Assembly (NCBI GenBank): GCA_019240655.1
Contig: JAFAXX010000132.1
Span: 1-64,000 of the forward strand
Direction of reading: 5' to 3'
From: Solirubrobacterales bacterium
Lineage (GTDB): Bacteria > Actinomycetota > Thermoleophilia > Solirubrobacterales > Solirubrobacteraceae
Length of the DNA: 64,000 nt
Position 1 is the stretch's first letter. Every line of letters starts with the position of its first letter. Below the pieces are notes generated by a model that searched no databases, was not told the origin of the DNA, and worked only from the letters and a program-made list of their open reading frames with translations. The position numbers and the translations under genes are program-made. Positions 1 through 64,000 of the stretch are shown piece after piece.

Positions 1-759
1 ATCGAGCGCGAGTCCGAGCTCGAGGACATCCTGCTCGGCGACAAGTTCGAGAAGATCGACATCTACGATCGCTACAACAAGCCGCTGAAGCTCACCGACG
101 CGAGGTGGAAGCGCTTCAACCGCCTGCTCAAGCAGTACGACGGCTGGGCCTCGGCGCTGCGGGCGTCACACGGCCATGGCGTGATCACCTTCCTCGAGCA
201 GGCTCGGCTCCTCGAGGATCAGATCACCGACATCGATGCTCTGCTGCGCCGCATTGCGAAAGACGGCACCAACGGCGAGCCCTATCGCTCGGAGCTGGTC
301 TCGCAGGATGACGCCGAGGTCGTGATCCGGACGGTCGAGGCGAAGACCGGCCTGGCCACCACGCATCGGGTGCCCCGCGCCACGCTGGAGGCCGAGGAAT
401 ACCACCGGCTCAGCGAGATCCACGCCGAGCTGGCCGGACTGGCCGGCACGCCGCCGTTTCTGGTTCGCCTGGGCGAGAACCAGCGGGACGCCCGGACCTT
501 CGAGGAGCTCCGGGAATCGATCCTCGCGGTGGCTCAGCGCGGCATCGACTACTACCGCTTCAAGGGCCTCGGCGAGATGGACGCTCACGAACTCCGCGAG
601 ACGACGATGGACCCGGCCACGCGAACCCTCGTACAGGTGACGATGGAGGATGCCGCCTCGGCCGACCTGGTGTTCTCGATGCTGATGGGAGACCAGGTCG
701 AACCCCGGCGGGCGTTCATCGAGGAGAACGCCCGGCTCGTCTCCAATCTCGACGTCTAG
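1..759 (+). CDS. gyrB: DNA gyrase subunit B, C-terminal part (truncated by window start)
   Basis: Open from base 1 in frame; [29 protein letters not shown] is the conserved GyrB Toprim/C-terminal signature; directly followed by gyrA. Confidence 0.97.
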
Positions 760-768
760 GCGGGCGCG

Positions 769-3267
769 ATGGCATCGATCGACACCATCGGCGGCGGGAA
801 CATCGAGCCGCGCGGGCTCGAGGAGGAGATGCGCTCGGCGTACCTCGACTACGCCATGTCGGTGATCGTCGGCCGTGCGCTGCCCGACGTCCGCGACGGT
901 CTCAAGCCGGTTCACCGCCGCGTTCTCTACGTGATGAACGAGCTCGGCCTGCAGCCGACGCGCAAGCACGTCAAGTGCGCGCAGATCGTCGGCGAGGTGA
1001 TGGGGAAGTACCACCCCCACGGCGACTCGGCGATCTACGACACGCTGGCGCGGATGGCGCAGGACTTCTCGATGCGCTACCCGCTGGTCGACGGGCACGG
1101 CAACTTCGGCAACATCGACGGCTGGGGCGCGGCCGCCATGCGCTACACCGAAGCCCGCCTGGACCGGCTGGCGACCGAGATGCTCCGGGACATCGACGCC
1201 GAGACGGTCGACTTCGCGCCCACTTACGACGGAAGCCGCCAGGAGCCGATCGTGCTCCCCTCGCGGTTCCCGAACCTGCTCGTCAACGGCGGCTCGGGGA
1301 TCGCCGTCGGCATGGCCACGAACATCCCCCCGCACAACCTCCGCGAGGTCGCCCGCGGTGTGATCGCCTACATCGACGATCCCGGGATCGACGTCGACGG
1401 GCTGATGAAGCACATCAAGGGCCCCGACTTCCCCACCGCGAGGACGATCCTCGGTCGCGAGGGCATCCGCGAGGCCTACCGGACCGGCCGCGGACGAATT
1501 CGCGTCCAGGCCAAGGCGCACGTCGAGCCGATCGGTCAGGGGAAGGAGGCGATCATCGTCACCGAGCTGCCCTATCAGGTGCGCAAGGGCGGTGACGGCG
1601 GCCTGATCGAGAAGATCGCCGGCCTCGTCCACGAGAAGAAGGCCCCCGAGATCACCGACGTCCGCGACGAGTCCGATCGCCACGGGATGCGGATCGTGAT
1701 CGAGCTCAAGCGCGACGCGATCCCCAAGGTCGTCCTGAACAAGTTGTTCAAGCACACGCCGATGCAGGCGACGTTCGGCGTCAACATGGTCGCCCTCGTC
1801 GACAACGTGCCGCGGACGCTCTCGCTGCGCGAGGTGATCGTCCACTACGTCGATCACCAGCGCGACGTCATCGTGCGCCGGACCAAGTACGAGCTGCGCC
1901 GCTCGGAGGAGCGCGCGCACGTGCTCGAGGGCCAGTTGGTCGCGCTGGCCAACCTCGACGAGGTGATCGCGCTGATCCGCGCCTCGCGCAACCCGGAGTC
2001 AGCTCGGGAGGGACTGGTCGAGCGCTTCGAGCTGACCGTCGTACAGGCGCAGGCAATCCTGCAGTTGACCCTGAGTCGCCTGACCGCGCTCGAGGCCGAC
2101 AAGATCAAGCAGGAGCACGCAGACCTCGTGGAACGCATCAAGGAGCTGCGCGAGATCCTCGGCGACGAGAGCAGGGTGTACGGCCTCATCACGGAGGAGC
2201 TCGGCGAGATCGCCGAGTCCTACGGCGATCAGCGACGGACCGAGATCCTCCACGCGGAAGGCGAGCTCGACGTCGAGGATTTGATTGCCGATCAGCAAAT
2301 GGTCATCTCGATCACCCATTCCGGTTACATCAAGTCGCTGCCGCTCTCGACCTATCGCCAGCAGCGCCGCGGCGGCATCGGGGTGACCGGGATGGAGATG
2401 AAGGACGACGATTACATCGAGCACCTCTTCGTCTCCTCGACCCACGACTACCTGTTGTTCTTCACCAACCGCGGCAAGGTCTACCGCCTGAAGGTCTACG
2501 AGCTGCCCGAGGCATCGCGCACCGCCAAGGGCCGCGCGCTGGTCAACCTGCTCCCGCTCCGCGACGGCGAGCGCGTGCAGTCGGTGCTCTCGACGCGGGA
2601 CTTCAGCGAGGGCAAGTATCTGGTCTTCGCCACCCGCGAGGGCATGGTCAAGAAGACCGAGTTCGCCGCCTACAACACGCCGATCAAGGCCGACGGCATC
2701 ATCGCGATCAACATCCGCGACGACGACGAGCTGATCGCGGTGCGGCGGACCGGCGGTCACGACGACATCATCATGGTCTCGCGCTCCGGCCAGGCCGCCC
2801 GCTTCAGCGAGGCTGAGGTCCGTGCCATGGGCCGTGACACCAGCGGGGTGCGAGGCATGAACGTCGCCCAGCCCGGGAACTCCGTCCTTGCCATGGACGT
2901 CGCCCGCGATGACCAGGAGCTGCTCGTGGTGACCGAGAACGGCTATGGCAAGCGCACGCCGATCCCCGATTACCCCGTCAAGGGCCGCGGGACGATGGGG
3001 GTGAAGACGATCACGCTGACCGAGAACAAGGGCCAGCTCGCCGGAGCGCTCGTCGTCCGCGAGCACCAGGAGCTCGTGTTCATCTCGCAGAACGGGATGG
3101 TCCAGCGCACCTCTGTGCGCGGCATCAATCGCTACGGCCGCGGCTCGCAAGGCGTCCGCGTGATGAATATCCGTGACGACGACCAGGTCAGCGCGGTGGC
3201 GCTGGTGGTTGAGTCCGAGGCTCAGACCGCGGCGCGGGTGGCCGAGGACGAGGGCGCCGAGGAGTAA
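769..3267 (+). CDS. gyrA: DNA gyrase subunit A
   Basis: [34 protein letters not shown], catalytic-Tyr region [11 protein letters not shown]-terminal beta-pinwheel repeats ([11 protein letters not shown]). Confidence 0.98.
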
Positions 3268-3290
3268 GGGCCGGCGACAGGCGCCGGCCC
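3268..3290 (+). terminator. Stem-loop directly after the gyrA stop (gggccggcg-acagg-cgccggccc)
   Basis: Perfect 9-bp GC stem with 5-nt loop one base after TAA. Confidence 0.55.
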
Positions 3291-3396
3291 CGGTTTCGGC
3301 CACCGCACGCGGGCGCCTGCCGGCCAGAAGCCCCGTACGGGGCGGCGGGCCGGACTCCCCGATCGCCGGGCCCTTCGCTAAGATCAGCGCTACCAG

Positions 3397-3606
3397 AGAA
3401 AGGAGGTGGTCCGTCTGTCTGAAAGTTCTTGCGGGACCCTGGAGGTGTCCGGCCGCTAGGTCGGAGGCTGACCCCGCTTAGCGGAGTCCAACCCGCGACA
3501 CCGCCGTGGCGGATGCCGGAACTCGTCCCACCGGCGCCTGGTTTGAATCCGCCCGGCTCCAGGCAGCCAGAAGTTCGGTGAAGGGCGCCGTCGACGGCGC
3601 CCTTCA
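3397..3606 (+). ncRNA. Candidate structured transcript or leader with extended Shine-Dalgarno, tiny ORF and terminal palindrome
   Basis: AGAAAGGAGGTGGTCC (3397-3412) is complementary to the 16S rRNA 3' end over 16 nt allowing one G:U; possible 14-codon ORF SESSCGTLEVSGR ending TAG 3457-3459; several small GC stem-loops; perfect 28-bp palindrome at the end. Confidence 0.4.
3579..3606. terminator. Perfect 28-bp palindrome, probable terminator
   Basis: TGAAGGGCGCCGTCGACGGCGCCCTTCA is its own reverse complement; lies before DUF2277. Confidence 0.6.
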
Positions 3607-3634
3607 CGCGTTCGGGGCCGGGTAGGCTGTGGCG

Positions 3635-3904
3635 ATGTGCCGAAACATCCGAACCCTCTACAACTTCGACCCGCCGGCCACCGACGAGGAGATCCGCGCC
3701 GCGGCGCTTCAGTACGTGCGCAAGATCAGCGGCTTCAACAAGCCCTCGCGGGCCAACGAGGAGGCGTTCGCCCTCGCCGTCGAACGGGTCGCCGCTGCCT
3801 CGGCGGAGCTGCTCGCCGGCCTGCACACCTCCGCTCCGGTGAAGGACCGGGAGGCCGAGGCCGCCAAGGCCCGGGCCCGCGCCGCCGAGCGCTACGCGGC
3901 GTGA
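3635..3904 (+). CDS. DUF2277 family small protein
   Basis: MCRNIRTLYNFDPPATDEEIRAAALQYVRKISG is the characteristic N-terminus of this family; TAGGCT-like -10 just upstream of the ATG. Confidence 0.85.
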   Translation: MCRNIRTLYNFDPPATDEEIRAAALQYVRKISGFNKPSRANEEAFALAVERVAAASAELLAGLHTSAPVKDREAEAAKARARAAERYAA

Positions 3905-3939
3905 TCGCCTCGGACGCGCTACGCGGCGTGATCGCCTCG
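3889..3939 (+). repeat. 24-bp direct repeat, period 27, spanning the DUF2277 stop
   Basis: gcgctacgcggcgtgatcgcctcg at 3889-3912 and 3916-3939. Confidence 0.9.
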
Positions 3940-4056
3940 ACCTGGTCGCATCCGCCCTTCGGTGCGGGACCGAGGTCGTGGCGAAAAAGTCCGGCTATAC
4001 CGACAACTTTCGCCACGGGGGGCGGCGAGCGGGTTCGCCACGCGGGGGGTAGCGAG

Positions 4057-4170
4057 GAGCGAGTTCGCCCTCGCGGGCGGGTGGCGAGGGGCGAGCCGGC
4101 TGAGTGGGCCGGTGGCGGGGAGCGAGTTCGACCTCGCGGGTGGGTGGCGAGGGGCGAGCCGGCTGAGTGG
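4057..4170 (+). repeat. 51-bp direct repeat, period 63, between convergent genes
   Basis: gagcgagttcg(c/a)cctcgcggg(c/t)gggtggcgaggggcgagccggctgagtgg at 4057-4107 and 4120-4170; degenerate extra copy from about 4021. Confidence 0.9.
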
Positions 4171-4178
4171 GGCGACGC

Positions 4179-4781
4179 TCAGGCGACGAGGTACTGACGC
4201 CAGGCGCTCGGGATCGTCGGGCTGGCGACGTGGATGAATACGGTCGGGCCCGGTGTGCGCGGCTGGCGCTGAAGCTGCATCCCGGCTTGGCGGGGCAGGG
4301 CGTCGCCCTTGCGGCGGTTGCACGGCGCGCACGAGGCGACGATGTTCTCCCAGCTCGACAGACCGCCCTTCGAGCGCGGGATCACGTGGTCCACGGTGAG
4401 ATTGGAGCGGGCGCCGCAGTACTGGCACGTCCAGTCGTCGCGCGCGAACACAGCCCGGCGGGTGATCTTCCGGCGGTGGGTGTCGCGGGGGATGCGGACG
4501 TAGGTCACCAACCGGATCACCACCGGCCGCGCGATCGTCGCGGTCGCCGCGTGGAGCTCCCACTCGGCGCGCTCGATCACTTCGGCCTTCTCCTTGAGCA
4601 GGAGGACGACGGCGCGCCGAACCGTGCAGACGTTGATCGGCTCATACGTCGCGTTCAACACGAGCACCCGGCCAACCGTCGGTCCGCGTCGCTGGTGCTC
4701 GGGGCGCGACGCAGACCAAGCTGGCGCTGGTACTGAGGTGGCCATGTCTGGCCGGGAGTGTACCGACGCGGACAGCGCCAT
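4179..4781 (-). CDS. HNH endonuclease family protein
   Basis: CQYCG...NLTVDHVIPRSKGG..SWENIVASCAPCNRRKGD HNH/zinc signature; start uncertain. Confidence 0.85.
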   Translation of the reverse strand: MALSASVHSRPDMATSVPAPAWSASRPEHQRRGPTVGRVLVLNATYEPINVCTVRRAVVLLLKEKAEVIERAEWELHAATATIARPVVIRLVTYVRIPRDTHRRKITRRAVFARDDWTCQYCGARSNLTVDHVIPRSKGGLSSWENIVASCAPCNRRKGDALPRQAGMQLQRQPRTPGPTVFIHVASPTIPSAWRQYLVA

Positions 4782-4846
4782 CCGGTGGGCCGCGGTGGCC
4801 CGCCGGCTCGATCACATCTCGCTAACTTCGGGCTAACGAACAGCCC

Positions 4847-5701
4847 TCAGGCGGCCGGGAACGAGCCGAGGACCCGGAGCACTTCGACGTGCGCGCGCAG
4901 CCCGGCGAGTGCCTCGGCCACGCGTGAGTCGCTGTCGCGGCCCTCGAGGTCGAGGAAGAACATGTAGCGGCCGAGGCCCTGCTTGCGCGGACGGGACTCG
5001 ATCCGCGTGAGGTTGACCTTTCGGGTGGCGAACTCCGCGAGGCACCTGACCAGCCAGCCCGGTGCCTCTGCGCCGACGCCCCAGAAGACGATCGCCGTCT
5101 TCCACGGCCCGATCACCGGCTGGACCGCGCCCGGCCCGCCCGGCGAGACCCCGAGCCGGGCCAGCCACACGAACCGGGTCTCGTTGTCGGCGACATCCTC
5201 CACGCCGGCGCGCAGCACCTGGCAGCCGTAGCGCTCCGCCGCCAGACGGTTGCCGAGCGCCGCCCACGCGCCGTCGTGCTCGGCGACCATCCGCACCGCC
5301 TCGGCGGTCGAGGCCCCGGCGAGGACGCGGGCCTGGGGCAGCCGCAAGCGGATGAAGCGCGCGCACTGCGCGTTGGCCTGGGGGTGCGAGACCACCGCCT
5401 CGATCTCCTCGAGCTCTAGCCCGCTGCGCGCGATCAGGCAGTGGCGGATGGGATGGATCACCTCGCCGACGATCGCGACGTCCTCGGTCTCCATCGCCAG
5501 TGCGTCGAGCGTGGCGTTGACCGAGCCCTCGAGCGAGTTCTCGATCGGCACGAGCGCGCGCTCTACTGTGCCGGCGTGCACCGCCATGACCGTGTCGTAG
5601 ATCGTCGGCAGGGGGACGAGCGTCAGCTGCTGGCCCGCCGTGGCGTCGATCAGGGCCTCCTGGGTGAACGTGCCCTCGGGCCCGAAGTAGCCGATCCGCA
5701 T
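4847..5701 (-). CDS. pheA: Prephenate dehydratase with C-terminal ACT domain
   Basis: MRIGYFGPEGTFTQEAL; NETRFVWLAR; ACT-like VNLTRIESRPRKQGLGRYMFFLDLEG. Confidence 0.93.
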   Translation of the reverse strand: MRIGYFGPEGTFTQEALIDATAGQQLTLVPLPTIYDTVMAVHAGTVERALVPIENSLEGSVNATLDALAMETEDVAIVGEVIHPIRHCLIARSGLELEEIEAVVSHPQANAQCARFIRLRLPQARVLAGASTAEAVRMVAEHDGAWAALGNRLAAERYGCQVLRAGVEDVADNETRFVWLARLGVSPGGPGAVQPVIGPWKTAIVFWGVGAEAPGWLVRCLAEFATRKVNLTRIESRPRKQGLGRYMFFLDLEGRDSDSRVAEALAGLRAHVEVLRVLGSFPAA

Positions 5702-5720
5702 CGCTACCGAGACGGCCGCG

Positions 5721-6239
5721 TCAGGCCGAGGCCGCGCGGCTGCCGTTGCCCTCGAGGGCGAGCCGCACGGCCTCGTCCTCCTCCGGCGAGAGCTCGAGCT
5801 CACCCTGACCGCCGCGAACCTGCTTGGCATAGACCCGGGCCTGGTCACGGTGCAGGATCGAGGACAGCACGATGCCCGAGCGAGTGGCGTCTAGCAGGGC
5901 GATCGAGGTCGACTGGATTCCCGACGTGTCGCCCCAGGCGTTGTAGCGGACCAGCGAGTGGTAGGCCACCGCACCGTCGAGCCGCTGCTCGGCCGCGTCG
6001 ATGCGCTCGTTCATCCGTTGTGCCGCTTCGTCGACATACGCGGAGAGGGCCTCGAACTGCTGCTGCAGCGAGGCGGCGTGAGCGACCAGGTCCTGACGCC
6101 GGCCGCCGAGGACCATGTGCTGCGCGGCGCGCACGCGCCGCAGCTTCAGCGCCAGGATCACGCAACCGATCACGGCCAGCACGCCGACGGCGCCGGCGGC
6201 GATCGCGACGATGCCGGCTGTGCTCGTGAGGTCGTGCAC
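5721..6239 (-). CDS. DUF4446-type membrane-anchored protein
   Basis: N-terminal TM helix, coiled coil, VRYNAWGDTSGIQSTSIALLDATRSGIVLSSILHRDQARVYAKQV. Confidence 0.75.
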   Translation of the reverse strand: MHDLTSTAGIVAIAAGAVGVLAVIGCVILALKLRRVRAAQHMVLGGRRQDLVAHAASLQQQFEALSAYVDEAAQRMNERIDAAEQRLDGAVAYHSLVRYNAWGDTSGIQSTSIALLDATRSGIVLSSILHRDQARVYAKQVRGGQGELELSPEEDEAVRLALEGNGSRAASA

Positions 6240-6292
6240 GGACTCGAAGGATAGGCGGACGTACGGTCAGCTCGCCACGGCGCCCGCCACGG

Positions 6293-7447
6293 CTACTGGA
6301 AGGTCACCTGATAGGTCTGCGAGTTGTGTGTCGTCACGGTCTCGCCCGGTACCTTCTCGACCGCCGCGGTCACCGTGTAGGTCCCGGCGCGCGGCGCTGA
6401 GCCGAGCGTGATCGTGGCCGTCGACGGCGCGCCCGGAGTGGTGTTCGGCACGACGGTCTGGCCGCTGATCGAAGTGCCACTCACCGTGACCCTGACGATC
6501 ACGTTCTTCTCCCGGTTCTGGCCGTCGTTGGTGAACTTGCAGGTGAAGGTGGGCGGTGGGCTGGCGGGGAGGGTCGCGCTGCCACCGTTCGGGAGCGTCG
6601 TCGAGCCGATGCTGCACTGATCCATGCGATGACCATGGATGCCCGAGGCCGGCTTGGCGTTCGGGTTCGTCGCCGAGCCCCCTTGGAGCTGACTCGCCAC
6701 GTACGCCGGCGTCAGCCAGCCGACGTCGGGGAGGAATTGCCCGGCGTTCATTTGCTCGCCGCCCGTGCCGCCCACCCGGATCCCGGCGCGGTGGAGCGCC
6801 CCGGCCAGCTCGGGCAGCGCGTAGGACTTGTAGACGACGTCGGAGGCGTAGAAGCGCGCCATCTCCGCAGCGATGTGATCGATCGCGTCCTGGTTTGTGG
6901 CGTCGGCGAGTGCCGGCTGGATGTACTGCGCGGTGCCGGCGATGCCGTCCTGGCGCAGCCGCAAGGCGAGCAGCACGTATTGCTGCGCGGTCTTGACCTC
7001 GTCGGGTACGTTCAGCCGCTTGGCGTGGGCGAGCTGGCTGTCGGCGTCGACGCGCTCCTGGTTGATCTGCGTCTGCACGGATGCCGCGTCGCCGGTGCTC
7101 TGCGCCCGCGCGAGGTCGCTGAACAGACGGCCGCTGGTCCCGTCGGAGCGCTCGATCAACGACGCGACGTTGTTGTTGTAGTCCTTCAGCGAGTTGTTCC
7201 GCCGGCTGACCTCGCAGCCGCGAACGCCGAGGACGATGACGATCCCGAGCACGGCCACGATCAGGGCCGCCACCACGCGGCGCAGCTGGATCGCCTGCCG
7301 GTCGCTCGGACGGCGCCCGCGGGCCCCGGCGGGACGGCGCCTGGGGCCCCCGGACGGACGGCGCCTGGGGCCCCCGGAGGGACGACGCCTCGGCGCTGAT
7401 CGGTGCGTCGCGGTGCGGGTCTCGTCTGCCTCGTCGAAGAACGACAA
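6293..7447 (-). CDS. Hypothetical membrane-anchored protein with basic repeat N-terminus and C-terminal CARDB/Ig-like domain
   Basis: RRRPSGGP repeats, one TM helix, extracellular C-terminus with beta-sandwich character; TTG start after GGAGGAAGG inferred. Confidence 0.6.
   Translation of the reverse strand: MSFFDEADETRTATHRSAPRRRPSGGPRRRPSGGPRRRPAGARGRRPSDRQAIQLRRVVAALIVAVLGIVIVLGVRGCEVSRRNNSLKDYNNNVASLIERSDGTSGRLFSDLARAQSTGDAASVQTQINQERVDADSQLAHAKRLNVPDEVKTAQQYVLLALRLRQDGIAGTAQYIQPALADATNQDAIDHIAAEMARFYASDVVYKSYALPELAGALHRAGIRVGGTGGEQMNAGQFLPDVGWLTPAYVASQLQGGSATNPNAKPASGIHGHRMDQCSIGSTTLPNGGSATLPASPPPTFTCKFTNDGQNREKNVIVRVTVSGTSISGQTVVPNTTPGAPSTATITLGSAPRAGTYTVTAAVEKVPGETVTTHNSQTYQVTFQ
7333..7389 (-). 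repeat. 24-bp tandem repeat (about 2.4 units) encoding RRRPSGGP
   Basis: gac(g)gcgcctggggcccccgga(c)g units at 7333, 7357, 7381. Confidence 0.85.
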
Positions 7448-7471
7448 ACCTTCCTCCCTAGGGCGTAAGGC

Positions 7472-9454
7472 GTGAGTATGACCGCCCCCACGGCGGCTTG
7501 CGATCGCTCGCGAAGGGACCTTGGTCGCGACGTGGAAAAGCGCGTCATGCGCGCGAGCCACGTCCGAAGCACCGATGGCGCCGAGGCGCTGACCCGCCGC
7601 GCCGCGCAGGTCCCCACCGGCTCGCCCGCCGCTCGCCGCGCCGGGCCGACAGTCCTCGGGCGCTACCGGCTTATCCGCAGGCTCGGCGCGGGTGGCTTCG
7701 GGGTCGTCTGGGAGGCACACGACGAGCGGCTCGAGCGCGAGGTAGCGGTCAAGGTGCTGCCCCGCGAGCGGGTGGTCGGCGGTCGCTTCGAGCGTGAGGC
7801 CAGGGCGGCCGCGCGCCTGGCCCATCCCGGCATAGTGACACTGTACGAGGCGGCGGTCGACGACGAGGGTGCGTACCTCGTCTCCGAGCTCGTGCGCGGC
7901 GACACGCTGGCGGCGTGGCTGGCCGAGGGAAGGCTGTCGGACCGGGACATCGTTGCGATCGGGATCGCACTATGCGATGCGCTCGAGCACGCCCACGCCC
8001 AGGGCGTCGTGCACCGTGACGTGAAGCCCTCGAACATCCTGGTGCCCGCACGGGCGGCCACCCCGGCGCAGGCCGCGAAGCTCACCGACTTCGGGGTGGC
8101 CCGTGTGGTCGGCGGCGACTCACTCACGCGTACCGGCGACGTGATCGGCACGATGGCCTACATGGCGCCCGAGCAGGCCGAGGGCCGGGAGGTCGGCGAC
8201 GTGGCCGACCTCTATTCCACCGCCCTGGTCCTCTACGAAGCGCTCACCGGCGTCAACCCCGTGCTCAGCGGGACGGTGGCCGTCCGCGCGCGCCGGCTCG
8301 GTGCCTACCTCCCGCCGCTTCGCCGTCAGCGGCGGGAGCTTCCGCGGGAGCTCGGCCACGCGATCGATCTGGCGCTCCGCCCGCGGCCCCGCGAACGCGG
8401 GACTCTGCCGGAGCTCCGCGCCGGCCTGGCGGCGTCACTCGAGCTGGTCGGCGACCGGCCGGGTGTGGTCTCCGGACCCTGGCCCGCGGCGACGCGGGTG
8501 CGCGAGGAGGTCCTCGCGGGCCTGGCCGAGCCGTCGTCTCAAGGGCAGTCCGATCGGCGATCGCCGGCTTTGCCGGGGTCGGATTCCGCGGGCTCGGGCC
8601 GTGGCCTGCTCGCCGCCCGGCCGCTCGTCGCAGAGTGGCCGGCTCGCGCGCTCGGCGCTGCGGCCTCCGCGGCCCTGATGGGATGGGTCGCGGCTCATCT
8701 GCTGTCGCCGGTGCCACTGGCATCGGGAGCGTTGGCGCTCCTTGCCGGGCTGCTCGTGCTGGCGCTTCCGCGGCTCGGCTGGCTGGGGGTGGTCCTCGGC
8801 GCCGGGGCGATCGCCGCCGCGCAGGGCTCGCCTGGCCTCACCGTGGTGCTCGTCGCGTTCGGACTCTTTCCGGTCGCTCTCGCCCCGCTGAGCCGCGACC
8901 TCCCGTGTGCGCTCCCGGCGCTCTGCCCGGCCCTCGGCGTGATCGGGCTGGCCGGCGCCTGGCCGGGGATGGTCGTCCACGCGGGCACGGCTTGGCGCCG
9001 AGCCACCCTCGCCGCGACGGGCTGGCTGTGGCTGCTGATCGCCGCGTCGCTGACCGGGCGCTCGCTCTATCTGCGCATCGAGCCGCCGTTGCCCTCCGCC
9101 AAGGCTTGGAGCTCCTCGCTGTCGGTCACCGCGCACCAGGTGCTGGCGCCTCTGCTCAGCCCCGGCCTGCTCGGGCCGGCGGCCGTCTGGGCCGCCGGCG
9201 CCGCCATCCTGCCGCTGCTGCGTCCCCGCCGGTTTTCGGCCCTCGACGCGATCGTGGTGCTCGCCTGGGCGGTCGCCGTGGCGGTCGGCACGGCGCTCGC
9301 CCTGCATGCCGGTGGCCGCGGGCACGGCGCCGTCCTGACCGGGCAAGGCTTCCTCGGTGCGCTCGGCGCCGCGGTGGCGGTGATCGTCCCACGTCGGGCT
9401 CGCGGGCGTCGGCCCGGCGGGCGCTCGGCCAACCCTGCGGCGGAACTTGCGTAG
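7472..9454 (+). CDS. Ser/Thr protein kinase with polytopic membrane C-terminus
   Basis: VLGRYRLIRRLGAGGFGVVWEA, VHRDVKPSNILV, DFGVARV, GTMAYMAPEQ; then about 300 aa of hydrophobic segments; start may be the downstream ATG at 7547. Confidence 0.92.
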   Translation: MSMTAPTAACDRSRRDLGRDVEKRVMRASHVRSTDGAEALTRRAAQVPTGSPAARRAGPTVLGRYRLIRRLGAGGFGVVWEAHDERLEREVAVKVLPRERVVGGRFEREARAAARLAHPGIVTLYEAAVDDEGAYLVSELVRGDTLAAWLAEGRLSDRDIVAIGIALCDALEHAHAQGVVHRDVKPSNILVPARAATPAQAAKLTDFGVARVVGGDSLTRTGDVIGTMAYMAPEQAEGREVGDVADLYSTALVLYEALTGVNPVLSGTVAVRARRLGAYLPPLRRQRRELPRELGHAIDLALRPRPRERGTLPELRAGLAASLELVGDRPGVVSGPWPAATRVREEVLAGLAEPSSQGQSDRRSPALPGSDSAGSGRGLLAARPLVAEWPARALGAAASAALMGWVAAHLLSPVPLASGALALLAGLLVLALPRLGWLGVVLGAGAIAAAQGSPGLTVVLVAFGLFPVALAPLSRDLPCALPALCPALGVIGLAGAWPGMVVHAGTAWRRATLAATGWLWLLIAASLTGRSLYLRIEPPLPSAKAWSSSLSVTAHQVLAPLLSPGLLGPAAVWAAGAAILPLLRPRRFSALDAIVVLAWAVAVAVGTALALHAGGRGHGAVLTGQGFLGALGAAVAVIVPRRARGRRPGGRSANPAAELA

Positions 9455-9513
9455 CATGGAAATTGCCCTGATTGGCCAGCGCTTATTGCCACGGGTATCG
9501 CAGTTGCCAAGCC

Positions 9514-10266
9514 ATGAGTGTCCTCAGAAACCTCGAGAGCAAGATCGCCGGACTCGTCGAAGGCACGTTCAGCCGCGCCTTTCGCTCCGAGGTCCGTCCG
9601 GTCGAGATCGCCCGCAAGCTCGCGCGCGAGATGGAGGAGCACAAGTCGCTTTCGCTCTCCCGCGCCTATGTGCCGAATGAGTATCGGGTGTTCCTCTCTC
9701 CCCGGGATCGCCAGCGCTTCGCCGACTACGAGCCGGCGCTGGCCGACGAGCTGGCCGGCTACCTGTTGGAGCACGCTCGCCGCGAGCGGCTGGTCCTGCT
9801 CGCGCGCCCGGTGATCGAGTTCGAGACCGATGACCGCTTGGGCCTCGGCGAGTTCGGCATCCAGACCGGTGTGGTCCGTGCCGATGACGCGCGCGGGTCG
9901 GTCGCAGAGCAGTCCGGCCGGACGATGATCTACAGCGCGGCCGGACGGGTGGCCGCGCCGCTTGAGGAACGCGCTCGCCCCCGCGCGCAGACCGCGCTTC
10001 TGCGGCTCGACGGCCGGCCGTTCGTGATCGGGCCGGCCGGCGCGACGCTTGGGCGCAGCCGTCAATGCGATGTGGTGCTCGACGATCCCAACGTCTCCCG
10101 CCAGCATGCGGAGATCCGCCCGCGGGGCGGCTCGTGGGTGCTGAGCGACCTCGGCTCGACCAACGGCTCGTCGGTCAACGGCCGCCGGATCAACGGTCCG
10201 GAGGTGCTGCGGCGCGGCGACGAGATCACGCTCGGGACGTCGGTCGTCGGTTTCGATCTGGAGTAG
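9514..10266 (+). CDS. fhaA: FhaA-like protein (DUF3662 plus FHA domain)
   Basis: MSVLRNLESKIAGLVEGTFSRAFRSEVRPVEIARKLAREMEEHK; FHA motif GRSRQCDVVLDDPNVSRQHAEI...LGSTNGS. Confidence 0.93.
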   Translation: MSVLRNLESKIAGLVEGTFSRAFRSEVRPVEIARKLAREMEEHKSLSLSRAYVPNEYRVFLSPRDRQRFADYEPALADELAGYLLEHARRERLVLLARPVIEFETDDRLGLGEFGIQTGVVRADDARGSVAEQSGRTMIYSAAGRVAAPLEERARPRAQTALLRLDGRPFVIGPAGATLGRSRQCDVVLDDPNVSRQHAEIRPRGGSWVLSDLGSTNGSSVNGRRINGPEVLRRGDEITLGTSVVGFDLE

Positions 10267-10272
10267 GGCCAG

Positions 10273-10767
10273 ATGCTCCAGCCTGTGTCGGTCGCCCTGA
10301 AGTTCGCGTTCCTCGCCGTCCTCTATCTCTTCCTCCTGTGGGTGGCGTGGAGCGCGCTGCGGGATCTTCGACGCGCCCGCGAAGACCTCGCGCTACCGTC
10401 GCAGTCGCCACCGCCCGGCGATGCGACGGGGATGTACGCTGCCGCCGACGGTCTGCTCGACGGTCACGACGCCGGCTTCGAGCCCCGCCTGCTCGTCGAA
10501 CGCGCGAGCGGGTACCAGTCCGGTGCTGCCTACGATCTCTCCCGCGGCGCTACCCTCGGCCGCGGCGATGTCGAGATCAAGCTCGATGATCCGTTCGCGT
10601 CCTCGCGCCATGCCCGCATCTCCCCCCAAGGTCACGTCTTCGTCATCGAGGATCTCGGATCGACGAACGGCACGTATCTGAACGACGAACCGTTGAACGG
10701 GCCGCAGCCGCTGCATCCTGGCGACCGGATCCGGATCGGCGACTCGGAGTTCTCCTATCTCCAATGA
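10273..10767 (+). CDS. fhaB: FhaB-like protein (TM helix plus FHA domain)
   Basis: FHA: LGRGDVEIKLDDPFASSRHARISPQG...EDLGSTNGTYLN. Confidence 0.9.
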   Translation: MLQPVSVALKFAFLAVLYLFLLWVAWSALRDLRRAREDLALPSQSPPPGDATGMYAAADGLLDGHDAGFEPRLLVERASGYQSGAAYDLSRGATLGRGDVEIKLDDPFASSRHARISPQGHVFVIEDLGSTNGTYLNDEPLNGPQPLHPGDRIRIGDSEFSYLQ

Positions 10768-10790
10768 AGCTCGCGATCGACAGCTGACCC

Positions 10791-12017
10791 GTGCTCCGCG
10801 CCGCCGAGACCACCTGCAAAACCGACACCGGTCGCCAGCGCCGTGACAACGAGGACAGCGCGCTGGCGCGGGCGCCCGTGTTCGTCGTCGCCGACGGGAT
10901 GGGCGGCGCGCAGGCCGGCGAGGTCGCCTCGCGGATCGCGATCGAGGCCTTCGAGCACGGCCTTCCCGATTCCGGCAGCGAGGAGGAGCGGCTGGCCGAG
11001 CGCGTCCGCGAGGCCAACCGGCAGATCCACGAGCGCTCCCGGAGCGACCATGAGCGCGCCGGGATGGGCACTACGCTGACCGCGGCGTATCTCGGCGACG
11101 GTTCGCTGGCCATCGCGCACGTCGGCGACAGCCGGGCCTACATGCTCCGCGACGGGGTGCTTCGGCGCCTGACCCAGGACCATTCGCTCGTCGACGAGTT
11201 GGTCCGCCGGGGCAAGCTGACCGAGGAGCAGGCGGCCGAACACCCCCAGCGCTCGATCATCACCCGCGCGCTCGGGCCCGAGCCGGAGGTCGAGGTCGAC
11301 ACGTGGTCGTACCGCACGCAAGCGGGCGACGTTCTGTTGCTCTGCAGCGACGGGCTGACCTCGATGGTCTCAGAGGACCGCGTGGCCGAGATCCTGCTGG
11401 CGGCCGACACGCTCGACCGTGCCGCGGATCAGCTGATCGCCGAGGCCAACGAGGCGGGCGGCCGCGACAACATCACGGTTGTCCTCTTCCGGGTGGAGGA
11501 CGTCGGCCGTGACCGTCCCGCCGACGAGCAGACGACGATGGCCGTCGCCCCCGGGGCGCGCGCGGCCGCCGACGCGGGCGGCGCCAAGCGCGCGGGCTCG
11601 ACCGTCGCACTCGCTCCCGTCCCGACTCGGGTGCCGGCTCGCCCGCCGCTGGCCCGCGCCCAGGGTCGCTCCACGGCCGCGCCGGCGGGGCGGCGGCCGC
11701 CGCGCTACGCCAAGCCGCTGGCGGCAATCGTCGCGGTCGCGGTCGTGCTCTTCCTGATCGGCGGCGGGGGATATCTGGCCAGCCGCCAGCTTTACTTCAT
11801 CGGGACCAACTCGCAGGGCATCGTGACGATCTACCGGGGGCTGCCCTACGACCTCCCGGCGGGGATCCGCCTCTACGAGACCTACTACGTCTCCGGGGTG
11901 CCGGCCGCGCTCGTGCCCCACGATCGGCGCAGCGCGGTGTTCAACAACAATTTGCGCTCTGAGGCCAGCGCAACCAGCCTGGTTCACGCCCTGGAGCTGG
12001 GAGAGCTCAGTCGGTGA
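10791..12017 (+). CDS. pstP: PP2C-family Ser/Thr phosphatase
   Basis: DTGRQRRDNEDSAL, VVADGMGGAQAGEVAS, GDSRAYMLRDG, CSDGLTSMV, GGRDNITVVLF. Confidence 0.95.
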   Translation: MLRAAETTCKTDTGRQRRDNEDSALARAPVFVVADGMGGAQAGEVASRIAIEAFEHGLPDSGSEEERLAERVREANRQIHERSRSDHERAGMGTTLTAAYLGDGSLAIAHVGDSRAYMLRDGVLRRLTQDHSLVDELVRRGKLTEEQAAEHPQRSIITRALGPEPEVEVDTWSYRTQAGDVLLLCSDGLTSMVSEDRVAEILLAADTLDRAADQLIAEANEAGGRDNITVVLFRVEDVGRDRPADEQTTMAVAPGARAAADAGGAKRAGSTVALAPVPTRVPARPPLARAQGRSTAAPAGRRPPRYAKPLAAIVAVAVVLFLIGGGGYLASRQLYFIGTNSQGIVTIYRGLPYDLPAGIRLYETYYVSGVPAALVPHDRRSAVFNNNLRSEASATSLVHALELGELSR

Positions 12018-13318
12018 GCGCGCGCAATCGCGAGCTGGTCGGGCTCATCCCGGCGTCGCTGCTGGTCACCGCGGGCTTCGCCGGCGTGTTCATCCAGCGC
12101 TCCGGTGCACTGTCCAACGTGTCGCTGACCTACGGCGCGATCTTCCTCGGGCTGTGCCTGGCCGGGCACGTGTTCATCCGCGTCACCCTTCCTCACGCCG
12201 ACCCCTACATGTTTCCGCTGGTCGCGCTGCTCTCGAGCTTCGGGATCGTGATGATCTACCGGATCAACGCCACCCTGGCGCGCCAGCAGGCGCAGTGGCT
12301 GGTCCTCGGACTGGTCCTGTTCGCGGCGACGATCATCTTCTTTCGCGACTACCGCAAGCTCGAGCGCTACCGGTACACGATCGTCGCGGTGTCGCTCGCG
12401 CTGTTGATGCTGCCGCGGGTGCCTGGCGTCGGCTACTCCGCCAACGGCGCCTACCTCGGCATCCACGTCCCGGGGCTGTTCGTGTTCCAGCCGGCCGAGT
12501 TCGCCAAGATCGGCCTGGTCATCTTCCTGGCCAGCTACCTGCGAGATACGCGCCAGGTACTGGTGATGGGGGCGCGGCGCGTCCTCGGCCTCACGCTTCC
12601 GCCACTGAAGCATCTCGGCCCCGTGCTGGTGATCTGGGGGATCGCGATGCTGATCCTGGTCGTGCTCCACGACATCGGCTCCTCACTCATGTTCTACGGG
12701 GGCCTGCTCGCGGTTCTCTACGTCGCCACCAACCGCGTCTCCTTCGTGGTCATCGGCCTGCTCGCCTTCGCGGCCGGCGCCTGGTACCTCGGGACGCACA
12801 TCGTCCACGTGCACGCGCGCGTCGAGACGTGGCTGCACCCGTTCGATCCGAGGCTCTACCACGCTCCTCTCGGCAGCTACCAGCTGGCAAACTCGATCTT
12901 CGCTCAGGCGGCCGGCGGTCTCTTCGGCCAGGGATTCGGCCAGGCGCAGCTGACCCTGCCGGGCGGCGGCTCGCTGTTGCCGGCGGCGCAGACGGACATG
13001 ATCTACGCGGTCATCACGAATGAGCTCGGGCTGTTCGGTGCGACGGCCGTGCTCGTGGCCTCGCTGCTGTTCATCGCCCGCGGCTTCAAGACGGCGCTGC
13101 TGGCGCGCGACTCGTTCTCGACGCTGCTGGCCTCGGGCCTGAGCGCGACACTCGCCCTGCAGGTGTTCGTGATAGTGGGCGGGGTAACTCGGGTGATCCC
13201 GCTGACCGGGGTCACGCTCCCGTTCGTTTCCTACGGCGGCTCCTCGATCGTGGCCAACTTCGTGCTGCTCGCGCTCCTGCTGCTGATCTCCGACCGGGCG
13301 CGACGGCCGGCGCGATGA
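12014..13318 (+). CDS. rodA: FtsW/RodA/SpoVE family SEDS protein
   Basis: Polytopic; FQPAEFAKI, YAVITNELGLFG, GVTLPFVSYGGSS signatures. Confidence 0.95.
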   Translation: MSARNRELVGLIPASLLVTAGFAGVFIQRSGALSNVSLTYGAIFLGLCLAGHVFIRVTLPHADPYMFPLVALLSSFGIVMIYRINATLARQQAQWLVLGLVLFAATIIFFRDYRKLERYRYTIVAVSLALLMLPRVPGVGYSANGAYLGIHVPGLFVFQPAEFAKIGLVIFLASYLRDTRQVLVMGARRVLGLTLPPLKHLGPVLVIWGIAMLILVVLHDIGSSLMFYGGLLAVLYVATNRVSFVVIGLLAFAAGAWYLGTHIVHVHARVETWLHPFDPRLYHAPLGSYQLANSIFAQAAGGLFGQGFGQAQLTLPGGGSLLPAAQTDMIYAVITNELGLFGATAVLVASLLFIARGFKTALLARDSFSTLLASGLSATLALQVFVIVGGVTRVIPLTGVTLPFVSYGGSSIVANFVLLALLLLISDRARRPAR

Positions 13319-14736
13319 GCACCCCGATCGTCCGGCTGTTCGTCCTCGTGATCCTGCTGTTCGTGCTGTTGTTCGTATGGACCTCGCGCTGGACCGTCCT
13401 CGAGGCCTCCTCGCTCAACCGCAACCCGCTCAATGTAAGGCCGTTGCTGGCCGAGCTGAAGGTCAAGGGTGGCCGCATCCTCGCCGCCGATGGCACCGTC
13501 CTGGCCAAGCCGATCCCAGGGCCGGGAGGCACGTGGCGGCGCGCGTATCCCACCGGCTTGCTGTTTGCCCAGCCGGTCGGGTATTCGATCGCCGCCCAGG
13601 GACGGAGCTCCGGGCTGGAGGCCTCGTGGGCGGCCCAGCTCCGCGGTGACCAGAGCGGGATCGGCTCGATCTTCGGTCAGCTGAATCCCAAGCCGGTGGG
13701 CAACGATGTCTATACGACGCTGGACCCGAAGGCCCAGAGGGTGGCCCAGCAGGCGCTCGGCGGCCAGCACGGCGCTGTTGTGGCGCTCGACCCGCGCACC
13801 GGCGCGGTCCTCGTGATGTACGCCAACCCGAGCTACGACGACAACCACCCGGACGCCACGGGACCGAACGTCTCGACGTTCAACCGCGCCACCGAGGGCG
13901 CCTATGCCCCCGGTTCGACGTTCAAGATCGTGACCGCGACCGCGGCCATCGACAGCGGCAAGTACACCGAGAGCTCGCTCGTCAACGGGAACTCACCGAT
14001 CACCGTCTCCGGAGTCCCGCTGGCCAACGACTTCAACCAGTCATGGGGCCCGGTCAACCTGATCGTGGCGATGACCAACTCGATCAACACGGTGTTCGCC
14101 CAACTCGCCGAGACAGTCGGCCGGCGCCCGATGACCGACTACATGAAACGCTTCGGCTTCTACGCCAAGCCCACCCTCGACTATCCGGCCAGCGAGCTGC
14201 GCGCAAGCCGCCCGTACTCGAGCAGTGGCCATGCGTATCCGCCTGGCAGCCCGAGTGAGGACATCGGCCGGATCGGCATCGGCCAGGGAGGGCTTCAGGT
14301 GACCCCGCTGCAGATGGCGATGGTCGCCGCTGCGGTGGCCAACGGCGGCAGGCTCATGACCCCACACCTGACCAGCCGCGTGGTCAATCCCGACGGCGCC
14401 ACGGTGCAGACGGTCAAGCCGACCGTCAACAGTCAGGTGATGTCGGCGGCCTCCGCCCGTCAGGTCACCCAGATGATGCAGAAGGTGGTCGAGGAGGGCA
14501 CTGGCAGCACGGTGCAGATCCCCGGGGTGACGATCGCCGGAAAGACCGGGACGGCCGAGATCGGGGCGTCGGGCTCCAACCTCACCCAGCCGTCGTTCGT
14601 TGCCTTTGCGCCGGTCCAGAGTCCCAAGGTGGCGATCGCGGTGATGGTCGACAGCTCGCATGGCGGCTTCGGCGCCACGGTGGCGGCGCCGATCGCGCGG
14701 GCCGTCCTGCAGACGCTGATCTCGGAGGGGCGCTGA
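13315..14736 (+). CDS. pbpA: Class B penicillin-binding protein (PbpA-like)
   Basis: PGSTFK, SIN, KTGTAE transpeptidase motifs; follows rodA. Confidence 0.95.
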   Translation: MSTPIVRLFVLVILLFVLLFVWTSRWTVLEASSLNRNPLNVRPLLAELKVKGGRILAADGTVLAKPIPGPGGTWRRAYPTGLLFAQPVGYSIAAQGRSSGLEASWAAQLRGDQSGIGSIFGQLNPKPVGNDVYTTLDPKAQRVAQQALGGQHGAVVALDPRTGAVLVMYANPSYDDNHPDATGPNVSTFNRATEGAYAPGSTFKIVTATAAIDSGKYTESSLVNGNSPITVSGVPLANDFNQSWGPVNLIVAMTNSINTVFAQLAETVGRRPMTDYMKRFGFYAKPTLDYPASELRASRPYSSSGHAYPPGSPSEDIGRIGIGQGGLQVTPLQMAMVAAAVANGGRLMTPHLTSRVVNPDGATVQTVKPTVNSQVMSAASARQVTQMMQKVVEEGTGSTVQIPGVTIAGKTGTAEIGASGSNLTQPSFVAFAPVQSPKVAIAVMVDSSHGGFGATVAAPIARAVLQTLISEGR

Positions 14737-14737
14737 A

Positions 14738-16765
14738 ATGACCGAGACCGCGACCGGGACGATCATCGAGGGACGCTACAGGGTGCTCTACCGGCTCGGC
14801 AGCGGCGGCATGGCCGACGTCTACCTGGCCGAGGATCAACAGCTCGGCCGCAAGGTGGCGGTGAAGCTCCTGCATCGTCGATTCGCCGAGGACCCCGGCT
14901 TCGTCGAGCGCTTTCGGCGGGAGGCCCAGGCGGCCGCGGGGCTGCAGCATCCCAACGTGGTCGGCGTGTACGACCGCGGCTCATTCGACGACACCTACTT
15001 CATCGTGATGGAGTACCTCGCAGGCCGATCGCTCAAGCAGCTGATTCGCGAGGAGGCTCCGCTCGATCCGGTGCGGGCGATCGACCTGACCGTCCAGGTC
15101 CTTCAGGCCGCCCGCTTCGCCCACCGCCGTGGCGTCATCCACCGCGACCTCAAGCCGCACAACGTGATCGTCGACGACAACGGCCACGCCAAGGTGACCG
15201 ACTTCGGGATCGCGCGCGCGGGCGCCTCCGACATGACCGAGACGGGCTCGATCATGGGAACCGCCCAGTACCTGTCGCCTGAGCAGGCGCAGGGACTGGC
15301 GGTCAGCGCGCGCTCTGATCTGTACTCGGTCGGCGTCGTGCTCTACGAGCTTCTCACCGGGCGTGTGCCGTTCGACGCGGAGTCGGCGGTGACGATCGCG
15401 CTCAAGCACGTCTCGCAGACGCCGCTCGCTCCCAGCCGGCTGAACCCGAACGTACCGCCGGAGCTCGAGCAGGTCGTGATGTGGGCGCTGAACAAGAACC
15501 CCGAGGACCGCCCCGAGGATGCCGACGAGTTCATCTCGGCGCTCGCGCAGGTCAAGGCGTCGATCGTCGCCGGACGGCGTGGGGAGCGCACGAGCTCAAT
15601 CGCGGCGGTCGCGGTGGGCGGCCGCCCGATGGCGGCGATGGTGCCGGCGGCGCTGGCGCCCGTTGAGGTGCCGGCCGAAGAGCCGATCAACGGCGCGCCG
15701 GTGAGCGTGCCGGCGGGTGAGGCGCCGCCTCCGCACGACGCGCCTCGGCGTCGCCGGCCGTGGGCGGCGCTGTTGATCGTCCTGTTGCTCGCCGGCGCCG
15801 GGGTCGCCGCCTACCTGCTAACCCGGCCGGTCAAGGTGCTCGTGCCGACGGTGATCAACGAGCCGCTGGCGACGGCCAGCGCGCAGTTGCAGAACGCCGG
15901 CCTCAACGTCAGCACGGTCACCTACCCGAACGCCCACAGGGCCGGCACGGTCATCCGGCAGAGCCCTGAGGGCGGCGCGAAGCTGAGCGAGGGATCGACG
16001 GTGACCTTGACCGTCTCCTCGGGGCCCGGCAACGCGACTGTGCCCTCGGTCGAGGGCCTGACCGTCGCCCAGGCCCGGCAAGTGATCACCAGAGCGAACC
16101 TCGACACCGGGCGCGTCACCCACCAGTCGTCCGAGCAGATCCCCGAGGGTCAGGTGATCGGCACCGACCCCGCGGCCGGACAGACGCCGCCGGTCGGCAC
16201 CTCGGTCACCCTGATCGTGTCGTCGGGCAAGCCGCTGATACCGGTCCCCGACGTGACCGGCGAGTCCGCGGCGGCGGCCAAGGCGGACCTCCAGACCGAC
16301 GGCTTCGCGGTCGGCGGCGTCACGACCCAGGTCTCGAGCTCGGCCACCGCCGGCGACGTGCTCAGCCAGAGCCCGGCCGGCGGCACCCAGGCCACCTCGG
16401 GCACCACGGTCGATCTGGTCGTGGCCAAGGCGCCTCCGCCTCCTCCGCCGCCGCCGCCGGCCCCCATAACCGTGCCCGACGTGACCGGACAGACCGCGGC
16501 GGCCGCGGCCGCCACCCTGACCGCCGCCGGGTTCACGGTGACCCAGCAGACGCAGACCGTGATCAGGAAGAAGCGTGACGGCGTCGTCATCTCGCAGAAC
16601 CCGTCGGGCAATGCCACGGCCAAGAAGGGAACGGCGGTGACGATCGTGGTCGGTCAGTATCTGGGGCCGACGAGCACCACGACGAGCAGCAGCACGACGA
16701 GCGCCAGTACGACGAGCACGCCCGCGCCCGCGAGCTCCACGACCAGCCCCACGACCACCACGTGA
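14738..16765 (+). CDS. pknB: PASTA-domain Ser/Thr kinase (PknB-like), four PASTA repeats
   Basis: Kinase motifs (HRDLKPHNVIV, DFGIARAG), one TM helix, four PASTA units, poly-Pro linker before unit 4, Ser/Thr-rich tail. Confidence 0.96.
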   Translation: MTETATGTIIEGRYRVLYRLGSGGMADVYLAEDQQLGRKVAVKLLHRRFAEDPGFVERFRREAQAAAGLQHPNVVGVYDRGSFDDTYFIVMEYLAGRSLKQLIREEAPLDPVRAIDLTVQVLQAARFAHRRGVIHRDLKPHNVIVDDNGHAKVTDFGIARAGASDMTETGSIMGTAQYLSPEQAQGLAVSARSDLYSVGVVLYELLTGRVPFDAESAVTIALKHVSQTPLAPSRLNPNVPPELEQVVMWALNKNPEDRPEDADEFISALAQVKASIVAGRRGERTSSIAAVAVGGRPMAAMVPAALAPVEVPAEEPINGAPVSVPAGEAPPPHDAPRRRRPWAALLIVLLLAGAGVAAYLLTRPVKVLVPTVINEPLATASAQLQNAGLNVSTVTYPNAHRAGTVIRQSPEGGAKLSEGSTVTLTVSSGPGNATVPSVEGLTVAQARQVITRANLDTGRVTHQSSEQIPEGQVIGTDPAAGQTPPVGTSVTLIVSSGKPLIPVPDVTGESAAAAKADLQTDGFAVGGVTTQVSSSATAGDVLSQSPAGGTQATSGTTVDLVVAKAPPPPPPPPPAPITVPDVTGQTAAAAAATLTAAGFTVTQQTQTVIRKKRDGVVISQNPSGNATAKKGTAVTIVVGQYLGPTSTTTSSSTTSASTTSTPAPASSTTSPTTTT

Positions 16766-17763
16766 GCCGACTGCGCGTCGCGGTGCTCGGGGGAGGCCGC
16801 TCCTCCGAACACGAGATCTCCCTCGCCTCGGCGCAGTCGGTGTGCGCGGGGCTGCGCGCCGCCGGTCACTCGCCCGTGCCGATCGAAGTCGGTCGCGACG
16901 GTGTATGGCGGATCGATGGGGCGGTGCTGGCACTGGAGCCCGGACGCGGCATCGAGCAGATCGACGTGGTGTTCCCCGCGTTGCACGGGCCCTTCGGCGA
17001 GGACGGCACCGTGCAGGGACTGCTCGAGTGTCTGGACGTCGCGTATGTCGGCGCGGGCGTGCTGGCATCGGCGCTATGCATGGACAAGGTGATGTTCAAG
17101 GAGCTGATGCGCGCGGCGTCGATCCCGCAGGTCGCCCACCGGGCGGTGTGGGAGGAGCGCTTCCGCGAATCCCGCGAGCCTGTGCTCGGGGAGCTCGCCG
17201 TGCTTGGGCTGCCCGTGTTCGTGAAGCCGGCCCGGCTCGGTTCCTCGGTGGGGATCGTTCGGGTGGCGCACGCGGAGGAGCTGTCGTCGGCGCTCGCCGA
17301 AGCATTCGAGCACGATCCGCTCGCGATCGTCGAGGCGGCGGCCGGCGGCCTCGAGGTCGAATGCTCGGTGATCGGCAACGATGACCCGGTGGCCTCCGAG
17401 CCCGGGCAGATCCTGCTCGCCGCCGGCGAGTCGGGCTGGTACGACTACGCGGCCAAGTACACCCCCGGCGGGATGGAGCTGGTGGTACCCGCCCGCGTTC
17501 CCGGACCGGTGCGGGAGCTGGTCCGCGAGCTGGCGGTCGCCACCTTCCTCGCCGCCCGGTGCTCGGGCCTCGCCCGGGTCGACTTCTTCGTCGACGGAAA
17601 CAAGGTGCTGGTCAACGAGCTCAACACGATGCCCGGCTTCACCAGCACGAGCGTGTTTGCCGCGCTGTTCGAGGCAAGTGGGATCTCATATGCCGGGCTG
17701 CTCGACCGGCTGCTCGTCCTGGCGCTCGAGCGTCACGCCGCCGAGCGCCGGCACCGGCACTGA
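16762..17763 (+). CDS. ddl: D-alanine--D-alanine ligase
   Basis: AVLGGGRSSEHEISLASA; VFPALHGPFGEDGTVQGLLE; KPARLGSSVGI; NELNTMPGFT. Confidence 0.96.
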   Translation: MSRLRVAVLGGGRSSEHEISLASAQSVCAGLRAAGHSPVPIEVGRDGVWRIDGAVLALEPGRGIEQIDVVFPALHGPFGEDGTVQGLLECLDVAYVGAGVLASALCMDKVMFKELMRAASIPQVAHRAVWEERFRESREPVLGELAVLGLPVFVKPARLGSSVGIVRVAHAEELSSALAEAFEHDPLAIVEAAAGGLEVECSVIGNDDPVASEPGQILLAAGESGWYDYAAKYTPGGMELVVPARVPGPVRELVRELAVATFLAARCSGLARVDFFVDGNKVLVNELNTMPGFTSTSVFAALFEASGISYAGLLDRLLVLALERHAAERRHRH

Positions 17764-17791
17764 ATCGGTCGCGTAGATAATCTGCTCCGCC

Positions 17792-18661
17792 GTGACGAGC
17801 GCAACCGAGATCAAGTCCGTCGCGGTGGTCGGCGGAGGGTTCATGGGGTCGGGGATCGCCGAGTCGGTCGCCGTCTCAGGACTCCCGGTCGTCGTCCGCG
17901 ACGTCGACCATGCGAGCGTGGCGCGCGCCGGCACTCGCATCGAGGACTCTCTGCAGCGGGCGGTGCGCCGGGGCAAGCTTGACGCCGCCGCCGCGCGCGA
18001 GGTCCGAGACCGGATCGAGCTGACCACCGACATCAGCCCGGTGTCGGCGGCCGATCTGGTCATCGAGGCGGTGCCCGAGCAGGAGCAGCTGAAGCTCGAG
18101 GTAATGCACCTGATCGACGAGGTGGTCGCCGACCGCGCGATCATCGCCTCGAACACCTCGTCGATCCCCATCGCCGAGCTCGCTCAAGCGGTTCGCAACC
18201 CGAGCCGGGTGCTCGGCCTGCACTTCTTCTCCCCCGTCCCGGTGATGACCCTGGTCGAGGTGGTGATCGCGCTCGACACGAGCGCCGAGACTGTCTCCGT
18301 GGCGAAGGCGTTCGTCGGGCAAATCGGCAAGTGCCCGATCGAGACCAAGGACCGCTCCGGGTTCATCGTCAACATGCTCCTCGTCCCTTACCTGATGGCG
18401 GCGGTCCGGATGTTCGAAGAGGGCTTCGCCAGCCGCGAGGACATCGACACCGGGATGCGCCTCGGCTGCGGCCATCCGATGGGGCCGCTCCGGCTCTGTG
18501 ACTTCATCGGCCTCGATGTGCTCTATGCGGTCTGCGACTCCCTCTACGAGGAGTTCAAGCGCGACGAGTATGCCCCCCCACCGCTGCTGAAGCGGATGGT
18601 GGCCAGCGGCCGGCTCGGCGAGAAGTCCGGGCGCGGCTTCTACGACTACAACAGCCGCTAG
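17792..18661 (+). CDS. 3-hydroxybutyryl-CoA / 3-hydroxyacyl-CoA dehydrogenase
   Basis: VVGGGFMGSGIAESVA; SNTSSIPI; GLHFFSPVPVMTLVEV; KDRSGFIVNMLLVPYL. Confidence 0.93.
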   Translation: MTSATEIKSVAVVGGGFMGSGIAESVAVSGLPVVVRDVDHASVARAGTRIEDSLQRAVRRGKLDAAAAREVRDRIELTTDISPVSAADLVIEAVPEQEQLKLEVMHLIDEVVADRAIIASNTSSIPIAELAQAVRNPSRVLGLHFFSPVPVMTLVEVVIALDTSAETVSVAKAFVGQIGKCPIETKDRSGFIVNMLLVPYLMAAVRMFEEGFASREDIDTGMRLGCGHPMGPLRLCDFIGLDVLYAVCDSLYEEFKRDEYAPPPLLKRMVASGRLGEKSGRGFYDYNSR

Positions 18662-18689
18662 TCCGGGCCTCGCAGCGAGACCCCAACAC

Positions 18690-20210
18690 CTACGTCTGCT
18701 TGTACAGCGCGATCTCGTTGATCGAGACGCTCTGCTGGTTCGGCGGGAGCTGAGTGATCCACACGAGGTAGTAGCGATACCGGGTAGCCCCGGTGTTGAC
18801 CGGAATCGTCTGCTTGCCGCCGACGTTCGCGACGGTGGCCAGCTGTATCCACCCATTTGGACCCGCGTCGAAGATGTTGCGGTTGGGCGCCGTCTTCCGG
18901 GCCCAGATCTGAACCGCCCACCCCGGTGTCGCGGTGTAGAGCACGACCTCGCGCGCGGCGATGCCCGGAGCCGTGTCAACGTACAGGCCGACCCCGGGCT
19001 TGCCGAGCGTACCGTCGAAGTACTGCTGGGTCTGCCAGGCGGTGTTCACGTCGCCGTCGATGGCCAGGCCGGCCTGGCTCGGGTTCTGGGTCTTATCGCC
19101 GTCGATGGCGTCCGGGTTGTAGTCATGAGCGCATCCGCTGCATGGCTGGATCTGCACCAGGCGGGGCGCGGGTGCGGCCTGCGGCAGCCGCTCGGAGCCG
19201 CGATGCGTGCGCGTCGCCGTCCACCCGGCGATACCGGCGACCACGAGCGCAACCACGATTGCCATGCCGACCGCCTGGATCCGGTGGCGGACCCAGAAGG
19301 GCACCCGGCGTCGCTTGCCCGAGGGCAGCGTTTCGAGCACGGTCGTGACCTGACCGCCGACGCTCCCCGCGCGGGCGGTTTCGATCGCGAGCACGTCCTC
19401 CAGGTCGGCGATCAGCTCGGCGTCGTCCGCGTAGCGTCGCTCCACGCGCTTGGCCGTCGCGGTCTCGAGCACGGCGGCGAGCGCCGAGGAGACCTCCGGC
19501 CGCTTGGACTGGATGTCGGGCACCTCCTCGCGTACGTGCCGCATCGCCACCGCGACCTGGCTTTCGCCCTTGAACGGCACGTCGCCGGTGAGCATCTCGT
19601 ACATGACGATGCCCAGCGAGTAGAGGTCTGATTGGCCGGTGACCGGTTGGCCGAGGGCCTGCTCGGGTGAGACATAGTCGGTTGTGCCGAGCACGCGCCC
19701 GTCGGCAGTCAGGCCCTCCTCGTCGAGCGTGCGCGCGATGCCGAAGTCGGTGACCTTCGCGCGCCCCTCTTCGTCGATCAGGACGTTCTGCGGCTTGACG
19801 TCGCGGTGCACGATGTGGCGGGCGTGGGCCGCCCCGAGGGCCCGCGCGATCTCGATGCTGTAGGCCACCGCCTCTGGGATCGGCAGGCGGCCCACGCGCC
19901 TGATCCGGTCCTTGAGCGTTTCGCCCTCCACGTACTCGAACACGATGTAGGCCCGGCCGTCGTCCTCGCCGGCGTCGATCACTCCGACGATGTGCGGGTG
20001 CGAGAGCTGGGCGACGGCGCGGGCTTCGCGGCGGAAGCGCTCGAGCTGGTCCGAGTCGCTCGCGATCTCGCGGTTCATCAGCTTTATCGCAACCTGACGC
20101 TGGAGGGTCTCGTCGAGCGCCCGGTAGACCGTCGACATGCCACCGGCGCCGATCCGGGCCTCCAACCGGTAGCGGCCGTTCAGGGTCGTGCCGAGCAGTG
20201 TGTGGCTCAT
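18690..20210 (-). CDS. Ser/Thr kinase with extracellular discoidin-like beta-sandwich domain
   Basis: Kinase motifs HRDVKPQNVLID, DFGIARTL; one TM helix; C-terminal AIDGDVNTAWQTQQYFDG...VNTGATRYRYYLVWITQLPP..VSINEIALYK. Confidence 0.9.
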   Translation of the reverse strand: MSHTLLGTTLNGRYRLEARIGAGGMSTVYRALDETLQRQVAIKLMNREIASDSDQLERFRREARAVAQLSHPHIVGVIDAGEDDGRAYIVFEYVEGETLKDRIRRVGRLPIPEAVAYSIEIARALGAAHARHIVHRDVKPQNVLIDEEGRAKVTDFGIARTLDEEGLTADGRVLGTTDYVSPEQALGQPVTGQSDLYSLGIVMYEMLTGDVPFKGESQVAVAMRHVREEVPDIQSKRPEVSSALAAVLETATAKRVERRYADDAELIADLEDVLAIETARAGSVGGQVTTVLETLPSGKRRRVPFWVRHRIQAVGMAIVVALVVAGIAGWTATRTHRGSERLPQAAPAPRLVQIQPCSGCAHDYNPDAIDGDKTQNPSQAGLAIDGDVNTAWQTQQYFDGTLGKPGVGLYVDTAPGIAAREVVLYTATPGWAVQIWARKTAPNRNIFDAGPNGWIQLATVANVGGKQTIPVNTGATRYRYYLVWITQLPPNQQSVSINEIALYKQT

Positions 20211-20324
20211 CTATCGCCTCTATTTTGCGCTACGTCGAACCGCTGCCTCCGACGTGGTCACGCGGAATTGAGCGATTTGAGGAGAGGCAACGAAGATGCC
20301 GCGCGTCGCCTGCTCTCAGACGCG

Positions 20325-21425
20325 TCAATGCCGGACTTCTCTGAGGCCCGAGACATCCCCCTCGAGGCCGAGCGACGTCAGCGCCACCGTGCCGGCTCGG
20401 TCGCTCACCCGCCCGATCACCGCGGCGCCCGGGTGGCGTGGCCCGAGCACGTCAAGGGCCGCGGCGGCCTGCTCGCCAGGCACGATCACGCAAAAGCCGC
20501 AACCCATGTTGAAGACCCCCCACATCTCCGCCATGCTCACTGCACCGCGCGCCGCGACCAGCCCGAAAACCGCCGGACTCGGCAGCGGGGCGGAGATTTC
20601 GTAGCCGATGCCCGAGCCGATCCGCAGGAGGTTGAGCACGCCGCCGCCGGTGATGTGGGCGAGTCCGTGCACCGAGACCTTATCCGCGAGCAGCTCGAGG
20701 ATCGCCCGCACATAGATCGTCGTCGGCTCGAGCAGTGCCTCTCCCACGCTCTGGCCGTCGAGCTCGGGCGGCGCCGCGTCGAGCTCGAGGCCGCCGTCCC
20801 CGAGCAGCGCTCGCCGGGCCAGGGTGAGTCCGTTGGAGTGCACTCCGGAGGCCGGCAGCCCGATCACCGCATCGCCGGGGCGGCAGCGTCGGCCGTCGAC
20901 GATCCGCTCGAGCGCCACCGTCCCGAACGCCGACCCGACGAGGTCGAAGCCGTATGGGGAGGGGTGGCCGCGAATCACTTCGGGCAGCTGGCAGACCTCC
21001 CCGCCGGGGATCTCGATCCCGGCGAGCTCGGCGCCCGCCCGCAGGCCGAATCCGAGCTGCTCGAGCCGGGTCGCGTCGATCTGCTCGACCGCCACGTAGT
21101 CGAGCAGTGCGAGCGGCTCCGCGCCGACGCAGATCAGGTCGTTTACGTTCATCGCCACGCAGTCGATCCCGATCGTGTCGAACCGTCCCAGCTGCTCGGC
21201 GACGATCACCTTCGAGCCGACACTGTCGGTGGTCAGCGCGATCCCGAGACCGGGCGCCACCCGCAGGACGCTCGCGTAGTGGCCGGGCAGCGGAACGGCC
21301 AGCGAACGCCGTCCCGCGTCGATCCCGCGCAGGACATTGACCAGTGCCACGACCCCGCGGTCGGCCTCGCTCGTGTCTACGCCGGCGGCTGCGTAGGCGT
21401 CGCTCACGCCACGATTGTCGGACAT
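20325..21425 (-). CDS. purM: Phosphoribosylformylglycinamidine cyclo-ligase
   Basis: AYAAAGVDTSEADR; GIDCVAMNVNDLICVGAEPL; HITGGGVLNLLR; WGVFNMGCGFCVIV. Confidence 0.96.
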   Translation of the reverse strand: MSDNRGVSDAYAAAGVDTSEADRGVVALVNVLRGIDAGRRSLAVPLPGHYASVLRVAPGLGIALTTDSVGSKVIVAEQLGRFDTIGIDCVAMNVNDLICVGAEPLALLDYVAVEQIDATRLEQLGFGLRAGAELAGIEIPGGEVCQLPEVIRGHPSPYGFDLVGSAFGTVALERIVDGRRCRPGDAVIGLPASGVHSNGLTLARRALLGDGGLELDAAPPELDGQSVGEALLEPTTIYVRAILELLADKVSVHGLAHITGGGVLNLLRIGSGIGYEISAPLPSPAVFGLVAARGAVSMAEMWGVFNMGCGFCVIVPGEQAAAALDVLGPRHPGAAVIGRVSDRAGTVALTSLGLEGDVSGLREVRH

Positions 21426-21441
21426 CGGCCGGATCGAGCCT

Positions 21442-22269
21442 TCATCCCCGGCTCACGCGCCGTGCCACGGCCATCGCCACGGCCGCACGGTAGAGCGCGT
21501 AGGGCAACAGCGAGCGGTCGCGCTCGACCTGGCGGATGATCGATGTCGAGCCCAGCGTGGAGATGAAGGCGGCGGCGGCTCCTGCCGCGAAGGGGGCAAC
21601 GCTCCCCGGCTCGAGGCCGCGGTGGATCAAACGCACGCCTTTGAGCAGCGTGGCCCCGGCGATCACCGGAAGCGCGACGTGCCGGGACAGGCGGTTGGCA
21701 TCGGCGCGGGTGAAGCGGCGAAGCCGGGCGGCCGCGAGCGTTGCTCCGTTGCGGGAGACGCCCGGCACCAGCGCGAACGCCTGCGCGATGCCGAGGCACA
21801 GGGCGTCGGTGGCAGTGGCTTCGCGGTGACCGCGGCGCTGCGGAGCTCGGTCGGCCACCGCCATCGCGATCGCGCCCGCGAGCAGCCCGGCGGCGATCGT
21901 GGGCGGCGTTCCGAGGTGCCGCTCGATCGGCCGCTCGAGCGTGTAGCCGATCACCGCCGGCGGAGCGAACGAGAGGGCGATCAGGGTGATCCGGCGGGCG
22001 TCGAGGCCGTATATCGCCTCGCCGACCTCGTGGCGGAGCGTGATCAGCAGCGCGGCGGCGGTGCCCGCGTGCAGAGCCACCTCGAAGGCCTTGCGCAGCT
22101 CGTCGTCGAGCTGCTCGTAGTCCCAGCGCAGCAGCCAGGGCACCAGCGCCACGTGGCCCGAGGAGGAGATCGGAAGCAGTTCGGCCGGCCCGTGGAGAGC
22201 GCCGAGGGCGACCGCCTGGCCGATCGGGAATCGACGGTGGAGAGCGCCGAGGCTACTTCGAGACGACAT
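21442..22269 (-). CDS. uppP: Undecaprenyl-diphosphatase (BacA/UppP family)
   Basis: LGALHGPAELLPISSSGHVALVPWLL; GIAQAFALVPGVSRNGAT. Confidence 0.9.
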   Translation of the reverse strand: MSSRSSLGALHRRFPIGQAVALGALHGPAELLPISSSGHVALVPWLLRWDYEQLDDELRKAFEVALHAGTAAALLITLRHEVGEAIYGLDARRITLIALSFAPPAVIGYTLERPIERHLGTPPTIAAGLLAGAIAMAVADRAPQRRGHREATATDALCLGIAQAFALVPGVSRNGATLAAARLRRFTRADANRLSRHVALPVIAGATLLKGVRLIHRGLEPGSVAPFAAGAAAAFISTLGSTSIIRQVERDRSLLPYALYRAAVAMAVARRVSRG

Positions 22270-22909
22270 CCATGGTCGGTCGGCGCGACGGGCGCGAGCG
22301 GAGGCGCCGCAAGACCAGGTAGGCGATCACGAGCAGTGCCAGGGCCACCGCGACGTAATCGGCGTACTCGAGGTGGCTCCGCCAGTGCGTCCAGTTCCTG
22401 CCCACCTCTCGCCCCAGTACCGCGAGAGCGGAGATCCAGATGACCGATCCGAGCGCGGCCCAGGCGAGGAAGCGCGCGAAGGCCATCTCGGCGACGCCGG
22501 CGGCGTACGGGAACGCCGCCCGCACGAACGGGATCAGACGCGAGACCAAGATCACCGGGTCGCCGTAGCGATCGAACCAGCGATGCGCGGTGTCCAGCCG
22601 CCTGCCGCTGACATGGAGCTTGCGCCCCTGTCGCTCGAGCAGCTCGCGGCTGCCGAAGTAGCCGATCGCGTAAGCGACCGAGGCGCCTACCATGTCGCCG
22701 AGCACTCCGGCGAGGATGATTCCGAGTAGGCTCAGGTGACCCTGGAAGACATTGAAGCCCGCGAACAGCATGGTCGGCTCGCTGCCCGGTATTCCGATCA
22801 CGCCTGAGCTGGCGGTCAGCACGGCGACGCCGCCGAGCCCGAGGCTGTTGATCAGGTGGGTGGCGAGGTTGACGAGCGACCCGGTGATAGAGGCGGCTGC
22901 CAGGGACAC
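22253..22909 (-). CDS. DedA family membrane protein
   Basis: FQGHLSLLGIILAGVLGDMVGASVAYAIGYFGSRELL; RLIPFVRAAFPYAAGVAEM. Confidence 0.92.
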   Translation of the reverse strand: MSLAAASITGSLVNLATHLINSLGLGGVAVLTASSGVIGIPGSEPTMLFAGFNVFQGHLSLLGIILAGVLGDMVGASVAYAIGYFGSRELLERQGRKLHVSGRRLDTAHRWFDRYGDPVILVSRLIPFVRAAFPYAAGVAEMAFARFLAWAALGSVIWISALAVLGREVGRNWTHWRSHLEYADYVAVALALLVIAYLVLRRLRSRPSRRPTMDVVSK

Positions 22910-22976
22910 ACGACTAGCGTAGCGTCACCGTAACTCGGCTCCCTGGGCTTACCACAATGAGGGTTCTCTCACGACC

Positions 22977-24086
22977 ATGACCGCCATTTCGCTGTTCGAC
23001 ACCGAGACGACGCTGACCCCGCTGCGGGCGCGGCTGCGCGAGAGCGTGCTGGCCGTGCTCGACCGCGGCCGGTACATCCTCGGGCCGGAGGTCACCGCGT
23101 TCGAGGCGGAGTTGGCCGAGTACCTCGGCGTGCGGCACGTGGTTGGCGTGGCCAACGGAACCGATGCGATCACCATCGGGCTGCGAGCGCTCGGCGTGCG
23201 GTCCGGCGACGAGGTAGTCGTCCCGGCGTTCACGTTCTATGCCAGTGCCGAGGCGATCGCCAACGCCGGAGCGGTGCCGGTCTTCTGCGATGTCGACGCG
23301 GGCACGCGCAACGTCACCGCGGAAACGGTGCGCGCCGCGCTGACGCCCCGGAGCACCGCGGTCGTCGCGGTCGATCTGTTCGGCTGTCCGGCGCCAGTCC
23401 CGGAGCTCAGAGAGCTCGGGCTGCCGGTACTGGAGGACGCCGCGCAGGCCGCCGGCGCGAGACTCGGGGCGCGGATGGCCGGATCACTCGGCGACCTCGC
23501 GACCTTCTCGTTCTATCCCTCGAAGAATCTCGGTTGCTTCGGTGACGGCGGAGCGATCGCCACCGACGACGACGAGCTCGCTGAACTGGTTCGCGCGCTC
23601 CGCTTCCACGGCTCTCGCGACAAGCGGGATTTCCAGTACGTCGGCTATAACTCGCGGCTCGACGAGGTGCAGGCCGCGATCCTCCGCGTACTGCTGCCCG
23701 AGCTCGACGGCTGGTGCGATGGCCGGCGCGCGGCGGCGCGCGCGTACCTCGAGGCCGGGATCGAGCACCATGTCGGCGTCCCTGTGGTCCCAGCCGGTGC
23801 CGATCCGGGCTGGCATCTCTATGTCGTGACCCACCCCCGCGCGGAGGCGCTGATCGCCTCGCTGGGCGCCCAGGGAATCGAGGCCCGGGGGTACTACCGG
23901 ACGCCGCTGCACCGCCAGCCGGCGATGGCGCCCTACGTCGCCGGCGTGCGTCCGTCGCTTCCGGTAACCGACGAGCTGTCGGCGCAGAACGTCGCGCTGC
24001 CGATGAGCCCGGTGCTGAGCGGCGAGCAGGCCGTCGCGGTGGCAGCCGCGGTGGCCGAGTTCGCGGGAGCGGTGGCGCAACGTTGA
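22977..24086 (+). CDS. DegT/DnrJ/EryC1/StrS family PLP aminotransferase
   Basis: GVANGTDAITIGLRALGV; VVPAFTFYASAEAI; FSFYPSKNLGCFGDGGAI; YNSRLDEVQAAIL. Confidence 0.95.
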   Translation: MTAISLFDTETTLTPLRARLRESVLAVLDRGRYILGPEVTAFEAELAEYLGVRHVVGVANGTDAITIGLRALGVRSGDEVVVPAFTFYASAEAIANAGAVPVFCDVDAGTRNVTAETVRAALTPRSTAVVAVDLFGCPAPVPELRELGLPVLEDAAQAAGARLGARMAGSLGDLATFSFYPSKNLGCFGDGGAIATDDDELAELVRALRFHGSRDKRDFQYVGYNSRLDEVQAAILRVLLPELDGWCDGRRAAARAYLEAGIEHHVGVPVVPAGADPGWHLYVVTHPRAEALIASLGAQGIEARGYYRTPLHRQPAMAPYVAGVRPSLPVTDELSAQNVALPMSPVLSGEQAVAVAAAVAEFAGAVAQR

Positions 24087-24117
24087 CCGCCGCCACGTGT
24101 TAGCGTCGCTGGCCGAC

Positions 24118-25680
24118 ATGTTGAGAAACTTGAAGAGAGCCCTTAGCGGTGCTGCGGCGGCCACCGCGCTCCTGGCCGTGTCCGCCGTCCCCGCCTCCGC
24201 GGCCGCCCCGGTCGGGGCCTACACGATCAAGGGCGCCTGGAGCTATGTCTCCGCGCCCAAGCTGCACCCGCCGAAGCTGCACACCGACCGTCCAACGGCG
24301 AGCGCGCAGCTCTCCCCCGGCTACCTGTTCGTCAGCAACTTCAAGAACCTGCTCTACAGCAAGCCGCTCACCGGCGAGGGCGGCCCCCTGATCCTCGACA
24401 GCCGCCTGCAGCCGGTCTGGTTTGACCCGATCGGCACGAATACGTTCGCCAACAACCTCCGCGTCCAGACCTACCAGGGCAAGCCGGCGCTGAGCTGGTG
24501 GGAGGGAATCATCACCAACACCGGCGCCACCACCAGCGGCTCGCTCTACGTCGTCGACCAGCACTACCGGCCGATCGGCAAGCCGCTGAGCGGCGCCGAC
24601 GGCTGGATCATAACTCAACACGAGGCGTTGATCCAGGGCCACGACGCGTGGGTGACCGCGGTCAAGAACGAGCCGATGGACTTGAGCGCCTACGGCGGCT
24701 CGCCCACGGGAACGCTGCTCAACTCCGCCGTGCAGGAATACGACCTGCACACCGGAGCGCTGCTCTACACCTGGGACGCGGCACCGGACGGGATTCAGCC
24801 CGGTCACATCCCGCTGAGCGATTCCTACACCAAGCCGGCGCCGAACCCGGCCATGCCGTGGGACGCCTACCACATCAACGCAATCCAGCTCGTACGGGGC
24901 GGATTCATCACCACGATGCGCAACACCTGGTCGGCCTATGACGTCGACCTGAAGAGCGGCGCCACCGTGTGGACGCTAGGCGGCAAGCACAGCAAGTTCG
25001 CGCTGTCCGCGGGCGCCCAGTTCGAGTGGGAGCACGACGTCGAGATGCACAGCGGCGGGATCGTCACCGTGTTCGATGACAACTGCTGTGCGATCCTCGG
25101 GCCCGGGCAGCTCGGACCGCCGAACGGCTCCGCCCGCGCGCTGGTGATCAAACTGAACAACGGCAACCACACGGCGAGCCTCGTGTCCCAGTACTCACGC
25201 GGGATCGACGTCGGCTTCCAAGGCAACGCGCAGCTGCAGCCGAACGGCGACATGGTCGTCGGCTGGGGATCGCAGCCGCTCATCTCCGAGTTCAGCAAGT
25301 CCGGCAAGCTGTTGCTCGATGCGGTCTTCCCGAGCCCTGACCTGAGCTACCGGGCGTACGTCGCCAAGTGGGTTGGCACCCCGTTCTTCCCGCCGACCGG
25401 CGCCGCTCGCAACCACAACGGCCGCTCGACGGTGTATGCGAGCTGGGACGGCGCGACGCAGGTGGTCGCCTGGCGGGTCCTGGCCGGCGCCGGCGCCCGG
25501 CAGCTGCGCGTGGTCGCGGGCCGCTCCAAGACGGGGTTCGAGACTTCGATCGCGCTGAGCACCCGGTACAAGACGTTCAAGGTGCAGGCGCTCGACGCCA
25601 AGGGCCACGTGATCGGCACCTCGAAGGCGTTCGCCGTGCCCAGGCCGAACGCGAAGCAGAATCCGCCCGGGTTCTACTAG
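24118..25680 (+). CDS. Secreted arylsulfotransferase (ASST)-family protein
   Basis: Signal peptide; SPGYLFVSNFKNLLYS; LQPVWFDP; HDVEMHSGGIVTVFDDNCCAI; repeat architecture typical of ASST beta-propellers. Confidence 0.75.
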   Translation: MLRNLKRALSGAAAATALLAVSAVPASAAAPVGAYTIKGAWSYVSAPKLHPPKLHTDRPTASAQLSPGYLFVSNFKNLLYSKPLTGEGGPLILDSRLQPVWFDPIGTNTFANNLRVQTYQGKPALSWWEGIITNTGATTSGSLYVVDQHYRPIGKPLSGADGWIITQHEALIQGHDAWVTAVKNEPMDLSAYGGSPTGTLLNSAVQEYDLHTGALLYTWDAAPDGIQPGHIPLSDSYTKPAPNPAMPWDAYHINAIQLVRGGFITTMRNTWSAYDVDLKSGATVWTLGGKHSKFALSAGAQFEWEHDVEMHSGGIVTVFDDNCCAILGPGQLGPPNGSARALVIKLNNGNHTASLVSQYSRGIDVGFQGNAQLQPNGDMVVGWGSQPLISEFSKSGKLLLDAVFPSPDLSYRAYVAKWVGTPFFPPTGAARNHNGRSTVYASWDGATQVVAWRVLAGAGARQLRVVAGRSKTGFETSIALSTRYKTFKVQALDAKGHVIGTSKAFAVPRPNAKQNPPGFY

Positions 25681-25764
25681 CACCGGCAGGTTTGCGTTTG
25701 CGGGCTTCTGGCGTGAGCGCGTCGGCGCCGTGACGTGTGGGCCGTTACTAGAATCTTCCGCTCC

Positions 25765-27735
25765 ATGCGCCGGCGGATCATCTCCGCGGCCTTTCCTGTC
25801 CATCGCCACTCGCTCCCTCAGCTCGCGGTCGACGGGGTGCTGGTCGCGCTCGCGTACTTCCTGGCCTTCCGGCTGAGGTTCCTCGGTCTGCCGTTCCCGC
25901 AGCGCTACGAGGACCTGTTCGAGCGGACGATCTGGTGGGCGGTGCCGGTGTCGCTGGTCGTCCTGGCCGCCTTCGGCCAGTACGAGCGGTTGTGGACGTT
26001 CGTCGGCCAGCGCGACTACGAGGCGGTGGTCAAGGCGGTGCTGGTCAGCACCCTGGTGGTCGTCGGGGTGATCACGGTCCTGCACCCGGTGCAGACCGCT
26101 CCACACGTCGTCTATCGCAACTTCACCGTGACCCTGCAGTCCAACCCGGTGACCCTGCCGGCGAGCGTCATCGTCACGTTCTTGTTGCTGGCGCTGGCAT
26201 TGCTCGTCGGGGCGCGCTTCGTCGTGCACCTCGTGGTCGAGGGCCGCGTGCGGAGCTTCCGGGTCGCCAAGGGCGCCCGCGACGTGCTGATCGTCGGCGG
26301 TGGCCAGGGGGGCCACTTGGTCGCTCGCGAGCTCGTGCGCAATCCGCAACTCCGCCTGCGCCCGGTGGGATTCGTCGACGACGATCCGCGCAAGCTCGGG
26401 GTCAAGGACGAGCACGGCCTGAAGGTGCTCGGCAGCACCACCGCGGAGGATCTGAACCGCGTGCTCGACGACGCCGAACCGGACGAGGTGATCATCGCGA
26501 TCCCCTCCGCTCCGGGCACCCTGCGGGCGCGCGTGGTGACCGCTTGCCGTGAGCGGGGGATCCGGGTGCGCACCACCCCGACGGTGTTCGAGCTGCTCCA
26601 GGACAGCTCCGGCCAGCTGCGCGTGGCGAGCCAGCTGCGCGAGGTCCGCGTGGAGGACATGCTCGGCCGCGAGCCGGTGCGGATGGAACTCGAGCGCGTC
26701 GGCGCATACCTCGAAGGTCAAATCGTGATGGTGACCGGCGCGGGCGGCTCGATCGGCGGCGAGCTCTGTCGGCAGATCTCGCGCGTGGGCCCGCGCCGGC
26801 TGGTCCTGGTCGACCATGCCGAGGACAACCTGTTCGAGATCCTCCGCGAGCTCGAGGAGGACCGCCACGTGCGCACCGCGGTGCCCGTCCTCGGCGACTG
26901 CAGGGAGGAGGAGCGGATGCGGGAGGTGTTCGCCGAGCACCGTCCTGCGGTGGTCTTCCACGCTGCTGCCTACAAGCACGTGATGATGATGGAGCTCAAC
27001 GCGGTGGAGGCGGTGCGCAACAACGCCCTGGCCACGCGCCTGGTGGCGCGGATCGCCGGTGAGCATCGGGTGGGCACGTTCGTGCTCGTGTCCACCGACA
27101 AGGCGGTCAAGCCGGCCACCGTGATGGGCGCGTCGAAGGCGCTGGCCGAGTGGGCCGTCGATGCCGCCGCGGCGCGCCATCCGGCCACCAAGTACGCCAC
27201 CGTTCGATTCGGCAACGTGCTCGCGTCGTCCGGCTCGGTTGTCCCCATCTTCCGGCGCCAGATCGCTGCCGGCGGGCCGGTCACGGTGACCGATCCGCGC
27301 ATGCGCCGCTACTTCATGACAATCCCCGAGGCGGTTCAGCTGATCATCCGCGCAGGATCGCTGAGCGGCGACAGCGGCCAGGTGTTCGTGCTCGAGATGG
27401 GCGATCCAATCCGGATCATCGATCTCGCGGACACGATGATCAGGCTGTCTGGGCTAGAGCCCGAGCGCGACATCGCGATCCAGATCGTCGGCGCGCGTCC
27501 CGGCGAGAAGTTCCACGAGGACCTGTTCAACCCCGACGAGCGTCCGCAGCCGACCCCCGCGCAGAAGATCCTCCGGGCCGACCGGGACCCGCGTGATCCC
27601 GCCTGGGTCGAGCAGATGTTCGCCGAGATCAACCTGCTGGTGCTCGAGGGAGACGCGGCGGCGCTCGCGAAGCGTGTCTCCGAGCTGTCCGGAAGCGATG
27701 TTCCCGCCGGTGGTGGCGCCCGCGTGGCAACGTAG
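25765..27735 (+). CDS. Membrane-anchored nucleotide-sugar 4,6-dehydratase (PglF/WbpM/CapD-like)
   Basis: Four N-terminal TM helices, two Rossmann domains; MVTGAGGSIGGELCRQI; LVSTDKAVKPATVMGASK; start taken at ATG 25765. Confidence 0.92.
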   Translation: MRRRIISAAFPVHRHSLPQLAVDGVLVALAYFLAFRLRFLGLPFPQRYEDLFERTIWWAVPVSLVVLAAFGQYERLWTFVGQRDYEAVVKAVLVSTLVVVGVITVLHPVQTAPHVVYRNFTVTLQSNPVTLPASVIVTFLLLALALLVGARFVVHLVVEGRVRSFRVAKGARDVLIVGGGQGGHLVARELVRNPQLRLRPVGFVDDDPRKLGVKDEHGLKVLGSTTAEDLNRVLDDAEPDEVIIAIPSAPGTLRARVVTACRERGIRVRTTPTVFELLQDSSGQLRVASQLREVRVEDMLGREPVRMELERVGAYLEGQIVMVTGAGGSIGGELCRQISRVGPRRLVLVDHAEDNLFEILRELEEDRHVRTAVPVLGDCREEERMREVFAEHRPAVVFHAAAYKHVMMMELNAVEAVRNNALATRLVARIAGEHRVGTFVLVSTDKAVKPATVMGASKALAEWAVDAAAARHPATKYATVRFGNVLASSGSVVPIFRRQIAAGGPVTVTDPRMRRYFMTIPEAVQLIIRAGSLSGDSGQVFVLEMGDPIRIIDLADTMIRLSGLEPERDIAIQIVGARPGEKFHEDLFNPDERPQPTPAQKILRADRDPRDPAWVEQMFAEINLLVLEGDAAALAKRVSELSGSDVPAGGGARVAT

Positions 27736-27746
27736 ACTGGTCGCAC

Positions 27747-28970
27747 ATGGGGTGGGTTCCCGTTGCCTTATCGGTCCACCAGTTCGTCTCCTCGGTTGGG
27801 GCGGATGCGGGTTTCGCGGCGATCGTCGGGCTGGCAATCCTGGTCCTGCTCTACTTCGCGCAGGCGCGTGAGACGGCCGGGTTGCGTGACGAGGCCCGCG
27901 CGGCGGGGCAGCGCGTTGCCCAGCTCGAGGCGCAGGTGGCCCAGCTCGGTCGCCAAGCGCCCTCGGCGGCGAGCGTGCCCACGCCGCGACCCCCGGTGGG
28001 CGCCGGCGGCGGATCCTCGCCCGGTCCGGCCGCCGTGGGTCCGGCCACCGCGGGTGCGGGCACCGCGGGTGCGGGCACCGTGGGTGCGGGCACCGTGGGT
28101 GCGGCTACCGCGGGGGTGACCGCCCGGTTTCCGGCCGCGCCCGCGGGCGTCGGCGCGCCTGCGCTCAGTGCGGCAACGCGTCTGATCCCGGTCTTCGGGC
28201 CCGGTAAGGCGGTGAACACGCCGGGCGGCCCAGCGCCGGCCCACGGAGACCAGACGGCGGTCGTTCGAACCGTCGCGCCGGCCACGGTCGCGGGCGGTGC
28301 TGCCGCCGCGACCGCGCGCGCGGCGACTGCGGCCGGGCCACTGAACGGCTCGCCTCGGGACACCGGCGCTCCGGCGGGCGGCGCCCCGCCGGTGGCCGCT
28401 CGCCCGGCCGTGGCGCCACCGCGCACATCGGGTCGGCCCGACTCACCGGCCGGGCCTCGACGCCCGTCCCTGCCGCCGCCGACGGGGTCGCGCCGGCGGC
28501 CGCGGCTTGTCGGGGTGATCGTGGGCGGACTCGCCGTGCTCGCGGCTGCCGTCGTGGCCGCCTTCCTGATCGGCAGGTCCCCGTCGGGCAGCAGTCAGTC
28601 GCCTCAGACCACGCACGCCGCCGCGGCTGCTCGCCGGTCGGCGCCGTTCAACCCGCGGCAGGTCACCGTCGCCGTACTCAACGGCACCGCCACGCCGGGA
28701 CTGGCCGGACGCACCTCACACCGGCTCCACGTCGCCGGCTACAAGCCGGGCACGGTCGCGACAGCGACCGATCAGACGCGCCCGAGCACGGTCGTCGCCT
28801 ACCTTCCTGGCTACCGAGCCGACGCCCTGCACGTCGCCGGCGCGTTGAAGCTCCGCGCCGCGGCGGTGCAGCCGGTCGACCAGAGCGCGAGGGCGGTCGC
28901 CTGTCCGCCACCGGCCGCGTGCACGGCCAACGTGGTCGTCACGGTCGGCGCGGACCTTGCCTCCTCCTGA
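27747..28970 (+). CDS. LytR C-terminal-domain protein with Pro/Ala/Gly-rich linker
   Basis: N-terminal TM and coiled coil, long Ala/Pro linker, second TM, C-terminal VAVLNGTATPGLAGRTSHRLHVAGY (LytR_C). Confidence 0.75.
   Translation: MGWVPVALSVHQFVSSVGADAGFAAIVGLAILVLLYFAQARETAGLRDEARAAGQRVAQLEAQVAQLGRQAPSAASVPTPRPPVGAGGGSSPGPAAVGPATAGAGTAGAGTVGAGTVGAATAGVTARFPAAPAGVGAPALSAATRLIPVFGPGKAVNTPGGPAPAHGDQTAVVRTVAPATVAGGAAAATARAATAAGPLNGSPRDTGAPAGGAPPVAARPAVAPPRTSGRPDSPAGPRRPSLPPPTGSRRRPRLVGVIVGGLAVLAAAVVAAFLIGRSPSGSSQSPQTTHAAAAARRSAPFNPRQVTVAVLNGTATPGLAGRTSHRLHVAGYKPGTVATATDQTRPSTVVAYLPGYRADALHVAGALKLRAAAVQPVDQSARAVACPPPAACTANVVVTVGADLASS
28035..28110 (+). repeat. 15-bp tandem repeat (about 5 units) in the LytR_C protein linker
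   Basis: g(c/t)gggtgcgggcacc units at 28035, 28050, 28065, 28080, 28095. Confidence 0.9.
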
Positions 28971-29745
28971 GCCCGTTAAGCCCGCCGTGAGCTTCCTCGA
29001 TCTGCCCGAGCGCAGTGCCAAGCCTCGAGAGCAGGGTGTCACCCACGTGCTCGACAAGGGGCTCTCGCTGGCCGATGTGGATGGGTTGATGGAGGTGGCC
29101 GGGGATTCGGTTGACATCGTCAAGCTCGGATGGGGGACGGCGATCGCCACCGGCAACCTCGAGCCGAAGCTACAGCGCTACCGGCACTACGGCATCCCCG
29201 TGGTCCTCGGCGGCACGCTCACCGAGCTGGCCATCGCCCAGGGCCGCTTCGAGCAGCTGATCGCCTGGGTGCACGAGCTCGGGCTTCAGTACTTCGAGAT
29301 CTCGGATGGGACGATCTCGCTCGAGGGCGGGCGCAAGCTCGAGATGATCGCGCGGCTGGCCCGAGACTTCCGCGTTCTCTCGGAGGTCGGATCCAAGGAC
29401 GACACCGGTGCGATCACCCCGCCCTACCGCTGGGTCGAGCAGATGACCGAGGAGCTCGAGGCGGGCGCCTGGAAGGTCATCGCCGAAGGACGTGAGGGCG
29501 GGACGGCGGGCATCTTCCGGCCGAGCGCTGAGGTCAGGGAGGGGCTGATCGACGAGATCGTCCACGGCGTCGAACGTGGCCGGATCATGTTCGATGCGCC
29601 GATCAAGCACCAGCAGGTCTGGTTCGTGCGCCGCTTCGGACCCGAGGTCAACCTCGGGAACATCGCTCCGGCCGACGTCCTCTCGCTCGAGACGCTCCGG
29701 CTCGGCCTGCGCTCCGACACGCTCGCCACCGGAAGACGTGGCTGA
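28957..29745 (+). CDS. ComA-like phosphosulfolactate synthase family protein
   Basis: THVLDKGLSLADVDGLMEVAGDSVDIVKLGWGTA; VVLGGTLTELAIAQGRF; FEISDGTISL; VIAEGREGGTAGIF; GNIAPADVLSLETLRLGLRSDT; start may be GTG 28987. Confidence 0.88.
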   Translation: MPPPEPVKPAVSFLDLPERSAKPREQGVTHVLDKGLSLADVDGLMEVAGDSVDIVKLGWGTAIATGNLEPKLQRYRHYGIPVVLGGTLTELAIAQGRFEQLIAWVHELGLQYFEISDGTISLEGGRKLEMIARLARDFRVLSEVGSKDDTGAITPPYRWVEQMTEELEAGAWKVIAEGREGGTAGIFRPSAEVREGLIDEIVHGVERGRIMFDAPIKHQQVWFVRRFGPEVNLGNIAPADVLSLETLRLGLRSDTLATGRRG

Positions 29746-30304
29746 ATCGCCCCAGCTCGACGGCGTGCTGCTGGCTCGTCACGGGGAGACCGATGACAAC
29801 CTGGAGCCGCTGCGCTTCCAAGGCTTCACCGACACGCCGCTCAACGACACCGGGCGCCGCCAGGCGGCCGAGCTGGCCGAGCGGGTGGCCGGACGGGGCA
29901 TCCGCTCGCTCTGGAGCTCGGACCTCAGCCGGGCCCGTGAGACCGCGGAGATCGTGGGCGCCCGGATCGGGCTGGCCCCGGCTCTCGACCCGCGCCTGCG
30001 CGAAGCGTGTCGAGGGCGCTGGGAAGGCCATACATTCAGCGAGATCGCCCGCGCCGAGCCCGATCTGTACGCGGCCTGGCAACGAGCCGGAGCCGGCTTC
30101 CGGTTCCCGGACGGCGAGTCGCTGCAGGAGCAGATGGACCGCGTGACCGCCGCCGTACGGGACGTCCACGCCACTGCCGAGCTGCCCGCGCTGGTCGTCT
30201 GCCACGGCGGCTCGATCCGCGTGATGCTGTGCCGCCGGGACCCGCGCGGACTCGATGCTTTCCACGAGTTCGAGGTCCCGAATGTCGCCGTGGTCCCCCT
30301 TTGA
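29738..30304 (+). CDS. Histidine phosphatase (phosphoglycerate mutase-like)
   Basis: LLARHGETDDNLEPLRFQGFTDTPLNDTGRRQA; CHGGSIRVML. Confidence 0.9.
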   Translation: MAESPQLDGVLLARHGETDDNLEPLRFQGFTDTPLNDTGRRQAAELAERVAGRGIRSLWSSDLSRARETAEIVGARIGLAPALDPRLREACRGRWEGHTFSEIARAEPDLYAAWQRAGAGFRFPDGESLQEQMDRVTAAVRDVHATAELPALVVCHGGSIRVMLCRRDPRGLDAFHEFEVPNVAVVPL

Positions 30305-32094
30305 GCCGGCTGCCGGTCGCCGCCTTCGCAGCGCTGGTCGCCGCCACGGTCGCCGCGTTCTTCGTCACCCAGCACCTGAAGGTCACCACGCCGCTGATCG
30401 CCGGCATCCGCGCCCCAAATCCGGAGGTCATCAATCCCCGCGGCGGGACGAGCTGCGCGGGAGTCGATTACCGGGTGAGCGAGGTCTCCTTCTATCTGCT
30501 GCATCGAGCCGACGACGTCGACGTCTACGTCACCGACCAGAGCGGCGCGGTGATCCGCACGCTCGCCTCCGGGCGCCACATGCGCCGGGGAGTGCGCAAT
30601 CCCGACGGCAACTTCTACTGGAACGGGCGAGAAGACAACGGAACCCTGGCGCCGGACGGCACCTACTTCATAGAGGTTGCGCTGATTCACCAGGGGCGCA
30701 CGGTGATTCTCTCGAACGCGGCCGGGCCGCTGCCGGTGAAGGTCAAGACCGTCCCGCCGCGCCCGGTCGTCGAGAGCGTCTCGCCGCACCTGATCGGGCG
30801 TCGGGGGCCGTCCGTGACGATCCACTATTTCGGCAACGAGGATCGTGGCGGCACGGTTGAGATCTACCGCACCGATCTCCCGGGAGCGCCTCGTCTGGTC
30901 AAGAGCTTCCTGACTCCCTGGATGGGCCGGACCGCGGTCTGGGATGGCAAGATCCGGCGGCGTCCGGCGCCGGCGGGGATCTACCTGGTCGGGTTGAACG
31001 TCACCGACGCGGCGTGCAACACCGGTCATTTTCCTCCGCAGATGCCCCCGGCGCCCGGAAGCACGCCGTACGCCGGAGTCACCATGCGCTACCTCGCAGT
31101 GCAACCGCCGCTCGAGCCGGTGCCGGCGGGGACGAGCGCCTCGGTCTACGTCGACTCGCGCCAGCGCCCGTATCGGTGGACGCTCCGCCGTCTCGGCGCC
31201 GGGCGGCCGCTTGCCTCCGGCCGCTCGAATCACGTGCGGCTTCAGGTGCCGCTACCGGCGGGCCGGGCGGGGCTCTACAAGCTCTCGGTGCGCGCCGGCA
31301 GCGACGCCACCGCGGTTCCCCTGGCCGCCTCCGGCCCATCGGACGCGCGCGCTCTCGTGGTCCTGCCGGCGCTGACCTGGCAGGGGCTGAACCCGATCGA
31401 CGACACCGGAGACGGCATGCCATCGACGCTCGCGGACGGGCGGCCCGTCGCCCTGGCGCGCCCGCTGGCGGACGGACTGCCGGCGGCCCTGGCGGATGAG
31501 GGCGCGTTGCTGCGCTTCCTCGACGGCTCCCGTCGTTCATATCAGCTGACCACTGACCTCGGTCTGATCGAAGGCGTCGGGCCGGCGCTGGCCCCTCACA
31601 GCACCGTGGTGCTGGCCGGCAGCGAGCGGTGGCTTCCAGCCAGGACCGCCGCCGCGCTGCGCGCGTTCGTCGCCGGCGGCGGCCATGTGCTGTCGCTGGG
31701 AATCGATTCACTGCGCCGCGGGGTGACGATCCGCGGCGGCGAGGCGCTCGATCCCACCGGCCCAGCGAGGACCGATGCGCTGAGCGCCCAGCCGGGGGCG
31801 CTGGTGACCCACGCCGCGGATCTGATCGTGGTCAGCCAGGACCGGCTCGGGATCTTTCAGGGCACCTCCGGGGCGCTTGGCGGCTACCGGTCCTACCAGC
31901 CGTTCACCGTCGTCGCGCCGGCGCAGGCACTCTCGGAGGCGGGCGCGACCCCGACCGCGCCGAGCATCGTCGGCTACCGGCTGGGGCGCGGGACGGTGGT
32001 CGACATCGGCCTTCCCGGGTTCGGCGCCAGCCTCGCCGGCAACGTCGATGCCCACGAGCTGCTCGCCCGCATATGGAAGGTTCTCGGCGCCTGA
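30301..32094 (+). CDS. Secreted/membrane-anchored protein with FlgD-like Ig modules and C-terminal glutamine-amidotransferase-like region
   Basis: N-terminal TM; GNFYWNGREDNGTLAPDGTYFIEV; RTAVWDGKIRRRPAPAGIYLVGLNVTD; TTG start overlapping the upstream stop. Confidence 0.65.
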   Translation: MSRLPVAAFAALVAATVAAFFVTQHLKVTTPLIAGIRAPNPEVINPRGGTSCAGVDYRVSEVSFYLLHRADDVDVYVTDQSGAVIRTLASGRHMRRGVRNPDGNFYWNGREDNGTLAPDGTYFIEVALIHQGRTVILSNAAGPLPVKVKTVPPRPVVESVSPHLIGRRGPSVTIHYFGNEDRGGTVEIYRTDLPGAPRLVKSFLTPWMGRTAVWDGKIRRRPAPAGIYLVGLNVTDAACNTGHFPPQMPPAPGSTPYAGVTMRYLAVQPPLEPVPAGTSASVYVDSRQRPYRWTLRRLGAGRPLASGRSNHVRLQVPLPAGRAGLYKLSVRAGSDATAVPLAASGPSDARALVVLPALTWQGLNPIDDTGDGMPSTLADGRPVALARPLADGLPAALADEGALLRFLDGSRRSYQLTTDLGLIEGVGPALAPHSTVVLAGSERWLPARTAAALRAFVAGGGHVLSLGIDSLRRGVTIRGGEALDPTGPARTDALSAQPGALVTHAADLIVVSQDRLGIFQGTSGALGGYRSYQPFTVVAPAQALSEAGATPTAPSIVGYRLGRGTVVDIGLPGFGASLAGNVDAHELLARIWKVLGA

Positions 32095-32105
32095 GGCGGG
32101 TCTCG

Positions 32106-33560
32106 ATGGCGAGCTATCTGAGGCGACTCGCGAGCGCGCTGGCGGCCTATCAGGTCGCCGACGTGGTCTCGAAGTTCATCGCGGTCCTGCTGTTGCCGGT
32201 CTACACGCGGTATATCCCGCCGGCCGGGTACGGCACGGTCGAGCTGCTCGCCAACGGCGTGATCTTCATCAGCATCCTGGTGCGCCTGGGAATCATCGAG
32301 GCGTTCCTGCGCTATCACTTTGCCGACGACGACCAGGCGCGCCGGGACGCCCTGGCCCGCCGCGCGGTTCTGTTCCTGCTGATCGCCACGACGATCGCCG
32401 CCGCGGTCATCGCCGCGGCGGCGGTTCCTCTCTCCCGGCTGGTCCTCGGCCGGCGCGATCCGACCACGTTCCTGATCGCAGTCCTCGGCCTGTGGGCGTT
32501 CACCAACCTCGAGCTGGCCTACGGGTTGCTGCGGGTGGAGGAACGCGTGCGCGCGTATGCCGTCGCCTCGCTGATCAACGTGGGACTCACCGTGATCGCG
32601 TCCGTGGTACTCGTCGTGGGGCTCGGCCAGGGCGCGCGGGGACTGCTGCTCGGCAACTACGGGGCCTCGACCGTGGTCCTGCTCGGACTGTGGTGGACGA
32701 TGCGGGGACGGCTGCGCGGCCCGCCGGCGGGCGGGGAGCAGCTGTCGATACTGCTGCGCTTCGGCCTGCCGACGGTGCCGGCGGAAGCGTCGGTGTACGC
32801 GCTCAGCCTCGTCGACCGCTACTACATCTACCACAACCGCAGCCAGGCGCTGGCCGGGCTCTACTCGATCGCGGTCAAACTCGCGGGGTCGGTGGCCTTC
32901 ATCGTACGCGCCTTCCAATACGCCTGGCCGCCGCTGGCCTACTCGGTTCGCGACGACGCCGAGGCGGCGCGGCTGTACGGCCTCGTCACCACCTACTACC
33001 TACTGGTTAGCGGATGGGCGGTGGCCGGACTGACCCTGCTCGGGCGGTGGATCCTGCGCGTGCTGGCCGCGCCGGCGTACTTCGGGGCTTACCGGGCGCT
33101 GCCGTGGGTGGCGCTCGGCTGGGCGCTGTACGGCCTCTGGGTGGTGTTCCTGGTCATCGCCGGACGCGCCAAGGTGACCACCCGCAACTTCCCGGCCTCG
33201 CTCGCCGGTCTGATCGCCAATGTGCTCCTGCTTGTGGCGCTGGTGCCGCCGCTCGGCATCGCCGGCGCCGGAGTGGCGCTGTGCGGCGCCTACGCGATCA
33301 TGCTCGCGGTCATGCACGTGCTGACCCGCCGGGCCTTCGCCGCGGCCTTCGAGTGGCGCCGCCTGGCTCACCTCACGTTGGTGTTGGGCGCCGTCGCCGT
33401 GGCCGGCGACCTGCTGCTGCCGACTCACGGCGCGTTCGGCTTCGTGGCCCGCACGGTGGCGTTCCTCGCCATCCCGGGCCTGCTACATCTCACCGGGTTC
33501 GCCCACCCCGAGGAGCTCGCGGCGGCGCGACGCCTGCTCGGCGGCCGGCCGCGCCGATGA
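32106..33560 (+). CDS. Wzx-type oligosaccharide flippase (MATE/MOP superfamily)
   Basis: MASYLRRLASALAAYQVADVVSKFIAVLLLPVYTRYIPPAGYGTVELL; about 14 hydrophobic segments. Confidence 0.9.
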   Translation: MASYLRRLASALAAYQVADVVSKFIAVLLLPVYTRYIPPAGYGTVELLANGVIFISILVRLGIIEAFLRYHFADDDQARRDALARRAVLFLLIATTIAAAVIAAAAVPLSRLVLGRRDPTTFLIAVLGLWAFTNLELAYGLLRVEERVRAYAVASLINVGLTVIASVVLVVGLGQGARGLLLGNYGASTVVLLGLWWTMRGRLRGPPAGGEQLSILLRFGLPTVPAEASVYALSLVDRYYIYHNRSQALAGLYSIAVKLAGSVAFIVRAFQYAWPPLAYSVRDDAEAARLYGLVTTYYLLVSGWAVAGLTLLGRWILRVLAAPAYFGAYRALPWVALGWALYGLWVVFLVIAGRAKVTTRNFPASLAGLIANVLLLVALVPPLGIAGAGVALCGAYAIMLAVMHVLTRRAFAAAFEWRRLAHLTLVLGAVAVAGDLLLPTHGAFGFVARTVAFLAIPGLLHLTGFAHPEELAAARRLLGGRPRR

Positions 33561-34882
33561 CCCGGCCCGCGGTCAGCGTGGTGATGCCGTTCGCCGGGGA
33601 CCGCGCCGCGGCGGTTGCGGCGCTCGAGTCGCTGTGCGCGCTCGACGCCGGATCGGCCGATGAGCTGATCCTGGCCGACAACTCGGGCACCGCGCCCTCG
33701 ACGCCCGGGGTGAACGTGGTCCGCGCCACCGCCGAGCGGTCGCCGGCCCACGCCCGCAACGTCGGCGCCGAGCACGCGCAGCGCGACTGGATCCTGTTCC
33801 TCGACGCCGACTGCCGCGCCGCGGAGGCGCTGCTCGAGGCCTACTTCGACGAGCCGATCGGCGACGACGTGGGTGCGCTGGCCGGAGAGGTGGTGGCCCG
33901 GGCGGACGCCGTCTCGGTGGCCGGCCGGTACGGCGCGACGCGAAATTTCCTTAGCCAGGAGGCGCATCTGCGCCATCCCTACCGCCCGCGCGCCGCGGCC
34001 GCCAACCTCCTCGTGCGCCGGGCGGCGTTCACGGCGCTCGGCGGCTTCCAGGAAGGAGTCCGGGCGGCCGAGGACACCGATTTCACCTGGCGCCTGCAGG
34101 CGGCAGGCTGGCGGCTCGAGCTCCGCCCTCGGGCCCGGGTCGAGCACCGCTACCGGACAAGCCTGGGCGAGCTCCGGCGCCAGTGGCGGGGCTACGCCGC
34201 CGGGCGCGCATGGCTCGCGCGGCGCTACGACGCCTTCGTGCCGGAGCCGGCGCTCAAGCGCGGGTTGGTGCGGATGGCCCGGCGCGTGCGTCTCGGCGAC
34301 GGACATGATGCTCGCGACAGCGGCGGCGCGCCCGGCCGCGGGGCGGTGGCCGGTCCCGGCCCGCGAGTGGGGGAACGCGGCCGCTTCGTGGTCATCGACG
34401 CCGTGCTTGCCGCCGAGGAGCTGGCCGGCTTCGCTCTCTCCAACCGGCCCCGCGGCCGCCCGCGAGACCCCGCCCGAGTCGTCCTCGTGGCCGACCGCTT
34501 CCCGGAGCGCGACGACCCGCTCGCCGAGCTGGCGGCGGCGCTCGAAGGGGCGAGGGTCGAGGCGTCGGCTCGCCCGGCGGCGCCCGACCTGGAGATCGGG
34601 CGGCGGGTCGAAGTCGACTACCGCGAGGACGACGGCCTGGCCGCTCGCGGGCTCAGCGTCCTGAGGCTGGCCGTCAGGCACCCGCAGCGCTGCATGCTCG
34701 ACGCTCTGCGCCGACGCGCCGACGCGCCGTCGCTCGCCGCGCTGGCGCCGGCGGTCATGCGGTGCAAGCGCGACGCCGGCGCTCTCGTGCAACCGCTCGG
34801 CGGCCCGGCTACCCATGCCATCGCGCGCCGGCTCGCCTGGCTCGCCGGCCGCCGGCTCGCCGGGCAGGGGCGAAGTCCGTGA
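33557..34882 (+). CDS. Glycosyltransferase family 2
   Basis: VSVVMPFAGDRAAAVAALESL; ARNVGAEHAQRDWILFLDADCR; AEDTDFTWRLQAAGW. Confidence 0.9.
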   Translation: MTRPAVSVVMPFAGDRAAAVAALESLCALDAGSADELILADNSGTAPSTPGVNVVRATAERSPAHARNVGAEHAQRDWILFLDADCRAAEALLEAYFDEPIGDDVGALAGEVVARADAVSVAGRYGATRNFLSQEAHLRHPYRPRAAAANLLVRRAAFTALGGFQEGVRAAEDTDFTWRLQAAGWRLELRPRARVEHRYRTSLGELRRQWRGYAAGRAWLARRYDAFVPEPALKRGLVRMARRVRLGDGHDARDSGGAPGRGAVAGPGPRVGERGRFVVIDAVLAAEELAGFALSNRPRGRPRDPARVVLVADRFPERDDPLAELAAALEGARVEASARPAAPDLEIGRRVEVDYREDDGLAARGLSVLRLAVRHPQRCMLDALRRRADAPSLAALAPAVMRCKRDAGALVQPLGGPATHAIARRLAWLAGRRLAGQGRSP

Positions 34883-34927
34883 TGCGCGTCCGCGTCGCCG
34901 GGCAGGGGCGAAGCTCGTGATGCGCGT
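34857..34927 (+). repeat. 33-bp direct repeat, period 38, duplicating a stop/start junction
   Basis: tcgccgggcaggggcgaag(tcc/ctc)gtgatgcgcgt at 34857-34889 and 34895-34927. Confidence 0.95.
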
Positions 34928-36023
34928 ACAGGTCGTTGATCCCTCGGCGTTCACGGTGCCCTACGACCACGCGCTCTGCGCCGCGCTGGCGAGCGCGGGG
35001 GTGCAAACCGAGCTCGTGACGAGCGCCTTCGCCTACGGGGCGGCGCCCGAGCCGCGGGGCTATGCGCGGCGAGAGCTGTTCTATCGCCACGCCGTCGGTC
35101 CGGCCGGCTCCCGGCTCCGGCGGATCGGGAAGCTGGCCGAGCACGTCCCCGACATGCTGCGCTACCGCCGCCACGCCGCGGGCGCGGACGTGGTGCACTT
35201 TCAGTGGCTCGCCGTGCCATTGGTCGACGCCCCGCTGTTGCCGCGCCGGCCGATCGTTCTGACCGCCCACGACCTGCTGCCGCGCGAGCCACGGCTCGGG
35301 CAGGTCCGCGCCCACCGGCAGCTGTTCGACGCCGTCGAAGCCGTGGTCGTGCATTCCCGCTACGGCGCCGCGCAGCTCGTCGAGCGGCTCGCGGTGCCGG
35401 CCGAGAAGGTGCATGTGATCCATCACGGCGCTTTCGAGTACCTGACCCGGCAGCCTGGCGAGCAGTCACTGCCCCGCGACTTCGCCGAGGTCGACGGACC
35501 GGTGGTGCTGTTCTTCGGCCTGCTCCGGCCCTACAAGGGGATCGTCAGGCTGCTCGAGGCGTGGCGTGGCGTGAGGGGAGCCGAGCTGTGGATCGTCGGG
35601 CGGCCGATGATGCGGCTTGCCCCGCTCCAGGCCCGAGCGCCGGCCTCGGTGCGCTTTCTTCCCCGGTTCGTCTCGGACTCCGAGCTGCCGGCGTTCTTCC
35701 GCCGCGCCCAGGTCGTCGTGCTTCCGTATTCCCGCACCGAACGCTTCGACCAGTCAGGCGTGCTGGCCACCGCGCTGGCCTTCGGCACGCCGCTGGTGCT
35801 CAGCGACGTCGGCGGCTTCGCCGAGGTGGCGGAGACCGGTGCCGCCGCGCTCGTGCCGCCGAACGATCCCGGCGCGTTGCGCGACGCCATCGCCCGGCTG
35901 CTGGACGACCCGCGGGCACGGGAGCGGCTTGCTGCCGCGGCTCGCCAGGCCGCCGCCGGCCCGTACTCGTGGGCGGAGGCCGCGCGGCGGACCGTGTCGG
36001 TGTACGAGCGCGTGCGGCGTTGA
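34920..36023 (+). CDS. Glycosyltransferase family 4
   Basis: VIHHGAFEYL; FFGLLRPYKGIVRLLEAW; LPYSRTERFDQSGVLATALAFGTPLVLSDVGGFAE. Confidence 0.9.
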   Translation: MRVQVVDPSAFTVPYDHALCAALASAGVQTELVTSAFAYGAAPEPRGYARRELFYRHAVGPAGSRLRRIGKLAEHVPDMLRYRRHAAGADVVHFQWLAVPLVDAPLLPRRPIVLTAHDLLPREPRLGQVRAHRQLFDAVEAVVVHSRYGAAQLVERLAVPAEKVHVIHHGAFEYLTRQPGEQSLPRDFAEVDGPVVLFFGLLRPYKGIVRLLEAWRGVRGAELWIVGRPMMRLAPLQARAPASVRFLPRFVSDSELPAFFRRAQVVVLPYSRTERFDQSGVLATALAFGTPLVLSDVGGFAEVAETGAAALVPPNDPGALRDAIARLLDDPRARERLAAAARQAAAGPYSWAEAARRTVSVYERVRR

Positions 36024-36051
36024 GCCGGCCTGCGGCACAATCGACGCCGCC

Positions 36052-37182
36052 GTGACCGCGCTTGCGATCATGTTCTGGGTCTCCGCCGGCCTGCTTCTCT
36101 ACGCCCATGCTGGGTATGCCGGGCTGCTCGCGCTGATCGCGCGTCTGCGCTCGGGCCGTCGGGTTGCCCCGCCGGCGGACTCGGCGCCGCCGAACGTCTC
36201 GGTGATCGTCGCCGCCTATGCCGAGGAGCGCGTGATCGCCGCGCGCGTGGCCAACCTGCTGGCGCTCGAGTATCCGCGCGAGCGCCTCGACGTGATCGTG
36301 GCCTGTGACGGCTCGCCCGACGGCACTGCCGAGCGGGCGCGGGCGGCCGGCGCCGATCTCGTCCTCGAGCTCCCGCGCGGCGGCAAGATCCGCGCGCAGG
36401 ACGCCGGGGTGAGCCGAGCCCGCGGCGAGATCGTCGCCTTCTCGGACGCCAACACGCTATGGGAGCCGCAGGCGCTGCGGCGCCTGGTGCTGCCGTTCAC
36501 CGATCCGCGCGTGGGCTACGTGTGCGGCGAGGTGCGGCTGGTGAGCGACCGGGGGACCAACCAGGAGGGGCTCTACTGGCGCTACGAGATGGCGCTCCGG
36601 CGCCTCGAGTCGCAGGTCCGTTCGGTCACCGGCGGCAACGGCGCGATCTACGCCACCCGCCGCGAGGACTACCTGGTCGTCGACCCAATCATGGGCCACG
36701 ACCTCTCGTTCCCGTTCAACATGGTCAAGCGCGGCCGGCTCGCGCTCTACGCGCCGAACGCCTGCGCGAGCGAGAAGATGGTCCCGAGCATCGAGGGCGA
36801 GTTTGCCCGCAAGCGCCGGATGATGAGCCACACGTGGCCGATCGTGGTCCGAGGCGGCATGCTCGACCCGCGCGGCTACGGCCCGCTGTACACGCTGATG
36901 ATCTTCTCCCACCGAGTGCTGCGCTACTGCACGCCGTTCCTGCACGTGACCGCGCTGATCTCGAGCGCCGCCCTGCTCGGCCACGGCTGGGTGTACGCGG
37001 TCGCGCTCGCGCTGCAGATCGCCGTGCTGGCCGCCGCCGCGGTGGCTGGGACACTTCCGATCCGGCCGCTGCTGCTCGCCCGCTACTACGTGCTGACCAC
37101 CGCCTCGCTGGCCGCCGGGCTCTGGGACTGGGTCAGGCAGGGCACCTCCGCTGCCTGGGAGCCCGCCGAGGGAACGCGATGA
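36052..37182 (+). CDS. Membrane glycosyltransferase family 2
   Basis: VSVIVAAYAEERVIAARVANLLALEYP; DVIVACDGSPDGT; AFSDANTLWEP; N- and C-terminal TM helices; GTG start. Confidence 0.9.
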   Translation: MTALAIMFWVSAGLLLYAHAGYAGLLALIARLRSGRRVAPPADSAPPNVSVIVAAYAEERVIAARVANLLALEYPRERLDVIVACDGSPDGTAERARAAGADLVLELPRGGKIRAQDAGVSRARGEIVAFSDANTLWEPQALRRLVLPFTDPRVGYVCGEVRLVSDRGTNQEGLYWRYEMALRRLESQVRSVTGGNGAIYATRREDYLVVDPIMGHDLSFPFNMVKRGRLALYAPNACASEKMVPSIEGEFARKRRMMSHTWPIVVRGGMLDPRGYGPLYTLMIFSHRVLRYCTPFLHVTALISSAALLGHGWVYAVALALQIAVLAAAAVAGTLPIRPLLLARYYVLTTASLAAGLWDWVRQGTSAAWEPAEGTR

Positions 37183-37775
37183 AGCGGCTCCTCGACCTCG
37201 CGATCGCCGCAGCCGGGTCGGTCCTGACCGCGCCGGTGATCGCCTTGATCGCACTGGCGATCCGGATCGAGTCGCCCGGCCACCCGCTCTACCGCCAGGC
37301 CCGGGTCGGCCAGCACGGGCGACAATTCTCGATCTACAAGCTCCGGACCATGGTTCGCGGCGCCGAGTTCACCGGAGCCGGTCTGGCCATCCAGGAGGGC
37401 GACGACCGGATCACCCGGCTCGGCACGGTGCTGCGCCGGTATTCGCTCGACGAGCTGCCGAACCTGTGGAACGTGCTGCGCGGTGAGATGTCGATCGTCG
37501 GCCCGCGTCCGACGATCCAGGTCCAAGTCGATCAGTACACGCCCCGCCAGCGCGGCCGGTTGGCGGTCAAGCCCGGGATCACCGGGTGGGCTCAGGTCAA
37601 CGGTCGCGCGTCGCTGCCGTGGAGAGAGCGGATCGAGCTCGACCTGTGGTACGTGGAGCATCAGTCGCTGTGGCTGGATCTGCAGATCCTTGCCCGCACG
37701 GTCCGCCTGGTGCTCGGCGGTCATGGGCTCTACAAGGGCGAGAGGGGCGGATGGCATCCCCCGACCTCGGGATAG
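37179..37775 (+). CDS. Monotopic sugar-1-phosphate transferase (PglC/WcaJ-type initiating enzyme)
   Basis: MKRLLDLAIAAAGSVLTAPVIALIALAIRIESPGHPLYRQARVG; FSIYKLRTM; SLDELPNLWNVLRGEMSIVGPRP; PGITGWAQVNGR. Confidence 0.95.
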   Translation: MKRLLDLAIAAAGSVLTAPVIALIALAIRIESPGHPLYRQARVGQHGRQFSIYKLRTMVRGAEFTGAGLAIQEGDDRITRLGTVLRRYSLDELPNLWNVLRGEMSIVGPRPTIQVQVDQYTPRQRGRLAVKPGITGWAQVNGRASLPWRERIELDLWYVEHQSLWLDLQILARTVRLVLGGHGLYKGERGGWHPPTSG

Positions 37776-38761
37776 GGGTTCTCCTCACTGGAGTCGGCAA
37801 GCGCTACGACATCGTCGCGGCGTTCGCCCAGCACGCCACCGTCGTGGCGGCCGATCCCAATCCACTCGCCCCGGCACAGTACGCCGCCCATCATCGCCGG
37901 GCCGTGCCGCGGATCGACGATCCCGGCTACGTTCCCGCGCTGGCTGCGCTGTGCGCGGAGCGCAATGTGCGCGCGGTCGTTCCGCTGACCGACCTGGATC
38001 TCGAGGTGCTCGCGCACGCCCGCGCCGCCGGCGAGCTGCCGGCGTTCGTCCCCGATGCCGACATCGCTCGGGCGACCTTCGACAAGTACGAGGCCCACCT
38101 GCTGCTCGCCGGCCTGCAGCTCCCCTCGCCGCCCACCGTGCTGCCGGGCGAGCCGGTCGAGTCCTACCCGGTGATGATCAAGCCCCGCCAGGGCTCCGGC
38201 GCGCGCTCGATTCACCGGGCCGACGACGCCCATGCAGCGGACTTCTTCGTCGATTACGTCGGGGAGCCGGCGATGGTCCAGAAATGGATGGACGGCCCGG
38301 AGTTCTCGATCGACACGCTGTCTGACCTCGGTGGCCGCTGCCTGAACGCGATCCCCCGCACGATGCTCGAGTCGCGGGGCGGCGAGTCGATCAAGGGCAC
38401 GGTGATCGCCGACCCCGAGTTGATCGAGCTTGGGCGCCGGGTGGTTGAAGCCCTCGGCGTCCGCGGTCCGTGCACCGTCCAGGCGTTCCGCGACAAGGAC
38501 ATCGGCCTCGGCATCACCGACATCAACACGCGCTTCGGCGGCGCCTTCCCGGCACCGATGTACGCCGCTCTGCCCGGCCGCACATATCCCGAGCTGATCG
38601 TGCGGATGGCGCGAGGAGAGAAGGTCGCGCCGCACGTGGGCGAGTTCCGCGCCGGCGTGACGTTCACCCGCTACTACTGGCAGCTCGAGCTCGACGACGG
38701 GCTCGAGCCGACCGGCCGGGACATCGTCGAGCCGCCAGGACCGCCGGCGCCGAGGCGATGA
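37751..38761 (+). CDS. ATP-grasp ligase (carbamoyl-phosphate-synthase-like)
   Basis: GIGVLLTGVGKRYDIVAAF; SYPVMIKPRQGSGARSIHRA; ITDINTRFGGAFPAPMYA. Confidence 0.88.
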   Translation: MASPDLGIGVLLTGVGKRYDIVAAFAQHATVVAADPNPLAPAQYAAHHRRAVPRIDDPGYVPALAALCAERNVRAVVPLTDLDLEVLAHARAAGELPAFVPDADIARATFDKYEAHLLLAGLQLPSPPTVLPGEPVESYPVMIKPRQGSGARSIHRADDAHAADFFVDYVGEPAMVQKWMDGPEFSIDTLSDLGGRCLNAIPRTMLESRGGESIKGTVIADPELIELGRRVVEALGVRGPCTVQAFRDKDIGLGITDINTRFGGAFPAPMYAALPGRTYPELIVRMARGEKVAPHVGEFRAGVTFTRYYWQLELDDGLEPTGRDIVEPPGPPAPRR

Positions 38762-38839
38762 TCGGGTCGACGGCGCCGGCGGCGCCGTCTCGCGCTCCGC
38801 TACCGTCACGGCCAACCGAACACGAGGAGGACTGTTCTC

Positions 38840-39859
38840 ATGGCCAAAGTTCCGCGATCGCTCGCCGGTCAGGTCGTCGCCATCACCGGTGGCGGCCGGG
38901 GAATCGGGCGCGCCACGGCAGCGGCGCTGATCGCTCAGGGCGCACGGGTGGCGATCGGCGACATCGAAGCGGCGCTCGCCGAGCGGACCGCCACGGAGCT
39001 CGGCGCCGGGGCGCTCGGCCTTCCGCTCGACGTCACCGACCGCAGCAGCTTCGCCGCGTTTCTCGAGCGGGTCGAGGCCCGCCTCGGGCCGCTCGCAGTC
39101 CTCATCAACAACGCCGGGATCATGCCGATCGGGCCGTTCTTGGAGGAGACCGATGCGTGCGCCGAGCGGATGGTCGACATCAACCTCCACGGCGTGATCT
39201 TCGGCTCGAAGCTGGCGCTCGAGCGCTTCGTGCCGCGCCGGCGTGGCCATCTAGTCAACATCGCCTCGGTGGCCGGCCGCCTGGGAGTGGCCGGTGGCGC
39301 CACCTACTGCGCGACCAAGTACGCCGTGGTCGGCCTCAGCGAAGCGCTGCGAGCGGAGCTGCAGGGCAGCGGCGTCGACGTCACGGTGGTGTTGCCGATC
39401 GGGGTCAACACCGAGCTGTACTCCGGCTTGCCGGCCCCGCGCGGGTACAAGACGCCGGAACCCGAGGACGTGGCCGGCGCGATCGTCGGCGCGCTGCAGC
39501 GCCCCCGCTTCGAGGTCTACGTGCCGAAGTCGGTCGGCGCCGTCGTCCGCGCCGGTGCGGTGATTCCCCGCTCGGCCGGGGACCGCGTCACCCGGCTGCT
39601 CAAGAGCAACGAGACGCTGACCAGTCCCGACCTCAACGCCCGCGCGGCCTACGAGGCGCGGATCATGCAGACGATCGGCCGCGTCCCGCCCGCGGTTGGC
39701 TCACGCCCTGCCGCGGGCTCACGCACTGCCGCAGGCTCCGGCCCCGCCGCGGGCCCCGGGCCGCCTGCGGGTTCCGACCCGGCCCCGCGTTCCGAGCCGC
39801 CCGCGGGCTCCGAGCCGCCCGCGCCGGCACCGGCGCAAGCCGAGACCGAGCCCGTGTGA
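38840..39859 (+). CDS. Short-chain dehydrogenase/reductase with Pro/Ala/Gly-rich C-terminal tail
   Basis: VVAITGGGRGIGRATAAALIAQGA; LINNAGIMPIG; SVAGRLGVAGGATYCATKYAVVG. Confidence 0.92.
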   Translation: MAKVPRSLAGQVVAITGGGRGIGRATAAALIAQGARVAIGDIEAALAERTATELGAGALGLPLDVTDRSSFAAFLERVEARLGPLAVLINNAGIMPIGPFLEETDACAERMVDINLHGVIFGSKLALERFVPRRRGHLVNIASVAGRLGVAGGATYCATKYAVVGLSEALRAELQGSGVDVTVVLPIGVNTELYSGLPAPRGYKTPEPEDVAGAIVGALQRPRFEVYVPKSVGAVVRAGAVIPRSAGDRVTRLLKSNETLTSPDLNARAAYEARIMQTIGRVPPAVGSRPAAGSRTAAGSGPAAGPGPPAGSDPAPRSEPPAGSEPPAPAPAQAETEPV

Positions 39860-39875
39860 TCCTCGGCCGCGCCGG

Positions 39876-40754
39876 TCAGGCGCCGAGCCACCCGGCGATC
39901 AGCCGGCCGATCTCCGGGCCGGCGTCCTCCTGCAGGAAGTGGCCGGCGTCGGCGATCACCCGGTGCACCTCGGTTCCGAGCGCCTTCGCGAAGCGTCGCC
40001 CGGTGTCGAGCGGGAGCACGGGATCGGCGTCCGCCCACAGCACGAGCTTCGGGCGCTCGTCGGTGCGCAGCGCGTCGAGTACACGTTGCCCGGCGGCCGC
40101 CCCCGGCATCTGTGGAGACGTCGGGAGGATGAGCGGGAACGCCCGGGCGCCGGCCTTCGCGGCGGCGTTCGGAAATGGCGCCTCATACCCAGCGATCACC
40201 TCTGCGCCGGGGTCGGTCCGGCACGCGCGGCGCACGAGCAGGCCGACCGGCAGGTCCTCGGTGCGGGCGACAAAGTCACGAAACCGGAGCCACGCGTCGG
40301 TCATCCGCTGATGACCGGTGAACAGCCCGGTGTCCATGATCACCATGCGCGCGACCCGGTCCGGGTGCTCGACGGCCACCCGCAGGCCTATCGGGCCGCC
40401 CCAGTCGTGGACGACCAGCGTGGCCCCGCGGAGGTCGAGGTCGGCGAACAGCGCGCTGACCGCCGCGGTGTGACGGTCGTAGCTGTACCAGTCGACCTCG
40501 ACTGGCTTGTCTGAGCGCCCGAAGCCGGGCAGATCGGGTGCGATCGCGCGATAGCCGGCGTCGCGCACCGCCGGAATGACCTTGCGCCACAGATACGACC
40601 ACGTCGGCTCGCCGTGCAGGAACACGACCGGCGGCCCCTCGCCCTCGTCGACGTGGGCCAGGCGCAGCTCGTCATGGTCGCGAAAGCTCCACGCGAAGGA
40701 GAAGCCGGGAAGGTCGCGCAGCAGCTCCTCCGGCGTGCGGACGGCGTCCGTCAT
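39876..40754 (-). CDS. Alpha/beta hydrolase, haloalkane dehalogenase-like
   Basis: VVFLHGEPTWSYLWRKVIP; APDLPGFGRSDKP; LVVHDWGGPIGLRVA; ADAGHFLQEDAG. Confidence 0.85.
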   Translation of the reverse strand: MTDAVRTPEELLRDLPGFSFAWSFRDHDELRLAHVDEGEGPPVVFLHGEPTWSYLWRKVIPAVRDAGYRAIAPDLPGFGRSDKPVEVDWYSYDRHTAAVSALFADLDLRGATLVVHDWGGPIGLRVAVEHPDRVARMVIMDTGLFTGHQRMTDAWLRFRDFVARTEDLPVGLLVRRACRTDPGAEVIAGYEAPFPNAAAKAGARAFPLILPTSPQMPGAAAGQRVLDALRTDERPKLVLWADADPVLPLDTGRRFAKALGTEVHRVIADAGHFLQEDAGPEIGRLIAGWLGA

Positions 40755-40761
40755 GGCCGGA

Positions 40762-42270
40762 TCACGATCTGACTACGAGCCGCAGCCCGTGGCAGCGAGC
40801 CGCTGCAGAGCCCACGTGGCTGGGGAAGACCTGCCACCCGCCGCCCACCGGGTAGATGTTCACCAGCGGGTGGGGATGAATCCGCTCGAGGCTGGGGCTG
40901 ACGTACAGCTCGCCGATCTTCACGCCCATGTACCAGGCGAGCTGACTCTGGTAGCCGATCGGGATGTTGGGCTGACCGCAGGCCAGGATCCGTGCCGCGC
41001 CCAGGCGTCTGACCACCGTCGAGAGGCGGTTGATCTCCGCGGCGCGCGCCTGCTCGTGCTTGAGGTCGGCGCGCTCCACTCGCAGACGCGAGCGGGCCGC
41101 GGGCGCCAGCGCGAGCGCGAACACGGCCACGAGCACGGCCGCCGCCCAGCCGCCGAGCTGAGTGGCCAGCCGGGTTTGCAGCCGGCCCCCCGCAAGACGG
41201 GAGACCAGTGGCGGCAAGTCGAGGATCACCCGGCCGATGAAGATTCCCGCCAGCACGCACGCCACGCCCGCCGGCTCGAACAGGTAGCGCGGCACTCCCG
41301 GCCAGCCGTGCAGCACGAACGCGATCTCGATCACCACCCACCCCACCACGCCGGCGGTGAGGAGGAGCGTGAAGCGATCCCGCCGCAGCGCCGCCCAGCC
41401 GCCGGCCAGCAGGGCGGCGATCCACACCGGCGCCGCATGCAGCGCAATGAACCGCTGGACGGTGCCGGCGATCTTGCTCTGGTGGAGCTCGCGCGGAGAG
41501 TTGAGCGCGTTGTTCCCGGCCACGAACCAGCTGTTGGCGGTGAGCGCGGGGATCCCGAACCAGAGCAGCGGGATCAGCAGCAGACCGATGGCGATCGCGC
41601 GCCGCATCGACGGAAATCGCCGCCACGCCCAAACCGAGTAGAGCGCCAGGAACGGCCAGGCCTCCGGGCGCCCGAGGCCGGCCAGGACCCAGAGCCAGAA
41701 CGCCCAGCGCCGCCGCCCGTCGAGCTGGCAATCGATCGCCGCGAGGCAGAGCGAGACGATCATCGTGTCCGACTGCGCGCTGAGGATGAAGTGCGAGTAG
41801 TCGGTGATGCCCAGCAGCGCCGCGGCGGCGACGGCGCCGGCGGCGTACGCGGCATACCGGCGTGCGGGGTCGGCGGCGGTCAGCTTGAAGGCGATCCGCC
41901 AGGCGAAGATCGCGCCGCTCAGCGAGATGGCCACCGCCGTGACCATCCACAGCCACAGCGCGTAGTGCCCGAGCAGCGCGTACGGGACCGTGAACAGGAA
42001 CGGGAGCGGCTTCCACGACGGTGCGCCGTTGGTGTCCAGGTTGAAATGCAGGGTCAGCTTTCCCCACACCAGCCAGCCGTAGGGGTCGTAGCCGGGGCGG
42101 GCGCCCGCTTGGATCACGATGAACAGCGAGACGACCAGCAGAGCGGCGGCGCCCAGCACCCAGCGGAACTGGTACACCCGCTCCGCGACCGAGCGCCCGC
42201 GCCGGCCCGGCACGGGACGCGCGCGGGTCGGGGCGTGGATGCGTGGCGCTTCTAAAGTCTGCTGGGACAC
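40762..42270 (-). CDS. Polytopic membrane protein, GT-C glycosyltransferase-like
   Basis: About 10 hydrophobic segments; ARPGYDPYGWLVWGKLTLHFNLDTNGAPSWKPLPFLFTVPYALLG resembles GT-C first-loop architecture; ends in a soluble domain. Confidence 0.6.
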   Translation of the reverse strand: MSQQTLEAPRIHAPTRARPVPGRRGRSVAERVYQFRWVLGAAALLVVSLFIVIQAGARPGYDPYGWLVWGKLTLHFNLDTNGAPSWKPLPFLFTVPYALLGHYALWLWMVTAVAISLSGAIFAWRIAFKLTAADPARRYAAYAAGAVAAAALLGITDYSHFILSAQSDTMIVSLCLAAIDCQLDGRRRWAFWLWVLAGLGRPEAWPFLALYSVWAWRRFPSMRRAIAIGLLLIPLLWFGIPALTANSWFVAGNNALNSPRELHQSKIAGTVQRFIALHAAPVWIAALLAGGWAALRRDRFTLLLTAGVVGWVVIEIAFVLHGWPGVPRYLFEPAGVACVLAGIFIGRVILDLPPLVSRLAGGRLQTRLATQLGGWAAAVLVAVFALALAPAARSRLRVERADLKHEQARAAEINRLSTVVRRLGAARILACGQPNIPIGYQSQLAWYMGVKIGELYVSPSLERIHPHPLVNIYPVGGGWQVFPSHVGSAAARCHGLRLVVRS

Positions 42271-42439
42271 GTCGGCGCGTCGACGGTAGCAGTCGCGCGG
42301 GACCGCACGCGCGGGCGTGCCCCGGCGATCTCATAAAGCGGACATAAGGGGGCCGTCCGGGACGGTCCGGTTACGTACGGCCCGTCGGGTATTCTCGTCC
42401 GCGCGCAAGCCGGATGGCGGCATATTGGAGCGTCGTGAC

Positions 42440-43630
42440 ATGCAGATCCTCGTTCTCGGCGGTGACGGATACCTGGGCTGGCCCACCGCTCTGCACCTGT
42501 CCGCACTCGGGCACGAGGTGGCAGTCAACGACAACTTCGCGCGGCGCGGATATGACGACGAGATCGGTGTCGAGAGCCTCGTCCCGATCGCCACCCTCGA
42601 TGAGCGGCTCGCCGCCTGGGAGCAGGTCGGCGGCGGCCGGATCAAGGCCTATGTGGGCGACCTCTGCGACGCTGCCTTCGTGCACAAGATGATCGCGGAC
42701 GTCCGGCCTGACACGATCGTGCATTACGGCGAACAGCGCGCTGCGCCGTACTCGATGATCGACCAGGCGCACGCGGTCTACACGCAGACCAACAATGTCG
42801 TCGGCACGCTCAACGTGCTCTACGCAATCGCCGACGTCGACCGCGACATCCACCTGGTCAAGCTCGGCACGATGGGTGAGTACGGCACTCCGAACATCGA
42901 CATCGAGGAGGGTTGGCTCGAGGTCGAGCACAATGGGCGCCGCGATCGCGTGCTGTATCCGAAGAAGCCAGGTTCCTTCTACCACCTCTCGAAGGTCCAC
43001 GACAGCCACAACATCGAGTTCGCGTGCCGGATCTGGGGCCTGCGGGCCACCGATCTCAACCAGGGCGTCGTCTACGGCGCCGATACCGAGCAGACGAAGC
43101 TCGATCCCCGGCTCCTCACGCGCTTCGACTACGACGGCGTGTTCGGCACGGTGCTCAACCGGATGGTCATCCAGGCGGTGCTCGGCCATCCTCTGACCGT
43201 CTATGGGAACGGCTCGCAGACGCGGGGGCTGATCAACCTGGTGGACACGGTCGAATGCATCCGGCTCGCGTCGGAGAGCCCGGCTGAGCGAGGGGAGTTC
43301 CGCGTCTTCAACCAGTTCACCGAGCAGCTGTCGGTGCGTCAGATCGCGGAGACGATCGCCCGCGAGTACCCCGGCGAGGCGACGATCGAGCACGTCGCCA
43401 ATCCCCGGATCGAGCAGGAGGACCACTACTACAACGCCAGGCACACGGCGCTGGTGGACCTCGGGCTGCGGCCGACGCTGCTCAGCGTCACGCTAATCGA
43501 CCACCTGTTCGACGTAGTCGAACGTCACAAGGACCGGGTCGACCCCGCCGCGATCATGCCGACCGTCCGCTGGGCGCAGACCGCCAGCGAGCTGCCGCGC
43601 ACTGCGAGCGAGTTCGCTCCCATGAAGTAG
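42440..43630 (+). CDS. sqdB: UDP-sulfoquinovose synthase (SQD1/SqdB family)
   Basis: LVLGGDGYLGWPTALHLS; VHYGEQRAAPYSMIDQAHAVYTQTNNVVGTLNVLYAI; LVKLGTMGEYGTPNIDIEEGW; SFYHLSKVHDSHNIEFACRIWGLRATDLNQGVVYG; EFRVFNQFTEQLSV - diagnostic of SQD1. Confidence 0.95.
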   Translation: MQILVLGGDGYLGWPTALHLSALGHEVAVNDNFARRGYDDEIGVESLVPIATLDERLAAWEQVGGGRIKAYVGDLCDAAFVHKMIADVRPDTIVHYGEQRAAPYSMIDQAHAVYTQTNNVVGTLNVLYAIADVDRDIHLVKLGTMGEYGTPNIDIEEGWLEVEHNGRRDRVLYPKKPGSFYHLSKVHDSHNIEFACRIWGLRATDLNQGVVYGADTEQTKLDPRLLTRFDYDGVFGTVLNRMVIQAVLGHPLTVYGNGSQTRGLINLVDTVECIRLASESPAERGEFRVFNQFTEQLSVRQIAETIAREYPGEATIEHVANPRIEQEDHYYNARHTALVDLGLRPTLLSVTLIDHLFDVVERHKDRVDPAAIMPTVRWAQTASELPRTASEFAPMK

Positions 43631-44601
43631 TGACCGTCCACCTGAGCGGCCGTCGGATCCTCGTCACCGGGGGTTCCGGCTTCATCGGCCGGCACGTCGT
43701 CTCGGACCTCGCCGCTGCCGGCGCGCAGGTTCGGGTGGTCGATCTGATGGCGTATCCCGACCCGGGGGTCGAGCTGGTTCTCGGCGATCTCGTCGACCCG
43801 GACGTGCTGGAGGCGTCGCTGGCGGGTGGTGTCGACGCGGTCGTGCACCTGGCGGCGGTGACTTCGGTGCTCCGGTCGATCGAGCATCCCGACCTCACCT
43901 ATCGGACGAACGTGGCCGCCACCCATGGACTCCTCGAGGGCGCACGCCACGCCGGCGCCCGCTCGCTGGTCTTTGCCTCGACCAACGCGGTGACCGGGCC
44001 GATGGAGGCTCCGGCGATCACCGAGGCGGCCCGGTTGCGTCCGCTCACGCCCTATGGCGCCACCAAGGCGGCGGCCGAGATGCTGATGTCGGCCTACACC
44101 GGCTCCTACGGAGTCCGCTGCTGTGCGCTGCGGCTGACCAACGTATACGGGCGCGGGATGCAGGCGAAGGACAGCATCGTCGCGCGGCTGATGCGCGCGG
44201 TCCGGCTCGGGGCGGAATTCGAGATCTACGGCGACGGCCGGCAGGTCAGAGACTATGTCCACGTCGCCGACGTCGTCCAGGCCGTGCGGCTCGGGATCGA
44301 GAGCGAGACATGGGAGGGCGCGATGGTGATCGGCGCCGGCACCTCCCTCTCGGTGCTGGAGGTCGTGGAGGCGGTTCGCCGGGTGGCCGGAGCCGCGCTC
44401 GCGGTTCGCCACGGCGCCGCGCGCGCCGGCGAGATGCCGGCCGTGATCGTCGACCCGAGCCGCGCCAGGGCGGCCGGGTGGGCGCCCCGCTACGTCTTCG
44501 AGACGGGCCTCGCCGGCGTCTGGCAGGAGTGGTCCGAGCTCGACCTCGACGCCGTCGCCGCCGGGGTCGGCGCCGTGGGGGCGCCGGGAGCGCCGCCGTG
44601 A
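43630..44601 (+). CDS. NAD-dependent nucleotide-sugar epimerase/dehydratase
   Basis: ILVTGGSGFIGRHVVSDLAAAGA; Tyr-x3-Lys in LTPYGATKAAAEML; VRDYVHVADVV. Confidence 0.92.
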   Translation: MTVHLSGRRILVTGGSGFIGRHVVSDLAAAGAQVRVVDLMAYPDPGVELVLGDLVDPDVLEASLAGGVDAVVHLAAVTSVLRSIEHPDLTYRTNVAATHGLLEGARHAGARSLVFASTNAVTGPMEAPAITEAARLRPLTPYGATKAAAEMLMSAYTGSYGVRCCALRLTNVYGRGMQAKDSIVARLMRAVRLGAEFEIYGDGRQVRDYVHVADVVQAVRLGIESETWEGAMVIGAGTSLSVLEVVEAVRRVAGAALAVRHGAARAGEMPAVIVDPSRARAAGWAPRYVFETGLAGVWQEWSELDLDAVAAGVGAVGAPGAPP

Positions 44602-45449
44602 CCATGGCGCCGTCACGGCAGTTCGCGCTCCACACGGAGCTCGCCGCGCTCGAGCCCCTCGAGCGGCAAGCCGCGGCGGGGTTTCTGAGCGCGCATCCGC
44701 CGGGCACCGGCGCGCCGCTGGCGGTGGTCATCCCCGCCTACAACGAGGAGCCCACCGTCGCGGATGTGGTCGCGGAGATACCGCGCGAGGCCGCCGGGCT
44801 GCCCAGCGAGGTGATCGTCGTCGTAGACGGGGCGAAGGACCAGACCGCGCCACGGGCCGCGGCGGCCGGCGCGCTCGTCTGCGACGTGCCGGTCAATCGA
44901 GGCCAGGGCGCGGCGCTTCGCCTCGGCTACTGGCTGGCCCGGGCCCGGGGCGCGCGGGTGATCGCGACGATCGACGCCGACGGCCAGTACGAGCCACGGG
45001 AGCTTTCACGGGTGATCGAGCCGATCCTGGCCGGCCGGGCCGACTTCGTCTCCGGTTCACGCCGGTTGGGTCAGGAGCTGACCACCGACCGGGTGCGCCA
45101 CCTCGGCGTGCTCGTGTTCGGGGCGCTGACCAGCCTGCTGGTGCGTCACCGGATCACCGATCCGGCCTGTGGCCTGCGCGCCATGCGGGCCGAGGTGACC
45201 GCCGCGGTGACGCTCGAGCAGCGGCAGTACCAGGCCTCGGAGCTGATGATCAGCGCCGCCCTGCACGGCTACCGGCTCGCCGAGGTGCCGACGACGATGC
45301 GCGATCGCGGCACTCACGCCACCGGCACCAAGAAGGGAGGGAACCTCGGCTACGGGGTGCGGTTCGCTCGGGCGGCGCTCCACACGTGGAAGCGGGACCG
45401 CACCGCGGCGCGGACGCGGCTGCGCCCGGAGAAGATCCAGACCTCGTAG
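44598..45449 (+). CDS. Glycosyltransferase family 2, polyprenyl-phosphate (DPM1/GtrB-like) transferase
   Basis: AVVIPAYNEEPTVADVVAEIP; VIVVVDGAKDQT; IATIDADGQYEPRELSRVI; VSGSRR; DPACGLRAMR. Confidence 0.85.
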   Translation: MTMAPSRQFALHTELAALEPLERQAAAGFLSAHPPGTGAPLAVVIPAYNEEPTVADVVAEIPREAAGLPSEVIVVVDGAKDQTAPRAAAAGALVCDVPVNRGQGAALRLGYWLARARGARVIATIDADGQYEPRELSRVIEPILAGRADFVSGSRRLGQELTTDRVRHLGVLVFGALTSLLVRHRITDPACGLRAMRAEVTAAVTLEQRQYQASELMISAALHGYRLAEVPTTMRDRGTHATGTKKGGNLGYGVRFARAALHTWKRDRTAARTRLRPEKIQTS

Positions 45450-45871
45450 ACGGCGAAGCGCGCTACGAACAGGATGGCGAACACCGCGAGGTATGAGGCG
45501 GTGACCAGGGCTGCGCGGAAGCCGTGATGGGCCGGGATGCTCTGCACGTGCCGCTGGGTCCAGGCGGTCGACTCGGTCGTGAGGAGGAGGGTGATGGCCG
45601 AGACTACGATGTAGGCGCCGACCTCGCGCCCGAGCGCCACGCGGCCGCGGAGCTTCCACGCCCACCGGCGGTTGAGGATCCAATTCGGGACCGCGCCGGC
45701 GACGAACGCCGTAACCGAGCACACGGCCGTGCTCACGCCGAACACGTAGAGCATCGCGAACACCACGGCGCTAGTCGCGGCCGCAACGATCGACCCCACG
45801 GTGTAGCGCGTGATTCGCGCTCCCAGCGGTGAGCCCCGCAATCTCCGGTAGTGCGCAGGGAACATGTACAC
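45350..45871 (-). CDS. GtrA family membrane protein
   Basis: Four TM helices; RYTVGSIVAAATSAVVFAMLYV; PNWILNRRWAWKLRGRVALGREVGAY; FAVYEVWIF. Confidence 0.85.
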   Translation of the reverse strand: MYMFPAHYRRLRGSPLGARITRYTVGSIVAAATSAVVFAMLYVFGVSTAVCSVTAFVAGAVPNWILNRRWAWKLRGRVALGREVGAYIVVSAITLLLTTESTAWTQRHVQSIPAHHGFRAALVTASYLAVFAILFVARFAVYEVWIFSGRSRVRAAVRSRFHVWSAARANRTP

Positions 45872-45975
45872 CCAAGCTTATCCGCTCGTGGTGTTGGGTC
45901 CGTGTAAGAGAACCAGGTTTTGCAGACCCACGGCGGCGGCGACGCGCCGACGGCGCCGATAGCGTGCCACGTTGT

Positions 45976-46887
45976 ATGCGCGTGCAAGGCGTAACCGAGC
46001 CGCTCCGCCTCAACGACGACCTGGTCCTCCTCGGCGACAACGCGCTCGCCCTATCGGCGCTGCCGGCCGGTGCCTTCGACCTGATCTACATGGACCCCCC
46101 GTTCAACACCGGGCGGGTCCAGGCGCGCCACACTTTGACCGTGGCGGCCGACGACCGAGGCGGACGGGTGGGCTTCGCCGGGCGCCGCTACCGCTCCCGG
46201 CTGTTGCAGAGCCTGAGCTACGACGACGCGTTCGCGGACTATCTCGAGTTCCTCGAGCCGCGACTCGTGCAGGCGCGCTCGCTGCTGGCCGAGCACGGGA
46301 CGCTGTACTTCCACATCGACTACCGCGAGGCGCATTACTGCAAGCTGCTGCTCGATGAGGTCTTCGGTCGCGATGCGTTCCTCAACGAGCTGATCTGGAC
46401 CTACGACTACGGCGCCAAGCCGCGCCGGCGCTGGCCCGCCAAGCACGACACGATCCTGGTCTACGTGCGTCGTCCGGGCGCACACCACTTCGACGCCGAC
46501 GCGGTCGAGCGCGAGCCGTACATGGCGCCGACCCTAGTCACAGCCGCGAAGGCGGCCCGCGGAAAGCGGCCCACCGACGTCTGGTTCCACACGATCGTGC
46601 CGACCAGCGGACGCGAGAAGACCGGGTACCCGACCCAGAAGCCCGAGGGGGTGCTGCGCCGGATGGTCGCCGCCTCCTCCCGGCCGGGTGGGTGGTGCCT
46701 CGACCCGTTCGCGGGCTCGGGCACGCTAGGCGCCGTCTGTGGCCGACTCGGCAGAAGGTACGTGCTCGTCGACGTCAACCCGGTGGCGGTCGAGGTGATG
46801 CGGGAGCGGCTGGGCTCGGTTCCTGCGACACCGGCGGCGGGTGCCATCGGGACGCCACCGGTCGGCGGGTGGTCCGCCACCGGCTAG
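45976..46887 (+). CDS. Site-specific DNA methyltransferase (DPPF motif; beta-class order)
   Basis: FDLIYMDPPFNTGR (motif IV) early, WCLDPFAGSGTLGAVCGRLGRRYVLVDVN (motif I) late, WFHTIVPTSGREKTGYPTQKPEGVLRRMV. Confidence 0.92.
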   Translation: MRVQGVTEPLRLNDDLVLLGDNALALSALPAGAFDLIYMDPPFNTGRVQARHTLTVAADDRGGRVGFAGRRYRSRLLQSLSYDDAFADYLEFLEPRLVQARSLLAEHGTLYFHIDYREAHYCKLLLDEVFGRDAFLNELIWTYDYGAKPRRRWPAKHDTILVYVRRPGAHHFDADAVEREPYMAPTLVTAAKAARGKRPTDVWFHTIVPTSGREKTGYPTQKPEGVLRRMVAASSRPGGWCLDPFAGSGTLGAVCGRLGRRYVLVDVNPVAVEVMRERLGSVPATPAAGAIGTPPVGGWSATG

Positions 46888-46947
46888 CGAACCTCGTCTC
46901 CCTTCCCTGCGCCACCGGTCGGCGGGCGGTCCGCCACCGGCTAGCGA
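46854..46947. repeat. 37-bp hairpin-forming direct repeat, period 57, across the convergent gene ends
   Basis: gccaccggtcggcggg(t/c)ggtccgccaccggctagcga at 46854-46890 and 46911-46947; ggcgg-loop-ccgcc and ccggt/accgg stems. Confidence 0.9.
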
Positions 46948-47609
46948 CCGGGGTCTCCCTTCCCGGCACCACCTTCGCCATCGCCCTCAGGTTCGCCGCG
47001 GACCAGCGGCACGAACCGCACCGCCTCCAGCCGCTCGCGCGCGAAGCCCTCCGGTGTTCGACGGGTGAGGACCAGGTGCTGGCGGTGGTTTCCGACCGGG
47101 ACGACCATCCGGCCACCGGGCGCGAGCTGGCGCTCGAGCGCGCCCGCCACCTCGTCGCCGGTCGCGGCGGCGACGTTGATCACGTCGAACGGCGCCAGCG
47201 CCGGCAGTCCCTCCGTCCCGTCGGCGACCAGGAAGCTGACGTTGTCGATTCCCAGCCCGCGGATCGAGCGTTCGGCCTCGGCGCTCAACGCCGGATGCCG
47301 TTCGATCGTCCAAACGTGATTCGCCAGCAGCGCCAGGAGGGCGGCGTGGTAGCCCGACCCCGTCCCGATGTCGAGGACCCGATCTACGGGCTGCACGGCC
47401 AGCGCCTCGAGCATCCGCGCGACGACCAGGGGCTGCGAGATCGTTTGGCCGCAGGCGATCGGCAGCGCGACGTTCTCGTACGCCCGGTGCCGCTCGGCGG
47501 CGGGGACGAAGCGATCCCGCGGGATCGAGGCGACGGCCGCGAGGACGCGCTCGTCGGCGACCGCGGCTCGCAGCCGCTGGGCAAGTGCGGCGGCCTGGCT
47601 CAGCTCCAT
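46941..47609 (-). CDS. pcm: Protein-L-isoaspartate O-methyltransferase
   Basis: ISQPLVVARMLEALAVQPVDRVLDIGTGSGYHAALLALLA; PFDVINVAAATGDEV; LAPGGRMVVPVG. Confidence 0.93.
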   Translation of the reverse strand: MELSQAAALAQRLRAAVADERVLAAVASIPRDRFVPAAERHRAYENVALPIACGQTISQPLVVARMLEALAVQPVDRVLDIGTGSGYHAALLALLANHVWTIERHPALSAEAERSIRGLGIDNVSFLVADGTEGLPALAPFDVINVAAATGDEVAGALERQLAPGGRMVVPVGNHRQHLVLTRRTPEGFARERLEAVRFVPLVRGEPEGDGEGGAGKGDPGR

Positions 47610-47670
47610 CGCTCAGCGGTCATTCTGCCTAGCCGGGCGGCCGTCGCGGTCAGGTATCGTCACTGGGGCA

Positions 47671-48360
47671 GTGTCAGCGCAGCCGAACAGCGCCGAGGAC
47701 CGCCCGGCGCGGCGTGGCGGACGCCCGGTGATGGGCGCGAGGTGGGTCCAGCCGCTCCTGCTCGCCGTGCTGGTCTCGCTGCTGGCAGCGATTGGCGTCG
47801 TCCTCCTCACGGGCGCCGGCTCGGGCACCGCCGGCAGTGACGCTGCGGGATCGTCCCCGTTCGACGGCCCGACGCTGCCGCCGCACCTGCCGGCGGCGGG
47901 CTTCTCGCTGGTCGACCAGAACGGCCACCGGGTCAACCTCTCTTGGTATCGCGGCCGGGTCGTCGTGTTGACGTTCATCCACTCGCTCTGCCACGACACC
48001 TGCCCGTTCATGGTCGAGCAGATCAAGGGGGCGCTCAACGACCTTCCGGACGATGGCGCCGGCGTCCCGACGATTGGGGTCTCGGTGGCGCCCGCGGAGG
48101 ACACGCCGGCCAATCGCCGGTGGTTCCTCGCCAAGCACGAGATGGGGACGAGGCTGGCCTTCGTCAGCGGGCCGGTCGCTGAGCTGCAGCGCGTGTGGCA
48201 CGCATACGCGATCCAGCCGGTGACGCCCAAGATCGACCACTCGACCTTCGTCATGCTGATCGACAAGCGCGGCTACGAACGAGTCGGGTTCCCCGCCGAC
48301 CAGCTCACCCCGGAGGGCCTGGCCCACGACATCCGGGTACTTCAGCGGGAGAAGGCCTAG
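47671..48360 (+). CDS. SCO1/SenC family protein
   Basis: Signal anchor; FSLVDQNGHRVNLSWYRGRVVVLTFIHSLCHDTCPFMVEQIKGA (CxxxC); IDHSTFVMLIDKRG; start uncertain (GTG 47671 or ATG 47731). Confidence 0.88.
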   Translation: MSAQPNSAEDRPARRGGRPVMGARWVQPLLLAVLVSLLAAIGVVLLTGAGSGTAGSDAAGSSPFDGPTLPPHLPAAGFSLVDQNGHRVNLSWYRGRVVVLTFIHSLCHDTCPFMVEQIKGALNDLPDDGAGVPTIGVSVAPAEDTPANRRWFLAKHEMGTRLAFVSGPVAELQRVWHAYAIQPVTPKIDHSTFVMLIDKRGYERVGFPADQLTPEGLAHDIRVLQREKA

Positions 48361-48447
48361 CGACCGTGGCGGGGGCGTGGGGGCGCGGCAGATCGTCGGG
48401 GTGCGCTCACTGACGCTGACGGCTCGGGTAGCGAGGCAACGCGGCCG

Positions 48448-49137
48448 TCACCGCCCACCGTCCGGCGCCTCCAGGTACGCTCGCACCGCGTCGAGGAACC
48501 GCACCGCGTGCGCCCCATAGAGGATGCGGTGATCCCCGGCCAGCGTCACGGTCATCAGCTTGGCCTCGGCCAGCGATCCGCTCCGCGCTACGACAACCGG
48601 GCGAACCTGTCCGGCCGCGAGCGCGGCGGCCTGCGGCGGGTTGATCACCATGCTCGCGCTGCTGAGTCCGTGGGCGCCGGCGTCCCACAGGGTGAACGTC
48701 GCGCCCGAGAAGGCGGGCGGGGCGAGCCGGCGCTCGCGTGCGGCGGTGGCGAGCTCGGCCAGCTCGGCGCTCAGGTCCTCGAGCGACTTCTGGTCGGCGT
48801 CAAACACGGTGGGGATGACGTAAACGTCCTCCTCGGCCACGACCACGCCGACGTTGACTCGCGAATAAAGCTCGAAGCGCCCGTCGCGGTAGGCAGCGTT
48901 GGCGCGGGGAACCGTCCGCAGCGCGAGTGCGCACGCGCGGACCAGCACGGCGGTGAGGGAGCAGCGCTCGGGCTCGAGGCGCTCGACCGCGGCCGCCATC
49001 TCGACTTCGATCGACATCTCGACGTGTGGGATGGTTGCCCGGGACTCGGCGGTCCGCCGCGCCACGGTGCGCTGGGCCGCGCTCGGCTCGGCAACCGCCA
49101 TCTCCCCCTTGACGCCGGCTGTCGGTGACTCGGCCAC
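48448..49137 (-). CDS. 2-oxoacid dehydrogenase E2-type acyltransferase catalytic domain, no lipoyl domain
   Basis: RRTAESRATIPHVEMSIEVEM; RVNVGVVVAEEDVYVIPTVFDADQKSLEDLSAEL; FSGATFTLWDAGAHGLSSASMVINPPQAAALAAG; VTLAGDHRILYGAHAVRFLDAVRAYLE. Confidence 0.85.
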   Translation of the reverse strand: MAESPTAGVKGEMAVAEPSAAQRTVARRTAESRATIPHVEMSIEVEMAAAVERLEPERCSLTAVLVRACALALRTVPRANAAYRDGRFELYSRVNVGVVVAEEDVYVIPTVFDADQKSLEDLSAELAELATAARERRLAPPAFSGATFTLWDAGAHGLSSASMVINPPQAAALAAGQVRPVVVARSGSLAEAKLMTVTLAGDHRILYGAHAVRFLDAVRAYLEAPDGGR

Positions 49138-49210
49138 GCCCGGCAACACTAATGGACCCCACCGAACCCGTTCCGGCGTGGCGACCACGCCTGGGCGATC
49201 GCGCAAGGGC

Positions 49211-49298
49211 CCAGGTCGAGCCCCTCCCAGGTCGAGCCCCTCCCAGGACGAGCCCCTCCCGGGTCGAGCCCCGCCCAAGTCGAGCCCCGCTCAGGTCG
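49211..49298. repeat. 16-bp tandem repeat, about 5.5 units (consensus AGGTCGAGCCCCTCCC)
   Basis: Units at 49211, 49227, 49243, 49259, 49275, 49291. Confidence 0.93.
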
Positions 49299-49376
49299 CG
49301 GCGGTCCGGACCGGCGAGGAACGCCCGCTCGAGCGCCGGTCGCGAGACGATCAGGTGGCAGCGGCGTTGGCTCGCA

Positions 49377-50003
49377 TCAGTCGCGGCCGGCCCCGAGCGC
49401 GGCCGCCGCCTCGGCGACCGAGCCGAGGCCCTCGTACACCCGCCGCCCGACCTGGATCGCCGGGAGGCCCCTCACCCCGGCGCGCTGCGCCCGGCCGCCG
49501 GCGTCACGGAGGGCATCGCGCACCGACCGCAGAGCGATGCCCTTGAGCACTGCGGTGGGGTGCATCTCGCAGGCGGCGGCGGCGATCAGCACGGTGTTGC
49601 GATCGCCGAGGTCGCGGCCGCCCGCGAACTCCTGGCGAAATGCCGCCAGCGAGAAGGCGACGGCGCGGCCGACGCGCTTGGCGTAGGTCGCCGCCAGCAT
49701 CGCGGTAGAGGTGTCCGGCGGCCACCGCGACGGCCAGCGGACCGGCTGGAGCCCGAGCTCCCGGGCCCGCGCCTCGATCTCGGCGCGATCGCCGGCCAGC
49801 GCCTCGATCTCGGCGGGGTCGCCGGCCAGCGCCTCGATCTCCGTGCGATCGTGGCGGCCGTCCCACGGCTCCAGCGCCCCGGCTGACACCGGCTCCCATT
49901 CCGCCACGACCGGCAGCGTGGGCATGACCTGTTCGGCGACCAGGTAGCAGACTGGGTCGCCGAGGTCGTAATAGAAGACAGGCTGGACCAGCGCGCTGCT
50001 CAG
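49377..50003 (-). CDS. DsbA-family / 2-hydroxychromene-2-carboxylate isomerase-like protein; start non-canonical or uncertain
   Basis: In-frame N-terminus VFYYDLGDPVCYLVAEQV lies upstream of the first ATG (49925); C-terminal GVRGLPAIQVGRRVYEGLG is thioredoxin-fold cis-Pro like; candidate CTG start overlaps lpdA stop. Confidence 0.65.
   Translation of the reverse strand: MSSALVQPVFYYDLGDPVCYLVAEQVMPTLPVVAEWEPVSAGALEPWDGRHDRTEIEALAGDPAEIEALAGDRAEIEARARELGLQPVRWPSRWPPDTSTAMLAATYAKRVGRAVAFSLAAFRQEFAGGRDLGDRNTVLIAAAACEMHPTAVLKGIALRSVRDALRDAGGRAQRAGVRGLPAIQVGRRVYEGLGSVAEAAAALGAGRD
49771..49850 (-). repeat. 30-bp tandem repeat (about 2.7 units) encoding EIEALAGDxA in the DsbA-like gene
   Basis: gcctcgatctcggcg(cga/ggg)tcgccggccagc at 49771, 49801, partial 49831. 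Confidence 0.9.
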
Positions 50004-51370
50004 CCGTGGATCAGCCAGCCATCGGCCGCCCGCCCAGCCTCCATCACGGCCTCCGACAGCGTCGGGTGCCCGTGGACGATCCGGGCAACCTCCGGGTAGC
50101 CGCCCTCCAGCGTGCGCGCGTTGACGAGCTCCTGGATCAACTCGGTCGCCTTCGCGCCGACGATGTGGCCGCCGAGCAGCTCACCGTATCTGGTGTCGCC
50201 GACGATCTTGACCAGCCCGGTGCGGTCGCCGTACACAGTGCCGGCGCCTACCGCCCCGTACTGCACCTTGCCGACCACCACGTCATGGCCCTGCTCTCGC
50301 GCCTGGGCCTCGGTGAGGCCGAAGCTGGCCACGTTCGGTGTACAGAAGGTGGCGCGCGGGATGTCGATGTACTCGATCGGGTGGGTCTCGAGCCCGGCGG
50401 CGTGCTCGACTGCGATCACCCCCTCGTCGGAGGCCTTGTGGGCGAGCGCGGGCCCGTGCACCAGATCGCCGATCGCATACACGTTCTCGGCGCTGGTCCG
50501 CATCGCACCGTCGACCGCGATCAGCCCGCCGGTGCCGAGCTTGACGCCGGCCGCGTCGAGGCCGAGCGCGTCCACGTCGGGACCGCGGCCGGCCGCGATC
50601 ACCAGCCAGTCGACCTCCGCCGTCTCCTCGCCGTAGCGGAAGCGCACGGCGGCGTCCGAGGGCTCGATGTCCGCGACGAGGGTGTCGGTGTGGATCTTCA
50701 TGCCCTGACGGCCGAGCCCGCGCTGGACGAGCTTCGAGATGTCGGCGTCCTCGGTCGGGAGCACCCGGTCGAGCGCTTCGAACAGCAGCACGTCGACGCC
50801 GAGCCGGGCGTACGCCGAGGCGATCTCGGCTCCGGAGGCGCCGGCCCCGACCACCGCCATCGTGCGCGGCAACTCTGCGAGCGCCCACGCCTCCTCGGTG
50901 CCGATCACCCGCGCGCCGAACGACGCGCCGGGGATCGGCTTCTTGACCGAGCCGGTGGCGAGGACGACCGTGCGGGCGGTGAGGTCCTGCTCGCCCACCG
51001 CGACGCCTGCGCCGGGTCGCAGGCGGCCCTCGCCCTCGATCAGCTCGATCCCGTGCTTCTTGAACAGCCCGGCCACGCCCCCGGTGAGCGTCTTGATCAC
51101 CCGGGCGCGGCGCGCCCGCACGGCGTCGTAGTCAACCCGCGGCTCGCCGACCTGGATCCCGAAGTCGCCGGCGTCGCGAACCTCCGACAACACATCGGCG
51201 ACACGGAGCACGGCCTTGGCCGGGATGCAGGCGTAGTTGAGGCAACGACCGCCGACCTCGTCCTTTTCGACCACCGCGGTCCTCATGCCGAGCTGCGCGG
51301 CGCGGATCGCCGCCACATAGCCGCCGGGGCCGGAGCCGATGACCACGCAGTCGAAGGACGGGTCGGGCAC
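50000..51370 (-). CDS. lpdA: Dihydrolipoyl dehydrogenase
   Basis: CVVIGSGPGGYVAAIRAAQLG; VGGRCLNYACIPAKAVL redox disulfide; VYAIGDLVHGPALAHKASDEG; HGHPTLSEAVMEA. Confidence 0.95.
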   Translation of the reverse strand: MPDPSFDCVVIGSGPGGYVAAIRAAQLGMRTAVVEKDEVGGRCLNYACIPAKAVLRVADVLSEVRDAGDFGIQVGEPRVDYDAVRARRARVIKTLTGGVAGLFKKHGIELIEGEGRLRPGAGVAVGEQDLTARTVVLATGSVKKPIPGASFGARVIGTEEAWALAELPRTMAVVGAGASGAEIASAYARLGVDVLLFEALDRVLPTEDADISKLVQRGLGRQGMKIHTDTLVADIEPSDAAVRFRYGEETAEVDWLVIAAGRGPDVDALGLDAAGVKLGTGGLIAVDGAMRTSAENVYAIGDLVHGPALAHKASDEGVIAVEHAAGLETHPIEYIDIPRATFCTPNVASFGLTEAQAREQGHDVVVGKVQYGAVGAGTVYGDRTGLVKIVGDTRYGELLGGHIVGAKATELIQELVNARTLEGGYPEVARIVHGHPTLSEAVMEAGRAADGWLIHG

Positions 51371-51419
51371 GGCCGCGGAGCGTAGCTGAAGCGCTGCGGG
51401 CGGCGACGCTCGCCCGCGG

Positions 51420-51992
51420 CTAATCGCTTCGCGGCTGCCGTGGCAGCTGCAGCCGGCTGAGGACGCGCACGAGCTTGAAGAACAGCCAGCCACCGCCGCC
51501 GATGACCGCGAGCGCGACGATGACGCCGAGCAGATTGCTCGCGCGGATCAGCAGCAGCGAGAAGACGAGTATGACCAGCGCGAGGATGGCCTGGAAGCCG
51601 AGCACAGCCCAATAGCGCAGCTGCCACATCCCGACCGCGCAGACCAGCATCACGACCGAGAACGCCACGATGCCGCCGATGCCCGGGTGGGCGCTGCCGA
51701 ACTTGACCTTCCCGCCCGCCACCACCTCCACGAGGTCGCCGGCGCCGATGAACAGCGCAAGCCCGGCGGCGATCCTGACCGCCCATGGACGCTCCCCCGG
51801 GGCCAGCGGCGTCAGCGTCGCCCGGACGGCCGCGTTTCGCTCCTCCGAGCGGCTGCGATGAGGAACAGCGGGCGAGGGCGCGCCATCCTCGGGGGCAGGG
51901 AAGCCCGGCCGCGGCCCCGGCGCCTCGGGAGCGGCAGTGCCTTCCGGCCGGCGCGAGCGCTGTCCGCGCTTGCGACTACGCGGAGGCAACAC
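51420..51992 (-). CDS. Hypothetical membrane protein (four TM helices)
   Basis: Hydrophobic segments in IAAGLALFIGAGDLVEVV...LLGVIVALAVIGGGGWLFFKL; start uncertain. Confidence 0.55.
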   Translation of the reverse strand: MLPPRSRKRGQRSRRPEGTAAPEAPGPRPGFPAPEDGAPSPAVPHRSRSEERNAAVRATLTPLAPGERPWAVRIAAGLALFIGAGDLVEVVAGGKVKFGSAHPGIGGIVAFSVVMLVCAVGMWQLRYWAVLGFQAILALVILVFSLLLIRASNLLGVIVALAVIGGGGWLFFKLVRVLSRLQLPRQPRSD

Positions 51993-52659
51993 GCTCCTTC
52001 GCTGGGCGCGGCAACCGCCGGCGCAGCTGCGCCGCCGCGGCTTCGGGGTCGTCCGCGTCGGTCAGCGCTCGCACCACGGCGATCCGCTCGGCGCCGGCGG
52101 CGACCACCGCGGAGACGTTCTCAGGGCCGATCCCGCCGATCGCGAAGAACGGAACCGCGGCGTGCGCGGCGGCGTAGCGCACGAGACCGAGGCCGACGGC
52201 GGGACGTCCGGGCTTGGTCGGCGTGGCGTAAACCGGCCCCACCCCGATGTAGTCGGCCACTGCCGAGCCAGCCCGGCCGACTGCGGCGTCGACCTGCTCC
52301 GGCGAGTGGGTCGAGAGGCCAACCAGGCGCTCAGCCCCGACGAGCCGCCGTGCGGCCCAGAGCGGCTCGTCGTCCTGCCCGACGTGGACGCCGTCGGCAT
52401 CGGCGGCCACCGCGAGGTCGGGTCGGTCGTTGACGATGAACAGCGCGCCTTGGCGGTGGCATAGCGCGCGGAAGCGCCGCGCCGCCGCCAGCACGGCGTC
52501 GTCCGATCCGTCCTTGACCCGCAGCTGCACGATGTCGACGCCGCCGCGCAGCGCCGCGGCCAGGAACGCGTCGGAGCGCTCGTCACAGATCAGGTAGAGC
52601 GCGGCCGCGCTCAGGCGCTCGCGTCGGTCGGTCACAGTGCCAAAGCGTCGGTCGGTCAC
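51976..52659 (-). CDS. thiE: Thiamine-phosphate synthase
   Basis: LYLICDERSDAFLAAALRGGVDIVQLRVKD; FIVNDRPDLAVAADADGVHVGQDD; DYIGVGPVYATPTKP; FFAIGGIG. Confidence 0.95.
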   Translation of the reverse strand: MTDRRFGTVTDRRERLSAAALYLICDERSDAFLAAALRGGVDIVQLRVKDGSDDAVLAAARRFRALCHRQGALFIVNDRPDLAVAADADGVHVGQDDEPLWAARRLVGAERLVGLSTHSPEQVDAAVGRAGSAVADYIGVGPVYATPTKPGRPAVGLGLVRYAAAHAAVPFFAIGGIGPENVSAVVAAGAERIAVVRALTDADDPEAAAAQLRRRLPRPAKERVASA

Positions 52660-52668
52660 ACCGCCAAG
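52621..52668 (-). repeat. 24-bp tandem duplication containing the thiE start codon
   Basis: gcgtcggtcggtcaca(g/c)(t/c)gccaa(a/g) at 52621-52644 and 52645-52668. Confidence 0.9.
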
Positions 52669-52696
52669 TCTGGCAGGAGCTCCGCGCTACGATTGA

Positions 52697-52785
52697 GACA
52701 ACGGGAGCCCGCCGGGCTGAGAGGGCGAACCCCGGGGTTCGCCGACCGTCTGAACCTGATCCGGTTAATGCCGGCGTAGGGAGCG
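52697..52785 (+). promoter_or_regulatory. TPP (thi-box) riboswitch controlling thiO-thiS-thiG
   Basis: acaacgggagccc..gggctgagagggcgaac...gaccgtctgaacctgatccggttaatgccggcgtagggag matches THI-element core motifs; overlaps the SD of thiO. Confidence 0.96.
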
Positions 52786-52788
52786 AAT

Positions 52789-53960
52789 TTGCCCGCACAC
52801 CGCAGCACATCTGACGTCGTCGTGGTCGGCGGCGGCGTGATCGGCCTCGCGTTGGCCTGGCGGCTGGCGCAGCGCGGCCTCGCCGTCACCGTGCTCGAGC
52901 GCGACGAGCCGGGCGGCGGCACGTCACGGGTCGGCGCCGGGATGCTCGCGCCGGTCAGCGAGGCGGTGTTCACCGAGCAGCCGCTGCTCCGGCTCGGGCT
53001 GGCGAGCGCGCGCGCATATCCGGGCTTCGTCGCCGAGCTCGAGGAGGTGACCGGGCGGGACACGGGCTACCGGAAGAGCGGCACGTTGCTCGCCGCCCGG
53101 GACGCCGACGAGGCGGAGTGGCTGGCGCGCGAGCTCGAGATGCGTTCGAGCCTCGGCCTTGGGGTCGCCCGCCTGCGGGCCAGCGAGGCGCGGCGGCTGG
53201 AGCCGGCGCTCGCCCCGGCGCTGCGGCTCGCGCTCGAGATCCCCGACGATCACGCGGTCGATCCGCGCAAGCTCACCCGAGCCCTCGGCGACGCGCTGCT
53301 CCGCGCCGGTGGCGAGCTGCGTTGCCACGCGAAGGTGCAGGCCCTGTCGGTCGAGCACGACCACGTCGCCGGAGTGCGGCTCGAGACCGGCGAGGTCGTC
53401 GGCGCCGGCCACGTCGTGGTGGCGGCCGGACCGTGGTCTGCGCGGATCGGCGGGATCCCCGAGCCCGATCGGGTACCGGTGCACCCGGTGAAGGGACAGA
53501 TCATGCGGCTGCACGACCCGAGCGGACCTGGACTGCTGACTCGCATCCTCCGTATGCGGACCGGCTACGTCGTGCCGCGCGGCGACGGCCGTTACGTCCT
53601 CGGAGCGACGATGGAAGAGCGCGGGTTCGACGAGTCGGTGACCGCCGGGGCGGTCTACGAGCTGCTCCGTGACGCCGGTGAGCTGCTGCCCGGGCTCGCC
53701 GAGCTGGTCATCGACGAGCTGGCGGTGGGCTTCCGGCCGGGCACGCCCGACAACGCGCCGGCGATCGGTCCCGCCTCGATCCCCGGACTGAGCTGGGCGA
53801 CCGGCCACTACCGCCACGGCATCCTCCTGGCGCCGGTCACCGCGGAGCTCCTCGGGGCTCAGCTGGCCGGGGAGGAGCCGGCGTTCGGAGAGCTCGACGC
53901 CGCCGCCTTTGCCCCGACCCGGTTCATCCCCACGGGGTCAACCCCGATAACGGCCCGGGC

Positions 53961-53964
<4 letters not shown>
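52789..53964 (+). CDS. thiO: Glycine oxidase
   Basis: VVVVGGGVIGLALAWRLAQRGLAVTVLERDEPGGGTSRVGAGMLAP; GHYRHGILLAPVTAELL; TTG start under the TPP riboswitch. Confidence 0.95.
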
Positions 53965-54978
<1,014 letters not shown>

Positions 54979-55017
54979 CCGCGCCCACGGCCGCCGGCGA
55001 ACGTGGCGCCGGCTGGG

Positions 55018-55500
55018 ATGACCGTCGATGAGCTGATCGACGGCTGGGAGGCGGCCTGGTCGGGCAAGGACGCCGACGCGTTCACGGAGGTGTGCGCCAC
55101 CGACATCCACTACGAGGACCCGGTCACGCCGGAGCCGCTCGAAGGGCTCGCGGAGCTCGCCCGCCACGCCGAGCGACTGTGGACGGCGTTCCCCGACGCT
55201 CGCGTGCAGAAGACCGGCGAGCGTCTCGGCGACGGGCGCTTCGCGGCCGCGCCGAGCAAGCTGCTGGCCACCCATCGCGCGCCGCTCGAGGGGCTTCCGG
55301 CCACCAATCGCTTCATCGTCGTGCACTGCGTGTTCTATTGCGAGCTCGAACACGACCGGCTGCTCCGGGTACGTGCGTTCTTCGACCTCTACGACGCCGC
55401 CACGCAGCTGGGCATTCTCCCCGGGCGCGGGACGCTTGGCGAAAAGGCGCTCTTGATGCTCCGCGGCTTCGGGTTGCGCACCAGTCGCGGCCAGGGCTGA
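55018..55500 (+). CDS. SnoaL/NTF2-like protein
   Basis: VDELIDGWEAAWSGKDADAFTEVCATDIHYEDPVTPEPLEG..ERLWTAFPDARV. Confidence 0.8.
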   Translation: MTVDELIDGWEAAWSGKDADAFTEVCATDIHYEDPVTPEPLEGLAELARHAERLWTAFPDARVQKTGERLGDGRFAAAPSKLLATHRAPLEGLPATNRFIVVHCVFYCELEHDRLLRVRAFFDLYDAATQLGILPGRGTLGEKALLMLRGFGLRTSRGQG

Positions 55501-55507
55501 AACCCAT

Positions 55508-56200
55508 TCAGCCGGCAAGCGACACGGTGCTCGACACCGGGGCGTGGTCGGACAGCCGTCCGCGCTCGAGCGCCGCGCCGTCGGCGTCCGGTCGCGCGCC
55601 GCGCACGAACACGTAGTCGACGTCGTGGCTGGCCGCGCACGCGTAGCCGTCGAGCACCAGCCCGCGCAGATTGAAATCGCCACCCAGCACCAGCGGCTGT
55701 CCCGTGCCCCAGGCTCGCATCGCCGCAGCGGCGACCCGGGCCTCGCGCCGCGCGGCCGGCGCATCGTGCACGGTCAGATGCAGGTTCCCCACCCAGGCCT
55801 CCCTCGCGTCTGGATCGTCGCTCAGCCGCAGGCGAACCGCGTGCAGCCACCGTCGCTCCGGCCACCGGCACAGCCGCAGCGCGCGATGCTCCTCGATCCG
55901 TCCCCGGCGGGTCACGATGGCGTTGGCGCCGCCCCCGCTCGACCGCAGCAGATCGGGCCAGCGAGCGGCCAGCGCACGCCGGACCGGGAGTCCGAAGTTC
56001 CGGGAGGTGAGAACCAGGCGCCGATCGCCTCCGAGCCGGTCGGCCAGCGGGGCAGCCCACCACGGCGGCACCTCCTGGAGCAGGGCGACATCCCAGCGCC
56101 ACGCGGCGAGCGCGCCGGCGAACTCGTCGAGGAGGTCGTGTCCTGCAGGCGGCACCGCGCGGCCGTGCATGAGGTTCCAGGTGAGCACGTGCAGCGCCAC
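55508..56200 (-). CDS. Endonuclease/exonuclease/phosphatase family protein
   Basis: LHVLTWNLMHGR; VALLQEVPPWW; LVLGGDFNLRGL; HDVDYVFVRG; RLSDHAPVSSTV. Confidence 0.85.
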   Translation of the reverse strand: MALHVLTWNLMHGRAVPPAGHDLLDEFAGALAAWRWDVALLQEVPPWWAAPLADRLGGDRRLVLTSRNFGLPVRRALAARWPDLLRSSGGGANAIVTRRGRIEEHRALRLCRWPERRWLHAVRLRLSDDPDAREAWVGNLHLTVHDAPAARREARVAAAAMRAWGTGQPLVLGGDFNLRGLVLDGYACAASHDVDYVFVRGARPDADGAALERGRLSDHAPVSSTVSLAG

Positions 56201-56255
56201 GCGGCCAACGTACACTCCCGGATGCCCGGCCGCCGACCGTTCAGGGGACCGCAAA

Positions 56256-57167
56256 ACGAGCACCGTCACCGAACCGACCACCGCCACCCGGCCGCGCCAC
56301 TTCCTCACCGGCGGCGAGCTCAGCGCGGACGCGCTCGGTGGGTTGATCGACCGGGCGCTCGAGCTGAAGGCGGCGCCGTACAGCTCCGATGCGCTGGCGC
56401 GCCGAGCCGTCGCGCTGATCTTCCAGCGTCCCTCGACCCGGACGCGGGTCTCCTTCGAAGCCGGTATCGCCGAACTGGGCGGACACCCGATGACGCTCCG
56501 GGCCGAGGAAACGCAACTCACCCGCGGCGAGTCGGTGCGGGACACCGCTCACGTCCTCTCCCGGCACGTCGCGGCGATCGGTATCCGCACCGGCGATCAC
56601 GGGTTCGCCGAGGAGCTCGCGCGGTACGCGACCGTGCCGGTGATCAACATGCTCACGGCCGAGCACCATCCGTGTCAGGCGCTGGCCGATCTGATGACGC
56701 TGCGCGAGGCTTTGGGGAGCCTCGAGGGAGCGACGGTTGCTTACGTCGGCGACGGCAACAACGTTGCCCGTTCGCTCGCGGTGCTCGGAGCGATCGCCGG
56801 CGTGCGCGTCCGCATCGCCGCGCCGAGCGGATACCAGCTCGAGCCGGTCTCCGGAGCGGAGCTCACCGACGATCCGCGCGCGGCCGTGACCGGCGCCGAC
56901 GCGATCTACACCGACGTCTGGGTGAGCATGAACGACGATCCGCAGAGCGCCGCCGCGCGCCGCCGCGCGCTCGCGCCGTATCGCCTCGACGACGCGCTGC
57001 TCGATCTCGCCCGGCCGGGGGCCGTCGCTCTGCACTGCCTGCCCGCTCACCCCGGCGAGGAGATCACGGCGGAGGTCCTCTATGGCCCGCGGCAGCGAAT
57101 CTGGGAGCAGGCCGAGAACCGCCGACACGCGCAGAAGGCGCTGCTGGAGCTGCTCACGAGCGCCTAG
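56256..57167 (+). CDS. argF: Ornithine carbamoyltransferase
   Basis: IFQRPSTRTRVSFEAGIAELGGHP; ACG start inferred (see findings); HPCQALADLMTL; YVGDGNNVARSL; ALHCLPAHPGEEI. Confidence 0.95.
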   Translation, partial: TSTVTEPTTATRPRHFLTGGELSADALGGLIDRALELKAAPYSSDALARRAVALIFQRPSTRTRVSFEAGIAELGGHPMTLRAEETQLTRGESVRDTAHVLSRHVAAIGIRTGDHGFAEELARYATVPVINMLTAEHHPCQALADLMTLREALGSLEGATVAYVGDGNNVARSLAVLGAIAGVRVRIAAPSGYQLEPVSGAELTDDPRAAVTGADAIYTDVWVSMNDDPQSAAARRRALAPYRLDDALLDLARPGAVALHCLPAHPGEEITAEVLYGPRQRIWEQAENRRHAQKALLELLTSA

Positions 57168-57230
57168 CCGGGCCGGCCGCCGAAGCGGTTCGGTACGCTG
57201 GACCGCGGGGAACCGCAGGAGCAACCGCAC

Positions 57231-57791
57231 GTGACCGCGTCGAAGTCGTCGTCCGGAGGATCTGGCCCAGCGGGCCGCTCGACTCGTCCTGGTGCCTCGC
57301 GGCCGGGGCCGGCCGCGCTGGCCGAGCAGCTGACCACATGGATGTTCGATCCCTTCGGCTTCCTCCTGCTCACCCGCGAGCGGATTCAGGCTACGTTCGA
57401 CGAGGCCGTCGAGCGCGGCCGGCTGACCCGCACCGATGCCAACCGGCTCGTCGCCGAGCTGGTCGATCTGGGCTGCCAGCAAACCGAGGAGCTGCTCGGC
57501 GACATCGATCACCTGCTCGACCGTGGCCGTGAGCAGCTCGAGTCAGCCGGCCGGCGGACTCGCGTGGCGGACGGCATGGAGCGGCTCGCGCGCACCGCCG
57601 ACCGTGCTCGCGGCACGGTCGGCGCCGGGCCGTCGGTACCGATCGCCGGCTACGACGAGCTCACCGCCGGTCAGGTGCAGAAGCGGCTGCGCGGGCTGAC
57701 GCCGGCCGATCTGCGCCGAGTGCGCGAGTACGAGCGCCGGCACGCCAACCGCAAGTCGGTGCTCAGCGCGGTCGAGCGCGCGCTCGCCTAG
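57231..57791 (+). CDS. Phasin-like / helical hypothetical protein
   Basis: LTRERIQATFDEAVERGRLTRTDANRLVAELVDLGCQQTEELL; C-terminal LTPADLRRVREYERRHANRKSVLSAVERAL. Confidence 0.55.
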   Translation: MTASKSSSGGSGPAGRSTRPGASRPGPAALAEQLTTWMFDPFGFLLLTRERIQATFDEAVERGRLTRTDANRLVAELVDLGCQQTEELLGDIDHLLDRGREQLESAGRRTRVADGMERLARTADRARGTVGAGPSVPIAGYDELTAGQVQKRLRGLTPADLRRVREYERRHANRKSVLSAVERALA

Positions 57792-57830
57792 GCGAGGTCG
57801 CGATCGGCAAAGGCTGCCATCCTAGGGAGC

Positions 57831-59207
57831 ATGGATGCTCCGGCCACCACGCCCAGGTCGCTGCGGCCGCGCCCCGGCGACGAGCTCGAGCTGACCGTCG
57901 ATTCACTCGCCTTCGGCGGGTCCGGCGTCGCCCGACGCGACGGATACGTGGTGTTCGTGGCCGGGGGAGTGCCCGGCGACCGCGTGCGGGCGGTGGTCGG
58001 GAAATCGAAGCGGGCCTACGCCGAGGCCCGGGTCACCGAGATCCTCGCCCCGAGCCCCGACCGGGTAGCGCCGCAGGCCGACCACCCGGGGGCGCCGTGG
58101 CAGGTGCTCCCGTACGAGCGTCAGCTGGAGATCAAGCAGGCCCAGGTGGACGACGCGCTGCGCCGCATCGGCCGTCTGAGCCACTACGTGAGCGAGCCGA
58201 TCGTCCCCGCCGAGCACCGCTGGCGCTACCGCAACAAGCTCGAGTACTCGTTCGGCTCGGACTCCGGCGGCCGGCTCCTGTGCGGCTTCCACGCCCCTGG
58301 GCGCTGGGACGAGGTAGTCGAGGTCAAGGACTGCCGGCTCGCCTCCGCGGCGGCGAACGCCGCCCGCGAGCGGATCGTGCGGTGGTGCCGCGCCGAGGGC
58401 CTGAGCGCGTACGACCGCCGGACCGGCGAGGGGTTTCTCCGCAATCTCGTCGTCCGCGAGGGCCGGCGCTCGGGCCAGCTCCAGGCGCGCCTGGTCACCG
58501 GCCCCGGCGAGCTCGATCGCCGCGCGCTCGCCGCCGCGGCGGAGCCGCTCGCGGGGCTGCTGTGGACGACGACGGCCGGCGTGGCGGAGACCACGCACGG
58601 GGGCGAGACCGAGCTTCTGGCCGGCGCCCGGCACATCGACGAGCAGATGGGCGGACTGCGGCTCCGGCTCTCGCCGCATGCCTTCTTTCAGACCAACACC
58701 GAGATGGCCGAGCGCCTCTACCGGCTCGTGCTCGACTACGGCGAGCCCGCCGGGTTCGAGCGGGTGTACGACCTTTACTGCGGGATCGGCACGATCGGCC
58801 TGCTGTTCGCGCCACGGGTCGCCGAGGTGTGGGGGCTCGAGCTCGTCGAGCCGGCGATCGCCGACGCGATCGCCAACGCCCGGCTGAACGAGATCGACAA
58901 CGCCCGGTTCTTCGCCGGCGACGTGCGGCTGGCCTTGCGCGAGCTGGTCGCGACGGCCGGACGGCCCGACGTCCTGATTGTCGACCCTCCGCGGGCCGGG
59001 CTCTCGCAGAAGGTCGTGCGGCGGATCGTCGAGGCGGCACCCAAGCGCATCGTCTATGTCTCCTGCAATCCGACCACCCTGGCCCCCAACGCGGCGCAGC
59101 TGACCGAAGCCGGCTACGAGCTGAGACGCGTGCGTCCGGTCGACATGTTCCCGCAGACGCCGCACATCGAGTGCGTGGCGGAGCTCGTGCGCACGGCGGC
59201 CGGGTAG
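57831..59207 (+). CDS. TrmA/RlmD-family RNA (uracil-5-)-methyltransferase
   Basis: TRAM-like N-terminus; FQTNTEMAERLYRLVLDY; VYDLYCGIGTIGLLFA; VDPPRAGLSQKVV; RIVYVSCNPTTLAPN. Confidence 0.93.
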   Translation: MDAPATTPRSLRPRPGDELELTVDSLAFGGSGVARRDGYVVFVAGGVPGDRVRAVVGKSKRAYAEARVTEILAPSPDRVAPQADHPGAPWQVLPYERQLEIKQAQVDDALRRIGRLSHYVSEPIVPAEHRWRYRNKLEYSFGSDSGGRLLCGFHAPGRWDEVVEVKDCRLASAAANAARERIVRWCRAEGLSAYDRRTGEGFLRNLVVREGRRSGQLQARLVTGPGELDRRALAAAAEPLAGLLWTTTAGVAETTHGGETELLAGARHIDEQMGGLRLRLSPHAFFQTNTEMAERLYRLVLDYGEPAGFERVYDLYCGIGTIGLLFAPRVAEVWGLELVEPAIADAIANARLNEIDNARFFAGDVRLALRELVATAGRPDVLIVDPPRAGLSQKVVRRIVEAAPKRIVYVSCNPTTLAPNAAQLTEAGYELRRVRPVDMFPQTPHIECVAELVRTAAG

Positions 59208-59219
59208 GGTTCGCAGCCG

Positions 59220-60164
59220 GTGCGCGCGGTCACGATCCGAGATCGGCAGGTGAGCGTCGAGGAGCATCCCGACCCCGAGGCCGGGGCCGGCGAGGTGCTC
59301 GTCCGCGTGATGGCGGCCGGCCTGAACGGCGCCGACATGATGCAGCTACGCGGCTTCTACCCCGCCCCGGCGGGCGCGCCGCAGGACATCCCCGGACTCG
59401 AGCTGGCCGGAGAGGTCATCGCCCGCGGTCCGGGGGCCAATCGCTTCCACGACGGCGACCGGGTGATGGGCATCGTCGCCGGCGGCGCCCAGGCCGAGCT
59501 GGCCGTGGTCCACGAGCGCATCCTGATGGCCGTCCCCGACGAGCTCGACCCGGTCTGCGCCGGAGCCACGCCGGAGGTGTTCACCACCGCCTACGACGCG
59601 CTCTTCACCCAGGCCGGCATGAAGCCGGGCGAGCGCCTTCTCGTCCACGGCGGGGCCGGCGGCGTCGGCACGGCGGCGATCCAGATCGCCCACGCCGCCG
59701 GCGCGCAGGTCACCGCCACCGTCCGCAACCCCGACCTTCACGACGCCGTTTCCGAGTTCGGTGCGCGCGTGATCGCGCCCGAGGGCTTCGCCGAGCATGG
59801 CCCCTTCGACGTGATCCTCGAGCTGGTCGGCGCGCCGAATTTGCCAGACAACGTCGCCGCGCTCGCGCTTCAGGGCCGGATCGTGGTGATCGGGATCGGC
59901 GCCGGCGCGACGGCCGAGCTCAACCTCAGGGACCTGATGCAGAAGCGGGGCCGGATCCAGGCCTCGACGCTGCGCCCCCGCCCGCTCGAGGAGAAGGCGC
60001 TGACCGCGCGCGCCCTCGAACGTTCGGTGCTGCCGATGCTCGCCTCGAGATCGGTCCGCGTCCCGGTCGCCGCTACCTACGCGCTGGCGGAGGCGAGGCA
60101 GGCCTACGACCACTTCGCCGGCGGCGGCAAGCTCGGCAAGATCGTCCTCACGATCGCCGACTGA
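59220..60164 (+). CDS. Zinc-type alcohol dehydrogenase-like / quinone oxidoreductase
   Basis: GEVLVRVMAAGLNGADMMQLRGFYP; LVHGGAGGVGTAAIQIAHAAGAQV. Confidence 0.93.
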   Translation: MRAVTIRDRQVSVEEHPDPEAGAGEVLVRVMAAGLNGADMMQLRGFYPAPAGAPQDIPGLELAGEVIARGPGANRFHDGDRVMGIVAGGAQAELAVVHERILMAVPDELDPVCAGATPEVFTTAYDALFTQAGMKPGERLLVHGGAGGVGTAAIQIAHAAGAQVTATVRNPDLHDAVSEFGARVIAPEGFAEHGPFDVILELVGAPNLPDNVAALALQGRIVVIGIGAGATAELNLRDLMQKRGRIQASTLRPRPLEEKALTARALERSVLPMLASRSVRVPVAATYALAEARQAYDHFAGGGKLGKIVLTIAD

Positions 60165-60167
60165 GCC

Positions 60168-60350
60168 CTACTCCTCGATGAACCCGGCCTCGTCGGCGGC
60201 CAGGCCGGGCTCATCCTCGGCTGCATGCACCGAGCAGAGCACCGGACCACCGGACTCCATCGCCGCCTGGAGCTCCGCCGGCGTCAGCTTGGCGCCGCAT
60301 TCCTCGCAGCGATCGCCGGTCTGATCAAGAGTCTTCTCTTCCAAATCCAT
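60168..60350 (-). CDS. Small zinc-ribbon-like hypothetical protein
   Basis: DRCEECGAKLTPAELQAAMESGGPVLCSVH. Confidence 0.65.
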   Translation of the reverse strand: MDLEEKTLDQTGDRCEECGAKLTPAELQAAMESGGPVLCSVHAAEDEPGLAADEAGFIEE

Positions 60351-60411
60351 GGGGCCGAGTCTAACCCGGGCTGCGCAGCGCGGCCAAGCGGCCACCCCGG
60401 GATCCCGATCG

Positions 60412-61062
60412 CTAATACGGCGGCAGGTCAGCCCACCACTGCCCAAGCACCCGGAACGCCGCCCAGAACTCCCGCTTGGCGTGGTCCTCGTCGAGCGCCT
60501 CGTCGATGTTCGGCACGTACAGCCCGTCGATCGAGGGCGTCAGCCGCTGAAGCTCGCCGTAGGTCGGCGAAAGCTCGCGGCGCAGCGGGAGGTCGAGCTC
60601 GCCCAGCACGCCGAGAGCCTCGGCGCCCATGACCACGACGATCTTCGGCGAAACGATCGCCATCTCCTCGACCAGCCGCCCCACGCAGCCGGGATCGGCC
60701 ATCGCCGGATCGGCGACCGGGCACTTCACGCACAGCGTCCCGTACACGGCCAACGGATCGATCGACAGCCGCTTGAGCGACTTCATCAGAGCGTTGCCGG
60801 CGCGGCCGTAGAAGGCCACCCCCTCCTCGACCTCGGAGGGGCGGGCCGAGTACTTGAGCAGGAAGATGTCGGCCTGGGGATGGCCCGAGCCGAGCACCGG
60901 CATCAGCTGCCCGCGCGGGCAGTCGCGGCAGGCCTGGACCTCGCGTGCGAAGGTGTTCAGCTCGCGAATCGCCCGCTCGAGGTACTTCTCGCGGATCTCG
61001 TCGTCGGTCGCCGGCACGCCCCGGGGATTGGACGGCTCGGGCGCTTGTCCTTGCGAGTGCAT
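60412..61062 (-). CDS. Uracil-DNA-glycosylase-fold protein (family 4-like, divergent active site)
   Basis: CRDCPRGQLMPVLGSGHPQADIFLLKYSARPSEVEEGVAFYGRAGNALMKSL; LCVKCPVADPAMADPGCVGRLVEEMAIVSPKIVVVMGAEAL. Confidence 0.75.
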   Translation of the reverse strand: MHSQGQAPEPSNPRGVPATDDEIREKYLERAIRELNTFAREVQACRDCPRGQLMPVLGSGHPQADIFLLKYSARPSEVEEGVAFYGRAGNALMKSLKRLSIDPLAVYGTLCVKCPVADPAMADPGCVGRLVEEMAIVSPKIVVVMGAEALGVLGELDLPLRRELSPTYGELQRLTPSIDGLYVPNIDEALDEDHAKREFWAAFRVLGQWWADLPPY

Positions 61063-62972
61063 CAGGAGTTGCGCCGGCCCCCGTGACCGGTCGCCCGCCG
61101 CACCCGGCGCTCGCGCGAGGCTCGCCGGGCGGCCGGTGGCAGGGCTTTGGTCTGGAGGAACTTGAGCGCCTGGACGTAGAGCAGGCTGGCCGGATTGCGG
61201 ACGATGTCGGCGTCGCGCAGGGACTCGAGGAACTCCTCCGGACCGTCGAAGTCGCGCATCCGGATCCGAACCGAGCCGAGCCCCTGGGGGACGTGGGCGT
61301 CCGAGCCGGCACCCGCGGGGATCCGGTACTTGGCCGCGAAGCGAACCGCCTCGTCGTTGAACTCGGGGATCGCCACACGGGGGTTGAACACCTCGATCGC
61401 GTCGATGTCGCCGAGCACGCTCAACAGGTGCTCGTAGTCAGGGACCGAGTGCAGGCGGTCGAACGGGTGGGGCACGTAGACGAGGCCGCCCTGGCGCTTG
61501 ATCTCGGCGATCGTCTCCGGAAGGGTCATCCCGCGCCAAATCTTCTCCTCGATGAACAGGCCGATGACCTCGCCCTGGTCGGCGGTCTTGATCTCCTCCC
61601 CGACGATCACCTTCACGCCGTCGGCCTTCGCACGGGCATCGAGCGCGCCGGAGATCTCGTTGTGGTCGGTGACCGCGATCGCGCCGAGCCCGCGGGCCCG
61701 GGCCTCGGCCAGCAGCACCTCGACCGGCGTCGCGCAGTCACCCGAGTGATCGGTGTGCATGTGCAGATCGACGTCGATCAGCCGGCGAGTGGCCAGCCGT
61801 GCCCGCACGCGGTGGTCGCCGCGGTCGTCGTGGCGGCTGGCCACCAGCCCGCGGTAGACGTCCTCGAGGTCCCCGGCCACGCGCCCCCACCCGAAGGTCT
61901 CCCGCACCTCGGCGACCTCGGCCGCCAGCGCCGTGCGCAGCCGGGAGTCGGTGACCAGGCGGCGCAGGTGCGCGGCCAGCGTCTGGCCGTCTCCGGGCTC
62001 GAACTCGAGCCCCCGGTCGCCGTCGGCGAGCAGCTCCTCGTAGGCGTTCAGGCGCGAGGCGACCGGGACGACGCCGGCCGCCAGCCCGCGCACGAGCGTG
62101 CCCGGCACCGGCCTGACGCCCTCGGAGGCGAGCACCAGGACGTCGGCGCGGGCGAGCGCCTGCGCCTCGCTCATCGCCTCCGCGCTGACGAAGTCGATCC
62201 GCTCGCGGAGCGCCCCGGTCGCGCTGGCGGGCATGGCGAGGGGGCGCTCTGACCACACCGTCACGTGCCACGGCGCGTCGGGCGGCAGCAGGCGGAGCGC
62301 CCGCAGGAGCAGGCGCAGGGCGGCGCGCTCCTCGCCGGCGCTGGCCATTAGCTCGACCCGGCCGTCCGCCCGCGGAGGCGCCGCGGGCACGCTCGCGCCG
62401 GGCAGGATCACCCGATAGTCGCCGGGGAAGTAACGGCGCAGCAGCTCCCGAGTGGCGTTGAAGCTGGCCGTCCGGGCATCGAGGCGCCCGAACAGCAGGC
62501 GCGATAGCGGGCGGGCCAACTGGGTCGAGAGGATCCGCTCGGTGGGCGCGTGGAAGGCGCCCACGTTGAGCGCGCGGGAGTGGCGCAGGGCGACGCTGGC
62601 GGCGCTCGGCGCGAACGGCTCGTGCACGTGCACGACGTCGAGCGTGAGGCTGGCGAGCGCCTCCTCGATCGTGCGCGCCACGTCCACCGGCAGCGATGCC
62701 GAGCGCCGGCGGGTCGGCGCGAAGGGCAGGACCTCGCCGACGCCGAGGACGAGCGGCCGGCCGTCCGCTCGCTCGAGCAGCGAGGCCGGGTCGCCGCGGA
62801 TCAGCCGCCGGCTGTCCCGGACCAGGCCGCTCGACTCCGACGGCGCGATGATCAGGACCCGATGTCCGCGCCCGGCTAGCTCATCCGAGACGCGGGCGAC
62901 GTACTCGTTCACATCGCCGGGCGCCTCCCACGCGAACGGGGTCACCTGCGCGATGGCGAGCACAGGAGCCAT
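61062..62972 (-). CDS. Fusion of GT4-like glycosyltransferase and PHP-domain phosphoesterase
   Basis: N-terminal VTPFAWEAPGDVNEYVARVSDELAGRGHRVLIIAP, DVVHVHEPF; C-terminal DVDLHMHTDHSGDCATPVEVLLAEARARGLGAIAVTDHNEISGA, YVPHPFDRLH, GSDAHVPQGLG. Confidence 0.88.
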   Translation of the reverse strand: MAPVLAIAQVTPFAWEAPGDVNEYVARVSDELAGRGHRVLIIAPSESSGLVRDSRRLIRGDPASLLERADGRPLVLGVGEVLPFAPTRRRSASLPVDVARTIEEALASLTLDVVHVHEPFAPSAASVALRHSRALNVGAFHAPTERILSTQLARPLSRLLFGRLDARTASFNATRELLRRYFPGDYRVILPGASVPAAPPRADGRVELMASAGEERAALRLLLRALRLLPPDAPWHVTVWSERPLAMPASATGALRERIDFVSAEAMSEAQALARADVLVLASEGVRPVPGTLVRGLAAGVVPVASRLNAYEELLADGDRGLEFEPGDGQTLAAHLRRLVTDSRLRTALAAEVAEVRETFGWGRVAGDLEDVYRGLVASRHDDRGDHRVRARLATRRLIDVDLHMHTDHSGDCATPVEVLLAEARARGLGAIAVTDHNEISGALDARAKADGVKVIVGEEIKTADQGEVIGLFIEEKIWRGMTLPETIAEIKRQGGLVYVPHPFDRLHSVPDYEHLLSVLGDIDAIEVFNPRVAIPEFNDEAVRFAAKYRIPAGAGSDAHVPQGLGSVRIRMRDFDGPEEFLESLRDADIVRNPASLLYVQALKFLQTKALPPAARRASRERRVRRATGHGGRRNS

Positions 62973-62977
62973 TTTAT

Positions 62978-62997
62978 GGGGCCGCTTGCGCGGCCCC
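62978..62997 (-). terminator. Stem-loop ggggccgc-ttgc-gcggcccc between ino1 and the GT-PHP gene
   Basis: Perfect 8-bp GC stem with 4-nt loop; on the minus strand followed by ATAAA and then the ATG of the GT-PHP gene. Confidence 0.55.
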
Positions 62998-62999
62998 GG

Positions 63000-64000
63000 T
63001 TACGTGGCGGTCGCGGACCCGGTGGCGCTCGCCGGGCTGGGGACCGGCTTGCGGGCGTACTCGCGGATGAACCGCTCGGTCAGCGCGCGGGCTTCGTCGT
63101 CGGGGCGCTGGTGCATCGGCGACTTCATCAGGTAGGAGCTCGGCCCGTCGAGCTGGCCGACAAGTCCGTGGTTCAGCGCCAGCTTGCAACAGCGCACGGC
63201 GTCGATCACGATCCCGGCCGAGTTGGGCGAGTCCCACACCTCGAGCTTCAGCTCGGCGCTCAGCGGCACGTCGCCGAACGCCTGGCCTTCGAGCCGGATG
63301 TGGGCCCACTTGCGGTCGGTCAGCCACGGCACGTAGTCGGAGGGACCGACGTGGACGTCGTCGGCCGGGAGCGTGTGGCCCATGATCGAGGTCACCGCGT
63401 TGGTCTTGGAGACCTTCTTGGACTCGAGCCGTTCGCGCTCCAGCATGTTGTAGAAGTCCATGTTGCCGCCGACGTTGAGCTGCGAGGTGCGCAGCAGCTT
63501 CACGCCACGGTCGTGGAACAGCCGGGCGAGGGCGCGATGGACGATCGTCGCGCCGACCTGCGACTTGATGTCGTCGCCGACGATCGGCAGGCCGGCCTTC
63601 TGGAAGCGGCGGTTCCAGTAGTCCTCCCCGGCGATGAACACTGGGATGCAGTTGACGAAGCCGCAGCCGGCCTCGAGCACCTGCTCGACGTACCACTTGG
63701 TCGCCTGCTCTGAGCCGACCGGGAGATAGGAGACCACCACGTCGGTGTGGGTCTCCTTGAGGATGTCGACGATGTCGGCGGTCGGCCCGGGGGCCTTGGT
63801 GATCTTCTCCTGCAGGTACTTGCCGAGCCCGTCGTGAGTCATCCCGCGGTGCACCTCGACGCCGAGGTGCGCGACCTCGTCGGCGAACTTCAGCGTGTTG
63901 TTCTGCCCGGAGAAGATCGCCTCCGAGAGGTCCTTGCCGACCTTCTCGACGTCGATGTCGAAGGCCGCCGAGAACTCGATGTCATGCACGTGGTAGCCGC
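63000..64000 (-). CDS. ino1: myo-inositol-1-phosphate synthase (5' end beyond window)
   Basis: [66 protein letters not shown]; frame remains open to 64000. Confidence 0.93.

What the first reader, a model, noticed from the sequence alone, without database searches (positions are those of the whole stretch)
48448..49137. E2 acyltransferase domain with the catalytic Asp of HxxxDG replaced by Tyr
E2 enzymes end with a DHRxxDG motif. Here the DNA reads GAT CAC CGC ATC CTC TAT GGG GCC = DHRILYGA, so His is kept and Asp becomes Tyr. The protein has no lipoyl or E3-binding domain, and sits on the same strand just beyond lpdA and a DsbA-like gene. It may be a stand-alone acyltransferase of altered specificity or a scaffold.
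Basis: partly seen in the sequence, partly recalled or inferred. Interest (0 to 1): 0.65.

Follow-up and report, generated by a model that had tools for sequence, protein, structure and literature searches.

The report
Lipoyl-less E2 core beside dihydrolipoyl dehydrogenase
A soil actinobacterium and its relatives keep a stripped-down copy of the core of a central-metabolism enzyme (pyruvate dehydrogenase E2), next to its usual partner gene; the odd tyrosine that drew attention is normal for this lineage, and the open question is what the lone core does.

Summary
In detail: window 48448-49137 (-) encodes a ~229-aa E2 catalytic core (PF00198, E 3e-48) reading DHRILYGA, with no lipoyl or subunit-binding domain. 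The Tyr is not an oddity of this protein: 36 of 38 related full-length-group E2s of Solirubrobacterales carry it. The Asp it replaces is a minor contributor in E. coli E2o (D379A keeps 9.5% activity) and is Asn or Gln in other known E2s; the two important residues (Asp and His of 'DHR') are kept. What is unusual is the lone core. It belongs to one clade of stand-alone cores that sits next to lpd in all 16 same-genus loci examined; in other genera the cluster is lpd-DsbA-(small protein)-E2core-lipB-lipA. Relatives are under purifying selection and nearly all keep Asp-His-Arg, but have lost the Ser/Thr slot (Trp here) and the hydrophobic C-terminal tail that joins trimers into cubes. Best reading: a trimeric core-only E2 paralogue acting in trans on lipoyl domains of other proteins (confidence 0.45). 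Rivals: non-catalytic scaffold, or a subunit mixed into full-length E2. New variant of a known kind; no experimental data.

The parts
48448..49137 (-). Stand-alone E2 catalytic core CDS (229 aa from GTG 49137, stop at 48450-48448)
   Evidence: PF00198 E 3e-48; AlphaFold2 pLDDT 88.6, best PDB matches E2 cores, E ~1e-24; 15 sequences aligned
48511..48534 (-). DHRILYGA motif: Asp202-His203-Arg204 kept, Tyr207 in the HxxxDG Asp slot
48685..48687 (-). Trp151 in the slot of A. vinelandii Ser558 / E. coli E2o Thr323 (FTxSNLG reads FTLWDAG); also Trp in the nearest same-genus relative L007
   Evidence: alignments
49210..49298 (.). 16-bp tandem repeat (5.6 copies) that replaces most of a small gene (F18) present here in relatives
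49295..49377 (-). Relic of the ~80-aa F18 gene found between DsbA and E2core in relatives (26-residue match, E 2e-4, frameshifted after MRAN)
   Evidence: intact copies in L037, L038, L046, L185, L194
49377..49990 (-). DsbA-like thioredoxin-fold gene; residues homologous to the relatives' N-terminus (FYYDLGDPVCYLVAEQV) are encoded upstream of the listed ATG 49925
   Evidence: PF01323 E 6e-8; sequence
50000..51373 (-). lpdA, dihydrolipoyl dehydrogenase (E3); neighbour of the stand-alone core in all 16 same-genus loci examined
   Evidence: TIGR01350 above cut-off; synteny
51420..51992 (-). Small protein gene with hydrophobic segments, no Pfam match, part of the conserved cluster
51976..52659 (-). 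thiE, thiamine-phosphate synthase, upstream end of the cluster
   Evidence: its relative in L042 hits PF02581; synteny

Best explanation
The gene encodes a core-only E2 paralogue derived from the order's own lipoylated 'YG-type' E2 (pyruvate-dehydrogenase-like) by loss of the lipoyl domain, the subunit-binding domain and the C-terminal anchor. It most likely forms a free E2-type trimer, not a 24-mer or 60-mer, and exchanges acyl groups between CoA and lipoyl domains carried by other proteins (the fused 2-oxoglutarate dehydrogenase, other E2s, the lipoyl-bearing E3, GcvH), with the adjacent E3 reoxidising the lipoyl group. Shown here: fold, domain loss, common descent, neighbourhood, purifying selection in relatives, retention of Asp-His-Arg. 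Inferred: trimer state, activity in trans, identity of the carrier and of the acyl group. Tyr is an inherited lineage trait and need not change the chemistry.
For: E2-core fold. Stand-alone cores of the genus form one clade apart from full-length E2s (bootstrap 100 / SH-aLRT 98 against 21 full-length and 3 outgroup E2s; SH-aLRT 99 in the 87-row tree). lpd is the neighbour in 16 of 16 same-genus loci; in other genera of the family the core lies between lpd-DsbA-(F18) and lipB-lipA, and in another family in E1a-E1b-E2full-E2core-lipB-lipA operons. Asp 16/16, His 15/16, Arg 16/16 in the clade. dN/dS 0.12-0.22 in seven pairs of relatives with 77-94% identity. Precedent: isolated E. coli E2o core works in trans with free lipoyl domains plus E1 and E3 at about one tenth of intact E2o efficiency, with Asp374 and His375 as the key residues (PMC5986005). 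Lipoyl carriers other than this protein exist in the genome: Kgd with two lipoyl domains, E2s and an E3 with lipoyl domains, GcvH.
Against: The Ser/Thr slot, conserved in 37 of 38 full-length-group E2s, is lost as Ser in 15 of 16 clade members, mostly to bulky residues (Trp here), which may hinder catalysis; one member (L015) has Leu for His. For the window gene itself dN/dS is 0.4-0.5 at large distances, so selection on this copy is not well measured. No carrier partner is pinned down by sequence, and thiE in the same cluster shows that neighbours need not share a pathway.
Confidence: 0.45

Rival explanations
1. Non-catalytic scaffold or regulator: an E2-core trimer that has lost efficient catalysis and is kept as a structural or binding protein, for instance holding E3 or the DsbA-like protein, comparable in logic to E3-binding protein.
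For: Active-site drift in the genus clade: Ser slot changed in 15 of 16, Trp here; His lost in L015; Tyr-Gly altered in L027 (His-Gly), L048 (Gln-Ala) and L049 (Gln-Ser). Strong conservation elsewhere (PRxNxxYRDGR). Stand-alones in other genera of the family keep Ser in 9 of 11, so the loss looks later and specific.
Against: Asp and His are both kept in 15 of 16; the Ser/Thr slot is worth only about 2-fold in E. coli E2o (T323A, PMC5986005). No E3-binding domain is present.
Confidence: 0.3
2. Core-only subunit that co-assembles with a full-length YG-type E2 and lowers the number of lipoyl arms per particle.
For: In family f3 a core-only gene directly follows the full-length E2 in the PDH operon (L186, L195, L201, L202, L204, L208). 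The two single-contig genomes of the window's genus (G012, G016) also have full-length YG-type E2s.
Against: 7 of 16 same-genus genomes with the stand-alone core show no YG-type full-length E2, where incompleteness predicts 2.1 (P 0.0017); the own genome shows only distant E2s (31-38% identity), although an E1-alpha-like gene ends at a contig edge, so a missing partner is possible. The C-terminal anchor for higher assembly is lost.
Confidence: 0.15
3. Decaying gene with no remaining function in this strain.
For: The neighbouring F18 gene is a relic, tandem repeats lie just upstream of the start, and the nearest relative is only 58% identical.
Against: Intact frame, kept DHR motif and fold, conserved neighbourhood, purifying selection in relatives.
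Confidence: 0.1

Closest known systems
Lipoylated E2 of PDH-type complexes in Solirubrobacterales (YG-type)
   Same: Same core, same DHRILYGA motif, about 42-52% identity, common ancestry
   Different: They carry lipoyl and subunit-binding domains, the Ser of FTxSNLG and a hydrophobic C-terminal tail; they often lie with E1 genes
OdhA/KGD E2o domain (PMC10415282)
   Same: E2 core whose HxxxDG Asp is replaced (Gln320); trimer without cubic assembly
   Different: Fused to E1o; active-site pair His316/Gln320 instead of His/Tyr; a distant E2 branch (the genome's own Kgd is 29% identical over 123 residues)
Actinobacterial AceF (E2p) reduced to trimers
   Same: Predicted loss of trimer-trimer contact at the C-terminus
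   Different: There by a three-residue insertion with Phe; here by loss of the terminal hydrophobic tail; AceF keeps lipoyl domains
E3-binding protein / protein X
   Same: E2-core paralogue, possibly non-catalytic
   Different: Protein X keeps lipoyl and E3-binding domains and lacks the His; here the reverse
Isolated E. coli E2o core domain, CDo (PMC5986005)
   Same: Core without lipoyl domain; works in trans
   Different: Artificial construct, not a natural gene

Membership tests
2-oxoacid dehydrogenase acyltransferase core (PF00198) | Profile match over the whole catalytic domain | tested here: met
   E 3e-48, profile positions 9-228 of 232, 164.7 bits against cut-off 23
2-oxoacid dehydrogenase acyltransferase core (PF00198) | Asp and His of the DHR motif | tested here: met
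   D202, H203; key residues by mutagenesis in E. coli E2o (PMC5986005)
2-oxoacid dehydrogenase acyltransferase core (PF00198) | Asp of HxxxDG | tested here: not met
   Tyr207; but Tyr is the rule in the order's full-length-group E2s (36 of 38) and Asn or Gln occur in known active E2s, so the feature is not strictly defining
2-oxoacid dehydrogenase acyltransferase core (PF00198) | Trimer with interface active sites | not testable with these tools
   Only a monomer was modelled
E2 component of a 2-oxoacid dehydrogenase complex | N-terminal lipoyl domain | tested here: not met
   No PF00364 or other family in the ORF; no lipoyl domain at this locus in the genome-wide PF00364 search
E2 component of a 2-oxoacid dehydrogenase complex | Peripheral subunit-binding domain | tested here: not met
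   Pfam scan shows PF00198 only
E2 component of a 2-oxoacid dehydrogenase complex | C-terminal hydrophobic anchor for cubic assembly | tested here: not met
   Tail AYLEAPDGGR; mean 0.8 hydrophobic residues among the last five in the clade against 3.0 in full-length-group E2s
E2 equivalog families (NCBIfam) | Score above the curated cut-off | tested here: not met
   Best TIGR01349 148.6 bits against 445, as expected for a protein with one domain
OdhA/KGD | Fusion to E1o | tested here: not met
   Single-domain ORF; the genome's Kgd is a separate gene (L005)
E3-binding protein | E3-specific subunit-binding domain with an inactive core | tested here: not met
   No such domain; His kept

The most novel reading that the evidence does not exclude
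Solirubrobacterales have a vertically kept, core-only E2 protein as a separate component of their lipoate and 2-oxoacid dehydrogenase machinery, encoded between lpd and lipB-lipA, that handles acyl groups on lipoyl domains of other proteins or serves lipoylation itself; in the window's genus it is drifting from catalysis towards another role.
Probability: 0.35. Interest if true: 0.6.

Novelty: new variant of a known kind. Interest (0 to 1): 0.42.

Why it matters
E2 proteins are textbook swinging-arm enzymes. A natural, conserved core without its arm, next to E3 and to the lipoate attachment genes, would be a natural counterpart of the E. coli in-trans experiments. The lineage also gives a graded series (full-length, core-only with Ser, core-only without Ser, one member without His) in which loss of catalysis could be tested step by step. 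It also corrects the view that an altered HxxxDG by itself marks an altered or dead E2.

Tried and rejected
Strain-specific mutation or sequencing error: rejected, Tyr conserved. F18 as a separate lipoyl domain (split E2): rejected, no lipoyl match. The 87-aa carrier at C168 as a free lipoyl domain: rejected, it has a biotin motif (EIMKSF). First genome-contig scan with the single protein found nothing; the alignment scan worked. Whether all stand-alone cores of the order share one origin is undecided: the free tree splits them, holding the two main groups together is not rejected (p-AU 0.69). Plasmid-borne E2s outside the order (Phaeobacter, Streptomyces, Rhodococcus, Halosolutus) have normal Asp. 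That cyanobacterial and plastid E2s also carry Tyr is my recollection; I found no tool or paper here to confirm it. Literature searches found no report of this protein or of lone E2 cores in this order (open-access papers only).

Full report
OBSERVATION. Pfam gives one domain, PF00198, over nearly the full profile. No lipoyl or subunit-binding domain is present, and the ORF above GTG 49137 is largely a 16-bp tandem repeat. Order of the cluster on the minus strand: thiE, a small hydrophobic protein, lpdA, a DsbA-like gene, the relic of a small gene, E2 core.

HOST. The nearest named relatives are Solirubrobacterales (Thermoleophilia, Actinomycetota), among them Conexibacter sp. S30A1, whose record has the same length as a single-contig genome of the window's genus group. 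The genome is a 191-contig assembly, 91.5% complete.

THE TYROSINE. The motifs read in related full-length E2s of the order are DHR[IV][LIV]YG. On an alignment of 75 cores, the 38 full-length-group E2s have Tyr 36, Asn 2, with Asp and His of DHR invariant and Ser of FTxSNLG in 37. That group includes a few rows cut by contig ends or without a recognised lipoyl motif; most members of the wider set show one upstream. Four plasmid-borne E2s from other groups have the usual Asp, and the genome's own distant E2s have Asp in three and Gln in Kgd. So Tyr is an inherited lineage trait. In E. coli E2o the equivalent Asp379Ala keeps 9.5% of activity, whereas Asp374Ala and His375Ala cost 54-fold each and Thr323Ala about 2-fold (PMC5986005). 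OdhA uses a His316/Gln320 pair (PMC10415282) and A. vinelandii E2p has Asn614 (title of Hendle 1995, cited in PMC8421416). The change therefore gives no ground for inferring altered specificity.

THE LONE CORE. Stand-alone cores occur in 16 of 25 genomes of the genus group counting the window (one of them partial). Those tested form one clade against full-length E2s (100/98) that also takes in one genome of another genus of the family (G163, L189). Other genera of the family have further stand-alone cores that lie near this clade (SH-aLRT 88, not decisive), and family f3 has a separate well-supported group (99), mostly located directly after the full-length E2 in the PDH operon. Whether all share one origin is not settled.

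NEIGHBOURHOOD. lpd adjoins the core in all 16 same-genus loci examined (window, L036-L049, L051). In other genera the order is lpd, DsbA-like, F18, E2 core, lipB, lipA (L184, L185, L194, L199, L206 in whole or part); lipB and lipA were identified by Pfam. In the window's genome lipB lies elsewhere, next to another E2. This ties the protein to lipoate metabolism, by association only.

ACTIVE SITE AND ASSEMBLY. In the genus clade Asp is 16/16, Arg 16/16, His 15/16, the HxxxDG slot Tyr 12, Phe 2, His 1, Gln 1. The Ser slot is Val 6, Ile 3, Trp 2, Thr 2, Ser 1, His 1, Leu 1. Stand-alones in other genera of the family keep Ser in 9 of 11, so the drift looks later and specific. The C-terminal hydrophobic tail, which in E2s makes the trimer-trimer contact (knob and socket, PMC10415282), is absent (0.8 against 3.0 hydrophobic residues in the last five); a free trimer is inferred. 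The monomer model is confident (pLDDT 88.6) and its best solved matches are E2 cores; the active site lies between subunits and was not modelled.

SELECTION AND PARTNERS. Seven pairs of relatives with 77-94% identity give dN/dS 0.12-0.22 (NG86). Distances from the window copy itself are too large for a firm value. Seven of 16 same-genus genomes with the core show no YG-type full-length E2, against 2.1 expected from incompleteness (P 0.0017, assuming one copy per genome and independent loss). The two single-contig genomes do have one. In the own genome an E1-alpha-like gene ends at a contig edge, so a partner may be unassembled.

MECHANISM. The key residues are kept, an isolated E2 core is known to work in trans with free lipoyl domains (PMC5986005), and lipoyl carriers and E3 are present. 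I therefore prefer a core-only acyltransferase acting in trans, at 0.45, over a non-catalytic scaffold (0.30), co-assembly with full-length E2 (0.15) and a decaying gene (0.10). No activity has been shown for any member.

VERDICT. Observation confirmed; the highlighted residue is ordinary for the lineage; the stand-alone, lpd-linked core family is a new variant of a known kind of modest to fair interest.

Noticed in passing
49210-49377: The small F18 gene (~80 aa, no Pfam family) that sits between DsbA and the E2 core in relatives is a relic here, frameshifted after MRAN and overrun by a 16-bp tandem repeat.
   Followed up: yes
49377-49990: The DsbA-like protein lacks a CxxC motif, contains a 30-bp in-frame tandem repeat (49764-49851), and its homologous N-terminus lies upstream of the first standard start codon in frame.
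   Followed up: partly
L005 (G000:C63): The genome's 2-oxoglutarate dehydrogenase (Kgd/OdhA type) carries two lipoyl domains and a subunit-binding-like segment N-terminal to the fused E2o-E1o, with DHRIIQGA in the E2o domain.
   Followed up: partly
L186:3216-8564, L195:1605-7917 and L201, L202, L204, L208: In another family of the order the PDH operon reads E1a-E1b-E2full-E2core-(~141 aa protein)-lipB-lipA, with His in the HxxxDG slot of the core-only protein (DHRVLHG) and Ser kept.
   Followed up: partly
L036:7974-8873, L040:4418-5569, L044:8885-10003: A gene family downstream of the E2 core in many same-genus genomes (F6, about 300-430 aa, conserved N- and C-terminal parts) has no Pfam match above cut-off.
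   Followed up: no
L057 and L065 (G000:C116:24358-26040): A second dihydrolipoyl dehydrogenase carries its own N-terminal lipoyl domain, next to an AceF-type E2.
   Followed up: no
L222:5938-6873 (G000:C139 end): An E1-alpha-like gene runs to the end of its contig; its E1-beta and E2 partners may be missing from the assembly.
   Followed up: partly
46853-46973: 57-bp tandem repeat (2.1 copies) at the end of the gene at 45829-46887, which looks like a DNA methylase by its sequence (not scanned).
   Followed up: no
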